A stretch of DNA of 64,000 nt from Prochlorococcus marinus str. MIT 9312 (GTDB lineage: Bacteria; Cyanobacteriota; Cyanobacteriia; PCC-6307; Cyanobiaceae), in the NCBI RefSeq assembly GCF_000012645.1, contig NC_007577.1:1240001-1304000 (forward strand). Direction: 5' to 3'. Positions 1 to 64,000 of this stretch are shown here, in pieces (positions within the stretch are counted from its first letter, which is position 1; the number at the start of each line of letters is the position of its first letter). Below the pieces are notes generated by a model. It did not search any database and was not told where the DNA came from. It saw only the letters and a list, made by a program, of their open reading frames with translations. The translations under genes and the position numbers were made by a program.

Positions 1-66
1 AGAGTACAAAATATTTACAAAGCTTATTCAGCTGGATACCGAGCTATTTATATTTGTTATAAGTAA
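1..66 (+). CDS. C-terminal end of an unidentified protein (partial)
   Basis: Frame 1 is open from the window edge and ends in TAA at 64-66, directly before the ATG of the next gene at 67. The 21 residues visible are too few to name a family. Abutting stop and start codons are typical of the co-oriented gene runs in this island, so this is probably the end of a real upstream gene in the same operon, but that is inferred from position only. Confidence 0.4.
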   Translation, partial: RVQNIYKAYSAGYRAIYICYK

Positions 67-987
67 ATGGATTACAAAAATTACTTCCTAAATTGTAGAG
101 AATCATATAAAAACAAAAAACCTTATCTTTCTTCATTTTATGAAAATCCAGTAAGGGTAATTCCTCATAATTTCTTTACTAAGGAAACGAAAGATTACTT
201 ATTAGATTTGTCTAAAAATATCAAAAGAGAGTTTGATACAGGTAAACATAAATTAGGTAATATTAGTGGCATTAAAAACTTTTGGCCTTATGCATTACCT
301 ATAAATAAAACTTGTGAACAATTAATCCCATATTTAGAAGAGACATTTTATGGTTGTAATCTATTTGTAGATAAAGTTTATATTTACAGAACCCAAAAAA
401 TTGAAATAAAAAAAGATTCTTATCTTTGGCATCATGATAATAATCCAAATGAAATAATTAAAATAATAATTTATTTAAATGAGGTAAATCAATTTAATTC
501 CCCATTTGAGTATTTAGCAGATGAAAATAATCGAGGAATGTTAGCAAAATGTACGAGACTAGGTCCAAATAATTGGGAGCCTGCTCCAAATGATGGAAGA
601 CTTGAAGATGAAGTAAAAAATTTAATAAAATATAAAAATTGTTCGGGTAAAAAGTTAATTGGTAAGCAATTTACTGCTTGCGCCTTTTCAAATAACTCTA
701 TTCATAGAGTTAACCCTATTATCAAAGGATACAGAGATGTTTTGAACATAAGAGTAAAACCTACAATTTCAAAACCTAGTATTTACTTAAGTAAAAAATG
801 GACATCGAGTTTCGGAGTATCTGGAGCTGTAGATCCAGATCCTGAAAAAGATTGGCAATACTATAATAAAAAATCAAACTTAAGATTATTAAAGGAAATA
901 TATTTAAATATTCTTCTAAAAAAATTAAAAAACAAAATTAAGATTATTAAAGGAAATATATTTAAATATTTTTTTAAAAATATTTAA
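67..987 (+). CDS. 2-oxoglutarate/Fe(II)-dependent oxygenase-like protein
   Basis: This 306-residue protein carries the pattern of a 2OG-Fe(II) dioxygenase on a double-stranded beta-helix fold. An HxD pair (H122, D124, in WHHDNN) is followed about 90 residues later by a distal His (H213, in SIHRV) and an Arg ten residues on (R223, in KGYRDV). These are the usual metal and 2-oxoglutarate ligands. The last 30 residues are very lysine-rich and not conserved-looking. It starts one base after the stop of an upstream frame. In a surface-sugar island a role in hydroxylating a sugar, lipid or peptide is plausible, but the substrate cannot be read from sequence. The family call rests on motif spacing only. 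Confidence 0.6.
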   Translation: MDYKNYFLNCRESYKNKKPYLSSFYENPVRVIPHNFFTKETKDYLLDLSKNIKREFDTGKHKLGNISGIKNFWPYALPINKTCEQLIPYLEETFYGCNLFVDKVYIYRTQKIEIKKDSYLWHHDNNPNEIIKIIIYLNEVNQFNSPFEYLADENNRGMLAKCTRLGPNNWEPAPNDGRLEDEVKNLIKYKNCSGKKLIGKQFTACAFSNNSIHRVNPIIKGYRDVLNIRVKPTISKPSIYLSKKWTSSFGVSGAVDPDPEKDWQYYNKKSNLRLLKEIYLNILLKKLKNKIKIIKGNIFKYFFKNI

Positions 988-1057
988 AGAATAAGATTTT
1001 AAATTCTTAATTTACAAAAATCTATTTTAATATTGCAAAAGGTTTAATATTCATAAA

Positions 1058-2014
1058 ATGCCTAAAGTAGCTCTATGTATTTCTGGAAAGATAGGCAATG
1101 TTGCGGGAAAAACAAATTTCAATAAATCTGATACAAGAATTTTAAAAAAAGCTTATGAGCTATATAAACTTCACATTATAGATAAAAATGATGTTGACAT
1201 TTTTGTTCACTGTTGGGATGTAGAATTTGAACAGGAAATAAGAGAACTTTTTGCACCAAAAGGTTACATAATTGAAAAACAAAGAAAATTTAAAATTCCA
1301 AATTATGTAAAAGGGAGCGATAGACCTTGGAAAAGAAAAGAAGCAATGATAAGAAAACAAAGTCATTACAGTAAATGGTATTCAATTAAAGCTGTAAATG
1401 AACTAAGAAAGGATTATGAAATAAAGAATAAATTTAAATATGATTTTGTAATGACAACAAGATTTGATATTGCATTTATGAAAGATTTAATTTTTAAAGA
1501 TTTTGATAATCAATTTTTCTATGCTGCTAATTGGACTGCTTTTGTAGATAAAAATGGAGAGGATAGATTTAAAGGAGGTAAGGGCGACTTTTATGATCTC
1601 ATAAAAAGAAAAGATCCTGAACTTCAAAAGTTGAACAAAGTAAACTTAGGTTACCCTAATGATCAAAATGGTCTACTAGATTTTTGGTTTTTTACAAATT
1701 CTGAATATGCGAACAAATTTTTTGATTTATATGATCACTTAGATAATTATCTTAAGGAAGGAAATTGTCCACCGAGCAATGACAAAGCTAAAGTAATTTC
1801 TAATCATCAATTATCTCTATATCATTTGCAGAAATTAAACCTTATTACAAAATTAAAATTTGCCTTTGAACTTTATGATGATTTTCCACTAATAAGAAGA
1901 AAATACTTCGAAGAAAGAATGATTCAAAAGAATAATAAATCTAAATTATCAAATATTAAAAAATCAATAAAGTCTTTCTTAAAATTTCTATCAAGAAATT
2001 TATTTAATAAATAA
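1058..2014 (+). CDS. Putative glycosyltransferase-like island protein
   Basis: The 318-residue product starts with a short strand-turn segment (PKVALCISGKIGN). It then has a DIFVHCWD segment near residue 50 and an acidic FVMTTRFDIAF segment near residue 128. An F-V-H-x-W-D followed by an R-x-D motif occurs in uncharacterised glycosyltransferase-like proteins of capsule and LPS loci, where the RxD stands in for the DxD metal site. The C-terminus is basic. No signal peptide or membrane segment is seen. It ends 6 bp from the convergent nucleotidyltransferase gene. The function is inferred from motif style and context and remains uncertain. Confidence 0.5.
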   Translation: MPKVALCISGKIGNVAGKTNFNKSDTRILKKAYELYKLHIIDKNDVDIFVHCWDVEFEQEIRELFAPKGYIIEKQRKFKIPNYVKGSDRPWKRKEAMIRKQSHYSKWYSIKAVNELRKDYEIKNKFKYDFVMTTRFDIAFMKDLIFKDFDNQFFYAANWTAFVDKNGEDRFKGGKGDFYDLIKRKDPELQKLNKVNLGYPNDQNGLLDFWFFTNSEYANKFFDLYDHLDNYLKEGNCPPSNDKAKVISNHQLSLYHLQKLNLITKLKFAFELYDDFPLIRRKYFEERMIQKNNKSKLSNIKKSIKSFLKFLSRNLFNK

Positions 2015-2020
2015 TTTGAA

Positions 2021-3601
2021 TCAAATATTACCTTTAATATGTTTATATAAATTATATTTTCCTAGATAAAATAATAATTTTGAATAAGGATCATGATGAA
2101 GGGGAGCAATATTTAAAAATACTAATGAAGTTAACAAATTAACCTTAAATAAGTTGAAACCCTTACTAGCGATAAATTCTATGAAAGTTTTCTCATTTTC
2201 TACTAATGAATTTTTTCTATAAAAACCATAATTTACTATCTCTTCAGTTTTCTCAAAATAATAATAACCTTTATTAATAATCTCATGAGAGACAATTAAG
2301 CCATGCATTAATTTAGCCAAATCATAATAAATATCTCCATAATCAGTTAATCCTTCAAAATCTTGTCTCCAATCAAGCAAACAAAAATTACCGGATTCAC
2401 TTAATAAAATATTCTCAAAATGTAAATCTCCATGAAATCTTGTAGGATTTCCATTTGTTAATAAATCCCAATTAATCATTCCGAAAATATCTTTTATTGG
2501 TGGAACTTTTACTCCATTAATTATTTCTTCATTATCTTTTTCTGAATATCTATTGAAATAAAGAGTAATCCTTTTAAGAGATTTATTTTTATAGAAATTA
2601 AAACATTTTTCATTAAATATTACTCTACCTTCTTCTGTTAACTCTTCTTCACACCAAAACTGATCTAAAAAATTTAATAACTTTTCAAAAATAACTTTAT
2701 TTGTTACTTTTGACATGGTATTTCCAGAAATTAAATGATAGGCGTACATGTTTTCTTTTTCATCAACTATTGGAGGTACAAATCCTTTTAATTTTCTAGA
2801 TCTAATAATCCTATTACTTATGAATTCAGAATCAAGATTATATTTAATAGCCATATTAGAAACAAACCAAATTGCTTCATTATTTTTATCTAGTATTACA
2901 GGTGAATTTTTAGAAATTAATTTTTGCTTTGCATTATTCAAAGAATCAAGATTACCTGTGTCATACCAATCAAATGGTATGGCTTTGATTAATTTACCAT
3001 TGTTTAAAAATTTCTCAATCGCATATGATTCCCCTGTAGTAATAGATCCATATTCCTTCCCTGATTCCATATATTCCCAAAAAGATTTATAGTCTTTAAT
3101 TCCCGCCAATCCAATATATGGCTTTTGTTCCTTTGAAATAATTGTATTTTTTTCTAGTATTTTCTCTACATAATCATTCTGAAACAATAAAGAACGATAA
3201 TTAGCAATATCTTTTGAATTTCCATAACCAATCCAATTTATATCTGGATCTGGAATATCCTCCATTATTATTGAGTCATTAGGTGCAAAAATGAAAGGAC
3301 ATTGCAAGTATTTCTTACATGAGAGAATTGAGTAACCTAAACCAGAACCTTTACCAAAATAATTATCAACGAAAATAAATTTAAATTTATTTTGGGGATG
3401 AGCAATTTGTAAGTAATCTCTCAATAAATTTCCTTTATGTCCAAGAGCTATAACAATCTCAATATCTTTAGAGAATTTTTCAATTAAATGAGATATTACA
3501 GGTTTATTATCTATAGATACGAGAGCTTTATTTAAATTCTTGTAAGATTCGCCTAATCTAGATCCTAAACCCGCTGAAGGGATCAAAACTTTAAAGTACA
3601 T
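2021..3601 (-). CDS. Sugar nucleotidyltransferase fused to a phosphotransferase (APH/choline-kinase-like)
   Basis: Two domains are visible in 526 residues. Residues 1-240 are a nucleotidyltransferase: GLGSRLG at 11-17, a lysine at 25 and an FAPNDS segment near 105-110 at the nucleotide/metal site. Residues about 280-526 are a kinase of the aminoglycoside phosphotransferase/choline kinase fold, with the Brenner-type motif HGDLHFEN at 390-397 and LLDWRQ at 408-413. Such a fusion would phosphorylate a sugar or alcohol and then activate it with a nucleotide, as in LicA/LicC choline activation, but the substrate is unknown. The neighbouring NTF2-like protein, isomerase-type cupin and aldolase-like gene suggest a dedicated sugar pathway. 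Confidence 0.75.
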   Translation of the reverse strand: MYFKVLIPSAGLGSRLGESYKNLNKALVSIDNKPVISHLIEKFSKDIEIVIALGHKGNLLRDYLQIAHPQNKFKFIFVDNYFGKGSGLGYSILSCKKYLQCPFIFAPNDSIIMEDIPDPDINWIGYGNSKDIANYRSLLFQNDYVEKILEKNTIISKEQKPYIGLAGIKDYKSFWEYMESGKEYGSITTGESYAIEKFLNNGKLIKAIPFDWYDTGNLDSLNNAKQKLISKNSPVILDKNNEAIWFVSNMAIKYNLDSEFISNRIIRSRKLKGFVPPIVDEKENMYAYHLISGNTMSKVTNKVIFEKLLNFLDQFWCEEELTEEGRVIFNEKCFNFYKNKSLKRITLYFNRYSEKDNEEIINGVKVPPIKDIFGMINWDLLTNGNPTRFHGDLHFENILLSESGNFCLLDWRQDFEGLTDYGDIYYDLAKLMHGLIVSHEIINKGYYYFEKTEEIVNYGFYRKNSLVENEKTFIEFIASKGFNLFKVNLLTSLVFLNIAPLHHDPYSKLLFYLGKYNLYKHIKGNI

Positions 3602-3632
3602 CAGACAAAATAGATCCTCTAATAATATATAA

Positions 3633-3965
3633 TTATCCCTTAAAAGCTCTTATATTGGCAATCTTACTATTTTGATTAAATTCAATAATATCAACAACTT
3701 TTATTTCTTCTTCTTTATTAATTAGAATATTTATCTCAGCCAAAACCGTATTTCCATCTACGTATAAATTCACTGGAAAAACTTTGATAGAATCTACACT
3801 TTTAAAAATATTTTTATTAGCTTCAACTACATTCTTTATACCTTTTGCTTCAATTTCCCAATCTCTTAGATAAATTTGATTGTCGAACATAGTTATCAAA
3901 GAGCTAATATCTTTATTAGAAAAAAAATTAAAATAAGCAACCGCTAAGGATTTAATATTGTCCAT
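3633..3965 (-). CDS. NTF2-like (SnoaL-type) small protein
   Basis: The 110-residue product has the layout of an NTF2/SnoaL-like alpha+beta barrel. It has an N-terminal helix pair (YFNFFSNKDISSLITMFD), a DWEIEAKG turn, then alternating strands ending in VVDIIEFN and IANIRAFKG. The ATG at 3965 is preferred; the open frame extends 18 codons further but that part is asparagine/cysteine-rich and unlike the family. It lies 31 bp after the start of the nucleotidyltransferase-kinase gene and is probably co-transcribed with it. Such proteins may be isomerases, dehydratases or binding proteins; no catalytic residue set is obvious, so the role is open. Confidence 0.6.
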   Translation of the reverse strand: MDNIKSLAVAYFNFFSNKDISSLITMFDNQIYLRDWEIEAKGIKNVVEANKNIFKSVDSIKVFPVNLYVDGNTVLAEINILINKEEEIKVVDIIEFNQNSKIANIRAFKG

Positions 3966-4071
3966 TAAAAAGGGATTATTGTTACAATTACAATATAAAA
4001 TTAAATTATTAATAAGCAATTATTGGTATTCTATATTTTAATAATAGAATTTAAAAAATTATTTTTAGTTA

Positions 4072-4410
4072 ATGCCTAAAATAGAAAATAAACCTTGGGG
4101 AACTTTTGAAAACATATTGGATGAAACTTATTGTAAGGTTAAAAGGATAATTATTAAACCGGGTGAAAGGCCAAGCTACCAATATCATTATAAAAGAAGT
4201 GAGCATTGGATAATTGTTAGTGGTTCAGCAAAAGTCACTCTAGAAGGTGAAGAAAAAGAATTTTCAGTTGGGGATTATATTTATATCCCTCTTAAGGCAA
4301 AACATAGGGTAGAAAATATTGGAAAGAATGATTTAATTTTTATTGAAATTCAGACAGGGCAATATTTTGGAGAAGATGACATTGTAAGAGTATCAAATGA
4401 TTATGTTTAA
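4072..4410 (+). CDS. Stand-alone cupin of the type II mannose-6-phosphate isomerase family
   Basis: This 112-residue cupin matches the C-terminal isomerase domain of ManC-type bifunctional enzymes. It has KPWGTFE at the start, the metal-binding SYQYHYKRSEHWIIVSG (His and Glu ligands) in the middle, IPLKAKHRVENIG, and the family-specific TGQYFGEDDIVR near the end. The guanylyltransferase half is absent, so this is an isolated isomerase-like domain. It is divergent from the gene at 3633-3965 across 106 bp. It may interconvert a sugar phosphate for the adjoining nucleotidyltransferase-kinase. Family membership is well supported; the exact sugar is not. Confidence 0.8.
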   Translation: MPKIENKPWGTFENILDETYCKVKRIIIKPGERPSYQYHYKRSEHWIIVSGSAKVTLEGEEKEFSVGDYIYIPLKAKHRVENIGKNDLIFIEIQTGQYFGEDDIVRVSNDYV

Positions 4411-4465
4411 GTAGTTATTAAGTAAGGTTTTGAGGCTATAATATTGTTTGAAGATTAACAGCTTG

Positions 4466-5467
4466 ATGGCTTTACCAAAGATATATATAGGGCCAATAAG
4501 TAAAAATTGTATTGATTCAGTAATTGAATTAAATAATGAGGGATTCAATATTGGTTTGATACCCTCACGTAGACAAATTGATTATGATAAAGGTTATGTA
4601 AATAATTGGACCACAAGAGAGTTTAGTAATTATGTAAAATCAAGAAATCCAAATATCATCATCAAAAGAGATCATTGTGGTCCAGATCAAGGCAAAATAA
4701 AAGATAATGGTTTAGATTCAGCAATATATGATGTCAAAGAAAACTTTGACATCATACATATAGATCCATGGAAAACTTATAAAGATATAAATGATGCAGC
4801 CATAGCTACAAAAAATATTATTAAAGAGTGTGTGATTTATAATAAAAATATAAATTTTGAAATTGGAACAGAGGAAGGGATTAGAAAGTATTCCCCTGAA
4901 GAATTCAAATATTTTATTGAAAAATTATTTGGTTTATTATCATTAGATGAATTCAATTTAATAAAATATGGTGTTGTTCAGGGGGGGACTAGATTATCAA
5001 TGAATAAAAATATTGGAAATTTTAATGAAGAAAAAATTAAAGATTTTATAGCTATTTGTAAGAATTTCAGCTTAATGTCAAAGGAACATAATGGAGATTA
5101 TCTAAAATTATCTGATATAAAAAGAAAATTTGATTTAGGTTTAAATGCAATTAACATTGCGCCCGAGATGGGTTTTATTGAGTCAACTTGTATTTTAGAA
5201 CAAATAAAATTAGTTTCTGATAATGAAACTTTTAAAAAATTATTTAATAAATGTTTGCAGTCAGGGCAATGGAAGAAATGGATACCTTTAGAAAAGCAGA
5301 ATAAAATAATTGAAGAAAAAAATGAATTGTTAATAAAAATATCTGGTCATTACATTTACTCAAGTGATATTGTTATTGACATTAAGAAAAAATATCCTGA
5401 ATTGGATTCAAGAATTAAACTATCTATCAAAAACAGAATTAAATCAATCTTATGCAAAATAAAGTAA
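4466..5467 (+). CDS. GatZ/KbaZ-like tagatose-bisphosphate aldolase subunit homologue (TIM barrel)
   Basis: The protein aligns by eye along its length with the GatZ/KbaZ family. It has a GGY-like KGYVNNWTTREF, RDHCGPDQG for the family GGDHLGPNxW, DIIHIDPW, FEIGTEE, VVQGGTR, and KEHNGDYL before the conserved INIAPEMGF segment. In enteric bacteria GatZ/KbaZ is the chaperone-like partner of a class II aldolase; no GatY/KbaY partner is visible here, so it may have another sugar role. The ATG at 4466 is chosen: an in-frame TTG at 4448 lies too close to a TATAAT box at 4437-4442. The downstream HAD gene overlaps its end by 16 bp, suggesting translational coupling. Confidence 0.7.
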   Translation: MALPKIYIGPISKNCIDSVIELNNEGFNIGLIPSRRQIDYDKGYVNNWTTREFSNYVKSRNPNIIIKRDHCGPDQGKIKDNGLDSAIYDVKENFDIIHIDPWKTYKDINDAAIATKNIIKECVIYNKNINFEIGTEEGIRKYSPEEFKYFIEKLFGLLSLDEFNLIKYGVVQGGTRLSMNKNIGNFNEEKIKDFIAICKNFSLMSKEHNGDYLKLSDIKRKFDLGLNAINIAPEMGFIESTCILEQIKLVSDNETFKKLFNKCLQSGQWKKWIPLEKQNKIIEEKNELLIKISGHYIYSSDIVIDIKKKYPELDSRIKLSIKNRIKSILCKIK

Positions 5468-5835
5468 TTGCTTTTGATCTAGATGATGTTCTTTGTTATA
5501 GGACTTCAAATGAAGGAGATATAGAAAAATATAAATCATGCAAACCAATAAAATCAATGATAAATATATTGAATAAATGCAAGAGTAAAGGTTATAAAAT
5601 TATAATCTATACTTCCAGAGGCATGACAGTTTTCAAAGGTAATAGAGACTTGATTTATGATAATTTATTTGATATTACAACTAGGCAATTAAGAGAATGG
5701 GGAGTTAATTATGACCAATTAATTATGGGTAAGGTCCATTATGATTTATTAATAGATGATAAAGCTTTAAATAACTTACAAATAAAAAGTTTATCAGACG
5801 TTGATATTTTCCTTAATGACATTAAAGCTCAATAA
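5452..5835 (+). CDS. HAD-type capsule-biosynthesis phosphatase
   Basis: The small (127 residue) HAD enzyme has motif I FDLDDVLC near residue 8, motif II in IIIYTSRGM near 50, and a terminal LIDDKA that provides the acidic motif IV near 102. There is no large cap domain. This belongs to the short HAD group found in capsule clusters and is expected to remove phosphate from a sugar phosphate or related compound. It overlaps the aldolase-like gene by 16 bp and the convergent ABC transporter gene by 14 bp. The same module appears fused to other enzymes at 16857-17900 and 23248-24156. Confidence 0.75.
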   Translation: MQNKVIAFDLDDVLCYRTSNEGDIEKYKSCKPIKSMINILNKCKSKGYKIIIYTSRGMTVFKGNRDLIYDNLFDITTRQLREWGVNYDQLIMGKVHYDLLIDDKALNNLQIKSLSDVDIFLNDIKAQ

Positions 5836-7552
5836 TCAAATCACACTTATCTAAAGTGCTTAATCGATGAGCAATCATGATAACTGTTAAACAATTATCA
5901 TTAGATTGGATATTTTTAATGACTAATTCTTCTGTATGATAATCGAGAGAACTTGTAGCTTCATCTAAAATTAAAATAGTAGAACCTTTATAAAGTGCTC
6001 TAGCTATACCTATCCTTTGTTTTTGGCCTCCACTTAAATTTATTCCTCTTTCTCCTACAGTTGTCCTAAAAGCATCAATTGTTGAATTAATAAAATCGTA
6101 TATAAAAGCTTTTTTTGCTGCATTTTTTACCCTATTTATATCAATCTGTTCGTATGGCACTCCGAATGCAATATTTTCGGCAAATGATAAATTTGATAAA
6201 TAAATATCTTGAGATACATGAGAAATAGAATTAAAATATTTCATCTTTATCCTTTCATTTTGAACAGCATTTATATTTACTCCATCAACCAATACTTCTC
6301 CTTTAGTAGGTATAAGCAAACCCATAATTAAGTTTATTAGTGTACTCTTTCCTCGGCCTGTTCTACCCTTAATACCAATAATTTTTCCTTTATTTATTTC
6401 TAAATTAAAATTTTCTAATATTAAATTCTCATTATATTTAAAAAAGACATTTTTCAAAATTATCGATTTCTGAAAATCAAACCTTTCCTTATCACTGAAT
6501 AACAAATATTTATTAGTTTTAAGATTTAAATAAAGTAGAAAACTAGTTAATATTTTAATTCTGCCTTGAACAAATACCCATCCCTGATAAAGTTCTTGAA
6601 AAGACCTTAACAATCTTTGAAGACCTAGTCCTATTGATCCTAAAATAGGCAGAATATATGAATCATTTAAATATACTGCTAGAAATAATCCTATTAATAC
6701 TATAGAAATCAAAGCCAATGCCTCAATAAAATAAAAAGGCAGCCTACCAAGTAAATCAATTTCAGCTTCTTGTTTCCTCTTAATTAAATCAACTTGACGA
6801 TAATCTTTTATAAAAAAGTTCTGAGAATTGTCTAATATTATATCTTTAATATTCCCAAAACTTTCCTGTATGAGCTTTACAATTTTTACATTAATTTTAT
6901 ATATTTTTGCACTTTTATTTTTTAATATTGTCTTAAAGTAAAACATTATTATTATATAAATCAAACTAAATATAGTTAGAGAAAAAATAGCAATTTTCCC
7001 ATTTATCCAAAAAAGAGCAATTAATACAAATATAAAAGTAATAATAGATAGAACACTTCTTAAGACTGTATTAACTACACTTACAATTATTTGAGAACCA
7101 GTTATTATATTCGAAATTATATCATTGGTATTTTTTGACAAATGATAATAATAGGGTTGGCAAATGGCATTTTGATAAACCTTACTACACAAATCACTAC
7201 CAATTACTGCTGCAATCCTTGCATTTAAATAAAAGGTTAATATCTTAATTGTATTGGAAATTAAAATTAAGAATATAAAAATTAATGTGGTACAAATTAT
7301 TTTGGAATTATTAGTATTTATATTAAATAATTGAAAAATAAAGTTATAAATTTGTAGATTATTTAAATCTTCTGAAGCGGTAAAACTTTTTAAAACAGGC
7401 AATAAACTAGCAACATTTATTAATTCAAAAAAACCTGTTATAAAAATTAGAGCAAAAGAAAATATTATTAATTTGTTTCTCTTTTTAGGAATATGAGATA
7501 CATATTCATTAAAAATCCTAAAGATTTGATATTTGTTTAAATAACTATACAT
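5822..7552 (-). CDS. ABC transporter, fused permease and ATPase (lipid/oligosaccharide flippase type)
   Basis: This 576-residue half-transporter has an N-terminal membrane domain with about six hydrophobic segments between residues 25 and 310. The C-terminal nucleotide-binding domain has Walker A GRTGRGKST, signature LSGGQKQRIGIARAL, Walker B ILILDEATSSLD and a terminal AHRLST switch His. The arrangement is that of MsbA/PglK exporters, which act as homodimers and flip lipid-linked sugars or lipids across the inner membrane. In this island it most likely moves a lipid-linked glycan. The 277 bp in front (7553-7829) are very AT-rich and hold its promoter; no clear regulatory site is seen. Confidence 0.85.
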   Translation of the reverse strand: MYSYLNKYQIFRIFNEYVSHIPKKRNKLIIFSFALIFITGFFELINVASLLPVLKSFTASEDLNNLQIYNFIFQLFNINTNNSKIICTTLIFIFLILISNTIKILTFYLNARIAAVIGSDLCSKVYQNAICQPYYYHLSKNTNDIISNIITGSQIIVSVVNTVLRSVLSIITFIFVLIALFWINGKIAIFSLTIFSLIYIIIMFYFKTILKNKSAKIYKINVKIVKLIQESFGNIKDIILDNSQNFFIKDYRQVDLIKRKQEAEIDLLGRLPFYFIEALALISIVLIGLFLAVYLNDSYILPILGSIGLGLQRLLRSFQELYQGWVFVQGRIKILTSFLLYLNLKTNKYLLFSDKERFDFQKSIILKNVFFKYNENLILENFNLEINKGKIIGIKGRTGRGKSTLINLIMGLLIPTKGEVLVDGVNINAVQNERIKMKYFNSISHVSQDIYLSNLSFAENIAFGVPYEQIDINRVKNAAKKAFIYDFINSTIDAFRTTVGERGINLSGGQKQRIGIARALYKGSTILILDEATSSLDYHTEELVIKNIQSNDNCLTVIMIAHRLSTLDKCDLIIEL

Positions 7553-7829
7553 AAAATCAATTTTCTTTAAGGAAATTTATCACCATTTTCAATATATTAT
7601 GTCAATTTATAGTTTTTTCAATTTTAGTAAAGCTTTAAAAAGGTAGCATTTAATTTTTGCAAAAATTATAAATTAGAATTTCAATTGTTTTAAACTCTAA
7701 ATAATATTTTTTAAATACACAACTTGAAAATTTAAAAATATCAATTTTATTTCTTTAAAACTTAATTCCATAATGTAATTTTTTTTTAAATATCATAATA
7801 TAAAATTTTGCTATAAATATTGGATGTAA

Positions 7830-8708
7830 TTATTTTTTTGAGAAAGATATTAATTGCTTTATAAAAAATTTTGGAACTGGTATGGTTAAAATCCCTAAAA
7901 TATTAGAAATAGAAAGTAATCTTTTATGGTCAATTAGTCTATTATATATAATTATTTTTACAAAGTATAATAATAAGATTTTTATATTATACCTGCAAAA
8001 ATCAAATCCAAATATCCTGATTAACTTTAGGTACCCTTTTCTCATGTTTTTATAATTTTTTGGATTACTTATACATAACCTATCATCACCTTCATCATCA
8101 TATAACCTTACAAAATTAGGATCTCGATAAAAGATACCTCCATTTTTAAGAATTCTTAAGTAAAGAATATGCTCAAATCCAGTTAGACTTTCGTCATACA
8201 AAAAATTGTTCCTTATTTCACTTTCGCATCTAAAAGCAGGCAACATCTCAGGTTGATTTATACTTTTAATATAGTCAGAATAGTAACCTATTTTTGGCAA
8301 TTGTTTATCAGAATAATGATTGCTTCTTGAGGACTTATATATACAAGAACCAAAATATAGATCTAAATTTTTATATTTAATAAAAGCTTTCTCTACATGA
8401 TCAAGAGCTCCAATTATTAATTTATCATCTGAATCTAAGAACAAAATAACATTTCCTATAGATGAAATTATGCCAATATTTCTAGATTTACTAACCCCTG
8501 CTCTTTTTGTTGGTTTAATATGTTTAATTTTAATAGAACTATTTAAATAAATAAAGTCGCTTATATTTTTACTTGTATCATCATTAGAATCATCAATAAC
8601 TAAGACTTCTATATTTGATTTTTTTTGTAATTTAATACTTTCAAAAGCTTCTAATATTTCAAATGGCCTATTAAAAACTGGGATTATTATTGAAAAAAAG
8701 ATATTCAT
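7830..8708 (-). CDS. Family 2 glycosyltransferase
   Basis: A GT-A fold transferase of 292 residues. It begins with the typical FSIIIPVFNRP strand and helix, has VLVIDDSNDDT near residue 35 for nucleotide binding, KSRNIGI near 75 and the metal-binding LDSDD near 92. The C-terminal 60 residues are hydrophobic and basic and may touch the membrane but do not form a clear segment. It should transfer a sugar from a nucleotide donor to a growing surface glycan. It lies 48 bp downstream of the epimerase gene on the same strand and probably shares its transcript. Confidence 0.88.
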   Translation of the reverse strand: MNIFFSIIIPVFNRPFEILEAFESIKLQKKSNIEVLVIDDSNDDTSKNISDFIYLNSSIKIKHIKPTKRAGVSKSRNIGIISSIGNVILFLDSDDKLIIGALDHVEKAFIKYKNLDLYFGSCIYKSSRSNHYSDKQLPKIGYYSDYIKSINQPEMLPAFRCESEIRNNFLYDESLTGFEHILYLRILKNGGIFYRDPNFVRLYDDEGDDRLCISNPKNYKNMRKGYLKLIRIFGFDFCRYNIKILLLYFVKIIIYNRLIDHKRLLSISNILGILTIPVPKFFIKQLISFSKK

Positions 8709-8756
8709 TGTTTAATTTGCAAATTCAACCAAAAAAATTTATTAAAATTCTTCATA

Positions 8757-9710
8757 TTATCTATATAAATTTCTTCTGTCACTTAAAAGATAATCAACAG
8801 TATTGGAGATTGCGGTTTTTATATCAACTTTAGGGGACCAACCATATTTTTTAGCTTTAGAAATGTCTAAATGTACTAAAGGAGAATCACCCTTCCAGCC
8901 TCTTTCACCCCCAGAATAATTAAATTTAATATTTATCAAATCCAATTTCTTACATATAATTCTTGCCAAACTATTTACATCGATAATCTCAGTATGACCC
9001 AAATTAAAAATATTACAATTTTCTTGATTTAAATCATTTAAATTTAAGACGCCATTAACTCCATCACTAACATCAAGGTATGATTTTTTTTGATTCCCAT
9101 CACCTAAAATAAAAAGTTCATTTGGATTTTTAAGTAATTTATTTACAAAATCATAAATTACACCATGAGAATAACCATAACCAACCCAAGAAACGAATCT
9201 AAATATAGTTACTTTAAAATCCAAGTACTCTGAATAAGCCTGAAGATATGCTTCTCCCGCTAATTTACTTGCTCCATATACAGAAGTTTGAGTTGAAGAA
9301 TAATTCTCAGGAGTAGGAAATATATTTGGCTCTCCATATACTGTTGCACTACTAGAAAAGGCCACCTTTTTTATTTTATTTTTCGAGGCATAATCGCAAA
9401 TAGCTTTTGTCACAATAACATTCTCATAAAAATCAATATCTCTATTAATCTCACCACCTCTTACATCTGCATTTGCAGCGAAATGAAATAAAGTATCAAT
9501 TTCTTTTAATTGAGGCCAATCTCTATATGGAGTTTTTAGATCTATATTATAAAAATTTAAATTTTTATTATCCAGTTTAAGATTTGTTTTTCTACCAGTT
9601 GATAAATTATCAAATACAAAAACATTATTTTCTGGAATTTCTAGAAGTTTATTAATTAAGTTAGAACCTATAAAACCAGCACCACCGGTAATCAAAAAAT
9701 TTTTCTTCAA
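8757..9710 (-). CDS. NAD-dependent sugar-nucleotide epimerase/dehydratase (GalE-like SDR)
   Basis: An extended short-chain dehydrogenase of 317 residues. The Rossmann motif GGAGFIG sits at residues 9-15, FAANADV follows near 74, the SSSATVYGEP segment carries the catalytic Ser/Thr, and YGASK provides the active Tyr and Lys. DGNQKKSYLDVSD near 205 is typical of UDP-glucose 4-epimerase-like enzymes that act on nucleoside diphosphate sugars. It lies 52 bp downstream of the heptose genes, so its substrate could be the GDP-heptose they make or an ordinary UDP-hexose; sequence alone does not decide. Confidence 0.85.
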   Translation of the reverse strand: MKKNFLITGGAGFIGSNLINKLLEIPENNVFVFDNLSTGRKTNLKLDNKNLNFYNIDLKTPYRDWPQLKEIDTLFHFAANADVRGGEINRDIDFYENVIVTKAICDYASKNKIKKVAFSSSATVYGEPNIFPTPENYSSTQTSVYGASKLAGEAYLQAYSEYLDFKVTIFRFVSWVGYGYSHGVIYDFVNKLLKNPNELFILGDGNQKKSYLDVSDGVNGVLNLNDLNQENCNIFNLGHTEIIDVNSLARIICKKLDLINIKFNYSGGERGWKGDSPLVHLDISKAKKYGWSPKVDIKTAISNTVDYLLSDRRNLYR

Positions 9711-9762
9711 TTTTATTTATAATTTATAATTTTACACTATATCAAATTTATTATTAAGGTAT

Positions 9763-11001
9763 CTATAAATCTTCAATATCTATAAATTTCATTCCGGAAT
9801 TCATAGCAGCCAACATATCAGATTTACTATCTCCCACTAAAACAGAACTCTTTAAATCAATATTTCTCAAAAAAGTTTGCTGAAAGATCATTCCTGGATT
9901 AGGTTTGCGACAAAAACAATCTTCTTTAAGAATGGATATCTCCCCCTGAAAACCTTTATGCGGATGATGCGGGCAATAAGAAATTTCGTCTATTTTTAAA
10001 CCCAAATCTAATAACCTTACAATTAATAAACTATTAATATCATATAAAGTTTCTAAATTCAAAAGACCCATAGAAATTTGTGGCTGATTAGTGATAACTA
10101 TGCATAAATCAAAATTTTTTCGTAAATTAATAATCTTTGAAATTTTATCTTTTTTTATTTGAATATCATTTGGATCAAGAATATAATTACCTTTCGTGCA
10201 TTTTATTAAAGTATTATCCCTATCAAGAAATAAGCATTTTTGTTTAAACTTATAATTTTTTTCTTTTATTTGATTATTTTTATCATCTTCAATTACTTTT
10301 TTTAACCTCTCTGGAGTACCAATATCTTTAATATATTCAGAAGTATTATAAGAATATATTCTCTTAAACAATTTAAAAAATTCATAAGCTAAATTTCTAA
10401 ATACTGTTTTATTTTTAATATTTGAATCTGATTTTATAAGATCAAGAATTTCTGTATTAAATAAAGAAATTCCGGCATTACCTAAAAATCCCCTAAAACT
10501 ATTATTTTTTTCTTGATTCTTAAATTTAAAATCGGATATTTGAGTACCATTTGTGGCCCTAATTAAGTCTGAATCTTCTGGATGAGATGTAATGTGGGTT
10601 ATCAAACTAAACTGGCTATCAAGTCTTTCATGAAAATCAATAAATCTTTGAAGATCTACATCAAAAACAATATCCCCAAGTACAAACAATACATCTTTTG
10701 AATTAATTTGATTTCTTATTTCCCATAATGCTCCGCATTCACCTAACGGTTCTTTTTCTATATAAGAAGTTATCTCCAAATCAAGTTGGTTTTCAATTTT
10801 TATTATTTCATTATCAAATAATTCACTTTTGTATCCTCTTAAAAGAAATAGCTTTTTAATACCGCATAAAGCAATTTGCTCAGCAATTTTATAAATAACT
10901 GTTTTACCGTTTATTTCAAGTAGTCCCTTTGGTTTACCATAAGAAATAGATTCGATTCTCGTTCCTTTCCCCCCAATAGAGGTTACCGCTGTAATATCCA
11001 T
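9763..11001 (-). CDS. Bifunctional heptose-1-phosphate guanylyltransferase (HddC-like) and heptose-1,7-bisphosphate phosphatase (GmhB-like)
   Basis: The first 235 residues are a nucleotidyltransferase with an N-terminal GGKGTR, KPKGLLEI and a VLGDIVFDVD metal site. The rest is a HAD phosphatase of the GmhB type: FLDRDNTL, VITNQP, a zinc loop (CPHHPHKG with CFCRKPNPGM) and VGDSKSD. In other bacteria HddC and GmhB are separate, so this is a fusion joining the last two steps of GDP-D-glycero-D-manno-heptose synthesis. The ATG at 11001 is preferred over an in-frame GTG at 11016 because it leaves 4 bp after the hddA stop. Nucleotide specificity (GDP rather than ADP) is inferred from the partner hddA. 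Confidence 0.82.
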   Translation of the reverse strand: MDITAVTSIGGKGTRIESISYGKPKGLLEINGKTVIYKIAEQIALCGIKKLFLLRGYKSELFDNEIIKIENQLDLEITSYIEKEPLGECGALWEIRNQINSKDVLFVLGDIVFDVDLQRFIDFHERLDSQFSLITHITSHPEDSDLIRATNGTQISDFKFKNQEKNNSFRGFLGNAGISLFNTEILDLIKSDSNIKNKTVFRNLAYEFFKLFKRIYSYNTSEYIKDIGTPERLKKVIEDDKNNQIKEKNYKFKQKCLFLDRDNTLIKCTKGNYILDPNDIQIKKDKISKIINLRKNFDLCIVITNQPQISMGLLNLETLYDINSLLIVRLLDLGLKIDEISYCPHHPHKGFQGEISILKEDCFCRKPNPGMIFQQTFLRNIDLKSSVLVGDSKSDMLAAMNSGMKFIDIEDL

Positions 11002-11005
11002 TATT

Positions 11006-11989
11006 TTAAACCACACAAGCTGAAATACCTTCTTTGCTCAATTCAACTTTTAAAGCTTTAATATCTTTATTTGATAAAAAAGATAACGCCTCATTAATAT
11101 CTACCTTTGAAGATAATAAAAAATAACCTCCTGATCCAGCACCAATTAGTCTTATCCAATTATTTGGGATTTGATTAATAATATTAAATTGATTTTCTAA
11201 TTCAAGATCCATAACATTACTCATTTTTCTTTTTATTTCCCAAGATTCTTTTATTGAATGATTCAAAAGATCATAAAGCTCATTTATACTCTTATTTGTT
11301 TTTAAAAAATTTTCGCAAATAGATCTTATATCTTTTAATGATTCTTTTGCTTTATTTGAGTTTTTAAAATTATGTAAAACTTTATCTGCAGATCTTGTTC
11401 TTAAAGAGGGAATAAGTATTAATTCATCAGAAACCAACTTAATTGCTTCTATATGATTTTTAGAAAGATTTAAAATTTCAACATGACCTTTTGGCTTATA
11501 TAGCAAAGCATTGATACCTCCCAAAGAAGAAATATATTGATCTTGCCGCCCTATTGGTTTACCAAGAATATTTATTTCTATTTCTGAACAAATATGTGCT
11601 AATTCCTTATTTGCAATATTTAAATTGAAGGCTTTATTTAATGCGGCTAAAAAAGATATACAAAAAGAAGAGGAGCCTCCAAGTCCTCCACCTCCCGAAG
11701 CAAATCCATAGGAATTCATCTCAATAAGATTATTTATTTTAAGATATCTTAGAGATTCCCTTATTAGAGGATGAGCTATTTCATCAATTTCCGAATATGT
11801 TTCTCTAGAAGAATAGTTAAGCATGCCAATTTTACTATTTTTATCCTTTTTATTAATAACTGTGTAAGAGTATTTAGCTAAACTAAATCCGATAGAGTTT
11901 CCAAAGCATTCATCTTCTACAAACCAATCTAAATCACTTCCACCTCCAAGTAAAGATATCCTATATGGGCATTTTCCAATAAATATCAT
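11006..11989 (-). CDS. hddA: D-glycero-alpha-D-manno-heptose 7-phosphate kinase (GHMP family)
   Basis: A GHMP kinase of 327 residues. It opens with PYRISLLGGGSDLDWF, the family's N-terminal substrate loop. It has the ATP-binding GGGGLGGSSSFCISF near residue 100, QDQYISSLGG near 155 and a C-terminal IGAGSGGYFLL. It phosphorylates heptose 7-phosphate at C1. The gene overlaps gmhA by 4 bp (ATGA) and precedes the hddC-gmhB fusion, which fits a single operon for GDP-heptose. The GGGSD motif and the neighbours make this more likely than fucose or galactose kinase. Confidence 0.87.
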   Translation of the reverse strand: MIFIGKCPYRISLLGGGSDLDWFVEDECFGNSIGFSLAKYSYTVINKKDKNSKIGMLNYSSRETYSEIDEIAHPLIRESLRYLKINNLIEMNSYGFASGGGGLGGSSSFCISFLAALNKAFNLNIANKELAHICSEIEINILGKPIGRQDQYISSLGGINALLYKPKGHVEILNLSKNHIEAIKLVSDELILIPSLRTRSADKVLHNFKNSNKAKESLKDIRSICENFLKTNKSINELYDLLNHSIKESWEIKRKMSNVMDLELENQFNIINQIPNNWIRLIGAGSGGYFLLSSKVDINEALSFLSNKDIKALKVELSKEGISACVV

Positions 11990-12606
11990 GAAACAATATC
12001 CTCAATAACTCTTTTATCGTATTTATTAGAAATCAAAGATTTCTCATCTTTTTCAAATTTATTACAAAAATTTTGTTTTATATAATGGAAGACTATTAAT
12101 TGAACATCTTCAGATATTTCCATATCATTTATATTTATATGAATAGGGATATCTACTAATTGTTTTATTCTTCCACCATTATATCCAACTATCCCAACTT
12201 GTTTTATTCCTAATTTTTTGGCTCTTTGTGCACATTTAACTAGATTAATTGAATTACCACTTCCTGAAAAATAAACTATTAAATCGCCTTTAAGAAATTT
12301 CACATCTACCATTGTTGAGTATACATCCGCATAATCAATATCATTTGATGCTGCTGTCAGGTAACAACTATTATCAGAGGCGCAAAAAATATTTAATCTT
12401 AAACCTAGCATCATAAAAGTTTTGGTAAAATCTCCAGCGATATGACTTGCGTTAGCAGCACTTCCTCCATTACCAATCAAATGAATTGAGAAATTGGTAT
12501 CAATTCTTTTCTTAATTTCATAATAAAGTTCATTTATTTTACTTTCTTCAAGATTTTCTAAAGCCTCTTTAAGCCTTGAAATGTAGCTAATAAATTTACT
12601 TTCCAT
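11986..12606 (-). CDS. gmhA: Phosphoheptose isomerase
   Basis: A SIS-domain protein of 206 residues with LIGNGGSAANASHIAGDFTK near residue 45, ASNDIDYADVYS near 103 and VYFSGSGNS near 124. It matches GmhA, which isomerises sedoheptulose 7-phosphate to D-glycero-D-manno-heptose 7-phosphate, the first step of heptose synthesis. The ATG at 12606 is used rather than an in-frame TTG at 12615; it begins 2 bp after the stop of the upstream hypothetical gene. It is followed by hddA with a 4-bp overlap. A second, fused SIS domain occurs at 23248-24156 but belongs to another cluster. Confidence 0.88.
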   Translation of the reverse strand: MESKFISYISRLKEALENLEESKINELYYEIKKRIDTNFSIHLIGNGGSAANASHIAGDFTKTFMMLGLRLNIFCASDNSCYLTAASNDIDYADVYSTMVDVKFLKGDLIVYFSGSGNSINLVKCAQRAKKLGIKQVGIVGYNGGRIKQLVDIPIHININDMEISEDVQLIVFHYIKQNFCNKFEKDEKSLISNKYDKRVIEDIVS

Positions 12607-12608
12607 TT

Positions 12609-13013
12609 TTAACAACCAAAATTATTTACGTAAGTTAAACCTATTTTGTTCAATTTGAGATTATAGTTTATTAACTTAACCACTTTTTTAAAAGAATCAT
12701 ATTCAAAATATCGAAATTTCTTTAAGTTAAAGTTCTTATGTATTTCTTGATATATTTTTAGTAAAAAATCTAACTTATTTATGTGTTGCTTTTGAATTAT
12801 GAATAATTTAATTTTGTTAATTTGAAATAAAAACTTTTTGTTTAATTTATTAAAATTTCTTTTTTGAAAATTTACAGAATTACATCCAATCTCTAAAGCA
12901 AAAGAAATTAAGATTTTTTCGATATTTAATGAATTAAAAAAATAAATACAACTATCATTAAATAAATAAATATAAACATCTTTCCCGAATGGCTTAAATC
13001 TCAATATTCCCAT
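12609..13013 (-). CDS. Hypothetical protein at the head of the heptose operon
   Basis: I do not recognise this 134-residue protein. It is rich in Lys, Asn, Phe and Ile, with no signal peptide or clear membrane segment. A central part (IGCNSVNFQKRNFNKLNKKF) and a C-terminal IGLTYVNNFGC are the only distinct segments. It ends 2 bp before gmhA on the same strand, which supports real translation and co-expression with the heptose genes. It could be a diverged surface-glycan protein or the remnant of a larger one. Composition is like the surrounding island and no frameshift is apparent. Confidence 0.5.
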   Translation of the reverse strand: MGILRFKPFGKDVYIYLFNDSCIYFFNSLNIEKILISFALEIGCNSVNFQKRNFNKLNKKFLFQINKIKLFIIQKQHINKLDFLLKIYQEIHKNFNLKKFRYFEYDSFKKVVKLINYNLKLNKIGLTYVNNFGC

Positions 13014-13471
13014 TTTATTTAATACTTATTCAGATTATAATCTTATCTTTATTGTGGCTTATAAACAAAGAACATGAAAGTATTTTTGATTTTTGTAATT
13101 TCAATATTTTTATTAAGATTAGATTTATCAAACAATTTAAGCAATGTTTGTGCATCCAAAATCATTTTTTTAATAAAAAATTAGGTTAGTTAATTAATAA
13201 TTTTATAGTAGAAATTTAAATAAAATACATTTGTTATAATTTAAACTAAGGTGCTATAGATTAGCTGGAAGAGCATCTGCATATCATACAACTCTCTAAA
13301 GCCTTTAATTGTGATCTATATCCAGGTTTGTATAAGTAATATTAAGAGTTCAGATGCAGAACTAGGTGCAGTTATTATTAGACAAATCTAAATATAAAGA
13401 AATTTTTTAATATCTGTATTTTAATCTTAAAGTATTATTGATGTATAATAATGTGAATTTGATTTTGAAAT
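13014..13471. other. Intergenic region between divergent operons
   Basis: This 458-bp stretch separates the leftward heptose operon from the rightward gene starting at 13472. It holds a decayed tRNA-Ala 5' half at 13250-13302 and otherwise AT-rich DNA. A 36-codon hydrophobic frame at 13074-13184 is present but unsupported. Promoters for both operons should lie here, but no confident box is seen. Confidence 0.6.
13250..13302 (+). pseudogene. tRNA-Ala 5'-half remnant
   Basis: About 43 bases align without gaps to the first 43 bases of the intact tRNA-Ala at 18197, with 32 identities by hand count. The block GCTATAGATTAGCTGG copies the acceptor/D-arm and CTGCATATCATACA copies the anticodon stem-loop. 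The anticodon GGC is changed to ATC, the anticodon stem no longer pairs fully, and no T-arm follows. It is therefore not a functional tRNA. It is probably a leftover attachment site or duplicated tRNA from an old integration event; the match is imperfect, hence moderate confidence. Confidence 0.6.
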
Positions 13472-14740
13472 TTGAATAATAAATTTAAGTGTATTTATGT
13501 AGTAGATCATCCACGCAGAGACATGCATGCTTATATTTGGTGGGCAAGTTTATTAGCAAAGGATAATTTCAAGAACTTTGTCATATCAACATCATCTATC
13601 TCTATAAAAAAAATTAATCAAATAAAACCTAATGCAATTATTTGGAGCTATGCAAGACCTCAAAATGCTTTCTTAATTCAATATTCATATTTAAAGGGCA
13701 TAAAAAATATTATTCATGATACGGAGGGTATAACTTATAGATGTGATAAAGAATATTCTGATTCTTGTGATAACTTAACTCTAAAATGTATTCATGGTAT
13801 TTGGGGATGGGGGGAAGAACAAAAAAAACTAATTAATAATAGATGTGCAAAAATAGGTCATAAATTAGTAGCGTCAAATATTGGCAGTATAAGATACGAA
13901 TATTATAAAAATTTAAAAATTTCCAGAAAAAAAAATAATAAAATTTTGATAAATACAAATTTTCCAATAATTGACCCAAGATATGGCTCATTAGAAAGTG
14001 ACTACAAAATATGGGTTAATATTGAAAAGAAATTATCTAAAATTGAATTTATTAAACGTTGTATAGAATTAAGTGCTATGCGTCAATCTTTGATTAACTT
14101 TGTAAAAGAGTTGATTGATAAGAATCTATTCAAACCTAAAGACATAATTTTAAGAACACATCCCTTTGAGTCTGATAATTATTATAGGGATTTAAAAGGA
14201 TTAGGTGTTGAAATTTCAAATAAAAATGATATTGCTTATGACATTTCAAGATCCTTTTTAATGGCGCAATGTGGATGTCAAACAGTATTAGATGGACTTA
14301 TACAGGATGTCCCCTCAATATTGATTAAACCTAGTTTTGAAAATATATGGTCTGATCTTAGCTCTCAAATTGACACTGATTATCTGCAAAAATTAAATGA
14401 AGATAAAAATGAATATTATTCTTTTAAAAAAAGAAATATAAAATCAGCAAAGAAAATTGTAACTCCTTTTTTATCTAATATAGAAAAACAAATAAACTAT
14501 GAATTATTGATTTCAAATTTATTTGAGCCTCTTAAAAAAAATAAAATTTTATTTTTTTATACTTACTTTTTTAATTTATTAATAAGAATTTCAAAGAATT
14601 TAAAAGATTATCTCAGATTTTTATTGTATCCAAGAAAAATTTTAAATAAAAAATTAACTAATGAAATATTAATTAAATATATGCTTAAAAAAAAGATTCC
14701 ATATAGTATAGATTCAAATAACAATATTTATCTGGATTAA
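13472..14740 (+). CDS. Putative surface carbohydrate biosynthesis protein (GT-B-like)
   Basis: A soluble-looking protein of 422 residues. Near the N-terminus WSYARPQNA and IIHDTEGITY suggest a GT-B-type Rossmann half. The C-terminal half has ILRTHPFES near residue 228 and a FLMAQCGCQTVLDGLIQDVPSIL segment, the sort of donor-site signature seen in capsule polysaccharide and CDP-glycerol-type transferases. The tail is basic and hydrophobic. The start is a TTG at 13472; no in-frame ATG lies close. I infer a glycosyltransferase-like role in surface glycan assembly, but the exact family is not recognised. Confidence 0.55.
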   Translation: MNNKFKCIYVVDHPRRDMHAYIWWASLLAKDNFKNFVISTSSISIKKINQIKPNAIIWSYARPQNAFLIQYSYLKGIKNIIHDTEGITYRCDKEYSDSCDNLTLKCIHGIWGWGEEQKKLINNRCAKIGHKLVASNIGSIRYEYYKNLKISRKKNNKILINTNFPIIDPRYGSLESDYKIWVNIEKKLSKIEFIKRCIELSAMRQSLINFVKELIDKNLFKPKDIILRTHPFESDNYYRDLKGLGVEISNKNDIAYDISRSFLMAQCGCQTVLDGLIQDVPSILIKPSFENIWSDLSSQIDTDYLQKLNEDKNEYYSFKKRNIKSAKKIVTPFLSNIEKQINYELLISNLFEPLKKNKILFFYTYFFNLLIRISKNLKDYLRFLLYPRKILNKKLTNEILIKYMLKKKIPYSIDSNNNIYLD

Positions 14741-15289
14741 GATTATTAAAAATATCAAAAATAAAAATCAAATATAATTATGTTTTATATATTTCGTCTA
14801 ATATTTCATAATCTTTAATAGTAAATTCCAATCCATTTTTTTGATCTCTCTAAGTTGAACCCCAAGTACTTTTTCTTGGTTGATTAAGAATTTCTGAAGA
14901 TTAGACTGTATTTATATCTTTTTTTAGAATTTCACTGCATCCCATCCAGTTTCAATTGAATTATCTATTAATTTTTTGCTATTTCTATAGAACAATTATG
15001 ACTTATTTAAATTTCTGCAATTATTTAAATATATTTATCTGAGCCCATTTGATAAATTTTTTTTATTTCCATTGAAAATTATTATTTAATTTCACACTTT
15101 AACTTTTTGTATTAATTACAAATAAAAATGAACAATAATGTTTCAAAGTATTTTGATAACTTACCTAAAAAAATATTCTCAAAATAGATCATATACAAAG
15201 AAACGTAACTATTGTTATTTGCACTAAATTACATACTATTAACAAAAATTAGTTTATGTTAGAATATCGATATTTGAAAATTAAGGTTA
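14741..15289. other. Intergenic region containing a dead neuB fragment
   Basis: The 549 bp between two rightward genes have no open gene. The left half (14780-15072) is an antisense NeuB pseudogene. The right half is AT-rich and should carry the promoter of the NeuB-cupin gene at 15290; no clear promoter boxes were identified. Confidence 0.7.
14780..15072 (-). pseudogene. neuB pseudogene fragment (N-acetylneuraminate synthase family)
   Basis: Read on the minus strand from the ATG at 15072, one frame continues for about 97 codons and matches residues 1-95 of the NeuB-like protein at 22379-23248. The same frame shows KYI*IIAEI, then SHNCSIEIAKKLID, GWDAVKF, KDINTV, EILNQPRKSTWGST and GLEFTIKDYEILDE. 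Five in-frame stops interrupt it. They replace Tyr, Gly and Gln codons of the intact gene, and no frameshift is needed. The remaining two thirds of the gene are gone. It is a decayed copy lying antisense to its neighbours. Confidence 0.85.
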
Positions 15290-16855
15290 ATGATATCCAA
15301 AAGGATAGATTTCAATAATGAAATTAATCATAAAATTAGGATCATATTTGAAATAGCAAATAACCATCAAGGCAGTGTGGATCACTTTAAAAATATACTT
15401 GATGATATATTTTCTGCCAGCAAAACATTTGCCGATAAGTTTGAGTTTTTAATTAAATTTCAATTTAGAGATTTACCAACTTTTATAGATGAAAGCATAG
15501 ACCCCTCTCAAAATAAACATATTTCTAGATTTAAAGAAACTGCTCTTTTAGATGAACAATGGCTTCAAATTTTAAATATGGTAAGAGATAAAGGTTTTAA
15601 AACAATTGTTACACCATTTGATGAGGCTTCAGTTAATAAAGCTGAAAGATTTGGGATCGAAGAATATAAAATTGCTAGTTGCTCTTGCACCGAATGGAGT
15701 TTGTTGAGAGAAGTGGCAAACCAGAATAAACCTGTCACAATTTCTACTGGTGGAAGAAATCTAAAAGAAGTGGATGATATCTATTCATATTTTGCTCATA
15801 GAATACCTTATAAATTTACTATTATGCATTGTTGCGGAATCTATCCAGCACCAATAAAAGATTTAAACTTAAATACAATTAATATATTTAAGGAAAGATA
15901 TCCTTTAGCAAAGATTGGATACTCAGGTCATGAAGATCCTGATAATCATAGTATTTCCTCCTTGGCAATAGCTCTTGGAGCTGTTTCTATTGAGAGGCAT
16001 ATAGGTAAAGAAGACACTGAAAAAGATATTAATATTAATACTTACAGTGTTAGCAGCTCTTCTATTTATAAATGGCTAAAAGTACTTGATGAAACTTTGA
16101 CCTCATTAGGCAAAGCTAAGGACTATTCATATAAAAATCAAGTTGAATATAAATCTTTAAAAACTCTCCAAAGGGGTGTATTTTTGAAAAATGAAGTTAA
16201 AATTGGCGATAAGATTAATCTTAGTGATTGTAGTTTTAAATTCCCTATACAAGAAAATCAAATTTCAGCTTCTGAGATTGCATCAATTGATAATTGTTTC
16301 ATAGCTAATCAAAATCTAATATCAGGAGCAAGACTTACTTATGATAAAACGCAAATTCAAATATCCAAATCAATAAGTCTGAAGGAATATGTTCATAAAA
16401 TAAGAGGTATCATTAATCAATATGGTGAATACGTTCCAGATGATGTTGAGATAGAGGTATCTCATCATTATGGAATTGAAAAATTGAATAAATATGGTTG
16501 TTGCCTTATAAATATAATTAACCGGAGCTACTGTAAAAAGTTAATTATCATGACTGAAGGTCAAAATCATCCAACTCAATTTCATGATGTAAAAGAGGAA
16601 ACATTTCGAGTCCTGCATGGTGAACTAGAGCTTATTCTTGATGGTCAAAAGAAAATTATCAAATGTGGAGAAGAAGCTTTAGTAAGATCTGGAGTAAAGC
16701 ATTCTTTTAGAGCTATTACTGATTGTATTATTGAAGAACTCTCTACTACCAGTATTGCGGATGATTCAATTTATGAAGACACTAAAATTAATGATTTGCC
16801 AAGAGGTAAAAGAAAAACTTTAGTTAATCTTCACTTTGATCATTTTGACGAATGA
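15290..16855 (+). CDS. NeuB-family nonulosonate synthase with SAF and C-terminal cupin domains
   Basis: Three domains are seen in 521 residues. Residues about 15-280 form the NeuB TIM barrel: IIFEIANNHQGS, EYKIASCS, STGGRN, MHCCGIYPAP, GYSGHED and IERHIGKE, the last two supplying metal-binding His. Residues about 285-345 are an SAF (antifreeze-like) domain starting LQRGVFLKNEV. Residues about 400-500 are a cupin (FHDVKEETFRVLHGELEL and SGVKHSFRA). NeuB enzymes condense phosphoenolpyruvate with an amino sugar or similar aldose to give a nonulosonic acid. The cupin may isomerise or bind the sugar. The next gene, a NeuA-HAD fusion, begins 1 bp after the stop. Confidence 0.85.
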   Translation: MISKRIDFNNEINHKIRIIFEIANNHQGSVDHFKNILDDIFSASKTFADKFEFLIKFQFRDLPTFIDESIDPSQNKHISRFKETALLDEQWLQILNMVRDKGFKTIVTPFDEASVNKAERFGIEEYKIASCSCTEWSLLREVANQNKPVTISTGGRNLKEVDDIYSYFAHRIPYKFTIMHCCGIYPAPIKDLNLNTINIFKERYPLAKIGYSGHEDPDNHSISSLAIALGAVSIERHIGKEDTEKDININTYSVSSSSIYKWLKVLDETLTSLGKAKDYSYKNQVEYKSLKTLQRGVFLKNEVKIGDKINLSDCSFKFPIQENQISASEIASIDNCFIANQNLISGARLTYDKTQIQISKSISLKEYVHKIRGIINQYGEYVPDDVEIEVSHHYGIEKLNKYGCCLINIINRSYCKKLIIMTEGQNHPTQFHDVKEETFRVLHGELELILDGQKKIIKCGEEALVRSGVKHSFRAITDCIIEELSTTSIADDSIYEDTKINDLPRGKRKTLVNLHFDHFDE

Positions 16856-16856
16856 G

Positions 16857-17900
16857 ATGTCAAAAGTTCTCGGATTTATACCCTGCAGATCAGGTTCAAA
16901 AAGAATAAAAAATAAAAATCTTCTTACATTTAATTCGAAGTCTCTCATACAAAATGTTTATGATTTTGCCGAATTATCTAAAAGTATAGATGACATTGTA
17001 GTATCAACAGATTCTTCAGATTATTTAAATAGTTTTAGCAAAAAGGGTAAATTTATAGATATTGGGTTAAGATCAAAGAAAAATTCAACTGATAAATCAA
17101 CTGATATTGATGTTTTAAAAGAAGTTATTCAAAAATTAAAAATAAAAGGATTTGATTATAAATATGTTATTCACTTAAGACCAACTTATCCAGCAATTTC
17201 CGAAAAAAATATTGATGATGCATATAAATTACTTTTATTAAATGAAAGAGCAACTAGCTTAAAAAGTGTTGAAAAACTAGATTTGTTTTATCAGAAATGT
17301 TTAATAGAAGATGATGAAGATTCGTCAAGATTAATTGGACTTGATAATGATATTTTTAATATTTCATCATCAATGCCCTCTCAAAAATGCAAAAATATTT
17401 ATGCCCAAACGGCAGCTCTGGATATTTATAAAATCGAAAATATATTATCTGGAAATTTATGGGGAAGTTATTGTTTAAAATATGAATTTGGTAATGTGAA
17501 TGCTGATATAGATGAATATTTTGATTTGCCTCATGCATATAGTGCACTAGATCAATTAGATGTTTTTAATAATAAAAAGAAGGGAAAACAATATGAAATA
17601 TGTTTTGATATTGATGGACTTCTTTTTTCAAGAACTTCAGATGGAAATTACTCTAATGCAATTCCCAATAAAGGAGCTATTGAAATTTTATCTAAATTAA
17701 AAAATAAAGGATTTGTAATTATTTTACAAACCGCAAGAGGTACTAAAACTGGAAAGAATTGGTTTGAAGTAACAAAAAAACAACTAGAAAATAATAATGT
17801 ACCTTATGACAAATTAATTTTCAAAAAACCTGGCTCAGATTTTTATGTAGATGACCGTTTTATATCTTTAAGGAGATTAAAAAAGATTTTCAATATTTAA
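16857..17900 (+). CDS. CMP-nonulosonate cytidylyltransferase (NeuA-like) fused to a HAD phosphatase
   Basis: The first ~230 residues are an acylneuraminate cytidylyltransferase: FIPCRSGSKRIKNKN at the start, VVSTDSSDY and HLRPTYP. The last ~105 residues are the same short HAD module as at 5452-5835: CFDIDGLLFSRT, LQTARGTKTG and FYVDDRF. The fusion would remove phosphate from the NeuB product (a 9-phosphate type intermediate) and attach CMP. The ATG at 16857, 1 bp after the upstream stop, is preferred over an in-frame TTG at 16836. With the preceding gene it forms a two-gene module for an activated nonulosonate. Confidence 0.83.
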   Translation: MSKVLGFIPCRSGSKRIKNKNLLTFNSKSLIQNVYDFAELSKSIDDIVVSTDSSDYLNSFSKKGKFIDIGLRSKKNSTDKSTDIDVLKEVIQKLKIKGFDYKYVIHLRPTYPAISEKNIDDAYKLLLLNERATSLKSVEKLDLFYQKCLIEDDEDSSRLIGLDNDIFNISSSMPSQKCKNIYAQTAALDIYKIENILSGNLWGSYCLKYEFGNVNADIDEYFDLPHAYSALDQLDVFNNKKKGKQYEICFDIDGLLFSRTSDGNYSNAIPNKGAIEILSKLKNKGFVIILQTARGTKTGKNWFEVTKKQLENNNVPYDKLIFKKPGSDFYVDDRFISLRRLKKIFNI

Positions 17901-18196
17901 TTAACCAATTTTGATTTATATAATAAATTAAACATTTTTATTTCTTAAGTTATTTTTTTTATTAACTTATATTTTAAATTAAAAATGTTCTAAAATTTGC
18001 TTATGAAGTATGAATTGCATTAGTTAAAATTAATATAAAATAATATCTGATATGTATTTAGAAATTTTTCATAAACTTCTTTAGAAAATCCCCTCCTTCT
18101 GAAGCAAAATCTTCAATTTTATTTTTATAATTTAATTTTTAAATTAACATAGTTTCTATATTACCTTCGAGATGGTTAATATAGAAATATTATTTC

Positions 18197-18269
18197 GGGG
18201 CCATAGCTCAGCTGGTAGAGCACCTGCATGGCATGCAGGGGGTCAGCGGTTCGAGTCCGCTTGGCTCCA
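18197..18269 (+). tRNA. trnA-GGC: tRNA-Ala (anticodon GGC)
   Basis: A complete 73-base cloverleaf is present. Acceptor GGGGCCA pairs with TGGCTCC, D-stem GCTC with GAGC, anticodon stem CCTGC with GCAGG around loop ATGGCAT, and T-stem AGCGG with CCGCT around TTCGAGT; the discriminator base is A. The anticodon is GGC, reading GCC/GCU alanine codons. CCA is not encoded. The gene sits inside the island, and partial copies occur at 13250 and 19087, so it appears to be a recombination target. Confidence 0.96.
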
Positions 18270-18280
18270 TCAGGATTTTC

Positions 18281-18387
18281 ACTAGTTATACCAACTAGTC
18301 TGAATGATTTTAAACCATTTTACATAGTGTATTTTTATGTCTAAATATGTATAAAAATACGTTCTCTGCGACCATCTCTGCGACCAA
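18281..18387 (+). repeat. Inverted repeats and paired CTGCGACCA repeats downstream of tRNA-Ala
   Basis: Three structures follow the tRNA. An ACTAGTT/AACTAGT inverted repeat spans 18281-18299. A perfect 10-bp inverted repeat GTATTTTTAT/ATAAAAATAC spans 18329-18360 with a 12-bp loop. Two direct CTGCGACCA copies lie at 18367-18375 and 18379-18387, 12 bp apart. The same pair recurs at 19037-19057. The first hairpin may end tRNA transcription; the direct pair resembles recombinase arm-type sites, which is inference. Confidence 0.7.
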
Positions 18388-18439
18388 GCTTTTTAATACA
18401 AATAATTATTAATTAATTTGTTTATTTTTTATAAAGGTT

Positions 18440-18952
18440 ATGAATAAAAATAATGGTTTTTCTATTCAAGAATTAGTAGTAGTGATTTCTGGCTTTTCTT
18501 TATTAGCTTTAATATCTTTTCCGAAAATATCAGATTTTATAAAAGACTTTAAGATTAACCATGCAAAGAATTTGATAACATCAATAGTTAGACAATGTGT
18601 TGAATATTCTGAAATAAATGATTTAGATAATCCAACATTCTCTGATATAGGTATGGGAATGACATTAAATCCATATGAAGATTCATATGGAATTGATTAT
18701 GGGGATCATGATGGATTTACCTACAACACAACAATATCCTCAGCTACTCCAACAAGAGAATATTCTTCATGTATGCGACTTTCTGCTAAATCAACTTCAA
18801 TTCAAGGACTTGGAGATGAGACAGGTTATCATTATCCTCATTTTGAAATAATGTATAATTCTTCCACTGGAGAATATGAAAAAACCTGCGTCTTACAAAT
18901 AAATGCTTACAACAAACCAAGACATTGCAATGAAGAAACTTCAAGCTGGTGA
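18440..18952 (+). CDS. Type IV prepilin-like protein
   Basis: The 170-residue product starts MNKNNGFSIQELVVVISGF. That gives a short basic leader, a prepilin peptidase site (Gly6 then Phe, with Glu at +5 of the mature protein) and a hydrophobic stretch of about 18 residues. This is the class III N-terminal signature of type IV pilins and pseudopilins. The rest is polar, with Cys near residues 113 and 150 and 160 that could form disulfides, and no match I recognise. It lies between tRNA-Ala and the tRNA 3'-half copy, flanked by CTGCGACCA pairs, so it looks like cargo. No pilus assembly genes are near. Confidence 0.75.
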   Translation: MNKNNGFSIQELVVVISGFSLLALISFPKISDFIKDFKINHAKNLITSIVRQCVEYSEINDLDNPTFSDIGMGMTLNPYEDSYGIDYGDHDGFTYNTTISSATPTREYSSCMRLSAKSTSIQGLGDETGYHYPHFEIMYNSSTGEYEKTCVLQINAYNKPRHCNEETSSW

Positions 18953-19036
18953 CTACTGACTATAGAAGAAGATATTTAAAAATTACTTTCAAAGATAAAA
19001 AAGTATTTCTATAAGACATTATTAAGGTTGTTATCC

Positions 19037-19057
19037 CTGCGACCACCCCTGCGACCA
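19037..19057 (+). repeat. Second paired CTGCGACCA direct repeat
   Basis: Two CTGCGACCA copies at 19037-19045 and 19049-19057 have the same 12-bp period and the same following AA as the pair at 18367-18387. They lie 30 bp before the tRNA-Ala 3'-half copy, so the two pairs bracket the pilin-like gene in direct orientation. Confidence 0.8.
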
Positions 19058-19086
19058 AATTGGCAAAAACAGTTGTAATAGCTAGT

Positions 19087-19150
19087 TATAGCTTGATTGG
19101 TGATCTGCATGGCATGCAGGAGGTCAGGGGTTCAAATCCCCTTGGCTCCA
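19087..19150 (+). pseudogene. tRNA-Ala 3'-half duplication (attachment-site-like)
   Basis: From 19105 to 19150 the sequence copies the anticodon arm, variable loop, T-arm and 3' acceptor of tRNA-Ala with only a few changes. CTGCATGGCATGCAGG is identical, and TTGGCTCCA ends both. The T-stem has changed in a compensating way to GGGG/CCCC. The D-arm region (TATAGCTTGATTGGTGA) is shortened by about 4 bases and the 5' acceptor strand does not pair, so it cannot be a normal tRNA. The next 20 bases also resemble the intact gene's downstream flank (15 of 20 by hand count). It fits the partial tRNA copy left at one end of an integrated element. Confidence 0.85.
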
Positions 19151-19443
19151 TTAATATTTTCTCTATTTATTATTAGAATTAGAGGATATAACCTGTTTTA
19201 TATTTTATATTTTCTATGTATACAAACATAAATTATCTAAGACTATTTATAATACAATACCTTTCAGAAATTACTGAAAATAAATATGTGGATTTACTAA
19301 ATTAGTAAACTTTACTAAATAGTATCAATCTCTATTAAAATTAAAGTAAATCTTTCTAATGCTCATTATTTTTTTTAGAAATGAATAGATTAAATTTCAA
19401 AAATTAAGAATATGAATATAAGATATTATTATCAATAAATTTA

Positions 19444-20169
19444 ATGAAACAATTTTTTTGGTTGCATATCAAAAAATCGGCAGGGATCTCTGTTAGGAGA
19501 GCTTTAAAACCCTATTACGTAGAAGTAGACAGGGGGCATAAGCCAAAAAACTTTGTCCAAGCAAATTATAGTGAATATAATGACATATTAAATAATTACA
19601 GAATAAACTTAGGGAACTATCAATTTAAAAGAGCTCTTTTCGCTAAGGAATATTTATATAAAGAGAATTGGGATTCAATGTTTTCTTTTGCATTTTGCAG
19701 AGAGCCAATTGATAGATGTATTAGTATGTTTTACTATCTCTTTTGGAAAAAGAATTTTAGGAATAGAGTTTATACATCATTGAAATCAAAAAAGATTTTT
19801 TTAAGCGATTCGTATGCCTTCGATTACTTTTTAGAACTAATTGCCAATAGAAAATATAGCAATTCAAATTTTAAACCCATAGATTTACATTTCACTACCC
19901 ATACAAATCCAATGTGGGATGACATAACAGATATTAATGGGGATTTACTTTTATCAAAAGTATTTAAACTAGATGATTTTACAGAAGGAATTAATTATGT
20001 CCTAAAGAAAATTATTAACAAAAATGTAGATTCAAAATTTGTTAAATTGCATGAGAATCAACAAAAAGGTTCATTTTCTCCAAATAAGTTTCAAATAAAA
20101 AAAATTCAACAAATATATAAAAAAGATTTTGAATTGTATGAAACTATTTCTCCTCTTAAAAAAGAATAA
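19444..20169 (+). CDS. Sulfotransferase-family protein
   Basis: This 241-residue protein begins with FFWLHIKKSAGISVRRAL, a 5'-phosphosulfate loop of PAPS-dependent sulfotransferases (family form HIxKTGGTS). FCREPIDRCISMFYYLF near residue 92 is the 3'-phosphate-binding segment (RxPxxRxxS). No membrane anchor is seen, so it probably acts in the cytoplasm on a sugar or lipid-linked glycan. It is convergent with a second, different sulfotransferase, 19 bp away. PAPS as donor is known for the family; the acceptor is unknown. Confidence 0.78.
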   Translation: MKQFFWLHIKKSAGISVRRALKPYYVEVDRGHKPKNFVQANYSEYNDILNNYRINLGNYQFKRALFAKEYLYKENWDSMFSFAFCREPIDRCISMFYYLFWKKNFRNRVYTSLKSKKIFLSDSYAFDYFLELIANRKYSNSNFKPIDLHFTTHTNPMWDDITDINGDLLLSKVFKLDDFTEGINYVLKKIINKNVDSKFVKLHENQQKGSFSPNKFQIKKIQQIYKKDFELYETISPLKKE

Positions 20170-20188
20170 AAAATCAATTTTTTTATAA

Positions 20189-20929
20189 CTAGCAAATTAG
20201 ACTTTTATAATTTTTATTTGATAATTTACCCATTTTATAAAGTTTCTCAATCTGTAGATAATCTTTATTTAGATATTCCCTTAAATTGTAACTAGCAAAA
20301 TCTGTTAAATGAATTTGATTTAATGAATTATTACCAACTTTTTCCTTTGCATGACATTCTATATTAAACGTCTTTAAAGCATCTTCGTATAAATTCTCTT
20401 GTGTGATCACAGAAAGAATTTGTTTTGAACTACATTTTTTTAATAAATCTTTTAAGTAAAAATTTATATCCTCATTAAGATGGTGAATACTTTTAAATTC
20501 TTCAGAGACTTTCTTATTTAGTCGGCCATTTTTAAAATATAAATTTTCTGCAAGATTATTTAATGATTTATATTTTTTTAGAATTGCTTTCTCATTAAAA
20601 AATCTATCTTCATTCCTTTTTAAGATAATAAGATTTTTATATCTATAATTAAATGCCGATATTGTTCTATTAATAGGATTTCTTATCAGAATTATATATT
20701 TTAAATCTTTTCTATAAATAACTTTTCTTACATGGACTACCTTATATATATGAAATAAATTTAATAATTTAAGGCTTTTAAATAATGAAGAGCCGCCTGT
20801 TTTGCCGATGTGTACAATTATTGTAGAGTTTTTGGGGATAACTAAATAATCTTTAATTGCAATAAAATGAATGTAAAAAATACTTCTTTTAATATATTTT
20901 TTGACTTTATAAATAAAATATCTAAACAT
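20189..20929 (-). CDS. Sulfotransferase-family protein
   Basis: A 246-residue protein with TIIVHIGKTGGSSLFKSL near residue 37 (5'-phosphosulfate loop) and IILIRNPINRTISAFNYRY near 76 (3'-phosphate-binding segment), both typical of PAPS-dependent sulfotransferases. The first 30 residues are basic and hydrophobic and might associate with the membrane. The C-terminal half is helical with several Cys. It is convergent with the other sulfotransferase but shares little beyond the motifs, so the two probably modify different acceptors or positions. Sulfated surface glycan is the likely product. Confidence 0.8.
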   Translation of the reverse strand: MFRYFIYKVKKYIKRSIFYIHFIAIKDYLVIPKNSTIIVHIGKTGGSSLFKSLKLLNLFHIYKVVHVRKVIYRKDLKYIILIRNPINRTISAFNYRYKNLIILKRNEDRFFNEKAILKKYKSLNNLAENLYFKNGRLNKKVSEEFKSIHHLNEDINFYLKDLLKKCSSKQILSVITQENLYEDALKTFNIECHAKEKVGNNSLNQIHLTDFASYNLREYLNKDYLQIEKLYKMGKLSNKNYKSLIC

Positions 20930-20994
20930 AATTGAGCTTTTCTTTGATTCCTTTCCTTTAACTATTAAGGAAATAATACTATATTGAATAAAAA

Positions 20995-22092
20995 ATGGTT
21001 AAAAGAATTTTTGGATATTTTATATTGTTTTTCTTTGGAGCTACATCTATGGTCATATTTACTTTTAAAAAGCCTGAACCATATTATTCATATTTAAAGA
21101 GTTTTTTCATGCCAATTTATCTTGTTCCTAAGATAAAAGAAAAAAATTTTGATGCATACAAAATTATTCAAATAAAAAATAAAGATGATCTTAATCAAAC
21201 CAGGAAAAATCTGAGAAATTTCATTTTTGGTGGAGAAGATCTATCTGGGTTATTACCCGAGGTTAAGAAATCAATCACTGATGAAAGGTACAAAAAACTA
21301 AAAAACCTAAAAAGTATTGATAAATATGCTCACACGATGGAATATGGGATCACTTCGATTGCTTACAAATTTAATCCAATAAAAAACAACAAAAAATTAA
21401 TTATTTATAGTCAAGGCCATGCAGGTGATTTTTATAATGGGATCAAAAACATAACTTTCTTCCTTGAAAAGGGTTATACAATTATTGCAGTGTCATTACC
21501 CTTAAAAGGTCTAAATAGTAAACCTTTAGTTGAATCTAAAAACAATGGAGAACTAATGTTAGATGAGCTTTGGAAATTAAAATATTTTCGACCAACGAAT
21601 GGTAATTATTTCAGATATTTTTTAGAGCCAATTATTGCTTTTATTAATCAGGCCAGCATGGATTTGCCCTTTGATAGTATCTCTATGACAGGGATCTCCG
21701 GGGGAGGTTGGACTACTATACTTATGGCTTCTATTGAGGAAAGGATTAAACATAGTTTTCCTGTAGCAGCCCCTCTACCACTTGCAATAAGAAATGCAAA
21801 ATCTATGACTGTTATGACTAGAGATAGCCTTCTCTACCAAAAATTTAATTATCTTGATTTATATATTCTGGGTTCAACTGGTAAAGGGAGAGTACAAAAC
21901 CAAATTTTTAATTATTACGATCCTTGTTGTCGTTATGGGGACAATGGGAAATACTATTTAAGTGCGGTGAAAAATACGCTAAAAACTATTAGTGATGGAG
22001 AATTTGATGTTATCTATGACTACAAAAATAAGTTGCATACTATTTCCGATTTTGGATTAGATTTTATTCACAATAGAATTAAAAATAATTAA
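20995..22092 (+). CDS. Membrane-anchored alpha/beta hydrolase-like protein
   Basis: The 365-residue product has an N-terminal hydrophobic segment (residues about 5-24, signal anchor or peptide). An alpha/beta hydrolase core follows: KKLIIYSQGHAGDFYNG carries the oxyanion region, and MTGISGGGWTT near residue 240 is the nucleophile elbow GxSxG. A possible catalytic His lies near the end (KLHTISDFG). The fold is supported; the substrate is not recognisable. Periplasmic location and neighbours suggest removal of an acyl group or another ester from a surface glycan or lipid, but this is inference. It starts 65 bp from the divergent sulfotransferase gene. Confidence 0.65.
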   Translation: MVKRIFGYFILFFFGATSMVIFTFKKPEPYYSYLKSFFMPIYLVPKIKEKNFDAYKIIQIKNKDDLNQTRKNLRNFIFGGEDLSGLLPEVKKSITDERYKKLKNLKSIDKYAHTMEYGITSIAYKFNPIKNNKKLIIYSQGHAGDFYNGIKNITFFLEKGYTIIAVSLPLKGLNSKPLVESKNNGELMLDELWKLKYFRPTNGNYFRYFLEPIIAFINQASMDLPFDSISMTGISGGGWTTILMASIEERIKHSFPVAAPLPLAIRNAKSMTVMTRDSLLYQKFNYLDLYILGSTGKGRVQNQIFNYYDPCCRYGDNGKYYLSAVKNTLKTISDGEFDVIYDYKNKLHTISDFGLDFIHNRIKNN

Positions 22093-22378
22093 TTGGATCT
22101 ATTCGTTTTTAGAATATCTTTGAATCTTGAAATATATTTTGTTCAATCATTATCATCCTTTCTTTTTGAATTAATTACAACGAATAACTTTTAGTGCTAG
22201 GTCGATTTTTAGATTTAAATAAAGTTAAAGTCTTTTACTGAATCATATATGAGATTCTTATAAGTCATGAAAACACTTATTAATGATTTGTTTTTACATT
22301 ATTAAAACTATTTAGAAGATTTACTTTGATAAGTGGGAGATTAAAGTTAAAATACATTATCGTTAAATAATAATTTCG

Positions 22379-23248
22379 ATGAATATTGTTAATTTCAATC
22401 AACTTGGTTTTGATAAATATATTTACTTGATAGCTGAAATAGGAATTAACCATAATGGTTCAATTGATTTAGCTAAAAAGTTGATAGATCAAGCTGTAGA
22501 TTGTGGATGTGATGCAGTAAAGTTCCAAAAGAGAGATATTAACACAGTTTATTCGAAAGAGATTTTAGATCAAGCCAGAGAAAGCCCATGGGGAAATACT
22601 CAAAGAGAACAAAAAGAGGGTCTTGAATTTTCTTTAACACAATATGAAGAGCTAGATAAATATTGCAAAGGGAAGAATATTGATTGGTTTGCCTCTTCTT
22701 GGGACAAAAAAAGTCAATTAGAAATGAGAAGGTTTAAATTTAAATTCAATAAAATAGCCTCTGCTATGGCTACAAACTTAGATTTTGTTGAATTTGTAGC
22801 ATCTGAAGGTACTCCTACTTTTGCATCAACTGGGATGACAGAAATTGAAGATATTGAAAAAATAGTGGAAATTTTTAAGAGGCATTCATGTGAATTGATG
22901 CTTATGCATACTGTAAGCACATACCCCTCCTTAGAATCTGATTTAAATTTAAAATGTATCAACATGCTTAAGAATAAATTTAAGCTCCCTGTTGGATATA
23001 GTGGTCACGAAGTTTCAGTTTCTCCATCTGTAATAGCAGCAACATTAGGAGCATGCGCTATAGAGAGACACATAACACTAGATAGGTCAATGTATGGTAG
23101 TGATCAATCAGCATCATTACAAGAAGAAGGCTTTAGACAATTAGTCTCTATTTGTAGAAAAATACCTATTCTTCTTGGAGACGGAGAAAAGAAGATAATA
23201 GAAGCAGAAAAAACAATTGCCAATAAATTAAGATATTGGAAAAAATAA
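22379..23248 (+). CDS. neuB: NeuB-family nonulosonate synthase (short form, no SAF domain)
   Basis: The 289-residue barrel has YLIAEIGINHNGSIDLAKK at the start, CDAVKFQKRD, KIASAMATN, TFASTGM, MHTVSTYPS, GYSGHE and ERHITLD; the last two bring the metal-binding His. YGSDQSASL stands where many family members have a PDH triplet. It lacks the usual C-terminal SAF domain (typical length about 340-350), so it may be a specialised or domain-lost form. It should condense phosphoenolpyruvate with an aldose. It opens an eight-gene run; the next gene shares one base with its stop (TAATG). The pseudogene at 14780-15072 is closely similar. Confidence 0.85.
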   Translation: MNIVNFNQLGFDKYIYLIAEIGINHNGSIDLAKKLIDQAVDCGCDAVKFQKRDINTVYSKEILDQARESPWGNTQREQKEGLEFSLTQYEELDKYCKGKNIDWFASSWDKKSQLEMRRFKFKFNKIASAMATNLDFVEFVASEGTPTFASTGMTEIEDIEKIVEIFKRHSCELMLMHTVSTYPSLESDLNLKCINMLKNKFKLPVGYSGHEVSVSPSVIAATLGACAIERHITLDRSMYGSDQSASLQEEGFRQLVSICRKIPILLGDGEKKIIEAEKTIANKLRYWKK

Positions 23249-24156
23249 TGAAAACTTACGTTTTTGATATTGATGGAACTATTTGTACAAATACATATGG
23301 TGAATATAAAAAAGCTGAACCTTTTTTGGAAAATATTTTAAAAGTAAACTCTTTATATGAAAATGGTAATTATATTAAATATTTCACAGCAAGAGGTTCT
23401 GGCACAGGTATAGATTGGCATGATCTTACAAAAAAACAACTTGATACATGGGGAGCAAAATATCACGAATTAATCTTAGGGAAACCAGAAGGGGACTTTT
23501 ACATAGATGATAAAGGTAAAAATGCCCTTACATACAATTGGGCGAACACAAGTATCCCATTAAATGATAAGAACTATGGAAATGTTATAAAACAAGAAAT
23601 CATCAAAAGTATTAATACACTAGAAAATTTTTTAGAAAATCATTCTTCTATCAGTTCTATAGAAAAAGTCTCTAAATTATGTCAAGAGTGTCTTAAAAAA
23701 GGAGGTAAAATTATTTTTGCAGGTAATGGAGGTAGTTTCGCAGATGCTCAGCATTTAAGTGCAGAATTTATTTCTAAATTATTAACAGATAGAAATCCAC
23801 TGCCTGCAATAGCATTAGGTACCAATTCAAGTTCTACTACAGCTATTGGCAACGATTACGGGTTTGAAAATATTTTTTCCCGGGAATTAGATGCTCTTGG
23901 AAATTCTAATGATTTATTTTTAGCTTTTTCAACAAGTGGAAATAGTCAAAATATTATTAATGCGTTAAAAAAATGTGAAGAAAATTCTATTAATTACTTT
24001 ATCTTTACTGGCAAAGATGGTGGATTATGTTCTGAATTATTTTCTAATATTATAAAGGTCCCTTCTGATAATACAGCTATTATTCAACAACTACATATTA
24101 CTCTTGGTCATATAATTTGCAAATTAGCAGAACAAAATTTTTTGAATCATGAATAA
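23248..24156 (+). CDS. HAD phosphatase fused to a GmhA-like SIS isomerase
   Basis: Residues 1-105 are the short HAD module (VFDIDGTIC, FTARGSGTG, FYIDDKG), the same type as at 5452 and 16857. Residues 130-302 are a SIS domain like phosphoheptose isomerase: FAGNGGSFADAQHLSAEF, GNDYGFENIF and AFSTSGNSQNI. The fusion could isomerise a ketose phosphate to an aldose phosphate and dephosphorylate an intermediate, supplying the substrate or finishing the product of NeuB next to it. The ATG at 23248, overlapping the upstream stop, is preferred to an in-frame TTG at 23236. A GmhA-HAD fusion of this order is unusual to me. Confidence 0.8.
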   Translation: MKTYVFDIDGTICTNTYGEYKKAEPFLENILKVNSLYENGNYIKYFTARGSGTGIDWHDLTKKQLDTWGAKYHELILGKPEGDFYIDDKGKNALTYNWANTSIPLNDKNYGNVIKQEIIKSINTLENFLENHSSISSIEKVSKLCQECLKKGGKIIFAGNGGSFADAQHLSAEFISKLLTDRNPLPAIALGTNSSSTTAIGNDYGFENIFSRELDALGNSNDLFLAFSTSGNSQNIINALKKCEENSINYFIFTGKDGGLCSELFSNIIKVPSDNTAIIQQLHITLGHIICKLAEQNFLNHE

Positions 24157-24964
24157 TAATTTTGGAGTGATGCAAGGAAGATTACTTCCCAAGTTCAAAG
24201 ATCAATATCAATCACATCCTTTAGGATATTGGCAAAAAGAATACGATATTGCATCTAAATTATTTTTGAAAAATATTGAGTTTATTTTTGATTTATATCT
24301 TTATAATGAGAATCCAATTTATTCAAATTTAGAAGAAGTAATAAATATTCAAAAAAAGACTGGAATAAAGACAAGCAGTATATGTGCAGATTTCTTTATG
24401 AATGCGCCAATCCAAAGTGCTAATAGAGAAGAAAAGATTATCTTTCAAAAAATTCTTTCAAGATTAATTATTAATTTATCAAAATTAGGGGGTTCAGATA
24501 TAGTTATTCCATTTGTGGATAATTCCAAATTAAAAACTAAAATAGATAGAGAAAAAGTTATTGAATTTTTAAATTCGTTTGAAGAAATTTGTTCTGATAA
24601 TAATATTAACCTTTCTCTAGAAACTGATTTAGAACCAGAAAATTTTAGAGATTTTATAGATAAATTTGATAATGATTTTATTACTATTAATTATGATTCA
24701 GGTAATAGTGCTTCATTAGGATATTCAATTTTTGAAGAATTAAATATATTAGGCAATAAAATTACAAATATTCATATAAAAGATAGATTACTAAATGGAT
24801 TTTCTGTCGAATTAGGGAAAGGTAATGCTAATCTAAAGTTCTTAAAGAAATTCATAATTGAGAATAATTATAATGGTGTTATTACTTTCCAAGCATATAG
24901 AGACACAGAAGGTATTTCAATTTTCAAAAAGCAATATCAATATTTCTTAGACTTAAAAATATGA
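24149..24964 (+). CDS. Sugar phosphate isomerase/epimerase-like TIM-barrel protein
   Basis: A 271-residue protein of the xylose isomerase-like/AP endonuclease 2 family. GVMQGRLLPKF opens it, NIEFIFDLYLYNE supplies an early acidic site, NLSLETDLEP near residue 153 and NYDSGNSASLGY near 185 give metal ligands, and NIHIKDRL near 210 is the conserved HxKD-type motif. Such enzymes isomerise or epimerise small sugars or keto acids. It overlaps the HAD-SIS gene by 8 bp and NeuA by 4 bp, so it belongs to the same pathway, perhaps making the aldose used by NeuB. Confidence 0.75.
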   Translation: MNNNFGVMQGRLLPKFKDQYQSHPLGYWQKEYDIASKLFLKNIEFIFDLYLYNENPIYSNLEEVINIQKKTGIKTSSICADFFMNAPIQSANREEKIIFQKILSRLIINLSKLGGSDIVIPFVDNSKLKTKIDREKVIEFLNSFEEICSDNNINLSLETDLEPENFRDFIDKFDNDFITINYDSGNSASLGYSIFEELNILGNKITNIHIKDRLLNGFSVELGKGNANLKFLKKFIIENNYNGVITFQAYRDTEGISIFKKQYQYFLDLKI

Positions 24965-25644
24965 AGTTTGTTGCAATTCTTTTGGCCAGAGGAGGATCCA
25001 AAGGGATTCCAAAGAAAAATCTTTTAAAAATAAATAAAATTCCTTTAATTAGTTTTACTATAAGACAGTGTTTTAGTGCAGGTATAGAAGAAATTTATAC
25101 AAGTTCTGATGATGATGAAATCTTATCTGTTGCGAGAGATGAAGGTTCTAAATTAATTAAAAGGCCCTTAGATATTGCCCATGATTGTTCTACATCAGAA
25201 TCGGCTTGGTTACATGCTATTGATAATATTGACAATTTAGATGATAGCAATGACTGGATATTTGCCCCTCAATTAACATCTCCAATTAGAGAAACATTTG
25301 ACATTAAGAATGGACTAGAAATTGCAAGCAGTAATAAATATGATTCAATATTTTCGGCTGTAGAATTAAATGACTTTTTAATCTGGAAAAATGAAAATAA
25401 TAAATTGGAGCCAATAAATTATGACTTTCAAAAACGACTAAGAAGGCAAGATATTAAGGTAAATAATTATCTAGAAAATGGCTCTTTTTATTTATTTAAA
25501 CCTTGTGGCATAAAAAAATTTAATAATAGGCTTTATGGAAGAATAGGGATATGTAAAATGGACAAATTAAAAATGTTCCAAATAGATCACTATAGTGATA
25601 TTTTTATTGTAGAAAAAATCTTGCAGAAACTCAATATCAAATAA
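24961..25644 (+). CDS. neuA: CMP-nonulosonate synthase (acylneuraminate cytidylyltransferase)
   Basis: The 227-residue enzyme has the CTP-binding LLARGGSKGIPKKN at residues 7-20, KRPLDIAHD near 63, and an APQLTSPIR segment near 92, typical of NeuA/KdsB-type transferases that join CMP to a ulosonic acid. No phosphatase domain is attached, unlike the NeuA-HAD at 16857-17900. Its ATGA overlap with the upstream gene and the adjoining NeuB strongly support CMP activation of the cluster's sugar acid. Which acid it is cannot be told from sequence. Confidence 0.87.
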   Translation: MKFVAILLARGGSKGIPKKNLLKINKIPLISFTIRQCFSAGIEEIYTSSDDDEILSVARDEGSKLIKRPLDIAHDCSTSESAWLHAIDNIDNLDDSNDWIFAPQLTSPIRETFDIKNGLEIASSNKYDSIFSAVELNDFLIWKNENNKLEPINYDFQKRLRRQDIKVNNYLENGSFYLFKPCGIKKFNNRLYGRIGICKMDKLKMFQIDHYSDIFIVEKILQKLNIK

Positions 25645-26403
25645 ATGAGTATGTTTTCTGTAAAAAATAAACGTGTATTAGTCGTGGGGGCCTCTAGGGG
25701 GATTGGTCTTGAAATATCAATCAAATTGAAAGAGGGAAAAGCTGATATTCTTGGAATTGCTAGGTCTGATATAAATGCTGATTTTAATTATCTAAGAGTT
25801 GATATCTCAAACAATAAAGATATCTTATATTTAAATAAATATATCGAGCAAAATAACTTATTTTTTGATGGAATTGTCGTAAATTCAGCAATAAGTCAAT
25901 CTCCCAAAACATTTGATAATAAAGAAAACACTTCTAATAAGCAGAAATTTACACAAAACCCTAGGAAGTTTGAATTAATTAATAATATAAATCTAATTTC
26001 TGTTTATGAACTTCTATATACTGTAAGTCCTTATATTTCGAAAGATGCTTCAATTATTTTTATCTCTAGTATTGGTTCTGAATTGGGATTCCCAGGGAAT
26101 CCTGGATACCAAACATCAAAAGCAGGAATAAACGCCTTAGTGAGAGCATTAGCTGTAGATTTATCTAGAGATAGAATAAGAGTGAACCATTTAAATTTAG
26201 GATATATAAATGCACCAATGAGTAAGGATTCATACAATGATAAAAAAATGAATAAAGAAAGAAGTGAAAGAACAATCCTAAAAAGGTGGGGCTCTATAGA
26301 AGATGTAATAGGACCAGTAATTTTTTTATTATCTAATGAAAGTAGCTATATCACTGGAACAGGTATAAATGTTGATGGTGGGTGGTTATCAAAAGGATTA
26401 TGA
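25645..26403 (+). CDS. Short-chain dehydrogenase/reductase (first of three)
   Basis: A classical SDR of 252 residues: VVGASRGIGLE (nucleotide loop, with Arg suggesting NADP(H)), VVNSAIS, a catalytic Ser in FISSIGS, YQTSKAG (Tyr and Lys) and a C-terminal ITGTGINVDGGW. It starts immediately after the NeuA stop (TAAATG) and overlaps the next SDR by 4 bp. It probably oxidises or reduces a carbonyl on the cluster's sugar. The extra loop around residues 85-105 is longer than in FabG-like proteins. Confidence 0.85.
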   Translation: MSMFSVKNKRVLVVGASRGIGLEISIKLKEGKADILGIARSDINADFNYLRVDISNNKDILYLNKYIEQNNLFFDGIVVNSAISQSPKTFDNKENTSNKQKFTQNPRKFELINNINLISVYELLYTVSPYISKDASIIFISSIGSELGFPGNPGYQTSKAGINALVRALAVDLSRDRIRVNHLNLGYINAPMSKDSYNDKKMNKERSERTILKRWGSIEDVIGPVIFLLSNESSYITGTGINVDGGWLSKGL

Positions 26404-27161
26404 ATTTAGATTTAAAAGATAAATTTATAATAATAGCTGGAGGACTTGGGGGTATTGGTCTAGAAACTGTAAAAGACTTAATTTCTGAAGGTGCAGAAAT
26501 TTCAATATTAACTCAAAATGAATCAAAATATATTGAATATTCAAAATACTTTGATGTACATTTATTGGATTACGAATCAGAAGATTCTATTAAAGCCACC
26601 TTTGAATTTTTAATGAAAAACAGAAAGCCATCAGGGTTTATATCTTTTGTTGGTACTGGTAGATCGTCTAATAATGCTTTTCAAAATAAAGATGATGTTA
26701 TCAAGATGTGGCAAGTTAACTATTTTGCCAACAGATTATTGGCAAAAATTTTTGTAGAGTCTACACGAAAAATTTTTGGAGATCCAAAAAATTCGGATTA
26801 CTTTATTACTCTAACTGCATCAATAGCATCTAACCTTTTTATTAATTGCCCAACTGAATATTCAGTTTCAAAAATTGCATTAGTGAGATTATGCAAAGAT
26901 TTATCTTGGAAATTAGCCCCTTACTATAGAGTAAATTGCATTTCTCCAGGTAATATTTTCTTTAAAGGTGGTACGTGGGACAGAATACAAAAAGAAGGTA
27001 AAATTGATATTGATGAACTATTAAAAACAAAAGTTCCATCCAGAAGATTTGGAACCCCATCTGATATATCTAAATTTGCAGTATTTTTATCATCTCCCTT
27101 AGCATCATTTATAAATGGTTCATGTATTAAAATTGATGGTGGCCAATCAACTTATACTTAG
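26400..27161 (+). CDS. Short-chain dehydrogenase/reductase (second of three)
   Basis: A 253-residue SDR with IIAGGLGGIGLET at the nucleotide site, FVGTGRSSNN, a TASIAS Ser site, YSVSKIALV (Tyr and Lys) and RVNCISPGNI. The C-terminus FINGSCIKIDGGQS is standard for the family. The ATG at 26400 overlaps the previous stop (ATGA); an earlier in-frame GTG at 26382 is less likely. The loop lacks the basic residue of the first SDR, so cofactor preference may differ. Three consecutive SDRs suggest several redox changes on one sugar or keto acid. Confidence 0.85.
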   Translation: MNLDLKDKFIIIAGGLGGIGLETVKDLISEGAEISILTQNESKYIEYSKYFDVHLLDYESEDSIKATFEFLMKNRKPSGFISFVGTGRSSNNAFQNKDDVIKMWQVNYFANRLLAKIFVESTRKIFGDPKNSDYFITLTASIASNLFINCPTEYSVSKIALVRLCKDLSWKLAPYYRVNCISPGNIFFKGGTWDRIQKEGKIDIDELLKTKVPSRRFGTPSDISKFAVFLSSPLASFINGSCIKIDGGQSTYT

Positions 27162-27164
27162 AAA

Positions 27165-27980
27165 TTGAAAAATTTTGATTTAAAAGAAGGTTACTATATT
27201 GTTACCGGCGGTCTTGGATTACTGGGGAAACAACATTGTGAAGCTATAAGTAAATTCGGTGGTACCCCAATAATAATTGACATAAACCACTTAGAATTTC
27301 AAGATTTTTATAGGTATTTATTAAAAAAATATAACAAAAAGGCAGTTTTATTTGAGAATGATATTACGAATGAAAAATCGGTTAAAGAAGTTGTTGATAA
27401 ATGCAAAGCCTTAGATTATAAGATACATGGCTTGATTAATAATGCCGCTAGAGATCCCAAAGTTACTGAAGGTGGGCTTAAAAATAAAAACAGATTGGAA
27501 ATATTTCCTATAGAAGAGTGGAACAAAGATTTATCTGTAGGTTTAACAGGCGCATATCTATGTACTAAATATTTTGGATCTTATATGAATAAAAATTATG
27601 GAGGAGCAATTGTAAATATTTCTTCCGACTTAGGCTTGATAGCACCTAATCAAGAACTTTATAAAGAAGATACACTTAATTCTGAAAATCAGCCTGTAAA
27701 ACCAGTTACATATTCAGTAGTTAAAAGTGGTCTAATTGGCTTAACAAGATATACTGCTACCTATTGGCCCAAAAAAGTAAGGTGCAATTGTTTATGTCCA
27801 GGGGGAGTTTACAATCACCAAAATGAGTCCTTCTTGAATAAGGTTTCTAATTTAATTCCAATGGGAAGACTTGCTAATAAAGATGAATATATGCCCGCTA
27901 TTGTATTCATGTTAAGCGAAGCTTCTTCATATATGAATGGCGCCATTTTATCAATTGACGGTGGGCGATCTACCTGGTAA
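27165..27980 (+). CDS. Short-chain dehydrogenase/reductase (third of three)
   Basis: A 271-residue SDR with YYIVTGGLGLLGKQH at the nucleotide site, a following acidic IIDINHLE that suggests NAD(H), LINNAARDPK, NISSDLGL, YSVVKSGLIGL (Tyr and Lys), and MNGAILSIDGGRS at the end. It begins with TTG at 27165, 3 bp after the previous stop. The insert NQELYKEDTLN before the active Tyr is also seen in SDRs annotated in surface-polysaccharide clusters near NeuA/NeuB genes. The substrate is inferred only from context. Confidence 0.85.
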   Translation: MKNFDLKEGYYIVTGGLGLLGKQHCEAISKFGGTPIIIDINHLEFQDFYRYLLKKYNKKAVLFENDITNEKSVKEVVDKCKALDYKIHGLINNAARDPKVTEGGLKNKNRLEIFPIEEWNKDLSVGLTGAYLCTKYFGSYMNKNYGGAIVNISSDLGLIAPNQELYKEDTLNSENQPVKPVTYSVVKSGLIGLTRYTATYWPKKVRCNCLCPGGVYNHQNESFLNKVSNLIPMGRLANKDEYMPAIVFMLSEASSYMNGAILSIDGGRSTW

Positions 27981-27987
27981 TTTAACT

Positions 27988-29496
27988 ATGAATTTTAGAA
28001 GAACAAAACAAAAAATAAATGATTTTAAAGGATTTATTATCGTAAAAATAATCATAAATAATTTTCTTTTTCAAGATTCTATAAAATCATTTTTACTAAT
28101 TAGGAAAAAATCACACACAAAATATCTTCTTGAAGAAAATAATATTTTTGATAACAATCAAAAGATCGGATTATTTCCATATAGTGTTTGGGATTGTCTG
28201 GCGATACATAATATATTTTGTAAATACTATAAAAATGCTATTTGTATTCATCCTGATCAAAATATAGAAAGAAAAGAGATATCTAACTTAAGAATCAAAT
28301 TAATTAAAAATTTCAGATCTAGAAAATCAATTAAAAAAAGAAATGTTAGTTTTTTTATTAAAGATAGCCAAAAACTTTTTGAAGAAATTAATCTTTTTTT
28401 AAAAAAAGAACTTGGGGAATTTAGTCATATAGCAACCTATGGACTTTTAGATAATTTAATCAAGGATTGTAATTTATCAATTTTTTTAAACGGTTTTATC
28501 TATGATAAAAAATTGTTATTTTCCTATTTAGCAAAAATCCTCAAGCTTACAAAAATAATATGTGACCCATTTAAAAAGATATTTATTGCAGAGACAGCGT
28601 ATCTAGAATGTTCTTTTTTAAGGGCCTATAGCTTCGCTCATAATATTGAACTTTTTTGTTTGCATCCAAATGGTACTTTCAGAAAATTAGATCCTAAAGA
28701 ATCACCTTCAGAAAGTTACATTTCTGACAAGAAAAATTTGATTTTCGGAGGAAATTGCAAAATAAGTTATGAGGAACTTAAAAATCTTGGAGTTAATTAT
28801 TTTAGAAAGAGATTAAAAGGTGAAGGTTCAGATTCTGACTCTAGATATGCATTTAGAAATTCAGCCTCTAAACCCAATAAACAAATAAAGAAAGTGCTAT
28901 TTTTACACTGCATAAGAGATGCAAACAATATTAACTCAATTGAATCAAATATCTTTAAAACTTATATAGAGTGGACTAATTACACCTTGTCGAAAATTAA
29001 AAATGATCAAGAAAATTGGTGGATCAAAATACATCCTATGTCTAGTTTTTGGAAAGATGATATTGATATAATTAGAGAATTATTTAAGCAGAATAATATT
29101 GACAACTCTATTTCAGAAAATTGTCCTAGTACAAAAGAAATATTAGAAAAAGGTATGCCGATTTTTACATGTAATGGGACCATAGCACTTGAATCACTTG
29201 CATTTGGCAACTACTGTATTGCCTCGGGAAATAGAATCGCTAATTCTTTAATTAAGAAAATTGATGATTTAAATAGTTATGATAATTATTTATTAATGCC
29301 AGTTAATAAATGCCTCAAAAATCTGAAGGCTTCAAAAGAAAAATCAATATTAGCGAAATCTTTGTTAATGGATACAAAAAGCAGATGCGATCTTGAGCAT
29401 TTTTTTCCATATAAATATATTCAATCCAACGATTCTTTTCTCCAAAAATTAAAAATAATATTTACTATTGGGAACAAAAAGCACAAATACATTTAA
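27988..29496 (+). CDS. Putative capsule/surface polysaccharide glycosyltransferase (GT-B-like)
   Basis: This 502-residue protein ends the eight-gene run. No membrane segment is clear. The C-terminal part has WWIKIHPMSSFW near residue 347 and FTCNGTIALESLAFGNYCIASGN near 395, a donor-site pattern like that of KpsC/KpsS and other capsule transferases that use CMP-Kdo or related donors. That would fit use of the CMP-sugar made by the upstream genes, but it is inference. The ATG at 27988 is preferred because the open frame's earlier part overlaps the third SDR. A distant relative lies at 13472-14740. Confidence 0.6.
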   Translation: MNFRRTKQKINDFKGFIIVKIIINNFLFQDSIKSFLLIRKKSHTKYLLEENNIFDNNQKIGLFPYSVWDCLAIHNIFCKYYKNAICIHPDQNIERKEISNLRIKLIKNFRSRKSIKKRNVSFFIKDSQKLFEEINLFLKKELGEFSHIATYGLLDNLIKDCNLSIFLNGFIYDKKLLFSYLAKILKLTKIICDPFKKIFIAETAYLECSFLRAYSFAHNIELFCLHPNGTFRKLDPKESPSESYISDKKNLIFGGNCKISYEELKNLGVNYFRKRLKGEGSDSDSRYAFRNSASKPNKQIKKVLFLHCIRDANNINSIESNIFKTYIEWTNYTLSKIKNDQENWWIKIHPMSSFWKDDIDIIRELFKQNNIDNSISENCPSTKEILEKGMPIFTCNGTIALESLAFGNYCIASGNRIANSLIKKIDDLNSYDNYLLMPVNKCLKNLKASKEKSILAKSLLMDTKSRCDLEHFFPYKYIQSNDSFLQKLKIIFTIGNKKHKYI

Positions 29497-29887
29497 ATTG
29501 TATGGTTATATATTTTTAGAAATAAATATATTTTGATTTATATTTTTTAAATTTTATATTGTTAGTTTTGAGATATTTTTCTATTTTTTCATTAGTTAAT
29601 TTTGCTTTATTTTTAAATTTTTGATAAATAATTTTTTTTTTCAGGAACTTTCTGAAAGATAAAAAACTTTTACTAATCAATACCACAATTCCTACTATTA
29701 AAATGCTTTGCATTTAGAATGATTTTGTTTCTTTTGAATTTTCAAATAATAATTTCATATAATGAAATTGATTAATGAAAACATAAAACACTTATAAATA
29801 AAAATGATTTAATAGAATAATCATTTTTTTTTATAAAAACAAATTCTCTAAAATAAGAATTTTATTTATCACAAAAAATTATTACTT
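29497..29887. other. AT-rich intergenic region before the flavoprotein gene
   Basis: The 391 bp between the end of the nonulosonate run and the flavoprotein gene hold only a doubtful leftward 65-codon frame (29516-29713). The last 170 bp are extremely AT-rich and should include the promoter of the flavoprotein gene. No repeat or RNA gene is recognised. Confidence 0.5.
29516..29713 (-). CDS. Possible small membrane protein, unidentified
   Basis: A 65-residue frame with a hydrophobic N-terminus (residues 3-14, SILIVGIVVLIS) and a strongly basic remainder. It does not match anything I recognise and could be chance in AT-rich DNA. It is convergent with the preceding gene and has no operon partner. 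Kept only as a candidate. Confidence 0.25.
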   Translation of the reverse strand: MQSILIVGIVVLISKSFLSFRKFLKKKIIYQKFKNKAKLTNEKIEKYLKTNNIKFKKYKSKYIYF

Positions 29888-31636
29888 ATGAAAAGTATTG
29901 TTCAAGAGAGATATGAGATACTTGTTATTGGGGCAGGTGGTGCTGGTTTAAGAGCTGCTATAGAGGCAAAATCATTAGGTAAAGAAGTTTTAGTTGTTGG
30001 GAAAAGAAGTAAATTCGATGCTCATACTGCTTTAGCTGCAGGAGGCATAAATGCAGTTTTTGGTAATTTAGATCCTAATGATTCTAAAGAGCAACATTTT
30101 GCAGATACATATCTTGAGGGCTATGGAATAGGGGATCCTGATATTATTGAGATAATGGTAAATGAATCACCAAAAAGAGTTAAAGAAATAGATGAATGGG
30201 GAGCAAACTTTAAAAGATTAAAAAATGGTAAATTAGATCAGAGATTTTTTGGCGCTCATACTTATCGGAGAACCTGTTACTCAGGTGATTATACAGGCAA
30301 ATCTATCCTTAATGCATTATTAAATAAAGCTGATTCTATGGCAATACCCATAATAGATACTACTTACATAACAGAACTCATAATCTATGAAGATCGATGT
30401 ATAGGTGCAATGTCTTTTGATATTAAATCTGGAGAGAAAAAAATAATCCTATCCAAAGCCATCATTATATGCACAGGTGGTCATACTGGGATTTGGAAAA
30501 GGAACTCATCGCGAAAAGATGAAAATAATGGAGATGGTCTTGCTCTAGCAATAAATGCAGGATGCGAACTAATTGATATGGAAATGGTTCAATTTCATCC
30601 AACTGGGATGATCTTTCCTGAAGAGATTTCTGGGAATCTAGTTACTGAAGCAGTTAGGGGAGAGGGTGGAAAACTTTACAATAATAAAGGGCAAAGATTT
30701 ATGGAGTCTTATGATAAAGAGAGGTTAGAGTTATCCACAAGAGATAAAGTTGCAATAGCAAATTACACTGAAATAAAAGACGGTAGGGGTACTCCTAGAG
30801 GTGGCGTATATCTAGATATCAGTCATATAGAAAAAGATAAAATACTTGAAAAACTACCAAATATATTTAAACAGTTCAAAGATTATCAAAATATTGATAT
30901 TTCAAAAGAGCCAATGGAAGTTGCGCCTACAGCTCATTATTCTATGGGGGGCATTAAAGTTTGCGCAATTAAGCATTCAACATCAATAAGTGGACTTTTT
31001 GCAGCAGGAGAAGTAGCTGGAGGACTTCACGGAGCTAATAGATTAGGTGGCAACTCCTTAGCAGAAATTCTAGTTTTTGGTAAAAAAGCAGGAAAGTCTG
31101 CCTCAGAATATTCATCAACAGTAAATTTCACAAATGAAATACCTACAAATATCATCAATAAAATTGATCATAATATTAATCAATTAATGTTTAAAGAAAT
31201 GAAAAATCCAAAATTATTTTTAAATAATTTAAAAGACATAATGTGGCAATATTGTGGAGTTATAAAGAATAAAAAGGGCTTAGAATTTGGGTTAAATAAA
31301 ATAGATGAGATGGGAGAAAAATTTAAAAAATCTAGTATAAAAAAGACAAAAAACAAACCTGATTTTCTAGTAGATTTGTTCAACATAAAGTTTTCTATTT
31401 TAGTTAGCAAACTAACACTAATTAGTACTATTCATAGAGAGGAAAGTAGAGGTGCCCATCAGAGATCTGATTTTAAAGATTTAAACAAATCAAGAAACTA
31501 TAATATAATTTGTAAAATTACAAATAGAAAAATATCTATTGAAAAAAAACCTACAAAAATCCTGAAAAAAGATATTGTAAAATTTATCAAGAATGATTTA
31601 AGAAATAAAAATATAGGTATAAAGTTACTTGAATGA
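29888..31636 (+). CDS. sdhA: Succinate dehydrogenase/fumarate reductase-type flavoprotein subunit
   Basis: The 582-residue protein has an FAD-binding VIGAGGAGLRAA at residues 13-24. His46 in AHTALAAGGIN stands at the place of the covalent FAD His. The dicarboxylate site includes QFHPTGM, VRGEGG, TAHYSMGGI and ANRLGGNSLAE. It belongs to the SdhA/FrdA/NadB group, and the retained FAD His and CYSGDYTG segment favour SdhA over L-aspartate oxidase. In cyanobacteria this subunit oxidises succinate at the membrane with an SdhB iron-sulfur partner, which is not in this window. It lies at the island edge and is not functionally related to the sugar genes. Confidence 0.85.
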   Translation: MKSIVQERYEILVIGAGGAGLRAAIEAKSLGKEVLVVGKRSKFDAHTALAAGGINAVFGNLDPNDSKEQHFADTYLEGYGIGDPDIIEIMVNESPKRVKEIDEWGANFKRLKNGKLDQRFFGAHTYRRTCYSGDYTGKSILNALLNKADSMAIPIIDTTYITELIIYEDRCIGAMSFDIKSGEKKIILSKAIIICTGGHTGIWKRNSSRKDENNGDGLALAINAGCELIDMEMVQFHPTGMIFPEEISGNLVTEAVRGEGGKLYNNKGQRFMESYDKERLELSTRDKVAIANYTEIKDGRGTPRGGVYLDISHIEKDKILEKLPNIFKQFKDYQNIDISKEPMEVAPTAHYSMGGIKVCAIKHSTSISGLFAAGEVAGGLHGANRLGGNSLAEILVFGKKAGKSASEYSSTVNFTNEIPTNIINKIDHNINQLMFKEMKNPKLFLNNLKDIMWQYCGVIKNKKGLEFGLNKIDEMGEKFKKSSIKKTKNKPDFLVDLFNIKFSILVSKLTLISTIHREESRGAHQRSDFKDLNKSRNYNIICKITNRKISIEKKPTKILKKDIVKFIKNDLRNKNIGIKLLE

Positions 31637-31748
31637 TATTTTTTTTACATTTATTGCATTACTCTAATCAAAAAATTCTTTATAAGTTATACAATTATAA
31701 TGATAAAATATTCTAATATTCTTTATTTTTTAAAAGTTCAAAAACATA

Positions 31749-33425
31749 ATGCAACGTGAAATAGAAAATAATTTTAATAATATTTGGGAATCTCAAATTG
31801 ATCAGTCAGAAGAAGAAATTGATCTGAAAAACCTCTTTAACATATTTATTGAAAAGAAGAAAACAATAGCAGGAATTACTTTAACCTCTTTCTTATTGGG
31901 TTGTTCATTTGCATTACTTCAAAAAAAATTATGGCAAGGGCAATTCCAAATTGTTCTTTCTGGTTCAGACATTAACTCATCAATGAATTTAGCGTTACCT
32001 AAAAACAATCCAATTAATAAACTTTTCAATAATTCATCGAGAAATAATATTAATACAGAACTTGAGATCTTAAAAAGTCCTTATATATTGCTTCCTATTT
32101 TTGAATACGTAATGTCAGAAAAAAATATATCTGACTACAAGGTTAACAAATTTGAAGAATGGAAAAAAGATTATTTAGAAGTAAAGTTCAAAAATAATAC
32201 GAATATACTTGATATTTCATATAAAGATAATGATAAAGATTTAATTATTCCTGTACTAACAAAAATTTCAAAAATATATCAACAATATTCTCCAAACAAA
32301 AAAATAGAAACTATAAATACAAAGATTAGTTATTTAGATGATCAGATTGATATTTATAAAGAAAAATACAAAAAATCCTTTGAGAAGGCTTTAAATTTTT
32401 CTTTTGAGAAAGGACTATCAACTAATTTATTTTCAGAAATAAATCCCAATATAATTGATCAAAATGATGGGGTTCTGATAAAAAATATAGAAGTCAAATT
32501 AGATACTCTCAAAAATTTAGAAGATTCCTCAGCCTTGATTGCATTTTCAGAAGCAAATCTTATTAGTAGTGAAAAAATAAAAAGAATAAAAACAATTATT
32601 TCGGAAAAAGAGATGCAACTAATAATGTATTCAAAAGTTTATAAAGATCAAGATGTTGTTATAAAAGATATTAAAAAGGAAATTCTTACTTTATCAAAAA
32701 TTTTTAATGATGAATTAAAGACTTTTTTGAAATCACAAAAAGAAGCGGCTATCAATCGAATCAACGCACAGAATTCTTCAAAAGAAATTCTTATTGAACA
32801 TAAAAAATTAGTTTCTGAAGCAATTAAAAATCAAAGAATACTGATTAACTTTGAAGACACTTTGCGAAATATGCAGTTTTTCTTGAGAGAAAAAACTGTC
32901 CCTTGGAAACTAATTACTCAACCATTGGTCTCTGAAAACCCAGTTGCTCCACAGAAAAGACGTATTGCCATTTTATGGACTGCGGCAGGTTTTGCAATAA
33001 GCTTATTTTATGTACTTTTTAGATATCAACAAATAGGTTTATTGAAAAGAAATGAAGAGTTACAAAGCGTCCTTAGAATTCCTTTTATTGATAATTTTAA
33101 TACTAAAGAAGAATCAAATTTATCGAATTTCTTTAAATTTCTGAATAAAGGCATTATCTCAAAAACTAATATCAAAAAGATCTCCCTAGTACCCCTAGGA
33201 GATATTGAAAATATTAGCTTAAACAAAATCGAGAATTACATCCAAACTAATGATCAAGATAAATTTACTTTGAGGGAAAGCTTACAAGAAATTGATAAAG
33301 ATGATTTAATAATTTTCATTACATCTCTTAAAAATATATTTAAAAAAGATGTGATCAAAATTAGAAATAAAATAACTCTAAACAAATTATCTGTTTTTGG
33401 ATTTTTAATTATCGATAGCGAGTAA
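31749..33425 (+). CDS. Wzz/chain-length-determinant-type polysaccharide co-polymerase
   Basis: The 558-residue protein has two membrane segments, about residues 39-58 and 405-425, with a long, mostly helical and charged periplasmic part between. A PLVSENPVAPQKRR motif precedes the second segment; this proline-rich stretch is the mark of the Wzz/PCP family. About 130 residues follow the second segment, but no Walker motifs (no tyrosine kinase domain) are seen. It should set chain length or help export of the surface polysaccharide, with the Wza-type protein at 48756-50003 as a possible outer membrane partner. Confidence 0.82.
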   Translation: MQREIENNFNNIWESQIDQSEEEIDLKNLFNIFIEKKKTIAGITLTSFLLGCSFALLQKKLWQGQFQIVLSGSDINSSMNLALPKNNPINKLFNNSSRNNINTELEILKSPYILLPIFEYVMSEKNISDYKVNKFEEWKKDYLEVKFKNNTNILDISYKDNDKDLIIPVLTKISKIYQQYSPNKKIETINTKISYLDDQIDIYKEKYKKSFEKALNFSFEKGLSTNLFSEINPNIIDQNDGVLIKNIEVKLDTLKNLEDSSALIAFSEANLISSEKIKRIKTIISEKEMQLIMYSKVYKDQDVVIKDIKKEILTLSKIFNDELKTFLKSQKEAAINRINAQNSSKEILIEHKKLVSEAIKNQRILINFEDTLRNMQFFLREKTVPWKLITQPLVSENPVAPQKRRIAILWTAAGFAISLFYVLFRYQQIGLLKRNEELQSVLRIPFIDNFNTKEESNLSNFFKFLNKGIISKTNIKKISLVPLGDIENISLNKIENYIQTNDQDKFTLRESLQEIDKDDLIIFITSLKNIFKKDVIKIRNKITLNKLSVFGFLIIDSE

Positions 33426-34053
33426 AGTTGTATCTATTTAACAAAAATTCAATAGTAAGAAATTAATAAAATTAAAAATATTTACCTGGAAAAATTAATT
33501 TCTAATTTATTTTTTTAATTTTATCTAAAGAATTTTAAGTTTAAAATTTTGAGTTCCAAGTTAAAAATCCTGATTCAGAATATTAAAAAAAGACCTAATT
33601 TTATTAGGTTCTAGGAGCTAGAAATAATATTCTTGTAAGAAGGACATAGGACTATTTCTTAAACAAATTGGTATAGAAATAAAATCTATTTAATCCAAAA
33701 ATTTTTCAAGCATTTATTTATGGCTGGGTAGATTCTGCTGGTAAATAACAGTTCATAAATCCAGTACTTTTTCTTATAATATTAATTTTGGAAGAAAGAA
33801 AGCTATAAGGTTCCAGTGAGATATTTAAGAATTAATATTGATGAAAAATTGGAGAAATGAATTTTTAATTATAAATTCTCGATAAGAATTCGGGTTTACC
33901 TAAATCCTTATTTATAAGATGGAGTTTAAATAGTCTTTAGCAGAAATAAATTAAACTTTGCTAGTTAACTTTTACTGATCTAACTTCTTCTTTTGTAGGA
34001 ATATATACTACTATGAAGTAATTACAGAAATTAATTAATAGCAACAGAAATAC
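33426..34053. other. Gene-free boundary between island and core genome
   Basis: These 628 bp between the convergent Wzz-type and lexA genes hold no supported gene. There is a minus-strand terminator-like hairpin at 33585-33611 and, on the plus strand near 33700-33780, a short frame ending in FIYGWVDSAGK then TAA that may be debris of a lost small gene. The rest is AT-rich with frequent stops. The length is unusual for this compact genome. Confidence 0.55.
33585..33611 (-). terminator. Possible intrinsic terminator (minus strand)
   Basis: On the minus strand ACCTAA and TTAGGT form a 6-bp stem around TAAAAT, followed by C and a run of seven T. The stem is short and poor in GC. It lies about 440 bp beyond the lexA stop, so it would end a long lexA transcript or an unseen small RNA. 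Confidence 0.35.
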
Positions 34054-34671
34054 TTATGTTTTTCTCCAAACAGCACATAATCTACCTTGTATAGAAATCT
34101 GCTCATTCTCCAAAACAATTGGAGAATAATTAGGATTTGCAGCCTCTAATGAAACTTTATTACCTTTTTTATAAAAATATTTTAAAGTTGCTCCACTCCC
34201 TGGTATGTATGCACTCACTATAGTTCCATTTTTAATGCTTCCTGTGCTTTCTATCGGTTCTAACAAAACTGTATCTCCATCAGCGATGAAAGCATCTTTC
34301 ATGGAATCACCATTTACAATTAAAGCAAATAATCCCTTTTTTTTAATTACTGAAGATATATCTAACTCTTCTTGAAAATCATTAAAAGTTTCAATCAATC
34401 CTCCAGCTGCAATAGATCCAAGTATTGGGATCCCTTGTCTGAAAACATCCTCGACAATTTGCAAAGTCCTCGCTTTACCTTCTTGCCATTTAATAAAACC
34501 TTTATCCTGAAGATGCTTAAGACGACTTTGAATAGGTGCTGGAGATTTTAATCCCATAGCCTGCATCATTTGTCTTATAGATGGACTATGTTGAAATTCA
34601 TTCATATAATCCCTTATCCATTCAAAAAGCTCATTTTGTGGCTCAGTAAGAGTCTTTTCAGAAGGAATCAT
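34054..34671 (-). CDS. lexA: LexA repressor
   Basis: A 205-residue SOS regulator. Residues 1-70 form a winged helix-turn-helix (SPSIRQMMQAMGLKSPAPIQSRLKHL). The self-cleavage site is Ala89-Gly90 in SIAAGG. The peptidase part (S24 family) has the catalytic Ser123 in GDSMKD and Lys164 in ATLKYF, so the cleavage machinery is complete. In marine cyanobacteria LexA represses DNA-repair genes and is inactivated through RecA. A near-consensus cyanobacterial LexA box lies 20-34 bp in front of the start, indicating autoregulation. It begins 59 bp after the argF stop. Confidence 0.95.
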   Translation of the reverse strand: MIPSEKTLTEPQNELFEWIRDYMNEFQHSPSIRQMMQAMGLKSPAPIQSRLKHLQDKGFIKWQEGKARTLQIVEDVFRQGIPILGSIAAGGLIETFNDFQEELDISSVIKKKGLFALIVNGDSMKDAFIADGDTVLLEPIESTGSIKNGTIVSAYIPGSGATLKYFYKKGNKVSLEAANPNYSPIVLENEQISIQGRLCAVWRKT

Positions 34672-34691
34672 CTCTAAAGCAAATGCAAACT

Positions 34692-34705
34692 AATACATTT
34701 GTACC
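34692..34705 (-). promoter_or_regulatory. LexA operator in front of lexA
   Basis: On the minus strand the 14-mer GGTACAAATGTATT fits the cyanobacterial LexA box RGTACNNNDGTWCB at 13 of 14 positions; the one departure is T for C at position 13. It contains the perfect palindrome core TACA-NN-TGTA. It lies 20-34 bp before the lexA ATG, within the likely promoter or leader. Confidence 0.65.
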
Positions 34706-34730
34706 TCTTAAAAGGAATTATTGCAACTAT

Positions 34731-35657
34731 TTAACTTAACAATCCTGCCAAAAGAGCTTGCTGGACATGCAACCTATTTTCTGCCTGCTTAAAAATTCTA
34801 CTAATTTTACTCTCAAAAACTTCTGCTGAAATTTCTTTACCCCTATATGCTGGCAGACAATGGAGAATAATTGCATCTTTATTTGCCTTTCTTACTAAAC
34901 TGCTATTAATAGTAAATCCTTTAAAATCTTTATCTTTATCTTCTTTTTGATTTTCCTCTCCCATAGATGACCAAACATCTGTATAAAGAACATTTGCCCC
35001 TAATACAGCATCATAAGGATCATGAATGATTTTCAACAAATTCTTATTTTTGTAAATTTCAAGTGCTTTGTTAATAACCGAGACATTTGGTTCATAACCT
35101 CTTGGGCATGCAATTCTAACTTCTACTCCTAGTAATGCTCCACATAGAATAAGGGAGTTTGCGACGTTATTACCATCACCTATAAATGTCAAAACTACAT
35201 TTCTAAAATCGATAAACTCCTCTTGAATTGTCAAAAAATCTGCTAGAGCTTGGCAGGGATGTTCTAAATCTGTAAGAGCATTAATTACTGGTATCGTAGA
35301 CCATTTTGCATATTCTTCTAGATCTGAATGATTAAAAGTTCTAATTGCAATAACATCGCAATATCTACTTAGAACTCTAGCAGTATCTTTAATGGGCTCT
35401 CCTCTTCCTATTTGGGATGTAATCGGATTTAGGTCGATAGTGGTTCCACCAAGTCGTGACATCGCGACTTGAAAACTAACTCTTGTTCGTGTTGATGACT
35501 TATCAAATATTAATCCTAAAACTTTATTGTTAGGATCAATATTTATCTTTTTATTTTTAAAATTTTTTGCAAGGTCTAAAATATTAATAAACTCATCAGT
35601 TGTCATATCAAAGCTTGATAGATAATTATTATTAGCAAGCTTATTTGGTTTTACCAT
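34731..35657 (-). CDS. argF: Ornithine carbamoyltransferase
   Basis: A 308-residue enzyme with the carbamoyl-phosphate loop SSTRTR near residues 54-59, HPCQALAD near 135, and HCLPAYRG near 267, the ornithine/carbamoyl phosphate site typical of OTCases. It makes citrulline from ornithine and carbamoyl phosphate in arginine synthesis. The length is normal for the family. It starts 28 bp after the ftsH stop on the same strand, so ftsH-argF-lexA may be partly co-transcribed, though the LexA box suggests that lexA also has its own promoter. Confidence 0.96.
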   Translation of the reverse strand: MVKPNKLANNNYLSSFDMTTDEFINILDLAKNFKNKKINIDPNNKVLGLIFDKSSTRTRVSFQVAMSRLGGTTIDLNPITSQIGRGEPIKDTARVLSRYCDVIAIRTFNHSDLEEYAKWSTIPVINALTDLEHPCQALADFLTIQEEFIDFRNVVLTFIGDGNNVANSLILCGALLGVEVRIACPRGYEPNVSVINKALEIYKNKNLLKIIHDPYDAVLGANVLYTDVWSSMGEENQKEDKDKDFKGFTINSSLVRKANKDAIILHCLPAYRGKEISAEVFESKISRIFKQAENRLHVQQALLAGLLS

Positions 35658-35685
35658 GAATAATTCTAGTGAGATCTAGATTCTA

Positions 35686-37560
35686 CTATGCAGGTAACTT
35701 AGATTCTGAAAGCAGATTTTTCAACTCCTCACCCTCAATAACTTCTTCTTCAAGAATTTTTTGTGAAATTGATTCAAGTAATGGTAAATTATTCCTTAAA
35801 ATGTTCAATGCAGTTTCGTGAGCATCATCTACTAGATCTCTTACTTCTTTATCTATCGCTTGAGCTGTAGCATCACTAACTGACCTTCTTGGATTATTAC
35901 CATTACCCAAGAATTGCCCACCACCTTGTTTATCATAAGCAAGTGGACCAAGAATATCGCTCATGCCAAATGTGCCTACCATTTGTTCTGCTATATCTGT
36001 AGCCCTTTGAAGATCATTAGAAGCACCTGTAGTAATTTTTCCGAAAACCACCTCTTCTGCAGACCGGCCGCCTAAGAGTGTTGCTATCTGACCTTTTAAT
36101 TCTTCTTTTGAATTAAGAAATCTCTCCTCAGTAGGCAATTGAAGAGTATATCCAAGTGCGCTCATTCCTCTTGGCACTATTGAAATTTTTGCAACTTTTG
36201 AACCTCCTGGCATTAAATGACCAACAATTGCATGGCCTACTTCGTGATAAGCAACAACTTTCTTCTCATCATCTTGGAGAACTCTACTTTTCTTCTCAAG
36301 ACCAGCAACTACTCTTTCAATAGCCTCACTTAAGTCTTGTTGTTCAACACTTTTCCTCTTTGCTCTAGCTGCTAGAAGAGCTGCTTCATTAACCATATTT
36401 GCCAGGTCTGCACCGGCAAACCCACTTGTAGCTTGAGCTATAGAATCTAAATCTATTGAATCTGAAAGTTTAACTTTTTTTGTGTAGATCTCTAATATAG
36501 TTTTTCTGCCGGATAAATCTGGTCTATCAACTAAAACCTGTCTATCAAATCTTCCTGGTCTTAGAAGGGCCGCGTCAAGCACTTCGGGCTGGTTAGTAGC
36601 AGCAAGTACTATAACAGGCTTATCAGCAGAGGCAAATCCATCCATTTCGGTAAGAAGCTGATTTAAAGTTTGTTCTCTCTCATCATTACCACCAACTACT
36701 CCCATTGATCCTGAACGACTTTTACCAATAGCATCTAATTCGTCAATAAAAATAATGCAAGGGGCTTTTTTCTTAGCTTGCTCAAATAAATCCCTGACTC
36801 TTGCTGCACCTGCACCTACAAAAAGCTCAACAAATTCAGAGCCAGAAATAATGAAGAATGGAACTTCTGCTTCTCCAGCAACAGCTTTTGAAAGAAGAGT
36901 TTTTCCTGTTCCTGGAGGGCCTACAAGAAGAACTCCCTTTGGAATTCGGGCACCAATATCTGTATATCTCTCAGGTTTTTTTAAGAAATCAACGATTTCC
37001 GTTAATTCGTCCTTAGCTTCGTCAACCCCTGCCACATCTGCAAAAGTTACTTTTGATTCATCATCGGGTACATATACTTTAGCTTTACTTTTAGTAAAAC
37101 TTAGAGCTCCTTGAGCACCTCCGCCTCCCATACTTCTTCTAGCAAAGAATTGCAGAACAAGAATAAAAATTAAAGGCGGAACAACCCAGCTCAAGATAGT
37201 TGAAAAGAAATTAGGTTTCTTTGGAGGAGCAGCAGCGAATTCAACCCCTTTACTCTCCAACCTTTGTGGAAGATCCATATCAAAAATTGGGGTGGTTGCT
37301 AAAACTGAAGGTGCACCTTCTTCAGCACCATTAAGTTCATACCTGATTTGCTCCTGTGTTATGTACGCTCTTTTAACTTCCCCATCATTAACCTGATCTA
37401 TAAATAAGGAGTAGGGAACTCTCGGTATCTGCATATTTTGACTAGGGAAAAGGCTACTAAACAAAAGTAATGCTCCAACTCCTATCAAAATGATATTTAC
37501 AATTCCAAATCTTCTATTAGGTTGATTATCGTCTTGTCTTATTGGCATGATTGTGGGCAA
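35686..37560 (-). CDS. ftsH: ATP-dependent zinc metalloprotease FtsH
   Basis: A 624-residue membrane protease. Two N-terminal membrane segments (about 20-38 and 119-140) flank a periplasmic or lumenal part. An AAA+ domain has Walker A GPPGTGKT at 214-221, Walker [10 protein letters not shown] and the second region of homology GRFDRQ. The M41 zinc site HEVGH lies near residue 440. Cyanobacteria have several FtsH paralogues acting in photosystem II repair and general membrane quality control; the sequence does not say with certainty which one this is. A 10-bp palindrome (37624-37633) lies 64 bp in front. Confidence 0.96.
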
Positions 37561-37623
37561 ATTTGAACTTATTATAAACTAAACGAAAAGTTTCTGTATC
37601 TGTATTATTTTTTTTGGGTAAGA

Positions 37624-37633
37624 ACCGTACGGT
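37624..37633. promoter_or_regulatory. Perfect 10-bp palindrome upstream of ftsH
   Basis: ACCGTACGGT is a perfect palindrome that is GC-richer than the surrounding DNA. It lies between the ribD stop (37664) and the ftsH start (37560), 64 bp in front of ftsH, and is followed by GTAC-containing DNA. It fits neither the LexA box nor the NtcA consensus GTA-N8-TAC. A regulator site is possible but unproven. Confidence 0.3.
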
Positions 37634-37663
37634 ACTTTGACCCATTGAGTTTAATAGTGAAAA

Positions 37664-38758
37664 CTAAATTTTTAATTCACTCTTTACGCATATATCATTA
37701 CCAATCAAACTAACCTGAGAATCACTTAATTTTATAATCTCATGCATTTCTTCAAATTGAAAATCTCCAAGGGGGTTCATATTAGTTTGGCCTCCTAAAA
37801 TTTTTGGTGCAATAAAAGATATTATTTCATTAATGCAATCTGACTTAACAGCCGAAGTCGCCAATTTTGGGCCACATTCCCACAAAACTTTGTTACATCC
37901 TCTTTTAGCTAATAATTTTGAAATTAACTCTGGATTATCTGATGATACCTTTTCAACTTCCACACATTGTGGAATGTTGGTAAGAAATTTTTCATTGGCC
38001 GTTGAAGAATCATAAATAACTAAAGTTTTTGCCTCATCACAATCCCAAAGATTAGATTTTGGAGGTAAATCTAAGGTTTTTGTGAAAACAACTCGCAATG
38101 GTTCAGGATTTTTCAAACCTCTAGTAGTCAATAGTGGATTATCCTGTCTTAATGTGTTTCCACCAATAATTATTGCATCAAATTCAGTTCTAAAAGAATG
38201 CACTAATGATCTTGAATCTTTATTAGTAATCCATTTACTTTTACCATTTTTTAAACCTATCCGTCCATCAATACTCATTGCCCATTTAAGAACTCCAAAT
38301 GATTTCTCAGTTATGGTCCTGTAAATAAAAGCCTTATTTAATTCTAAAGATTCTTTTTTACATAATCCTAAGTGAACTTTAATTCCAGCTTGTTTGAGCA
38401 ATTTAATACCTTTACCAGATACTCTTTTATCAGGATCTTGAATAGAGATATATATTTTTTTAATCCCAGACGATATCACTTTATCAACACATGGAGGTGT
38501 TTTACCATGGTGGCAGCAAGGTTCGAGATTCACATACATATAACCATCTTTAACCTCTTTTTTTAAATTATTAAAAGCCATTACCTCAGCATGAGGTTCC
38601 CCAGCCTTGTAATGAAAACCTTCAGAAATAAGATTTCCATTTTTATCTAGTATTACTGCTCCCACCAAAGGATTTGGGCTAGTTTTACCTTTACCTAATG
38701 AAGCTAAAAAAATAGCTCTCTTCATCCATTTTATATGGCTTACATTTTTTTCAGACAT
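37664..38758 (-). CDS. ribD: Bifunctional riboflavin biosynthesis deaminase/reductase
   Basis: The N-terminal deaminase has PHAEVMAF (zinc His and catalytic Glu) and EPCCHHGKTPPC (zinc Cys) by about residue 85. The C-terminal reductase (from about 150) has KWAMSIDGRIG, SKWITNKDSR and IIGGNTLRQDNPLLT. It performs two successive steps of riboflavin synthesis. The ATG at 38758 is chosen; an earlier in-frame TTG at 38770 would crowd the upstream stop. Both halves look complete, and the length (364) matches the family. It is followed by ftsH about 100 bp on. Confidence 0.95.
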   Translation of the reverse strand: MSEKNVSHIKWMKRAIFLASLGKGKTSPNPLVGAVILDKNGNLISEGFHYKAGEPHAEVMAFNNLKKEVKDGYMYVNLEPCCHHGKTPPCVDKVISSGIKKIYISIQDPDKRVSGKGIKLLKQAGIKVHLGLCKKESLELNKAFIYRTITEKSFGVLKWAMSIDGRIGLKNGKSKWITNKDSRSLVHSFRTEFDAIIIGGNTLRQDNPLLTTRGLKNPEPLRVVFTKTLDLPPKSNLWDCDEAKTLVIYDSSTANEKFLTNIPQCVEVEKVSSDNPELISKLLAKRGCNKVLWECGPKLATSAVKSDCINEIISFIAPKILGGQTNMNPLGDFQFEEMHEIIKLSDSQVSLIGNDICVKSELKI

Positions 38759-38773
38759 CTCGTGAATCAATAA

Positions 38774-39274
38774 TCAACTTAGTGATCTCCATTCTTTAAC
38801 CAAAAAAGGAGGAACAGGTAACTCTGAAAAAACACCTGATAAAGATAATCTCAATGGTCTATTTTTATCAATATTTTGAATAAGCTCATCAAGATCAAAT
38901 TCTGCAGCTGCTTGTCTAACATCATTTGCTAATTCTAAGTTAAGTAATGTTTTGTCATTCATTAACCAGCTTTTTCTTCCAGATTCAACCCTTAATACAG
39001 TGGGGTGGTCGATCCTTAAAGTTCCAGGATATCCTATAACCCTTAGAATTAATTTGTCTTCAAAAAGAGGAGATTTATAAGCTACTAACTGCCAAGTTTC
39101 AAAGTCCAAATCCCTTAAAAACTCACTACTCGCATTTATCAGTTCACCATTAATTTCCGTTTCTGCAATTTCTGCATAAACTTTTAATGGGTTAAAAATA
39201 AAAGACAGAAATATCATCAATATTAATATCCCTTTTAAAAAAATATTATTATTTGATTTTGTAATTTTCCTCAT
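38774..39274 (-). CDS. DUF3122-type secreted cyanobacterial protein
   Basis: The 166-residue product (ATG at 39274) has a basic start and a hydrophobic segment (about residues 14-32) ending in VYAE, a probable signal peptide. The mature part has WQLVAYKSPLFEDKLILRVIGYPG and a later LNLELANDVRQAAAEFDLDELI, which match the DUF3122 family of cyanobacteria as I know it. The role is unknown. It overlaps the preceding small gene by 26 bp and ends 15 bp before ribD, so the three are probably one transcript. Confidence 0.75.
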   Translation of the reverse strand: MRKITKSNNNIFLKGILILMIFLSFIFNPLKVYAEIAETEINGELINASSEFLRDLDFETWQLVAYKSPLFEDKLILRVIGYPGTLRIDHPTVLRVESGRKSWLMNDKTLLNLELANDVRQAAAEFDLDELIQNIDKNRPLRLSLSGVFSELPVPPFLVKEWRSLS

Positions 39275-39554
39275 TTTCAGAATCCATAAGAGCATCTAAA
39301 GTTACAGCTGTTCTAACTATAGCTTGATATCTTTTAATTATTTTACGATTTTTTTCTATAACTCGAGATAAATTCAAAGAGTCTTTTTCAGAATAGCTAG
39401 ATGTTAATTCGCTAGAATCTTCTTCAAGACACTCAAATTCACTATCCTTATTAATTAAGGTTAATAATAAATCATGTAATCTCTTTCTCCTTTCAGACAA
39501 TTGATTTATTATTGTAACTCGATCAATAATAGGATAATTCACTAAAACATTCAA
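39249..39554 (-). CDS. Conserved-looking small hypothetical protein
   Basis: A 101-residue, mostly helical, charged protein: RVTIINQLSERRKRLHDLLL, an acidic serine-rich middle, and NRKIIKRYQAIVRTAVTLDAL. No signal peptide or membrane segment. I do not recognise a family. It may be cyanobacteria-specific, judging by its fixed place before the DUF3122 gene. The start is a TTG at 39554 or a GTG four codons on; no in-frame ATG exists nearby. It is divergent from cobL across 29 bp. Confidence 0.6.
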   Translation of the reverse strand: MNVLVNYPIIDRVTIINQLSERRKRLHDLLLTLINKDSEFECLEEDSSELTSSYSEKDSLNLSRVIEKNRKIIKRYQAIVRTAVTLDALMDSENEENYKIK

Positions 39555-39583
39555 ATAGATTAGATTCTTTTCCTTAGATATTC

Positions 39584-40858
39584 ATGACTGAAATAAATAG
39601 AAAAATTTATATTGTAGGGATTAATTCTTTTAAATTTGAAGATTTACCTTTTAAATTACAAAATCTATTTAATGAGACAGTAAATATTGCAGTGCCTAAT
39701 TCATATCTTGAAAAAATTAAATCATGGAGCGAAAACGATTTAAAACAAAAAAAATTATTTTATGCAAGCAAAAGTAATAACGAACTCATTAACTGGCTTC
39801 GGTCTCAAAAAAATGATGTTATTTTAATTTCAAGAGGCGATCCTCTTTGGTTTGGAATTGGAAGAATACTCCTAGAAAATTTTTCAAAAGATGAATTAAA
39901 TTTCTACCCTTCAAATACTTGTATTCAATTAGCATTTAGTAAGTTAAAAATTCCTTGGCAGGATACTATTAATGTAAGTATTCATGGGAGAGATTCCACT
40001 AAGTTAGTTGAGGCACTTAAAACCAAGCCTTCAAGTTTGGCTATTATTACAGATTCAAACAACAAAAGTTTAGAAATTATCCAAAAAAACTTATCAGAAT
40101 TAAATCTGATTGACTTTTATGATTTTTGGCTTTGTGAAGAAATAGGTTTCGACAATGAAAATATAAGAAAATTAAATCTTAAAGAGTCATTGCCCTCCGA
40201 TATCTCGAGTTTGAACATTGCTGTTCTAACAAAAGCAAGGAAAATTTTTTCGAATAATGATTTACCTCTTTTCGGAATCAGTGACATTATTTTTAAAACT
40301 TTTGAAGACAGACCAAATTTATTAACTAAAAGGGAGGTTCGTATTCAAATCTTAGCTGATTTAGAACTCCCAAAAAAAGGTGTAATTTGGGATATAGGAG
40401 CAGGTTGTGGATCAATTGGTTTAGAGGCATTAAAACTAAGGCCTAATTTAGATTTATTTTGTATCGATAAAAGAATTGGCTCAAAAGGCTTAATATTAGA
40501 AAACTCAAAAAGGCTGGGAGTTAAACCAAAATCTATTTTTGAGGAAGACATAAATAATACCTTCAACAAGATAAATTTTATTTCTTTTGAAAAACCTAAT
40601 AGATTAGTAATTGGAGGATGCGATAAAAAGACTAAACTTCAAATCATTAATAAACTGGGCCAAGATATGAGTAGTGGAGATATTATCTTAATCCCAATAA
40701 TAGATATTCAAACTATAGAAGAATTAAAAGAGGAATTAGAAAATAAAAATTTTAATACAAATTTAAATTTAATACAGACTTACAAAAGTTTAAGTATCGC
40801 AGAAGGAATGAGATTAGAACCAAATAATCCTGTATTTTTATTAAAAGGGAAAAAATAA
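39584..40858 (+). CDS. cobL: Precorrin-6Y C5,15-methyltransferase (decarboxylating)
   Basis: The 424-residue enzyme joins two methyltransferase domains. The N-terminal tetrapyrrole methylase (CbiE part) has YIVGIN and LISRGDPLWFGIGR near residue 85. The C-terminal class I SAM domain (CbiT part, from about 245) has VIWDIGAGCGSIGLEAL. It methylates C5 and C15 and decarboxylates precorrin-6B in cobalamin-type corrin synthesis; in these cyanobacteria the product would be pseudocobalamin. It is convergent with nadK, 13 bp apart. Confidence 0.92.
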   Translation: MTEINRKIYIVGINSFKFEDLPFKLQNLFNETVNIAVPNSYLEKIKSWSENDLKQKKLFYASKSNNELINWLRSQKNDVILISRGDPLWFGIGRILLENFSKDELNFYPSNTCIQLAFSKLKIPWQDTINVSIHGRDSTKLVEALKTKPSSLAIITDSNNKSLEIIQKNLSELNLIDFYDFWLCEEIGFDNENIRKLNLKESLPSDISSLNIAVLTKARKIFSNNDLPLFGISDIIFKTFEDRPNLLTKREVRIQILADLELPKKGVIWDIGAGCGSIGLEALKLRPNLDLFCIDKRIGSKGLILENSKRLGVKPKSIFEEDINNTFNKINFISFEKPNRLVIGGCDKKTKLQIINKLGQDMSSGDIILIPIIDIQTIEELKEELENKNFNTNLNLIQTYKSLSIAEGMRLEPNNPVFLLKGKK

Positions 40859-40871
40859 ATTAAGATAATTT

Positions 40872-41780
40872 TTATTTGTTTGGTTTAGCCACATGGGGTA
40901 ATCCCCAACCTAGTTTATTTCTTAATACTTGAAAAAATTCATGATCTTCAAGTCTAATAAACTTAACTGAGTGTTTACTTTTTCTTATCAAAACTCTATC
41001 TTCAGGCCAAACGTAACAACCAGCATTTCCATCCACAACCATTACTAATCTTTCAGGAGTTGCAGGGAAAACAGTTACTGGCTCTGAATCATTAAAAACT
41101 AGTGCCCTTGATGCCAATGAATGCGGCGCAATTGGAGTTAATTGAACAACTGGACAATCAGGAGTAATAACTGGTCCTCCAGCACTAAGAGAATATGCAG
41201 TAGATCCAGTTGGAGTAGATAAGATTACACCATCAGCCGAAATATCCACAGGGGCATGTCTTCCTATAGAGATCTCAAAATGACACATACTTGTAAGAGG
41301 TTCTCTATGAAGGGCCATCTCATTAAGGCAGAGAGACTCCCACCTCCTCTGATCATTCCTCATTACACTAACGATAAAACAAGTTCTTTCTTCAATATCC
41401 CAATTCCCAGTAATAATTTTATCTATAGCTTCATTTAGGTTGGATAAATAAGCTTCCGCAAGAAATCCTAAATGACCAGTATTTATTGTAAGGATTGGAA
41501 TTTTTGCAGGTGCCGTTTGCCTTGCAGCAGAAAGCACAGTTCCATCTCCGCCAAGAACAATTGCAAATTCCATTGAGGAATCAAACCCCTCGGGAACACA
41601 ATTGGTATATCCCAATGGACGAACATGTTGATCAGGATTGGCAAATCCAACCATTCCACCAGAGCTACTAACCCTTATGACCTCATAATTGGATTTTTCC
41701 AATTTTTCCTGAACAGAACTTGCGGTTTGAACGGCTAGTTCTTTCCCATCATTAACTATTAGTCCTGCTTTAAGTACCAA
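40872..41780 (-). CDS. nadK: NAD kinase
   Basis: A 302-residue kinase with the GGDGT motif at residues 77-81, [10 protein letters not shown] near 112, [23 protein letters not shown] near 180 and DGNAGCYV near 250. It makes NADP from NAD and ATP. The start is a TTG at 41780 because no in-frame ATG or GTG is near. Cyanobacteria usually have two NAD kinases; which paralogue this is cannot be assigned here. It lies 70 bp downstream of pheS on the same strand. Confidence 0.95.
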
Positions 41781-41850
41781 TCAAAAAACTAAAACTACAA
41801 CTATTTTAAACTAATTTGCTGGACAATCATAATTTATAACTTAAATTCTA

Positions 41851-42888
41851 TTAAAACTGTTCTAAGAATCTAAGATCATTTGTATAAAATTTTCTAATAT
41901 CGTCAATCTGATGTCTTACCATACAAAATCTTTCAACGCCTAATCCAGCTGCAAATCCAGTCCATTTTTCAGAATCTATTCCTAATTTCTCCAAAACCTT
42001 GGGATCTACCATTCCGCAGCCCATTACTTCTAACCATTTACCTTTCCATTGAACGTCCACTTCGGCCGAGGGTTCAGTGAATGGGAAATAACTAGCTCTA
42101 AATCTTACAGGAATATCTCCAAAAAAAGTCTTTAAAAAAGTAAGAACTGTCCCTCTTAGGTGGCTAAAATTTATATCTTGATCTATGCATAAAACCTCAA
42201 CCTGATTAAATACTGGAGAGTGGGTAGCATCTACAGCATCTCTCCTATAAACTCTCCCAGGAGCAATAATTCTTACTGGAGGAGGATTTTTTTCTAAGTA
42301 CCTTATCTGAACGGGAGAAGTATGGGTCCTCAAAAGTCGATTTTCATCTAAATAGAAAGTATCTTGCATATCTCTTGCAGGATGATTTTTGGGTATATTT
42401 AGAGACTCAAAATTATAAAAATCACTTTCTATTTCAGGACCACTTTCAACGGTATAACCTAAACCACAAAAAATATCTATGATCTCATCTTGAGTTGAAA
42501 TTAAGGGATGCTTGCTTCCAGGAGGTGTTCCAATTGAAGGAATAGTTACATCAATTTTTTCATTTTTGATCTGCTGATCTAAGGCTTCATTATTTAATTG
42601 ATTTTTTCTTTTATTAAGTAAATCTTGCAAATTTATCTTTATAAAATTTGCTTTTTGGCCAACAATTGGTCTTTCGGCAGCAGATAATTGACCCATTATT
42701 TTCAGAATTATTGACAAATCACCTTTTTTTCCTAGTAAGGAAACTCTTAATTTATCCAGTTCTTCATGAGTAGAAGCATTATCTATATTATTTTTTGCTG
42801 TTAGAGAAAGATTATTTAGTTTTTCCTCAATTTGACTTAATGATTCAATTTGACGCACTGATATAGTAAAAGTAGGTATTGCTTTCAT
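41851..42888 (-). CDS. pheS: Phenylalanine-tRNA ligase alpha subunit
   Basis: The 345-residue subunit has an N-terminal coiled-coil (residues about 15-100) that binds tRNA. The class II synthetase core follows: [35 protein letters not shown] (motif 2 region) and [21 protein letters not shown] (motif 3) near the end. It charges tRNA-Phe together with PheT, which is not in this window; separate pheS and pheT loci are common in cyanobacteria. It is divergent from surE over only 39 bp, so promoters of the two genes overlap. Confidence 0.97.
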
Positions 42889-42927
42889 CTTACTTAAATA
42901 TCGTCCATAAATAAAATGTATTGAATA

Positions 42928-43737
42928 ATGGAATCGTTAAATATATTAATTAGTAATGATGATGGTGTTTTTGCAGAGGGATTAAGAGCTTTAGCCAAAT
43001 CAGCACAGAAGAGAGGTCATAAGGTAACAGTAGTATGTCCTGACCAAGAAAGATCAGCTACTGGTCATGGTCTTACTTTGCAATCTCCACTAAGAGTGGA
43101 AAGGGCAGACGAATTATTTGAGAGAGGGATCAAAGCTTGGGGATGTTCGGGCACGCCTGCTGATTGCGTCAAATTAGCATTATCTGAGCTCTTGGATAAT
43201 AAACCTGATCTAGTTCTATCTGGAATAAATCACGGGCCAAATTTAGGGACAGATATTTTTTGTTCAGGCACTGTTGCAGCAGCCATGGAGGGAACTTTAG
43301 AAAATGTTCCCTCCATGGCAATAAGTGTTGCGAGTTTTAAATGGAAGAATTTTGAATTTGCTGGAGAAATGGCAATAAATATTGCAGAACAAGCAATTAA
43401 GGATAGTTGGCCACCTTCACTTCTACTAAATTTGAATATTCCTCCCTGCGAGAAAAATAAAATAAAAGAATTATCCTGGACAAGATTATCAATCAGAAAA
43501 TATAAAAATCAATTTTCTAAACGGGAAGACCCAAGGGGTGATGATTATTATTGGTTAGCAGGTGAGGTAGTTTTAGATCTTAAATCAAAAGGTTACGGTC
43601 CAAAAAATTGGCCCAGTGATGTATCTCAAATACAAGAAAATAAAATATCGCTTACACCCGTTGAACCAGATTTATTTTGGAGAGGTGGTTTGGAGTTATT
43701 GCCTAAGATAAATAATTCATTTGTAAATCCTTCTTAA
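42928..43737 (+). CDS. surE: 5'/3'-nucleotidase SurE
   Basis: A 269-residue metal-dependent phosphatase with [13 protein letters not shown] at the start (two metal-binding Asp), [13 protein letters not shown] near residue 38, GTPADCV near 77, and [25 protein letters not shown] near 100. It removes phosphate from nucleoside monophosphates and helps survival under stress. Length and motifs are complete. Its last 21 bp overlap the convergent DUF3611 gene. Confidence 0.95.
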
Positions 43738-44250
43738 AAGCCATAAAGAAAAGCAAAGTCCAAAAAAGTGAGCAGCAATAACTTGTGTATTACTGAGCAC
43801 CGATAAAATCTCAAGCCCAGTGATTGGGATATCAGATGTTGCAGTTATCAATTGCCCTGTTGTTTGAGATGATGCTTGTATAAATAGCGCACCCATAAGT
43901 GCTTGATATCCAACTAACCCAAACAAAGTCCCTAGTAAATCAACTACCAAGCCTCTTTTTATTAATTTACTTGTTTGTCCTCTTGAGGGTCTTGCGTTGC
44001 TTGCAATTGCTCTACCAGTTCTAACTATTAACCAACCTTGCCAAAGACTAAAAAGTAGTAAAATTAAAGAAATTGTTGTTAGTGATAGTCCAGGCGTTAA
44101 TCCAAGCTGTCCTTCGCTATTATTTACAACATTTGAAAAAAGCAAAACAGCCGCAACAACAACACCTAAAATGGATTGAACCCAAAAGCGTATCCATCCA
44201 ATACGCCGCATTCCAAATGAGAGCGACTGAAAATCAATTTTGTCAGACAT
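43717..44250 (-). CDS. DUF3611 membrane protein
   Basis: The 177-residue protein has four hydrophobic segments, at about residues 22-40, 55-74, 98-120 and 150-172. [14 protein letters not shown] at the start and [36 protein letters not shown] in two parts are typical of the cyanobacterial and plastid DUF3611 family, linked in plants to chloroplast envelope proteins. The role is not established here. It overlaps surE convergently by 21 bp and is divergent from ribF across 68 bp. Confidence 0.85.
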
Positions 44251-44318
44251 TCATTTGTTTGAATAAACTATAATCTATTCAAATTTGCCATCAAAATCAT
44301 AAAATTGCACGTAATCTT

Positions 44319-45242
44319 TTGATCTCTTTAATATCACCATCTGAAGTTAAGAATCCTACTTCAATAGCAATTGGAAGTTTTGATGGCCTACATGCTGGTC
44401 ACAGAAAATTAATCGAGAGCGTTATTGAAGAAAATCAATATACCCCAACAATTGCGAGCTTCTGGCCTCATCCTAGAGAAATTTTATACAAAGAGACACG
44501 CCTTAGGCTTGATCTCCCCGAAGAAAAACTTCCTATTCTTGAAGATCTCGGGATTGAACAATTAGTTCTAATCCCTTTTGATAAGAAACTATCTAATTTA
44601 AGTGCTGAAAGTTTTGTAAGAGATATTTTGATAAATCAATTACAAGCAAAAAATATTTTTGTAGGTGCTAATTTTAAGTTTGGTTATAGAAGAAGTGGAG
44701 ATGTAAATACCATAAAAAATACGATTAAAAATATGGATATAAAACTAAAAATAACTCCAATTTTAGAAGACAATGAAGGTAGAATTAGTAGCAGCAGAAT
44801 AAGAGATTTATTACTGAACGGTGACCTGAAAAATGCCTACAAAATTCTTAATAGGCCTTATAGTTTTAATGGAAATGTTGTGAGAGGTAAAGGTATTGGG
44901 AAAAGAATAGGATGGCCCACCGCAAATCTTGAAATAGATGGTAGAAAGTTTTTACCAGGAGAAGGAGTCTACGCAGCGTGGACAATTATAGAAAATTCTA
45001 ATCAGAAAATTCCATCTGTTATGAATCTTGGTTCTCAACCAACAATAAATCCATTATTGCCATCTGCAGTTGAAGTTCATCTCATTAACAAAAATATGAA
45101 TCTTTATGGTTTGAATTTATCTGTAGAACCAGTTGAAAAGCTGAGATCTCAAATCCAGTTCCAAAATGTAGATCAACTCTCTAATCAAATTAAAGAAGAT
45201 AGAGATTATGCCCTTAAGGTTTTTAAAAACCATAAAAAATAA
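44319..45242 (+). CDS. ribF: Bifunctional riboflavin kinase/FAD synthetase
   Basis: The N-terminal FAD synthetase (to about residue 180) has SIAIGSFDGLHAGHRKL with the HxGH nucleotide site and ISSSRIRDLL near 155. The C-terminal riboflavin kinase has GIGKRIGWPTANLE near 195 and MNLGSQPTIN. It makes FMN and FAD. The start is a TTG at 44319, as no better codon lies close. thiE starts 7 bp after its stop, so flavin and thiamine cofactor genes are coupled here. Confidence 0.95.
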   Translation: MISLISPSEVKNPTSIAIGSFDGLHAGHRKLIESVIEENQYTPTIASFWPHPREILYKETRLRLDLPEEKLPILEDLGIEQLVLIPFDKKLSNLSAESFVRDILINQLQAKNIFVGANFKFGYRRSGDVNTIKNTIKNMDIKLKITPILEDNEGRISSSRIRDLLLNGDLKNAYKILNRPYSFNGNVVRGKGIGKRIGWPTANLEIDGRKFLPGEGVYAAWTIIENSNQKIPSVMNLGSQPTINPLLPSAVEVHLINKNMNLYGLNLSVEPVEKLRSQIQFQNVDQLSNQIKEDRDYALKVFKNHKK

Positions 45243-45249
45243 GTTTCTA

Positions 45250-46305
45250 ATGCAGAATTCAAGCCCAAAAGAACCTGAAGATTTAAGAATTTTTCAAATT
45301 ATTGATGCAAATCTTGATAGAGCTCGAGAAGGCTTAAGAGTTCTTGAAGATTGGTCAAGATTTGGGTTAGGGGAGAATAATTTTGTAACTAAGATAAAAA
45401 ATTTTAGACAAATTCTAGGTAAAAATCATTTAGAAATTTATAAACAATCCAGGAATTACAATGAGGACAAATGTAAAGGGTTGACTCATCAAGAGCAACT
45501 CAAAAGAAAAGCTCCTAAGCAAATAATAAGTTCCAATGCAGGCAGAGTGCAAGAAGCTTTAAGAGTGATAGAAGAATTCTCAAGACTCCATAATCATGAA
45601 CTTTCAAAAATCGCTTCAGAAATTAGATATGAAATTTATAATCTAGAGATTGACTTGTTAAATTTAAGCAAACGTAAAAAGTCGGATGAAATATTATACA
45701 AAACTCATTTATATGTAATAACAGATCAAAAGAAAAACTTATTAAGAATAATAGAAGATATCTTAATTGCAGGGGTAAAAATTATTCAATATAGATTTAA
45801 AACAGGAACTGATAAAGATAATCTTGAAGAAGCGATTCAGATTAAGAATTTATGTGAAAAATATAATTCATTATTCATCATTAACGATAGGGTTGATATA
45901 GCTATTGCATCAAATGCAGATGGTGTTCATCTCGGACAAGAAGATTTAGACTTAAAAACTGCAAGAAAATTATTAGGGTATTCAAAAATAATTGGCATAA
46001 GCGCAAATAATGAAAATGATATTTCTAACGCTCTTAAAGAAGGTTGTGATTACATAGGAATAGGACCGGTATTTGAAACTTCAACGAAAAAAAACAAAAA
46101 ACCTTTAGGTATTGAAAAGATCAAAACATTAACAAAAGATTTAAATATTCCTTGGTTTGCTATCGGAGGTGTTACGACAAATAATATTTCATTTTTAAAA
46201 AGCCATGGTTTTAAAAAAGTTGCCTTAGTTTCGCAAATAATGAATTCTGAAGATCCGAAAGAAGACGCTATTATGATCTTAAAAGATTTGTCTAATGAAA
46301 ATTAA
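45250..46305 (+). CDS. thiE: Thiamine-phosphate synthase with cyanobacterial N-terminal domain
   Basis: The 351-residue protein has a helical N-terminal domain of about 130 residues (IIDANLDRAREGLRVLEDWSR, and again NAGRVQEALRVIEEFSRL). The ThiE barrel follows, with IQYRFKTG, FIINDRVDIA, GVHLGQEDL, IGPVFETSTKK and AIGGVTTNN. The long N-terminal part is normal in cyanobacteria and absent from enteric ThiE. It joins the pyrimidine and thiazole phosphates. The ATG at 45250, 7 bp after ribF, is preferred to an earlier in-frame ATG at 45208 inside ribF. thiS overlaps its 3' end by 11 bp. Confidence 0.93.
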   Translation: MQNSSPKEPEDLRIFQIIDANLDRAREGLRVLEDWSRFGLGENNFVTKIKNFRQILGKNHLEIYKQSRNYNEDKCKGLTHQEQLKRKAPKQIISSNAGRVQEALRVIEEFSRLHNHELSKIASEIRYEIYNLEIDLLNLSKRKKSDEILYKTHLYVITDQKKNLLRIIEDILIAGVKIIQYRFKTGTDKDNLEEAIQIKNLCEKYNSLFIINDRVDIAIASNADGVHLGQEDLDLKTARKLLGYSKIIGISANNENDISNALKEGCDYIGIGPVFETSTKKNKKPLGIEKIKTLTKDLNIPWFAIGGVTTNNISFLKSHGFKKVALVSQIMNSEDPKEDAIMILKDLSNEN

Positions 46306-46504
46306 GGTAAATGGAGAGGAAAAAAATATTGAACTTGATCAAGAAAATGCTCTACTATCTATAGTGCTAAGTTCCATGGGATATAAACCCAACACAATTG
46401 TTGTTGAATTAAATAATTTAATTATTAATTCAATAAAATGGGGAAAAGTAAAACTTAAAGATGGAGATAATTTAGAAATCGTTTCAATAGTGGGCGGCGG
46501 TTAA
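46295..46504 (+). CDS. thiS: Sulfur carrier protein ThiS
   Basis: A 69-residue ubiquitin-like protein with KIKVNGEEKNI at the start and VSIVGGG at the end. The terminal Gly pair receives sulfur as thiocarboxylate for thiazole synthesis; here an extra Gly is present. It overlaps thiE by 11 bp, ensuring coupled translation. Length and ending are as expected. Confidence 0.92.
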   Translation: MKIKVNGEEKNIELDQENALLSIVLSSMGYKPNTIVVELNNLIINSIKWGKVKLKDGDNLEIVSIVGGG

Positions 46505-46616
46505 AAGATAAAATCTATGTATATTAAAAATCTTCATAATTTTTTAAGTTTAGGCTTGAAACAATAACCAATTTTTTTCTTTTTTCGTTTTATATTCTTA
46601 ATACTTAAATAAAAAA

Positions 46617-46784
46617 ATGAAAGAAAAAATCGATAATAATTCAAGGTCCTTAAAGTGGGAGCAAAATGGGGAGTTGGCCCATAAAGATTTATCTGAGTTG
46701 ATAGAAAGATTAAAAAATGTAGAAAGTGAACATACTTCATCTGAATTGTCTAGGTTAGGGACAAAAGCAAGCATAAAGGATTAA
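46617..46784 (+). CDS. Small hydrophilic protein (55 residues), unidentified
   Basis: An ATG frame of 55 codons encodes a highly charged, helical protein: MKEKIDNNSRSLKWEQNGEL, then SELIERLKNVESEH and LSRLGTKASIKD. It has no membrane part or Cys. The balanced composition is unlike random AT-rich DNA, where Lys, Asn, Ile and Phe dominate. It lies after thiS and before another tiny gene on the same strand. I do not recognise a family, and no strong ribosome binding site is seen. Confidence 0.5.
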   Translation: MKEKIDNNSRSLKWEQNGELAHKDLSELIERLKNVESEHTSSELSRLGTKASIKD

Positions 46785-46851
46785 ATTTGTTACTTAGATC
46801 TTGTTTTTGCAAGAATATGTACCAAATTATAGATACTGAATATAAAAATAA

Positions 46852-46983
46852 ATGCCTAAAAGATTCCCAGAGTGGGTAAACACAGAGGTCGTGATTAAGG
46901 CAATCAAAATGAGAGAAGAAGGGATGCTTTCAAAACAACTCAATTTATGGATAGAAAACCTATTAGAAATCGAAAAAAAGTAA
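46852..46983 (+). CDS. Very small protein (43 residues), unidentified
   Basis: A 43-codon ATG frame encodes MPKRFPEWVNTEVVIKAIKM, then REEGMLSKQLNLWIENLLEI and a basic end. The composition, with two Trp, several Glu and few Asn, looks like a real protein. It may be an amphipathic helical regulator; the form is similar to short plasmid or phage DNA-binding proteins, but that is a guess. It ends 4 bp before the convergent larB stop. No strong ribosome binding site is present. Confidence 0.5.
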   Translation: MPKRFPEWVNTEVVIKAIKMREEGMLSKQLNLWIENLLEIEKK

Positions 46984-46987
46984 GTAT

Positions 46988-47644
46988 TTACGAAATACTT
47001 TTAATAATCCTTAGAGCTGCCATTGCTGCTCCGTAACCATTATCTATATTCATAACTGCAACGCCTGGAGAACAACTTGACAACATACTATTTAAAGCAG
47101 TTTCTCCATTCTTGCTAACGCCGTATCCGACTGAGACTGGTACTGCGATTATTGGTTGCGCCAACAATCCTCCCACCACAGTTGCTAAAGCTCCTTCCAT
47201 CCCAGCACAAACTATTAATACATCGTATTTATTGATTTCTTCTAACTGACTAATTAATCGATGAAGTCCTGCCACTCCAACATCTATAAAAGATTGACAA
47301 TTAACTCCATAGATTTCAAGCGCTAATTGAGCTTCAAGTGTTACAGGCAAATCACTAGAACCGCCTGAAATTATGGCAACTTTTTTATTTGTATTAAGTT
47401 TATTTAGATTTTTGCCAATTATCAGGCATTTTGCTTCTTCATAGAATCGTGCATCATCATAAAAATCTAAAAGATCAATAGCTTTTTCACTATTAATCCT
47501 AGTAATGAAAACAACCTCATTTTTACTTAATACATTTTCAGATAATCTCTTTAATTGATCGATACTCTTATCTTGTCCCCAAATTGCTTCAATGAGTCCA
47601 AGCCTTTCCCTTCTTTGAAAATCAAACCTAATATCTAAATTCAT
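46988..47644 (-). CDS. larB: LarB-type nickel-pincer cofactor carboxylase/hydrolase
   Basis: The 218-residue protein has an N-terminal part (DFQRRERLGLIEAIWGQDKS) and a PurE-like domain with VAIISGGSSDLPVT near residue 87, FIDVGVAGLHRL near 118, VCAGMEGALATVVGGL near 142 and PVSVGYGVS near 167. This order is that of LarB, which carboxylates and opens nicotinic acid adenine dinucleotide for a nickel pincer cofactor. It is not canonical PurE because of the extra N-terminal part. LarC and LarE are not in the window. It overlaps the TIGR03792 gene by 4 bp. Confidence 0.85.
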   Translation of the reverse strand: MNLDIRFDFQRRERLGLIEAIWGQDKSIDQLKRLSENVLSKNEVVFITRINSEKAIDLLDFYDDARFYEEAKCLIIGKNLNKLNTNKKVAIISGGSSDLPVTLEAQLALEIYGVNCQSFIDVGVAGLHRLISQLEEINKYDVLIVCAGMEGALATVVGGLLAQPIIAVPVSVGYGVSKNGETALNSMLSSCSPGVAVMNIDNGYGAAMAALRIIKSIS

Positions 47645-48087
47645 ACTTGCTTATTTAACTCTCCCTCGTAAATCAATTCAAAAGGGTTTTCACTTACATT
47701 TAAATCAGTCTTAACATTATCTTCAAATTTTTCTTGCACTACATTTACTTCTGACATTGGTATGCTTTTCCATAATTTTTTACTTTTCCAATTTACCAAT
47801 ATTAAAGCCTCTTCTTTTTCTTTATCCCAAAATAATTGTCTCCCCAAAAAACCATCTTGAGAAGATAACCAAGGCTCCCAAATTTTTTTTTCAGTCTTTA
47901 ACCATACTTCTTTATATTGAGCAGGAACTTTAAGTCTTAATTCTTCTACGACAAGTTCTTGTTTATAGTTATCCATTGCGATTGCTTCAGTAATATGAGT
48001 ATTAATTTGATTAAGAAAAACAAATAAAGAGAAAAATAAGAAAAAAAAGCTTTTTATTCTCTTTTTAAAATTAGAATTTATTTTCAT
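47641..48087 (-). CDS. TIGR03792-type cyanobacterial protein with signal peptide
   Basis: The 148-residue product begins with a basic stretch and a hydrophobic segment (about residues 12-26) that looks like a signal peptide or anchor. The later [32 protein letters not shown] segment, in parts, and [15 protein letters not shown] match the TIGR03792 family as I know it, found only in cyanobacteria. The function is unknown. The ATG at 48087 overlaps the ispF stop by 4 bp, and its end overlaps larB by 4 bp: a tight three-gene operon. Confidence 0.75.
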
Positions 48088-48587
48088 TCTTTTTTCTCGA
48101 GTAAAACTACAGAGTGACAACTTATTCCTTCTTCTCTACCTTCTGGTCCTAACTTTTCATTCGTAGTTGCTTTTATTCCAATAAAACTATTATCTATTTT
48201 TAGAGTATTAGAGAGATTTTTTTTCATTATTTCAACAAATGGTTTAATTTTTGGTCTTTCAGCAACAAGAACGCTATCAATATTATTTATTTCCCAACCT
48301 TGCTTTCTAACTAAATCAATAACCTTCGATAACAAAATTAGACTATCTACATCTTTCCATTTGTCATCTGAAGGAGGAAAATATTTTCCTATGTCTCCTA
48401 GAGACAATGCTCCTAATAATGCATCCATTATTGAATGAGTTAACACATCTGCATCACTATGACCATCTAACCCCAAATTATCCGGATGTTTTAAATTAAC
48501 TCCACCTATAATAAGTTTTCTTCCTGTTACTAATCTATGAATATCATATCCATTACCAATTCTAAATTTTGGAGTGAAATCGTTCAT
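48084..48587 (-). CDS. ispF: 2-C-methyl-D-erythritol 2,4-cyclodiphosphate synthase
   Basis: The 167-residue enzyme has [12 protein letters not shown] at the start (Asp15 and His17 bind zinc), [22 protein letters not shown] near residue 30, [11 protein letters not shown] near 61 and [17 protein letters not shown] near the end. It makes the cyclodiphosphate of the MEP isoprenoid pathway, feeding carotenoid and chlorophyll side-chain synthesis. It is complete and opens the ispF/TIGR03792/larB operon. The 168 bp in front are AT-rich, with no clear motif. Confidence 0.97.
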
Positions 48588-48755
48588 TTTATCCGGTTTT
48601 GTAATCGAAATAAACTCTGTGATTATTCTTTAATTTCTAATAAATTTTTCACAGAAATAATTAATACATAATTACTATTAGCTCAATGTTTTCCAACAAA
48701 AAGAAAATTTATAAAGATAATAATAAATATCATAATTATAAAGATAACCTATTTC

Positions 48756-50003
48756 TTAATCTGTGAAACCTTCAATTGTCTGTTTAGTTGAATAAATACC
48801 CACAAATGGAGCTGTAACTTCTTTAAGAAAAGCGGTTGTTTTTCCTAAAATACTATTTTTAACAGCTATTAAATCATTTTCTTTTAAAAAAGGATTCCTT
48901 TTAGAGCCTCTTTTAGCACTTGCTGAATATGAAATATTTTTCTTTATTACTGTCCCATCTTGCTCGTACCTTATAAGAACAATTTTTCCAGAGAGAGGTT
49001 TGATTGGTCCAGTAAGATCAATCGCATCTGATAATGCAGCTTCAAGTGGAACTTTTACAACTCCAGGACTTTCGACTCTACCAAAAAGACTTACGCTAAT
49101 AAACCTTGGAGAAATACCCGATAAAATGGATTTCGGTATTTGATCTATATCCTTCTTACTTAACTTAGGGAAAAACAAAGTATCTCCATCAAATATACGT
49201 ATATCGTTTGTAGGATCAGATTTGTTTACAAAGGCATTAAAATCAACAATTGCTCTCTTTTTCCCTCCACCTTTTCCAAGAGGTACATCTCTAATAATTT
49301 CAATTCGAGATAAATCAGTTAAGGATGTTATACCACCAGCATTTCTAATAACATCAGAAATGGAAAAAAGATTTTTACTAGGTCTTTTAACCATTATATT
49401 ATTAGAAGATTGATTATTTAATTGTGAAATTTGACCTATTCTCAATTGCTCATTATTGTCTATCAATAAATCAAGATCAGAATTATTATTTTTATCGATC
49501 TTTATAAATGAAGATGAGCGATAAGAAGGGAATTTATAAAAACCGGGATTTCTTAACTCACCTTTAACTAATACTCTAATACTCTTGAAAACTGCGATTC
49601 TTACTTTTATATCTGGCTCAATAAGAAATTCAGAGTATCTTTTTTCTAATAATTTTTTCAACTCGGAAGTAGTCAATCCTCTTACAAAAGTTTCATTTAG
49701 CCTAGGTAAATATAATTCTCCCTCTTTACTAACAGGAAAAATTCCATTTAATTCTTTAGCAGGATAGAATTCTAAATAAATTGAATCGCCAGTATCAATA
49801 ATATAATCCTCTAATTCATTTCTTGAATCTAAGTACTCAATTTCTATTTGATTATTTTTTGTTTTTGGAAAATTAATTTCTGCTTTAGATGCATCAAATA
49901 TAAAAACTGAGAATAAAAAATATATAAAAAACCCTAAAGTCGATTTACTCTTAAAAGAGATAACCCTTAAACCTATATTCTTAAAATTGTTTTGGAGTAG
50001 CAA
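48756..50003 (-). CDS. Polysaccharide export protein (Wza/SLBB family)
   Basis: The 415-residue protein has an N-terminal signal-like hydrophobic segment (about residues 24-40) ending in SKA. A polysaccharide export domain follows: DYIIDTGDSIYLEFYP, FPVSKEGELYLPRLN and a later SLBB-type VLVKGELRNPGFYKFPS. A second SLBB-like part, SVSLFGRVESPGVVKVP, lies near residue 320. No lipobox Cys is evident, so it may not be a lipoprotein. It should form the outer-membrane exit for surface polysaccharide and work with the Wzz-type protein at 31749-33425. The start is a TTG at 50003. Confidence 0.85.
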   Translation of the reverse strand: MLLQNNFKNIGLRVISFKSKSTLGFFIYFLFSVFIFDASKAEINFPKTKNNQIEIEYLDSRNELEDYIIDTGDSIYLEFYPAKELNGIFPVSKEGELYLPRLNETFVRGLTTSELKKLLEKRYSEFLIEPDIKVRIAVFKSIRVLVKGELRNPGFYKFPSYRSSSFIKIDKNNNSDLDLLIDNNEQLRIGQISQLNNQSSNNIMVKRPSKNLFSISDVIRNAGGITSLTDLSRIEIIRDVPLGKGGGKKRAIVDFNAFVNKSDPTNDIRIFDGDTLFFPKLSKKDIDQIPKSILSGISPRFISVSLFGRVESPGVVKVPLEAALSDAIDLTGPIKPLSGKIVLIRYEQDGTVIKKNISYSASAKRGSKRNPFLKENDLIAVKNSILGKTTAFLKEVTAPFVGIYSTKQTIEGFTD

Positions 50004-50127
50004 AATTGATATTTTTTTTAATTATTTTACTATTAATCTAGAAAAATAGAAAATTAATCTTTAGAGATATTTAGAGAAGAATTATTTAATTTATCATCTT
50101 TTTTAAATAATATCTGAAGTAACTTTC

Positions 50128-50865
50128 CTATAAATCCCAGAGCCAATCATCTCCATCATATTCATCGATTGGCAAATCACAAAATTCATTTTTAATTAGA
50201 TCTTTTCTTCTTTTAATTGTTCTTTTTAACATCCGCTCTTCTCTCCAAAGTTCAATTTCTTTATGATTACCATTAATGAGAACATCTGGAACTTTCATAT
50301 CCCTAAAAATTTGAGGTCTAGTATACTGTGGGTGCTCTAATAAAGGTGAGTTATGACTCTCATTAACCAAAGAATCTGGATCCCCAAGTGTTCCTGGCAA
50401 TAATCTGGTCAAACCGTTAATTATTGACAACGCAGGAATTTCTCCTCCAGAAAGTACATAATCTCCTATAGATATCTCCTCATCAGCTAAGCATCTAACC
50501 CTTTCATCAAAACCTTCATATTGACCACAAATAATTATTATTTGATCCAAAGTTGACCATCTCACAAAATCCTTTTGCTTTAAGACTTTACCCTGTGGGG
50601 TCATCAATAAAGTTTTACTTTTAGGAAATTTATTAATTGATTCATGCGCTTTAAAAATAGGGCCAGGTTTTAAGACCATTCCTGCTCCTCCGCCATAAGG
50701 CTTATCGTCTACTTGTCTGTAAGAACCTTCTCCATATTCTCTTAAATCATGTAAATTAACATTAATCAAATTCTTATCTAGAGCTCTTGTTATAACACCT
50801 AAATTCTTAATTAATTCAAAAGCTTTAGGTAATAATGTAATTACATCAATATTAAAACTATTCAT
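50128..50865 (-). CDS. trmD: tRNA (guanine37-N1)-methyltransferase
   Basis: A 245-residue SPOUT enzyme with [11 protein letters not shown] at the start, [15 protein letters not shown] near residue 55, [11 protein letters not shown] near 112, and [11 protein letters not shown] near 132, the trefoil-knot SAM site. [17 protein letters not shown] near 175 is the substrate loop. It methylates G37 in tRNAs and prevents frameshifting. Its start directly follows the era stop with no gap. It is complete and of normal length. Confidence 0.97.
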
Positions 50866-51777
50866 CTAGAAATCTTCCTCATAACCAAACTCAAGTAGCC
50901 TTGATTCTTTTTTTCTCCAATTTGGAACAACTTTCACAAACAACTCCAAGTAAACTGGGCCATTAATTAATTTTGACATATTTGATCTTGCTGACTGACC
51001 AATAATTTTTAACATTGAGCCTTTCTTTCCAATTAGAATTCCTTTTTGTGTTGATCTTTCAACAATAATAGTGGCCAAAATAGCCGTAAAACTTTTGCCA
51101 TTTTTTCTTTTCATTTCCTCTATCTTCTCAATTCTTACTGCAACACTATGAGGTACTTCTTCTCTTGTATTTATTAATACCTGCTCTCTTACTAAATCAG
51201 ATAATAAATTATCTAATGGTTGGTCGCATATCATATCTTCATCATAAAGTTTTGGTCCCTCTGGAAGAAAAGTAAGTAGCATATTGACTAATTCAGAACA
51301 TCCTTCTCCTTGAGAGGCACTTAAAATTTGAAAATTTCTATTAATTCCAAAAAATTTTCTATATTGATCTAATCGTAACTTCCTGAATTCTTCATTTACC
51401 AAATCCCACTTATTTAATGCAACAATAAATTCAGTTTGATTTGCGACTAAAAAGTTCATTATATATTCATCACCTCTACCAGGCTCTTCACTTGAATCAA
51501 CAACAACAATAACCATATCAACCCCATTAATTGCTGATTTTGCATTTTTTACTAATATTTCTCCAAGGCGATGATGAGGTTTATGAACACCTGGTGTATC
51601 TACAAAAATTATTTGCCCATTTTTTGTAGTAAGTATTCCTTTTAATTTATTTCTAGTAGTTTGCGCTATTGGAGAAGTAATTGTTATTTTTTCTCCAATC
51701 AACTTATTTATTAAAGTAGATTTACCTACGTTTGGCCTTCCTAGTAAAGTTACAAATCCAGATCTATAATTGGCCAA
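50866..51777 (-). CDS. era: GTPase Era
   Basis: The 303-residue protein has the G1 loop GRPNVGKST at residues 13-21, IAQTTRN (G2), VDTPGVHKP (G3) near 59, and ALNKWDL (G4) near 120. A C-terminal KH domain has IGKKGSMLKIIGQSARSNM. It binds 16S rRNA during 30S subunit maturation and links ribosome assembly with growth. trmD begins at the next base, so the two are co-transcribed. It is divergent from the hypothetical gene at 51816 over 38 bp. Confidence 0.97.
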   Translation of the reverse strand: MANYRSGFVTLLGRPNVGKSTLINKLIGEKITITSPIAQTTRNKLKGILTTKNGQIIFVDTPGVHKPHHRLGEILVKNAKSAINGVDMVIVVVDSSEEPGRGDEYIMNFLVANQTEFIVALNKWDLVNEEFRKLRLDQYRKFFGINRNFQILSASQGEGCSELVNMLLTFLPEGPKLYDEDMICDQPLDNLLSDLVREQVLINTREEVPHSVAVRIEKIEEMKRKNGKSFTAILATIIVERSTQKGILIGKKGSMLKIIGQSARSNMSKLINGPVYLELFVKVVPNWRKKESRLLEFGYEEDF

Positions 51778-51815
51778 AGACTTTTAGTGTATCAATAATA
51801 AAATTCTGATCAAAA

Positions 51816-52343
51816 ATGAAAAAAAAAACCATAAATTTAAAAAAAGCTTCGTTTAATCAGGCAATAAATATATCAGCACTATGGTGTAGAGAGTGGGGAG
51901 AAGATTTGCTCAGCGAAGAAGTTTTAGCAGATAGGATAGCAGAGCTAATTAAAACAAAGAATGGACTTAGGGGATTTTTTGCGTACGCTTTATCAGATAA
52001 AGATTGTTTTTTGTTAGATAAACTTCCTTTTTCATTGGTTTTCAAACTTAACGAAGGTGGAGATGAAGTAGTAAAAATAGTAGTAAAAAATTTAATAATG
52101 AGTTCTGCTCAAATTATTGTTCATCGAAGAGAAAATAATCATGAATATGAGATAACATCAGAAAATATTTCCGATAGGTGTAAGGGTATTTTGAGAATGC
52201 TCGATACAAAATTAGTTACAAAGACTATTAATCATTTAATTAAGGACCTAGATAATATGGGAAATAGTTTTGATAATTCAACAAAATATGATTCAAAGCA
52301 AAAGGAATTTATAAAAAAACAAATTCTTGATATTGCCCAATAA
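51816..52343 (+). CDS. Conserved cyanobacterial hypothetical protein
   Basis: The 175-residue protein starts with a basic NLKKASFNQAINISALWCREWGEDLL in two halves and has ISDRCKGILRMLDTKLVTKTINHL in the middle of its C-terminal part. It is soluble and helical with no signal peptide. I do not recognise a named family, but its balanced composition and clear terminator support a real gene. It is divergent from era, which may indicate shared control. No function can be inferred. Confidence 0.6.
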   Translation: MKKKTINLKKASFNQAINISALWCREWGEDLLSEEVLADRIAELIKTKNGLRGFFAYALSDKDCFLLDKLPFSLVFKLNEGGDEVVKIVVKNLIMSSAQIIVHRRENNHEYEITSENISDRCKGILRMLDTKLVTKTINHLIKDLDNMGNSFDNSTKYDSKQKEFIKKQILDIAQ

Positions 52344-52371
52344 AAAAGCGTAGAAAATAATCTACGCTTTT
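52344..52371. terminator. Bidirectional intrinsic terminator
   Basis: An 11-bp perfect stem AAAAGCGTAGA/TCTACGCTTTT encloses the loop AAATAA, directly after the stop of the gene at 51816. A-runs on one side and T-runs on the other make it work in both directions. It serves that gene and the convergent Bax-inhibitor-1-type gene ending at 52395. Confidence 0.85.
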
Positions 52372-52394
52372 AGATAAATATTTAAATATTTGGT

Positions 52395-53132
52395 TTAGTC
52401 TCTTCTTCCTCCGCCTTGAAGTGCAATCATTAATCTCAATATAAAGACGAAAAGGTTTATATAAGTTAGATACATACCTAAAGCCCCTGCCAGGTATTGA
52501 TCATCATTATATCTTCTTGGCATTGTATAGAAATCTACAAAAGACATTGCAACAAATAAGACAGTTCCAAATCCTGCAATTATCAATTCAAGTCCTGAGC
52601 CTCCAAAAACACTTGGAGCAAAGAATCCTCCAATTAATTGGAAAAACATTGCTATGAGCAGACCTATTAGACCGAGGCCAACAACTCCACTTAATGCTTG
52701 ACCAACACTATCGCTCATTCTTTGGCCAGTGTATGAGGCAATCACAAAAGTTATACCCGTAGCTAATGCTGCAGTCCCAACTGAACCGATACCTATTGTT
52801 CCTATTGCTAAAGCAACTATTCCGCTTAAGGTGAATCCGGTTAGTAAACTAAAGCCTGTAAGTAAAGGCAAGGCCTTTGCGTTATTTGCATTATTCGCAG
52901 CGCTTGTTGCTATAAAAAACAAAATCAATTCTGCAATTAAAGCAACTATTGAGAGAGGCTGGAAAAGTCCAGGATTTGTTGCTATGAGTGAAACACCTGC
53001 TAAAACGCCTAAAGAAGTTAGAACCATACCTCCACCAACATATGGTAGAGCTTTTTGAACAACATTAGGTCCAACAATTGAACTAGTTTGTGCTTCACGA
53101 ATAGCTTGATTAAAATTACTACTTGCTGGCAT
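52395..53132 (-). CDS. Bax inhibitor-1/YccA family membrane protein
   Basis: A 245-residue integral membrane protein with seven hydrophobic segments spread from about residue 28 to 238. Typical family elements are the N-terminal soluble helix (residues 1-25), TGFTLSGIVALAIG in the middle, SYTGQRMSDSVG near 135, and MYLTYINLFVFILRLM near the end, with the last charged residues GGGRRD. The family includes YccA, a modulator of FtsH, and calcium leak channels; the precise role here is not known. It is 72 bp downstream of phoH. Confidence 0.9.
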   Translation of the reverse strand: MPASSNFNQAIREAQTSSIVGPNVVQKALPYVGGGMVLTSLGVLAGVSLIATNPGLFQPLSIVALIAELILFFIATSAANNANNAKALPLLTGFSLLTGFTLSGIVALAIGTIGIGSVGTAALATGITFVIASYTGQRMSDSVGQALSGVVGLGLIGLLIAMFFQLIGGFFAPSVFGGSGLELIIAGFGTVLFVAMSFVDFYTMPRRYNDDQYLAGALGMYLTYINLFVFILRLMIALQGGGRRD

Positions 53133-53204
53133 TTTTTTTTTAAATATAATTCTATTCTACTTGATTTTTAAAATTCTAGGGTACGGATCACCAGAGATAC
53201 AAAG

Positions 53205-54161
53205 TTATTGATAAGCCTCAATAATTTTCTGAACTAAAGGATGACGAACTACATCTTCAACAGTTAAGTAACAAAATTTTATACCTTCAGTCTCAGAGAA
53301 AATTCTTGATGCTTCGATGAGGCCACTTTCCTGATCTCTTTTTAAATCAATTTGAGTAATATCTCCGTTTACAACCATTTTTGATCTCTCACCTAATCTG
53401 GTTAAAAACATTCTCATTTGAGAGCAAGTTGTATTTTGTGCTTCATCTAAAATTACCAAAGAGTTATCCAAGGTTCTGCCTCTCATAAATGCTAAAGGAG
53501 CAACTTCAATAATTCCTTTATCTATTAACGAATTTGTTCTATCAAGTCCGAAAATACTATGCAAAGAATCAAATAGGGGTCTTAAATATGGATCTACTTT
53601 TTGTTGCAAATCTCCAGGAAGAAATCCCAAACTTTCACCAGCTTCTACGGCTGGTCTTGTTAAAACAATTTTTTCTATTTTTTTCTCGTTCAATAGTCTT
53701 GCTGCGCAAACAGTTGCCAAAAATGTCTTACCAGTTCCAGCTGGACCAATTGCGAACGTAAGATCAAAGGTTTCAATTGATTCAACATATTCTTTTTGTC
53801 TTATAGTTCTTGGTCTTAAATATCTTCCCTCCTTGGAACGCGCAAGAACTTTTTTCCCAAGTTCAGCATGTGAAGAGGACTCTCCCATATTTAAAGAACT
53901 TAAAGCGGCTTTAAGATCTACCTCTGGGACTTCTAGCCCTTGTTCCCAAATTGGTCTTGTCAGCTCTACTAATGCTGATGCCCTCTCAATCTTAGATATA
54001 ACTCCATTCATCTCAAGTTGTAAGCCTCTTATAGTTAAAGAAACTCCTGTTAGAGACTCAAACTTTTTCAAGAAAGAATTTCCAGGCCCAGATAATGCTG
54101 TAGCAGCATCAGAGCTTGGCAAATCAATTGTGAAGTGACCAGTTTTGGAAACTTCCTTCAT
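53205..54161 (-). CDS. phoH: PhoH-like ATPase
   Basis: The 318-residue protein has a KH-like N-terminal part (residues 1-95) and a PhoH NTPase core with Walker A IGPAGTGKTFLA near residue 142, LTRPAVEAGE near 165, GFLPGDL near 175 and Walker B VILDEAQNTT near 235. It is probably an ATP-dependent RNA-related enzyme, judging by the family. It starts 36 bp after rpsP and may be in the ffh-rpsP-phoH transcript. Confidence 0.93.
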   Translation of the reverse strand: MKEVSKTGHFTIDLPSSDAATALSGPGNSFLKKFESLTGVSLTIRGLQLEMNGVISKIERASALVELTRPIWEQGLEVPEVDLKAALSSLNMGESSSHAELGKKVLARSKEGRYLRPRTIRQKEYVESIETFDLTFAIGPAGTGKTFLATVCAARLLNEKKIEKIVLTRPAVEAGESLGFLPGDLQQKVDPYLRPLFDSLHSIFGLDRTNSLIDKGIIEVAPLAFMRGRTLDNSLVILDEAQNTTCSQMRMFLTRLGERSKMVVNGDITQIDLKRDQESGLIEASRIFSETEGIKFCYLTVEDVVRHPLVQKIIEAYQ

Positions 54162-54197
54162 TTAGTTGTTGTATAAGAATAAAAATTTATCAAACCA

Positions 54198-54563
54198 CTA
54201 GCTTTCAGCTTCATTACTATCGCTTTCAGCTTTACTACTATCATTTTCTTCGTTTTTGATCTTAGCTTTAGCTACTTTTTCCTTCTCTAACTTTGCTTTA
54301 CCTATTGCAATTGAGGGTCTTTCTTTTTTTTCTAATAACCCTCCCTTTTCTAACAAATTCCTCACGACATCAGTTGGCTGCGCACCCTGAGTAAGTCTTA
54401 TCCTCAAAGCTTCCGTATTAAGCCTAGTTTCCTTAGTTCTTGGATTATAAAAACCTAGCTCTTGTAGAGGTCTACCATCTCTTCTGGAAGTACTATTGCA
54501 TGCAACAATTCTGAAACTTGCTTCTTTTTTCTTTCCAAAGCGCTTAAGGCGCAACTTAATCAT
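54198..54563 (-). CDS. rpsP: 30S ribosomal protein S16
   Basis: The first ~80 residues are S16: [37 protein letters not shown] and [12 protein letters not shown]. The last ~40 are a lysine- and glutamate-rich extension ([20 protein letters not shown]) that is common in cyanobacterial S16. The total length is 121. It lies between ffh and phoH on the same strand with 54- and 36-bp gaps, consistent with an operon for translation and protein targeting. Confidence 0.97.
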
Positions 54564-54617
54564 CTTAAATTAATACGTTTTTAATAATAATATCATTTAA
54601 AGGTAAGAATTTAGAAA

Positions 54618-56087
54618 CTATAAATCAGCAAACCCTTTTTTCTTTTTATTATTTTTTTGTTTTTTCATCGGTTTGTTACTACTCATTCCTGACATTCCTC
54701 CCATTCCTGGCATTCCTCCCATTCCTGGCATTCCTCCCATTCCTGGCATTCCTCCCATTCCTGGCATTCCTCCCATTCCTGGCATTCCTCCATTCGACAT
54801 TTGTTTCATGAAACCTCTCATTCTTTGAAAATCAGCCAATACTTTATCTACATCTTTTGCTTCATATCCACTACCCTGAGCGATCCTTTGTCTTCTTGAA
54901 GGTTGAGCAGCAAGAACCTCAGGTTTTTGTTTCTCCTCAAGAGTCATAGAGGAGATCATAGATTCTATTTTCTTAAGTTGATATTCACCATCTTTTATCA
55001 TCCCATCGTCTATTTTATTCATTCCAGGTATTAACTTTATCAATCCACCAAGTGAACCCATCCTTTTAATTAATCTCATTTGCTTAACAAAATCATTAAA
55101 ATCAAAAGTTGCTTCTTGGAGTTTCTTTTGCATTACTTCAGCATCAGCAAGCTCAACTTCTTTTTGGGCTTTTTCTACTAATGTCAATACATCGCCCATT
55201 CCTAAAATTCTGCTGGCCATTCTTTCTGGATGGAATGGTTGCAGTGCCTCTATTTTTTCGCCTACACCAATAAATTTAATTGGTTTACCACTTATTTTTC
55301 TTATTGATAAAGCTGCGCCTCCTCTTGAGTCTCCATCCAACTTTGTTAATATCGCTCCTGAAATACCTACTTTTTCATGAAATGACTTTGTCAAGTCAGC
55401 AGCTTCTTGCCCAATCATAGAATCAACAACAAGCAAAACCTCATCAGGATTAGAAACTTCTTTTATCCGAACCATTTCACTCATCATTGAATCATCTATT
55501 TGCAATCTTCCTGCAGTGTCAATAATGATCGAGTTAAAATTATTTTCATTCGCATAATTCAATGCATCCTTTGTTATTTCCTCTGGTTTGCTATTTTTTT
55601 CTTTCGCCGAAAAAACTTCTAAATCATATTGACTGCCCAATGTTTTAAGTTGCTCTACAGCTGCTGGTCGATAAATATCTGCAGCCACCAAAAGAACTTT
55701 TTTATCTTTTTCCTTCAGATAAAGGCCCAATTTTCCTGTCGCAGTTGTTTTACCAGCTCCCTGAAGTCCAGCCATTAAAATTACAGTAGGACTACTTTGA
55801 TTTTCATTTAATGGAGAATTTTCATTCCCCATAATATTAATCAATTCTTTATTAACAACTTCTATAAATTTTTGACCTGGGTTTACACCCCTAACCACTT
55901 CTTCTCCAATAGCTTTATCTTTTACATCTGATATAAACTCTTTTACTACAGATAAACTAACATCGGCATCTAATAATGCTCGTTTAACTTCCTTCAAGGC
56001 ATCATTTATATTGTTTTCACTAATTTTTGCCTCGCCTCTTAAACCTTTTACTGCGTCTTCAAAGCGTGATGAGAGTTCATCAAACAT
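54618..56087 (-). CDS. ffh: Signal recognition particle protein Ffh
   Basis: The 489-residue GTPase has an N-terminal four-helix bundle (1-95), the G domain with GLQGAGKTTATGKL near residue 107, DTAGRLQ near 190, TKLDGDSRGG near 247 and GVGEKIEALQPF near 274, and a methionine-rich M domain from about 320. The C-terminus has five MPGMGG repeats (near residues 432-465) followed by MSGMSSNK and a basic tail. It binds signal sequences and 4.5S RNA in co-translational targeting. The repeat makes the M domain tail longer than usual. Confidence 0.97.
   Translation of the reverse strand: MFDELSSRFEDAVKGLRGEAKISENNINDALKEVKRALLDADVSLSVVKEFISDVKDKAIGEEVVRGVNPGQKFIEVVNKELINIMGNENSPLNENQSSPTVILMAGLQGAGKTTATGKLGLYLKEKDKKVLLVAADIYRPAAVEQLKTLGSQYDLEVFSAKEKNSKPEEITKDALNYANENNFNSIIIDTAGRLQIDDSMMSEMVRIKEVSNPDEVLLVVDSMIGQEAADLTKSFHEKVGISGAILTKLDGDSRGGAALSIRKISGKPIKFIGVGEKIEALQPFHPERMASRILGMGDVLTLVEKAQKEVELADAEVMQKKLQEATFDFNDFVKQMRLIKRMGSLGGLIKLIPGMNKIDDGMIKDGEYQLKKIESMISSMTLEEKQKPEVLAAQPSRRQRIAQGSGYEAKDVDKVLADFQRMRGFMKQMSNGGMPGMGGMPGMGGMPGMGGMPGMGGMPGMGGMSGMSSNKPMKKQKNNKKKKGFADL
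54693..54790 (-). repeat. 18-bp tandem repeat inside ffh
   Basis: About five copies of an 18-bp unit, CATTCCTCCCATTCCTGG on the plus strand, are nearly identical. They encode repeated MPGMGG in the Ffh tail. Because units are in-frame multiples of three, copy-number change would not break the gene. Near identity at the DNA level points to recent slippage. Confidence 0.9.
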
Positions 56088-56134
56088 TATTAAAAAGTAA
56101 TTTTAATTATTATAGATGATCTAGAAGTTTATAT

Positions 56135-58240
56135 TTACAGGCCGCTTACAAAATCAACCAACTTCCATGATTTATTAGAAAAACCCAAAATATATTTGAC
56201 TTTTAGAGGAGTCAACGATGTTTCATTAACAAACTCTCCAGAACTCTTTATTATTCTTTCTAAGTAATTTAATTCAACTAAAACAACTATCCTCGAAGAA
56301 GTTTGTGATTCCAAATCTATCTTAATTATTTGGGAATTAATTTCTTTGTATATTCCTTTCTTTATATCATTTTTTCTTTCTTCAATTGTTCTGTCAATCA
56401 AACCATTACTAACAATCTTGGAGAGATTAATTTCACTCTTTCCAGCTAAGTAATTACTTTTACTTATAAGCCAAACATTAATTAAATTTCTTATATCTTC
56501 TAAAGAAGGCGAGGCTTGATTGACTTCTTTAACCTGAAAGGAATTCTTGGCATTGGGGTTTTTAATAATAGGCTTCAATTCATTTAGAGAGTCTTTTTTG
56601 ATTTCTTTAATAATTACTTTATCTATAACCTTTTCATTTTTATCTACAGCTATTAAAGGTTTATCCGTAACAGTTTTATCTTGAATTGAATTTTTAAAAT
56701 TATTTCTTAAAAATCCAATCCCAATACCAAATGCAAATAATATCAAAAACGCATATAGATAAATTAAGTAAGGTGAATTATTATTAAACTCTTGATTTTT
56801 CAAAAATTCCCCAAAACTAAACTTTAATTCAGCAATTTTTTCAATTAAGTACCTATAAAACTCTATTGGTTTATTTTTAAATATTTCCTCATTAAATTTA
56901 TTTTCTTCTAAGTCAAGTTTTTCATATTCTTGTTTTATCCCACCTGGCCAAGGTAATCTCCTTTCATCAGCATTGGCTATATTACTATCAAAAGCATCAG
57001 TAATTTTTGTATAAGATTCTTTTTCAATCTGTTGATTCTGAAGATTTGATTTGATTGTAGTTTTATTTGATTTCTTTTCTAATTTCTCAATAAATTCTTG
57101 AATTTCCCTATCTTCAAACCAAGAATCTAAATCCACCTCTTTTGAGTCAATATCTCTATAGCCAACTAAAACATCATTCTCTAACCAATTTTTACAAAAA
57201 ACACATATCGCTTCTAACTTATTTCCTGGATAATTATTAAGCCAATCCCGTAATTTCTCATCAGAACTGCTAGAGAACCTTGCAGATGCCTGATCAATAT
57301 CTGCCAAAAGCAAGTCTAGACAACCAATAAGAGGCATTGAATCAAGACCTGATAAATTCAGTTTCTTCAAGATTCTCCTGGCTTCAAATAATTTTTCCGG
57401 CTTTCTTCTTGAGAAACCAATTGCTGACAAGGATAGAAAAGCTAAAAATCCTGCTTCTAATGATCCTTTTTTTTGTAATTCAAGAAACAAATCAATCTGT
57501 TCTTGAACTGTCAAATACGGCTTTATTTGTTGAAAAAAGGCTTCAAATTCTTGCTGATTTAGATAATCTCCATATTCAGATTTATTATTACCTTCCAAGC
57601 CACCTCTTTTAATTATTAAATTTTCCAACATAGTTAAGCCTTTTTTATGAGACTCCTGTTCATTTAAATCCCTACTAAGTAGATCTAGGATCCTGTAAGG
57701 AAGCAGAGCAACCAAGTCTTCTTCAAGTTCTTTCCTTCTTTCTCCAAGCTTTCCCATTCTTTGAAGAAGTTGTATACCCTCATGTAAAAAGTCTGCAGCG
57801 TTTGAATAGGATCTAAGCTGTTGTTCTTGAATTGCAGAATCTCTAGCTGTTAAAGCAGCCAATAAAGTTAAATCAGCTTCTCTACTACTTCCTAAAGCTG
57901 GAGTTTGTGGCGGCTGTAATGCTTTTCTTGTGATTTTAAACGCTTCTTTTGGGGAACCCGATTCCCAAAGAAGTATTAATCCTGCCACTTCTCTATTTGA
58001 GGAAAACTCCAGTCCAGATGCCCCATTTAATAACAAATTTTCGTACTCTCTCCTACTTTCTGGATCTGTAAGTAAATCAGCAGTTAGGCGAAGCAACTCC
58101 GATCTTTGGGTTAAAACTTCGTAAGTAAAACCTTCATCAGGCGTTTTGTCCAGCCGTAATTGAAACGCCCTTAATATTTCCTCAGAGGTTGCAGAGGGGC
58201 TTACGCCAATTAAACGAAAATGGTCTAAAGGGAGTTCCAA
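56135..58240 (-). CDS. ftn2: Cell division protein Ftn2/ZipN (ARC6-like)
   Basis: The 701-residue protein has a J-domain-like N-terminus (residues 1-70, DHFRLIGVSPSATSEEILRAF). A long helical region follows, with one membrane segment at about residues 495-514, and an IMS/DUF4101-type C-terminal domain from about 575 (SLEDIRNLINVWLISK and WKLVDFVSG at the end). This is the order in cyanobacterial Ftn2 and plant ARC6, which tether FtsZ at mid-cell. The cytoplasmic N-terminus should bind FtsZ. It is 47 bp upstream of ffh and divergent from pdhA. Confidence 0.9.
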   Translation of the reverse strand: MELPLDHFRLIGVSPSATSEEILRAFQLRLDKTPDEGFTYEVLTQRSELLRLTADLLTDPESRREYENLLLNGASGLEFSSNREVAGLILLWESGSPKEAFKITRKALQPPQTPALGSSREADLTLLAALTARDSAIQEQQLRSYSNAADFLHEGIQLLQRMGKLGERRKELEEDLVALLPYRILDLLSRDLNEQESHKKGLTMLENLIIKRGGLEGNNKSEYGDYLNQQEFEAFFQQIKPYLTVQEQIDLFLELQKKGSLEAGFLAFLSLSAIGFSRRKPEKLFEARRILKKLNLSGLDSMPLIGCLDLLLADIDQASARFSSSSDEKLRDWLNNYPGNKLEAICVFCKNWLENDVLVGYRDIDSKEVDLDSWFEDREIQEFIEKLEKKSNKTTIKSNLQNQQIEKESYTKITDAFDSNIANADERRLPWPGGIKQEYEKLDLEENKFNEEIFKNKPIEFYRYLIEKIAELKFSFGEFLKNQEFNNNSPYLIYLYAFLILFAFGIGIGFLRNNFKNSIQDKTVTDKPLIAVDKNEKVIDKVIIKEIKKDSLNELKPIIKNPNAKNSFQVKEVNQASPSLEDIRNLINVWLISKSNYLAGKSEINLSKIVSNGLIDRTIEERKNDIKKGIYKEINSQIIKIDLESQTSSRIVVLVELNYLERIIKSSGEFVNETSLTPLKVKYILGFSNKSWKLVDFVSGL

Positions 58241-58353
58241 ACAATTATCCTATTGAAAATTCTTAGACAAATTTTATCAAGTTAAAAATTTTTTTCATAA
58301 GGTCTTATAGACTTTTAAAAAAAAATAATGAAAATCGCCCTTCACAGCTTAGA

Positions 58354-59427
58354 ATGTTAACAAATCAAAACTTCATTAAGGTATTTTTCTTGGAAACACA
58401 TGTAGAGAGAATCTCAAATCTTCAAGACATAAAAAAAGCCAAATTAGATCGAGAAACCGGATTATTTCTTTATGAAGACATGACGCTTGGTCGAAGATTC
58501 GAAGATAAGTGTGCAGAAATGTATTACAGGGGGAAAATGTTTGGTTTCGTTCATTTATATAACGGGCAAGAGGCTATAAGCACGGGAGTAATTGGTGCTA
58601 TGAGAAAGAAACATGATTGGTTTTGTAGCACTTACCGCGATCATGTTCATGCACTAAGCGCTGGTGTTCCCTCCTTTGAAGTAATGAGTGAACTTTTTGG
58701 TAAAGCTACAGGTTGTAGCAAAGGCCGAGGGGGGTCCATGCACTTATTTTCAAAAGAGCATCACTTACTAGGAGGATATGCATTTATTGGAGAAGGAATT
58801 CCAGTAGCTTTAGGTGCAGCCTTTTCAAGTAAATACAAAAAGGAAGTTGCTGGCAATAATAGTAGTGATTCTGTAACTGCAGCATTCTTTGGAGATGGGA
58901 CTTGCAATAATGGGCAGTTTTTTGAATGTTTAAATATGGCCCAATTATGGAAATTACCCATAATTTTTGTTGTTGAGAATAATAAATGGGCTATTGGTAT
59001 GGCTCACGATAGAGCCACTAGCAATCCTGAAATCTGGAGAAAAGCCTCTGCTTTTGGAATGCATGGCGAGGAAGTTGATGGGATGGATGTATTAGCAGTG
59101 AGAGGAGCGGCACAAAGAGCAATTGAGCGTGCTAGAGCGGGAGAAGGGCCCACACTTTTAGAATGCTTGACTTATAGATACAGAGGACATTCTCTTGCAG
59201 ATCCAGATGAATTAAGGTCTGAAAGAGAGAAAGAGTTTTGGAGTAAAAGAGATCCCATTAAGAAATTAGCCCACGAAATTATTAATGGTAAATTTGCAAC
59301 GGAAGAAGAATTAAAAATTATTGAGAAGAAAATTGATACCGAAATATCTGAGTCAGTTAAAAATGCTTTAGAAGCACCTGAACCTCCTTCACAAGAATTA
59401 ACTAAATATATTTGGGCTGAAGATTAG
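58354..59427 (+). CDS. pdhA: Pyruvate dehydrogenase E1 component alpha subunit
   Basis: The 357-residue thiamine enzyme has [19 protein letters not shown] near residue 55, [20 protein letters not shown] near 125, and the thiamine pyrophosphate motif [17 protein letters not shown] near 190. [17 protein letters not shown] near 280 is the phosphorylation-loop region of E1 alpha. It decarboxylates pyruvate with PdhB, giving acetyl-CoA through E2. The first 20 residues are poorly conserved, so the true start may be a downstream TTG. It is convergent with the sigma factor gene, 1 bp apart. Confidence 0.95.
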
Positions 59428-59428
59428 A

Positions 59429-60370
59429 TTAAATCCCACTGGGTAATTTTCTGGTTAAATTTCTTAATTTTCTTAATGCCTTTAGTTCAACTTGTCTAAC
59501 TCTTTCCCTAGAAACTTCTAATAATCTTCCTATTTCAGCAAGAGTATGTCTTTCATTCCCATCTAGCCCAAACCTTAATTTAAGAACATGTTGCTCTTGC
59601 TCGCTTAGATGGCTTAACCACTTCCCAAGTTGTTCTTGATGCATTTTCTGTTCAACTTTATCTAAAGGCTCTTCAGTATTACTATCTGCTATTAAATCAC
59701 CTAAAAAGCTCCTGCCATCATCACCATTAACTGGAGCATCTAAACTACTTGTTGATAAAGCTTGTCTTAAGACAGAATCTAATTCTTCAACATCAATATC
59801 CATTGCTTCTGCAATTTCAATTCTGCTTGGCATCGCACCAAGTTTGTGAGCTAATTCCCTACTAACTTTTCGTATAGCGGCTAATCTTTCGCTTAAATGA
59901 ACTGGTAAACGGATTGTTCTTGATTGACAAGCAATTGCTCTTGTCATACTTTGTCGGATCCACCAAAAAGCGTAAGTAGAAAACTTATATCCTCTTGTAG
60001 GATCAAATTTTTCAACAGCCCTCTCCAAACCAAGAGATCCTTCTTGAACTAAATCAAGAAGTTCGAGTCCTTTGCCCTGATATTTTTTTGCGACACTGAC
60101 AACTAATCTTAAATTAGCTTTCATCATTCTCTCTTTAGCTCTTCTACCAATTTTTATTATTCTTTTTTGCTGCGTTGTAAATTCTTTAATTTTTTCATTT
60201 AATTGACCATCCTCGGTGAGAATCATCATTTTCTGAACTTGATTGCCCAATTCAATCTCTTCAGCAGGAGTTAACAAAGGAACCCTACCGATATTTTGCA
60301 AATACCAGCTTATCGGATCATTACCTCTTCTCTTTGGTGGTTCTGCTGGAACTCCTAATGTTGAAACCAT
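59429..60370 (-). CDS. Group 2 RNA polymerase sigma factor (SigA/RpoD-like)
   Basis: The 313-residue sigma-70 protein lacks the long region 1.1. Region 1.2 is DPISWYLQNIGRVPLLTPAEEIEL. Region 2 follows with NLRLVVSVAKKYQGKGLELLDLVQEG and the -10 recognition part YKFSTYAFWWIRQSMTRA. Region 3 has PSRIEIAEAMDI and region 4 ends in GRLLEVSRERVRQVELKALRKL. Short length and structure place it in group 2, alternative but non-essential sigma factors used in circadian, light or nutrient responses. The 141 bp in front contain its promoter. Which of the host's several group 2 factors this is remains unassigned. Confidence 0.93.
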   Translation of the reverse strand: MVSTLGVPAEPPKRRGNDPISWYLQNIGRVPLLTPAEEIELGNQVQKMMILTEDGQLNEKIKEFTTQQKRIIKIGRRAKERMMKANLRLVVSVAKKYQGKGLELLDLVQEGSLGLERAVEKFDPTRGYKFSTYAFWWIRQSMTRAIACQSRTIRLPVHLSERLAAIRKVSRELAHKLGAMPSRIEIAEAMDIDVEELDSVLRQALSTSSLDAPVNGDDGRSFLGDLIADSNTEEPLDKVEQKMHQEQLGKWLSHLSEQEQHVLKLRFGLDGNERHTLAEIGRLLEVSRERVRQVELKALRKLRNLTRKLPSGI

Positions 60371-60511
60371 TTTATGACCTAAATCAAGGTATTAAAACTT
60401 TCCTACATTTTTTTGAAAATAGCGGAATATTTAATGCGCGCTTCAGATTTCATGTAATATTTGTTTATTTATGTGTTTAAAACTAAAAATAACTCTCTTA
60501 AATTGTTTCTT

Positions 60512-62077
60512 TCAAGATATTTGTCTCGTTTTCCTATTTCTCATTAGTTTAGATAATTCATCACCAATTGCAGATGCATTTGATCCCTTTTTACACTTTG
60601 ATGCAGCAAATGAATGCAAAAGTACATATTTAGCAAAAAATTCGGTTGTTATATTTCTACTAAAGGTTAAATCAATCGCAGAACTGCCCGCCACAAATCC
60701 AGATAAAAGATCACCCAATCCTGCTCTGGCTGTCTGAGAATCGGTTCCAAAAAGTTGCCATGCTTTTTTATTGTCAGCGACTGTGCTATTAGCTCCCTTT
60801 AACAAAACACTTATATTAAATTCTTTTGCTGCATTAAGAGCTATTTCAACATTAGTCTCACCTTTGATATTAGGGAATAACCTTGAAAACTCTTTGCTAT
60901 GAGGTGTAATCCATGTTTTGAATTTCCTCCCTAAAAAAAATTTTGATCCTAATTTAGATTCCGAGATTCTATTGAGTGCATCTGCATCCAAGATCAATAA
61001 TCCTTCAAAACTCAAAAGATAGTCTTTTGATTTTTCCCAATCATCACTATCAATTCCTATCCCTGGACCTACAGCTAATGAATCAAATGCACTTAAATCA
61101 ATATTCTTTAATGCACTTAATAAAGATGCATTTCCATTTTGATTAGATTGCATAGTTCCTTTTAAAACTATTTCTGGAGCAACTTGCCAAATAGATTCAG
61201 CAACCAAATCTGGCAGGACAGCAGAGATAAAACCTGCTCCACTTGATATGGCCCCTTTTAATGCTAAGTATGCAGCGCCAGGATATTTTTCACTCCCGGC
61301 GATTAATAATGTTCTTCCTCTTTTATATTTGTTGGAATTTTTTGGTAGAAAAGGTAAATCAATATTTTTTAAATCTTTGTAAGTAACCTTAAAAATCTTT
61401 TTTTCAACATTGGACAATTTACTAATAGGTACCCCAACATCAATATGGTTCAATTCTCCAATAAAAGGTAGAGCAGAATCTAGCGTTAACCCAATTTTAT
61501 TAAGACCTACAGCTAAAGTATAATCTGCCTTTACTGCATCATCAAAAACAGGCTCTCCTTTATCAGGACATAATCCTGTAGGAATATCAATACTTATTAC
61601 CTTGCCATATTTGTTATGAAATTTCTGATTAAATAATTTAATTAATTTAATATCAACTTTTCTTGTTTGATTGTTACCAAAAACAGCATCAATCCAGAGT
61701 TCTTTCCCATTCGCATCGGGGGCCTCTTCTAATTTTGTGACACCAATAGATGTAAGATAATTAACGTGGTCAATTGTTAATGTTTTTTTTATTGGGAATG
61801 GACACCATACCTTAACTAAATATCCTTGCAAAAAAAGCTCTCTAGCTATTACGGCACCATCCCCGCCATTATGCCCAGGACCTATTAAAACAGTTATTCC
61901 ATTCTTTAGAAGAGGTTTCCTTTTTAAAAGCCATCTACTAATTTGGATACCAGCTTTTTCCATCAATGCTGCTTGGGGCATCCCATCAGAAAACATTTCT
62001 TTCTCTAGTATCAACATTTGCTTTGAATCAACAATTAAATGTTTTGAGTCAATTGTTGGCCATATAATTTCGTTCAT
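60512..62077 (-). CDS. nnr: Bifunctional NAD(P)H-hydrate epimerase/dehydratase
   Basis: Residues about 15-215 are the NnrE epimerase (LIGPGHNGGDGAVIAREL, SIDIPTGLCPDKG, ADYTLAVGLNKIGL). Residues about 235-521 are the NnrD dehydratase (LLIAGSEKYPGAAYLALKG, VGPGIGID, LILDADALN, TPHSKEFSRLF, and GLGDLLSG). It repairs damaged NAD(P)H hydrates with ADP or ATP. The fusion and order are the usual bacterial form. The C-terminus after FSRNITTEF is slightly shorter and less conserved. It is divergent from mnmA over 46 bp. Confidence 0.94.
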   Translation of the reverse strand: MNEIIWPTIDSKHLIVDSKQMLILEKEMFSDGMPQAALMEKAGIQISRWLLKRKPLLKNGITVLIGPGHNGGDGAVIARELFLQGYLVKVWCPFPIKKTLTIDHVNYLTSIGVTKLEEAPDANGKELWIDAVFGNNQTRKVDIKLIKLFNQKFHNKYGKVISIDIPTGLCPDKGEPVFDDAVKADYTLAVGLNKIGLTLDSALPFIGELNHIDVGVPISKLSNVEKKIFKVTYKDLKNIDLPFLPKNSNKYKRGRTLLIAGSEKYPGAAYLALKGAISSGAGFISAVLPDLVAESIWQVAPEIVLKGTMQSNQNGNASLLSALKNIDLSAFDSLAVGPGIGIDSDDWEKSKDYLLSFEGLLILDADALNRISESKLGSKFFLGRKFKTWITPHSKEFSRLFPNIKGETNVEIALNAAKEFNISVLLKGANSTVADNKKAWQLFGTDSQTARAGLGDLLSGFVAGSSAIDLTFSRNITTEFFAKYVLLHSFAASKCKKGSNASAIGDELSKLMRNRKTRQIS

Positions 62078-62123
62078 AATTAGTACAAAGCAATTGAAGT
62101 ACTGTTCAAAAATTTAAATTTCC

Positions 62124-63281
62124 ATGTTAAAGACACAAAAGGATAAAAAATTAGAGAACAATTTTTCTAATAATAATAAAACTAAAAAGAAGAAAAATAT
62201 TATTGTAGGTCTTTCTGGTGGCGTAGATAGTTCCCTTTCAGCTGCTCTTCTTGTAGAAAGTGGCTGGGATGTTGAGGGACTAACTCTTTGGCTAATGAAA
62301 GGACAAGGCTCCTGTTGTTCTGAAGGATTAGTAGATGCTGCTGGCCTTTGTGAAGATTTAGGAATTAATCATAAAATAATAGATTCAAGAGAAATTTTCG
62401 AAAGAGAGGTAATTAAAAAAACTACTGAAGGCTACGAGAAAGGATTCACTCCACTTCCATGTTCGATGTGCAATAAGAATGTGAAGTTTGAAGAGATGCT
62501 TAATTACGCAATAAACAAAAAAGACTTTACTCATATTGCGACAGGACATTACGCAAGGATAAAAAAATCATCTTATGCTGAAACACTTGATTACAAGAGC
62601 TTTGTATTTAAGGACTTCCTTCTGCTCAGAGGTACTGACGAGAACAAAGACCAAAGTTATTTTCTTTATTCTCTTTCACAAGAAGTACTAAGCAGATTAG
62701 TATTTCCTCTTGGTGAAATGAAAAAAGAAGAAACTAGAAAGGAAGCCCTGAGATTAGGCCTTAGAACCGCTCAAAAACCAGAAAGTCAAGATTTATGTTT
62801 AGTTGAGCATTATGGATCAATGCAGAGATTTATCGACAAACACATTGAACCCAAAGAAGGAGAAATAATACATGTAAATGGGAAAGTCCTAGGCACTCAC
62901 AATGGTATTCATCACTTTACAATAGGCCAAAGAAAAGGTTTGGGCATTGCTTGGCCTGAACCATTATATGTAAAAAGTTTAGACAGGGTAAAAAACATTG
63001 TTTATGTGGCAGATAAAAGTGATCTATTTAATAGAGAAGCAATAATTAGTAAGGTTAACTGGGTTTCAATAGAAGAACCTAAGCAAGAGATAGAAGTAGA
63101 AGCACAAATCAGATATAGAAGTCATCCAGTAAAAGGAACTTTAATACCTATGAAAAATTCAGATAATCCAGCGAATACATTTAAATTAATTTTTGAAGAA
63201 AGTCAAAGTTCGGTAACGCCCGGACAAGCTGCAGTTTTTTATAAAGGGGAAATTTTATTAGGTGGTGGATTAATTAATTAA
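62124..63281 (+). CDS. mnmA: tRNA-specific 2-thiouridylase
   Basis: The 385-residue enzyme has the PP-loop [18 protein letters not shown] near residue 27, a catalytic Cys in [13 protein letters not shown] near 112, [10 protein letters not shown] near 142, [11 protein letters not shown] near 178, and the second Cys in [13 protein letters not shown] near 217. It thiolates U34 of Lys, Glu and Gln tRNAs. The ~25-residue N-terminal lysine-rich leader is not conserved in the family. Its stop lies in an (ATTA) repeat that also carries the convergent lnt stop. Confidence 0.95.
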
Positions 63282-63296
63282 TTAATTAATTAATTT
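63269..63296. repeat. Tetranucleotide ATTA tandem repeat
   Basis: About six and a half head-to-tail ATTA units lie across the 3' ends of mnmA and lnt. The repeat is also palindromic. Both genes' stop codons fall inside it, so unit changes could alter the last residues of either protein slightly. Confidence 0.85.
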
Positions 63297-64000
63297 TCCA
63301 AAAGATATTTAATCCCATAAAAAATATAAACAAAATTAAAATAGGGTTATCTCCAAATTTTGTATAGAAAGTCTTTTCGGATGAAAAATTAGGGAACACT
63401 ATTTCATTTTGCTCAACATTTAAATCTAGCATTTGAATTATTTTTCCATCATCCTGAACCAAACCCGAAGGGCCTGTGTTTGATACGAGTAAATTATTTT
63501 TCTTATTTTCAATACTTCTTAACCTAGCCAAAGAAAGGAATTGATTATACAGCTTAATTGGATAGGGATCTAAATTTGCTACAGTAATTATTAGTTTTGC
63601 ACCGCTATTAATAGCCTTTCTTATTTTCACTCCATCACTAATTTCGTAACAGATAGCTACTGCTAATGGGGGTGTAAATTTAGGATCGAAAAATCTTGAA
63701 TCAGAGCCTGGTTGAATTCCTCCTACTGCAGATAATCCTCTTGAAAAACTATTTAGAAATCTAGGTATTTTTTCACCTAATGGAACAAGTCTATTTTTAT
63801 CTATGAAAGAGGTAAAAGATTTATCTCCAATTTGAAATCCGAGTAAAGAACTTCTCAACTCATTATCTAAATTTCTGAAACCTCCTACCAAAGTATTAAC
63901 CTTAATGCCTTTAGAAAAATAAAAATTATTAGATAGAGTTCCTTCAGGAGCAACAAGTAGTTTTGCTTGATTGGCTAAAGCATATTCTTGAGCTATAGAT
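63286..64000 (-). CDS. lnt: Apolipoprotein N-acyltransferase, C-terminal part (partial)
   Basis: The frame is open to the window edge, so the N-terminal membrane part is outside. Visible is the nitrilase (CN hydrolase) domain: LLVAPEGTL carries the catalytic Glu, and VAICYEISDG the catalytic Cys. A terminal hydrophobic segment (ILILFIFFMGLNIFW) is also present. Lnt adds the third acyl chain to lipoproteins at the inner membrane. A TTG at 63891 is an internal codon, not the start, because the homologous reading continues upstream. It is convergent with mnmA. Confidence 0.9.
   Translation of the reverse strand, partial: SIAQEYALANQAKLLVAPEGTLSNNFYFSKGIKVNTLVGGFRNLDNELRSSLLGFQIGDKSFTSFIDKNRLVPLGEKIPRFLNSFSRGLSAVGGIQPGSDSRFFDPKFTPPLAVAICYEISDGVKIRKAINSGAKLIITVANLDPYPIKLYNQFLSLARLRSIENKKNNLLVSNTGPSGLVQDDGKIIQMLDLNVEQNEIVFPNFSSEKTFYTKFGDNPILILFIFFMGLNIFWKIN

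Follow-up and report, generated by a model that had tools for sequence, protein, structure and literature searches.

A Prochlorococcus marinus MIT 9312 operon that may direct a phosphorylated route to a CMP-activated 3-deoxy-2-ulosonic acid

Location and gene content

The window is the whole stretch of DNA that was analysed, 64,000 nt of Prochlorococcus marinus str. MIT 9312 (NC_007577.1, positions 1,240,001-1,304,000; assembly GCF_000012645.1). Positions 22379-29496 of the window contain eight intact ORFs, all on the plus strand and arranged head-to-tail with small gaps or overlaps (Table 1). The eight-gene overlapping run had been described in a first-pass annotation of the same DNA, and its place, its strand and the domains of the first seven genes were confirmed by Pfam and NCBIfam matches. 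The grouping appears to be more than chance, as these families are also found with one another in other phyla. Three of the listed starts may lie upstream of the true ones: the TTG at 23236 of HAD-SIS (in-frame ATG at 23248), the GTG at 26382 of SDR2 (in-frame ATG at 26400) and the ATG at 27937 of the last gene (in-frame ATG at 27988). The true start of the last gene is probably inside its ORF. Queries with the HAD-SIS protein began at 23251 and those with the last protein at 27976. A promoter and terminator scan gave results no better than shuffles.

The window also holds a second NeuB with an adjoining CMP-transferase/HAD fusion (Table 1), and its minus strand carries two NeuB remnants; none of these were in the first-pass annotation. 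A GDP-heptose-like set with a different SIS (27% identical) is located at 9763-12615.

Table 1. Features of the operon and of the second NeuB set in the window
Feature	Position	Strand	Evidence
Second NeuB-family protein, intact, C-terminal cupin; separate from operon	15290..16855	+	PF03102 139.9 bits, Cupin_2
CMP-transferase fused to EcbF-type HAD, adjoins second NeuB	16836..17900	+	CTP_transf_3; EcbF-BcbF 38.3 bits, below cut-off 162
Short NeuB-family synthase, 289 aa, no SAF; proposed ulosonate-phosphate synthase	22379..23248	+	PF03102 222 bits
EcbF-type HAD phosphatase (N-terminal third) fused to GmhA-like SIS isomerase (C-terminal two thirds)	23248..24156	+	SIS_2, PDB 9iqw matches
Xylose-isomerase-like TIM barrel; proposed keto-sugar epimerase	24149..24964	+	PF01261
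NeuA-like CMP-ulosonate cytidylyltransferase	24961..25644	+	PF02348
SDR1	25645..26403	+	PF13561/PF00106, YQTSK
SDR2	26382..27161	+	PF13561
SDR3, PtmA-like	27165..27980	+	NF050062, YSVVK
Orphan protein, possible glycosyltransferase	27937..29496	+	No Pfam/NCBIfam match; weak same-genus relatives

The short NeuB and the HAD-SIS protein

The operon NeuB exceeds the PF03102 cut-off of 22.1 bits, gives no Pfam match to SAF, and falls below the equivalog cut-offs of both NnaB (TIGR03569; 232.2 vs 399.65) and PseI (TIGR03586; 176.9 vs 340.25). The first-pass annotation named, as a result that would refute it, a tree placing the NeuB with a known legionaminate or pseudaminate set; in the tree made here the NeuB groups apart from LegI and PseI. 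In this unrooted tree of 83 rows, which include 28 randomly drawn plus chosen short rows, the window NeuB lies in a 30-row short set (support 100/97); a separate 35-row set (98/92) contains the references for LegI and PseI along with two of the three for Neu. The E. coli row has a long branch inside the short side and its placement is unsure. In the whole genome no match to the NeuC model was found, and the best matches to PseB (161.3 vs cut-off 407.75) and PseC (234.3 vs 423.5) are below cut-off; LegB dehydratase and LegC aminotransferase are not among the Pfam domains of the operon. The earlier proposal of a NeuB/NeuA ulosonate pathway lacking the classical enzymes thus holds for NeuC, PseB and PseC, and, much as it proposed, the NeuB aldose is likely something other than free N-acetylhexosamine.

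In the alignment of the short family, K51 and R52 are present in 93 of 93 rows and R67 and K79 in 91 of 93. These basic residues, particular to the family, would fit a phosphorylated aldose substrate. A PDB profile search for phosphate-using NeuB proteins returned none identifiable as such.

The fused protein has a 71-bit SIS_2 match in its SIS part and, in its HAD part, a match to PDB entry 9iqw, 'Capsule biosynthesis protein' (E 3e-7). Every one of the 13 PDB entries that the SIS domain matches at E<=1e-30 is a phosphoheptose isomerase, and the motifs aqH...aEf and iQ..H...GH align with 2xbl; the aligned His, Glu and Gln are presumably the metal and catalytic residues of GmhA. The substrate of the SIS domain is nevertheless unsure, because it scores below the GmhA equivalog cut-off (TIGR00441; 159.9 vs 209.45). 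A part in GDP-heptose synthesis is disfavoured, as the kinase HddA turned up in none of the 41 short-NeuB cases that carry a SIS.

HAD or SIS was found within 9 kb of 79 of 95 short NeuBs vs 10 of 45 long NeuBs (p=3.5e-12), and HAD, with or without SIS, near 63 of 95 vs 9 of 45; these counts use self-chosen cut-offs and HMMs trained on short-NeuB loci, with 'short' defined by length (<=325 aa) and five truncated NeuBs dropped. Thirty-three regions were taken from 55 places. In the cyanobacterial subset HAD is nearby for 8/8 short and 0/24 long NeuBs (p=9.5e-8), four of the eight short rows (L173, L174, L175 and L177) belonging to another short group. As for the ten long NeuBs with HAD or SIS, L154 is separated from its SIS by about 8 kb, four (L030, L038, L102 and L106) reach more than 400 bits with the short-NeuB model, and the other five (L027, L033, L045, L050 and the second NeuB of the window) lie in loci that also contain a short one.

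HAD is fused to SIS in 11 cases and to a CMP-transferase in further loci, and the short NeuB of L044 adjoins a KdsC-type HAD with matches to KdsC phosphatases and to the 3e81 set. Neither of the two HAD types occurs within 9 kb of 32 of the 95 short NeuBs, including those of all 15 SAR11 loci, 11 of which have SIS; a Pfam check of ten unlabelled NeuB neighbours in eight of these HAD-less SAR11 loci found no HAD. This speaks against the phosphorylated route proposed below; if that route holds, the phosphatase of those cells would have to be coded elsewhere. Single partners were also found in L041 (SIS, no HAD), L139 (HAD, no SIS) and L043 (HAD, no SIS, on a 6.7-kb contig). Against viral sequences the HAD-SIS protein gave two partial matches. 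Together, the HAD and SIS domains point to phosphorylated intermediates, following the logic of Kdo and KDN-9-P synthesis, a feature absent from the first-pass annotation.

The barrel, the dehydrogenases, NeuA and the last protein

The barrel matches AP_endonuc_2 (PF01261) with 53.6 bits. E158, D183, H209 and K211 are present in 48 of 48 sequences, of which 35 have Q and 13 have E at position 248; we take the E, D and H to be metal-site residues. The predicted model (pLDDT 95) is nearest in the PDB to UlaE (3cqi; Z 27.5, rmsd 2.6 over 260) and to YcjR, with which the barrel is 16% identical; xylose isomerases are slightly lower (Z ~25). Its predicted fold thus resembles those of enzymes that epimerise or isomerise keto-sugars. 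All three SDRs have YxxxK in place, and SDR3 scores 103.8 bits to PtmA (NF050062), below the equivalog cut-off of 350.

Across loci, barrel and SDR3 occur together in 33, one without the other in 4 and 3, and neither in 36. The 33 cases with both, among which L095 is counted twice, have SDR2 in 17, a Gfo/Idh/MocA protein in 11, both in none and neither in 5, so that SDR2 and Gfo are exchanged for one another. Among 200 same-genus genomes (67 of them >=90% complete and little contaminated), barrel and short NeuB occur together in 10, the barrel alone in 1, the short NeuB alone in 3 and neither in 186; the barrel is found in 0 of 75 same-genus genomes having only lower-scoring NeuB matches. An in-frame stop is present in one of the same-genus short NeuBs (G157). 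Phage loci (n=82, with near-copies included and L108 brought in by its HAD) carry the barrel in 15, Gfo in 1 and SDR2 in none, so that barrel, SDR3 and SDR2 or Gfo need not come as a set of three.

Our reading is that the barrel, SDR3 and either SDR2 or Gfo/Idh form a second cassette that would oxidise, epimerise and reduce a sugar. The first-pass annotation had the SIS domain and the barrel both supplying the NeuB aldose. The SIS half of that claim is kept as part of the phosphorylated route; the barrel is more likely engaged in the oxidise-epimerise-reduce step than in making the NeuB substrate, because it goes with SDR3 and with SDR2 or Gfo/Idh. Its role as aldose supplier stays alive because xylose isomerases are nearly as close in fold and a KDN-producing Serratia NeuB carries a barrel domain.

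The NeuA-like protein scores 46.8 bits to CTP_transf_3 (PF02348), and its PDB matches are CMP-Neu5Ac synthetases or NeuA. SDR1 tends to accompany a NeuA-type CMP-transferase: the two occur together in 7 loci, one without the other in 3 and 19, and neither in 47 (p=0.03). SDR1 and aminotransferases are found together in L052 and L076, which counts against the pathway proposed below; the aminotransferase cut-off used missed at least one class-III enzyme (L056). For the last protein no match was found in Pfam or NCBIfam, no relative in the viral scan, and folding it alone gave a useless model (pLDDT 34). Its description as 'GT-B-like' is weak and goes back to two same-genus proteins (151 genomes) that are 24-27% identical to it, one of which scores above the CDP-glycerol glycerophosphotransferase family cut-off and the other below it; the further claim that it transfers the sugar is barely supported.

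Proposed pathway, alternatives and known systems

A very similar gene set is present on a plasmid of Azospirillum thermophilum (CFH 70021) and in a Rhodospirillaceae MAG (L043). Short-NeuB sets were found in marine Prochlorococcus, SAR11, SAR86 and SAR116, in groundwater and gut MAGs, in a Thermoplasmatales MAG and in phages. The search for the same set elsewhere, suggested in the first-pass annotation, thus gave similar sets in other phyla and, in part, in phages. Its statement that no known pathway uses the set agrees with the characterised pathways known to us, but other genomes do carry very similar sets. A literature search on short-NeuB sets found no characterised member, and one on Prochlorococcus nonulosonic acids, MIT9312 sialic acid and ten-carbon ulosonic acids found nothing on the operon.

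With about even confidence, we propose from these sequence and fold comparisons that the product of the operon is a CMP-activated 3-deoxy-2-ulosonic acid, probably non-aminated and formed along a phosphorylated route. The GmhA-like SIS would convert a ketose phosphate to an aldose phosphate, the nearest guess for the ketose being sedoheptulose-7-P, a Calvin-cycle intermediate. The short NeuB would condense the aldose phosphate with phosphoenolpyruvate to an ulosonate phosphate, the HAD domain would remove the phosphate, and NeuA, judged by its family, would add CMP. The barrel, SDR2 and SDR3 would invert one carbon, either in the sugar itself or in a precursor, by oxidation, epimerisation and reduction, and SDR1 may reduce a keto group roughly at the step for which related loci have an aminotransferase. 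The sugar might finally enter a surface polysaccharide, perhaps via the last protein. A phosphorylated route with dephosphorylation is described for Bacteroides thetaiotaomicron, Prymnesium parvum and human (PMC6200933).

Ordinary CMP-KDN synthesis, in which mannose-6-P or mannose would come from the SIS or the barrel and be extended by NeuB to KDN or KDN-9-P, with the SDR and barrel genes serving a different, unrelated sugar of that polysaccharide, is rather unlikely. It would agree with the formation of KDN-9-P from Man-6-P by the B. thetaiotaomicron and P. parvum enzymes, followed by dephosphorylation (PMC6200933), with the COG1082 barrel domain of the KDN-producing Serratia NeuB (PMC9000132), and with two cyanobacterial NeuBs of ~760 aa that have the architecture NeuB-SAF-barrel. 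However, the SIS is GmhA-like by its PDB matches, and an unrelated sugar does not predict the tie of the barrel to the short NeuB, seen in 10 of the 11 same-genus genomes with a barrel. This co-occurrence disfavours an unrelated SDR/barrel module.

A special case of the phosphorylated route is the conversion of sedoheptulose-7-P by the SIS to D-glycero-D-manno-heptose-7-P, which the short NeuB would extend by three carbons to a ten-carbon 3-deoxy-dec-2-ulosonic acid, with HAD, NeuA and the redox-epimerase cassette finishing the sugar. The uniform phosphoheptose isomerase matches, the missing HddA, by which the SIS would not serve GDP-heptose by that route, and the closeness of SIS to NeuB (same strand and no more than 700 bp apart in 24 of 41 cases) argue for it; the SIS score under the curated gmhA cut-offs, the lack of a paper on such an acid in the literature search and the chance that GmhA-like proteins use other ketose phosphates argue against it, and we regard this particular acid as unlikely. 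A legionaminic or pseudaminic acid pathway in disguise, with early enzymes elsewhere in the genome, could account for an SDR3 resembling PtmA, a legionaminate-cluster member that occurs with the oxidoreductase PtmF (PMC4481668) or with Gfo/Idh (L145), but it is highly improbable and is rejected on the NeuB tree and the missing NeuC, PseB and PseC, and A. thermophilum has a legionaminate cluster with this kind of set beside it.

If the phosphorylated route is correct, abundant ocean microbes, and ocean phages too, would encode a broad and so far uncharted class of ulosonic acids whose synthesis runs through phosphorylated intermediates and whose redox, isomerase and aminotransferase parts can be swapped; in the ten-carbon case, variants of that sugar would be spread over ocean phages and many phyla. 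The sugar, most likely an unusual acidic one of the cell surface with a synthesis distinct from that of typical bacterial sialic acids, may be common, as related gene sets recur in many other bacteria and in ocean viruses.

The Kdo pathway consists of KdsD, KdsA, KdsC and KdsB, that is, SIS isomerase, PEP condensation, HAD phosphatase and CMP-transferase. The proposed step order is the same, whereas the operon has a NeuB-family synthase, a GmhA-like SIS and an EcbF-type HAD. In the guloside/glucoside interconversion by YcjQRS, a Gfo/Idh enzyme, a xylose-isomerase-like barrel and a second dehydrogenase oxidise, epimerise and reduce; the operon differs in the low identity of its barrel to YcjR, in the link of that barrel to NeuB/NeuA and in its use of SDRs. 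With the CMP-KDN route via KDN-9-P the operon would have in common a NeuB-family synthase acting on an aldose phosphate, a phosphatase and a CMP-transferase; that route starts from mannose-6-P, and in the available text SIS, barrel and SDR are not part of it, whereas the operon has SIS and four more enzymes (PMC6200933). In the Serratia marcescens KL1/KL2 capsule locus, NeuB with a COG1082 barrel and NeuA yield KDN and a little Neu5Ac (PMC9000132); there the barrel is fused to NeuB, whereas the operon barrel is separate and its NeuB has no SAF. The legionaminate cluster with PtmA and PtmF (PMC4481668) shares the PtmA-like SDR3, and that of Rhizobium WL3 (L145) has a Gfo/Idh enzyme, as do sister loci of the operon; in contrast to such clusters, the operon has no dehydratase, LegC, NeuC or acetyltransferase, has a NeuB of a different group and has the barrel in addition. 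The Acinetobacter Aci/8eAci modules also have SDRs beside a nonulosonate set, proposed to set the epimer and to act after a legionaminate set (PMC5595891).

Operon and other NeuB genes of the window

The window is part of a single contig of 1,709,204 bases. An ORF check of the window recovered eight ORFs where the first-pass annotation had placed them, on one strand and with small gaps or overlaps; the operon is real and intact. Pfam and NCBIfam bore out the domains named for the first seven (NeuB, a HAD-SIS fusion, a xylose-isomerase-like TIM barrel, NeuA, and SDR1 to SDR3), but not the GT-B-like assignment of the eighth, which has no match in either. The eighth protein has two weak relatives within the genus, and structure prediction gave no usable model for it. 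YxxxK is kept in the SDRs (3/3). The operon product is predicted to be a CMP-ulosonic acid, made by a mechanism that we infer.

The second NeuB forms a very long branch in the NeuB tree, and the broken remnant sits in the gap preceding it. The truncated ORF directly adjoins a SIS gene. The minus-strand kinase set looks like a GDP-heptose set.

NeuB and sugar genes of the window (window coordinates)
Feature	Position	Strand	Remarks
Eight-gene operon	22379-29496	plus	NeuB to orphan eighth ORF
Short NeuB remnant, broken	14784-15072	minus	DNA match; pieces 55-58% identical, with stops
134-aa ORF, truncated diverged NeuB N-terminus	12609-13013	minus	31% identity
Second NeuB set	15290-17900		NeuB with C-terminal cupin; CMP-transferase/EcbF-HAD fusion
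GDP-heptose-like set	9763-12615	minus	SIS, sugar kinase, nucleotidyltransferase/phosphatase fusion; ORF reading
SIS gene of the GDP-heptose-like set	11986-12615		PF01380 match

Short NeuBs and a probable phosphorylated route

The operon NeuB is of the short form (289 aa) and has no SAF match in Pfam, unlike the reference NeuB proteins of loci L143 and L145. It scores below the equivalog cut-offs of NnaB and PseI. In an unrooted tree of 83 rows it falls within a 30-row short set (support 100/97), where it groups with three rows from loci L019, L020 and L027 (100/98). The LegI and PseI references lie apart from it in another set (98/92), in agreement with the earlier claim that the operon matches no known legionaminate or pseudaminate pathway. 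Two of three Neu references are also in that set; the third, from E. coli, sits with the short rows as a long branch of unsure placement. K51 and R52 occur in 93/93 aligned short-family rows, and R67 and K79 in 91/93, while 40 long NeuBs have mostly other residues there; judged from this alignment, the four are candidate phosphate-binding residues.

A contig scan for short NeuBs yielded at least 80 loci from many phyla, and neighbours were labelled with HMMs built in this analysis at a distance limit of 9 kb. Among the matches listed, a HAD of EcbF or KdsC type lies within this distance of 63/95 short (325 aa or less) versus 9/45 long NeuBs, and a HAD or SIS near 79/95 versus 10/45; four of these ten long NeuBs are high-scoring short-family members with a longer ORF, and five are co-located with a short NeuB. 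In cyanobacterial regions, drawn from 33 of 55 NeuB places, a HAD accompanies 8/8 short versus 0/24 long NeuBs, half of the eight being members of another short group. The HAD-SIS fusion recurs in 11 short-NeuB cases besides the window, and HAD is also fused to the CMP-transferase (NeuA/KdsC or CMPb/KdsC). Because of these fusions, SIS, HAD and NeuA are assigned to one pathway. PDB matches of the KdsC-type HAD of locus L044 are Kdo-8-P phosphatases, 3ewi and the 3e81 set; we take 3e81 to be the KDN-9-P phosphatase of B. theta. According to the accessible text of PMC6200933, the routes of B. theta, P. parvum and humans include phosphorylation and dephosphorylation, whereas those of many bacteria do without phosphorylated sugars. 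The neighbours, fusions, L044 matches and published routes therefore make an ulosonate-phosphate synthase the most likely reading of the short NeuB.

Counting against phosphate, an EcbF- or KdsC-type HAD was found within 9 kb in 0/15 SAR11 short-NeuB loci of the contig scan (L035, L055, L056, L070, L071, L076, L077, L082, L084, L085, L088, L091, L092, L094 and L101). SIS is present in 11 of the 15. A Pfam scan of ten unlabelled NeuB neighbours in eight SAR11 loci found no HAD; among them are methyltransferases, SDRs and an aminotransferase. The accessible text of PMC6200933 describes a similar phosphatase gap in P. parvum as unsurprising, sugar phosphatases being redundant. In several SAR11 loci a TylF-type methyltransferase adjoins NeuB.

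The putative substrate of the operon SIS is guessed to be sedoheptulose-7-P first and fructose-6-P second, because of three observations: 13/13 PDB matches at E<=1e-30 are phosphoheptose isomerases; HddA kinase occurs in 0/41 SIS-bearing short-NeuB cases; and a whole-genome PF01380 search returned three proteins only, namely the operon SIS, the SIS at 11986-12615 and a two-domain, 637-aa protein that is probably GlmS. The SIS retains the His/Glu motifs of phosphoheptose isomerases but scores below curated gmhA cut-offs.

Barrel cassette

Around 76 short-NeuB genes, the matches listed show the barrel together with SDR3 in 33 cases, one without the other in 4 and 3, and neither in 36. Of the 33 joint cases, 17 have SDR2 and 11 have a Gfo/Idh/MocA enzyme, while 5 have neither and 0 have both (among the matches listed). 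Searched without a NeuB anchor in 200 same-genus genomes, the barrel was found in 11, a short NeuB (at least 300 bits) in 13 and both in 10; the barrel occurs in 0/75 of those whose NeuB matches all score lower. The predicted barrel structure (pLDDT 95) is nearest to L-xylulose-5-P 3-epimerase UlaE and, by Foldseek, also to 3-keto-glucoside 4-epimerase YcjR. Since a second fold comparison gave Z 27.5 for UlaE and about 25 for xylose isomerases, the fold does not separate an epimerase from an aldose-ketose isomerase. E158, D183 and H209 are present in 48/48 barrel sequences. An oxidise-epimerise-reduce reaction is proposed for the cassette; SDR2 and the Gfo/Idh enzyme would fill the same role in it.

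Related loci contain aminotransferases of three kinds, and for this reason the window sugar may be the hydroxyl version of a sugar aminated elsewhere; this reading is loose, because SDR1 accompanies aminotransferases in loci L052 and L076. In locus L030, barrel and VOC domain share one ORF. VOC genes and class-III aminotransferases occur together in 10, alone in 2 and 2, and neither in 62 short-NeuB cases (among the matches listed).

Distribution and known systems

The search for this gene set in other genomes, proposed in the first-pass annotation, recovered near-whole sets in the same genus (L020), SAR11 (L092) and other bacteria, including SAR116 (L041) and Xenococcaceae (L105). A Rhodospirillaceae MAG (L043) has the order KdsC, NeuB, barrel, NeuA, SDR1, SDR2, SDR3. 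On Azospirillum thermophilum plasmid NZ_CP029359, a legionaminate cluster has a short NeuB and a HAD protein of KdsC type as its immediate neighbours; past an IS21 element lie SDR3, SDR2, barrel and SDR1, with a CMP-transferase further along, and SIS was not found in this set. Clostridia-type MAGs (L060, L072, L074, L079, L087, L099) have a short NeuB, a KdsC-SIS fusion and a thiamine-diphosphate enzyme. Another short NeuB group (L173, L174, L175, L177) has NeuA and a KdsC-type HAD nearby.

In phages, short NeuBs with parts of the set occur, but SDR2 is in 0/82 viral loci among the matches listed. These 82 comprise 80 loci from a viral scan that yielded at least that many, plus L107 and L108. 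Among the matches listed, EcbF is in 33 of them and KdsC in 2; the barrel is in 15, SDR3 in 19, SDR1 in 23 and Gfo in 1. Among the matches listed, EcbF is near 8/76 and KdsC near 39/76 cellular short NeuBs, versus 33/82 and 2/82 in viruses. Kyanoviridae record MH319754 combines a short NeuB with an aminotransferase, a HAD of EcbF type and an SDR that resembles PtmA; an ORF that we read as psbA lies some kilobases away. PhoH proteins are present in viral loci L254 and L248. The short-NeuB sets of viral loci such as L218, L219, L239, L245, L248, L254 and L288 include barrel, VOC and SDR genes alongside a CMP-transferase, an aminotransferase and a HAD of EcbF type.

In the literature searched, no characterised member of this widespread operon kind was found. 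The operon would represent a new form of the phosphorylated ulosonate route, through steps that we infer. Two cyanobacterial loci (L179, L180) encode NeuB-SAF-barrel fusions of about 760 aa, one with a CBS match; these resemble the NeuB-plus-COG1082 protein of KDN-producing Serratia, as described in the accessible text of PMC9000132.
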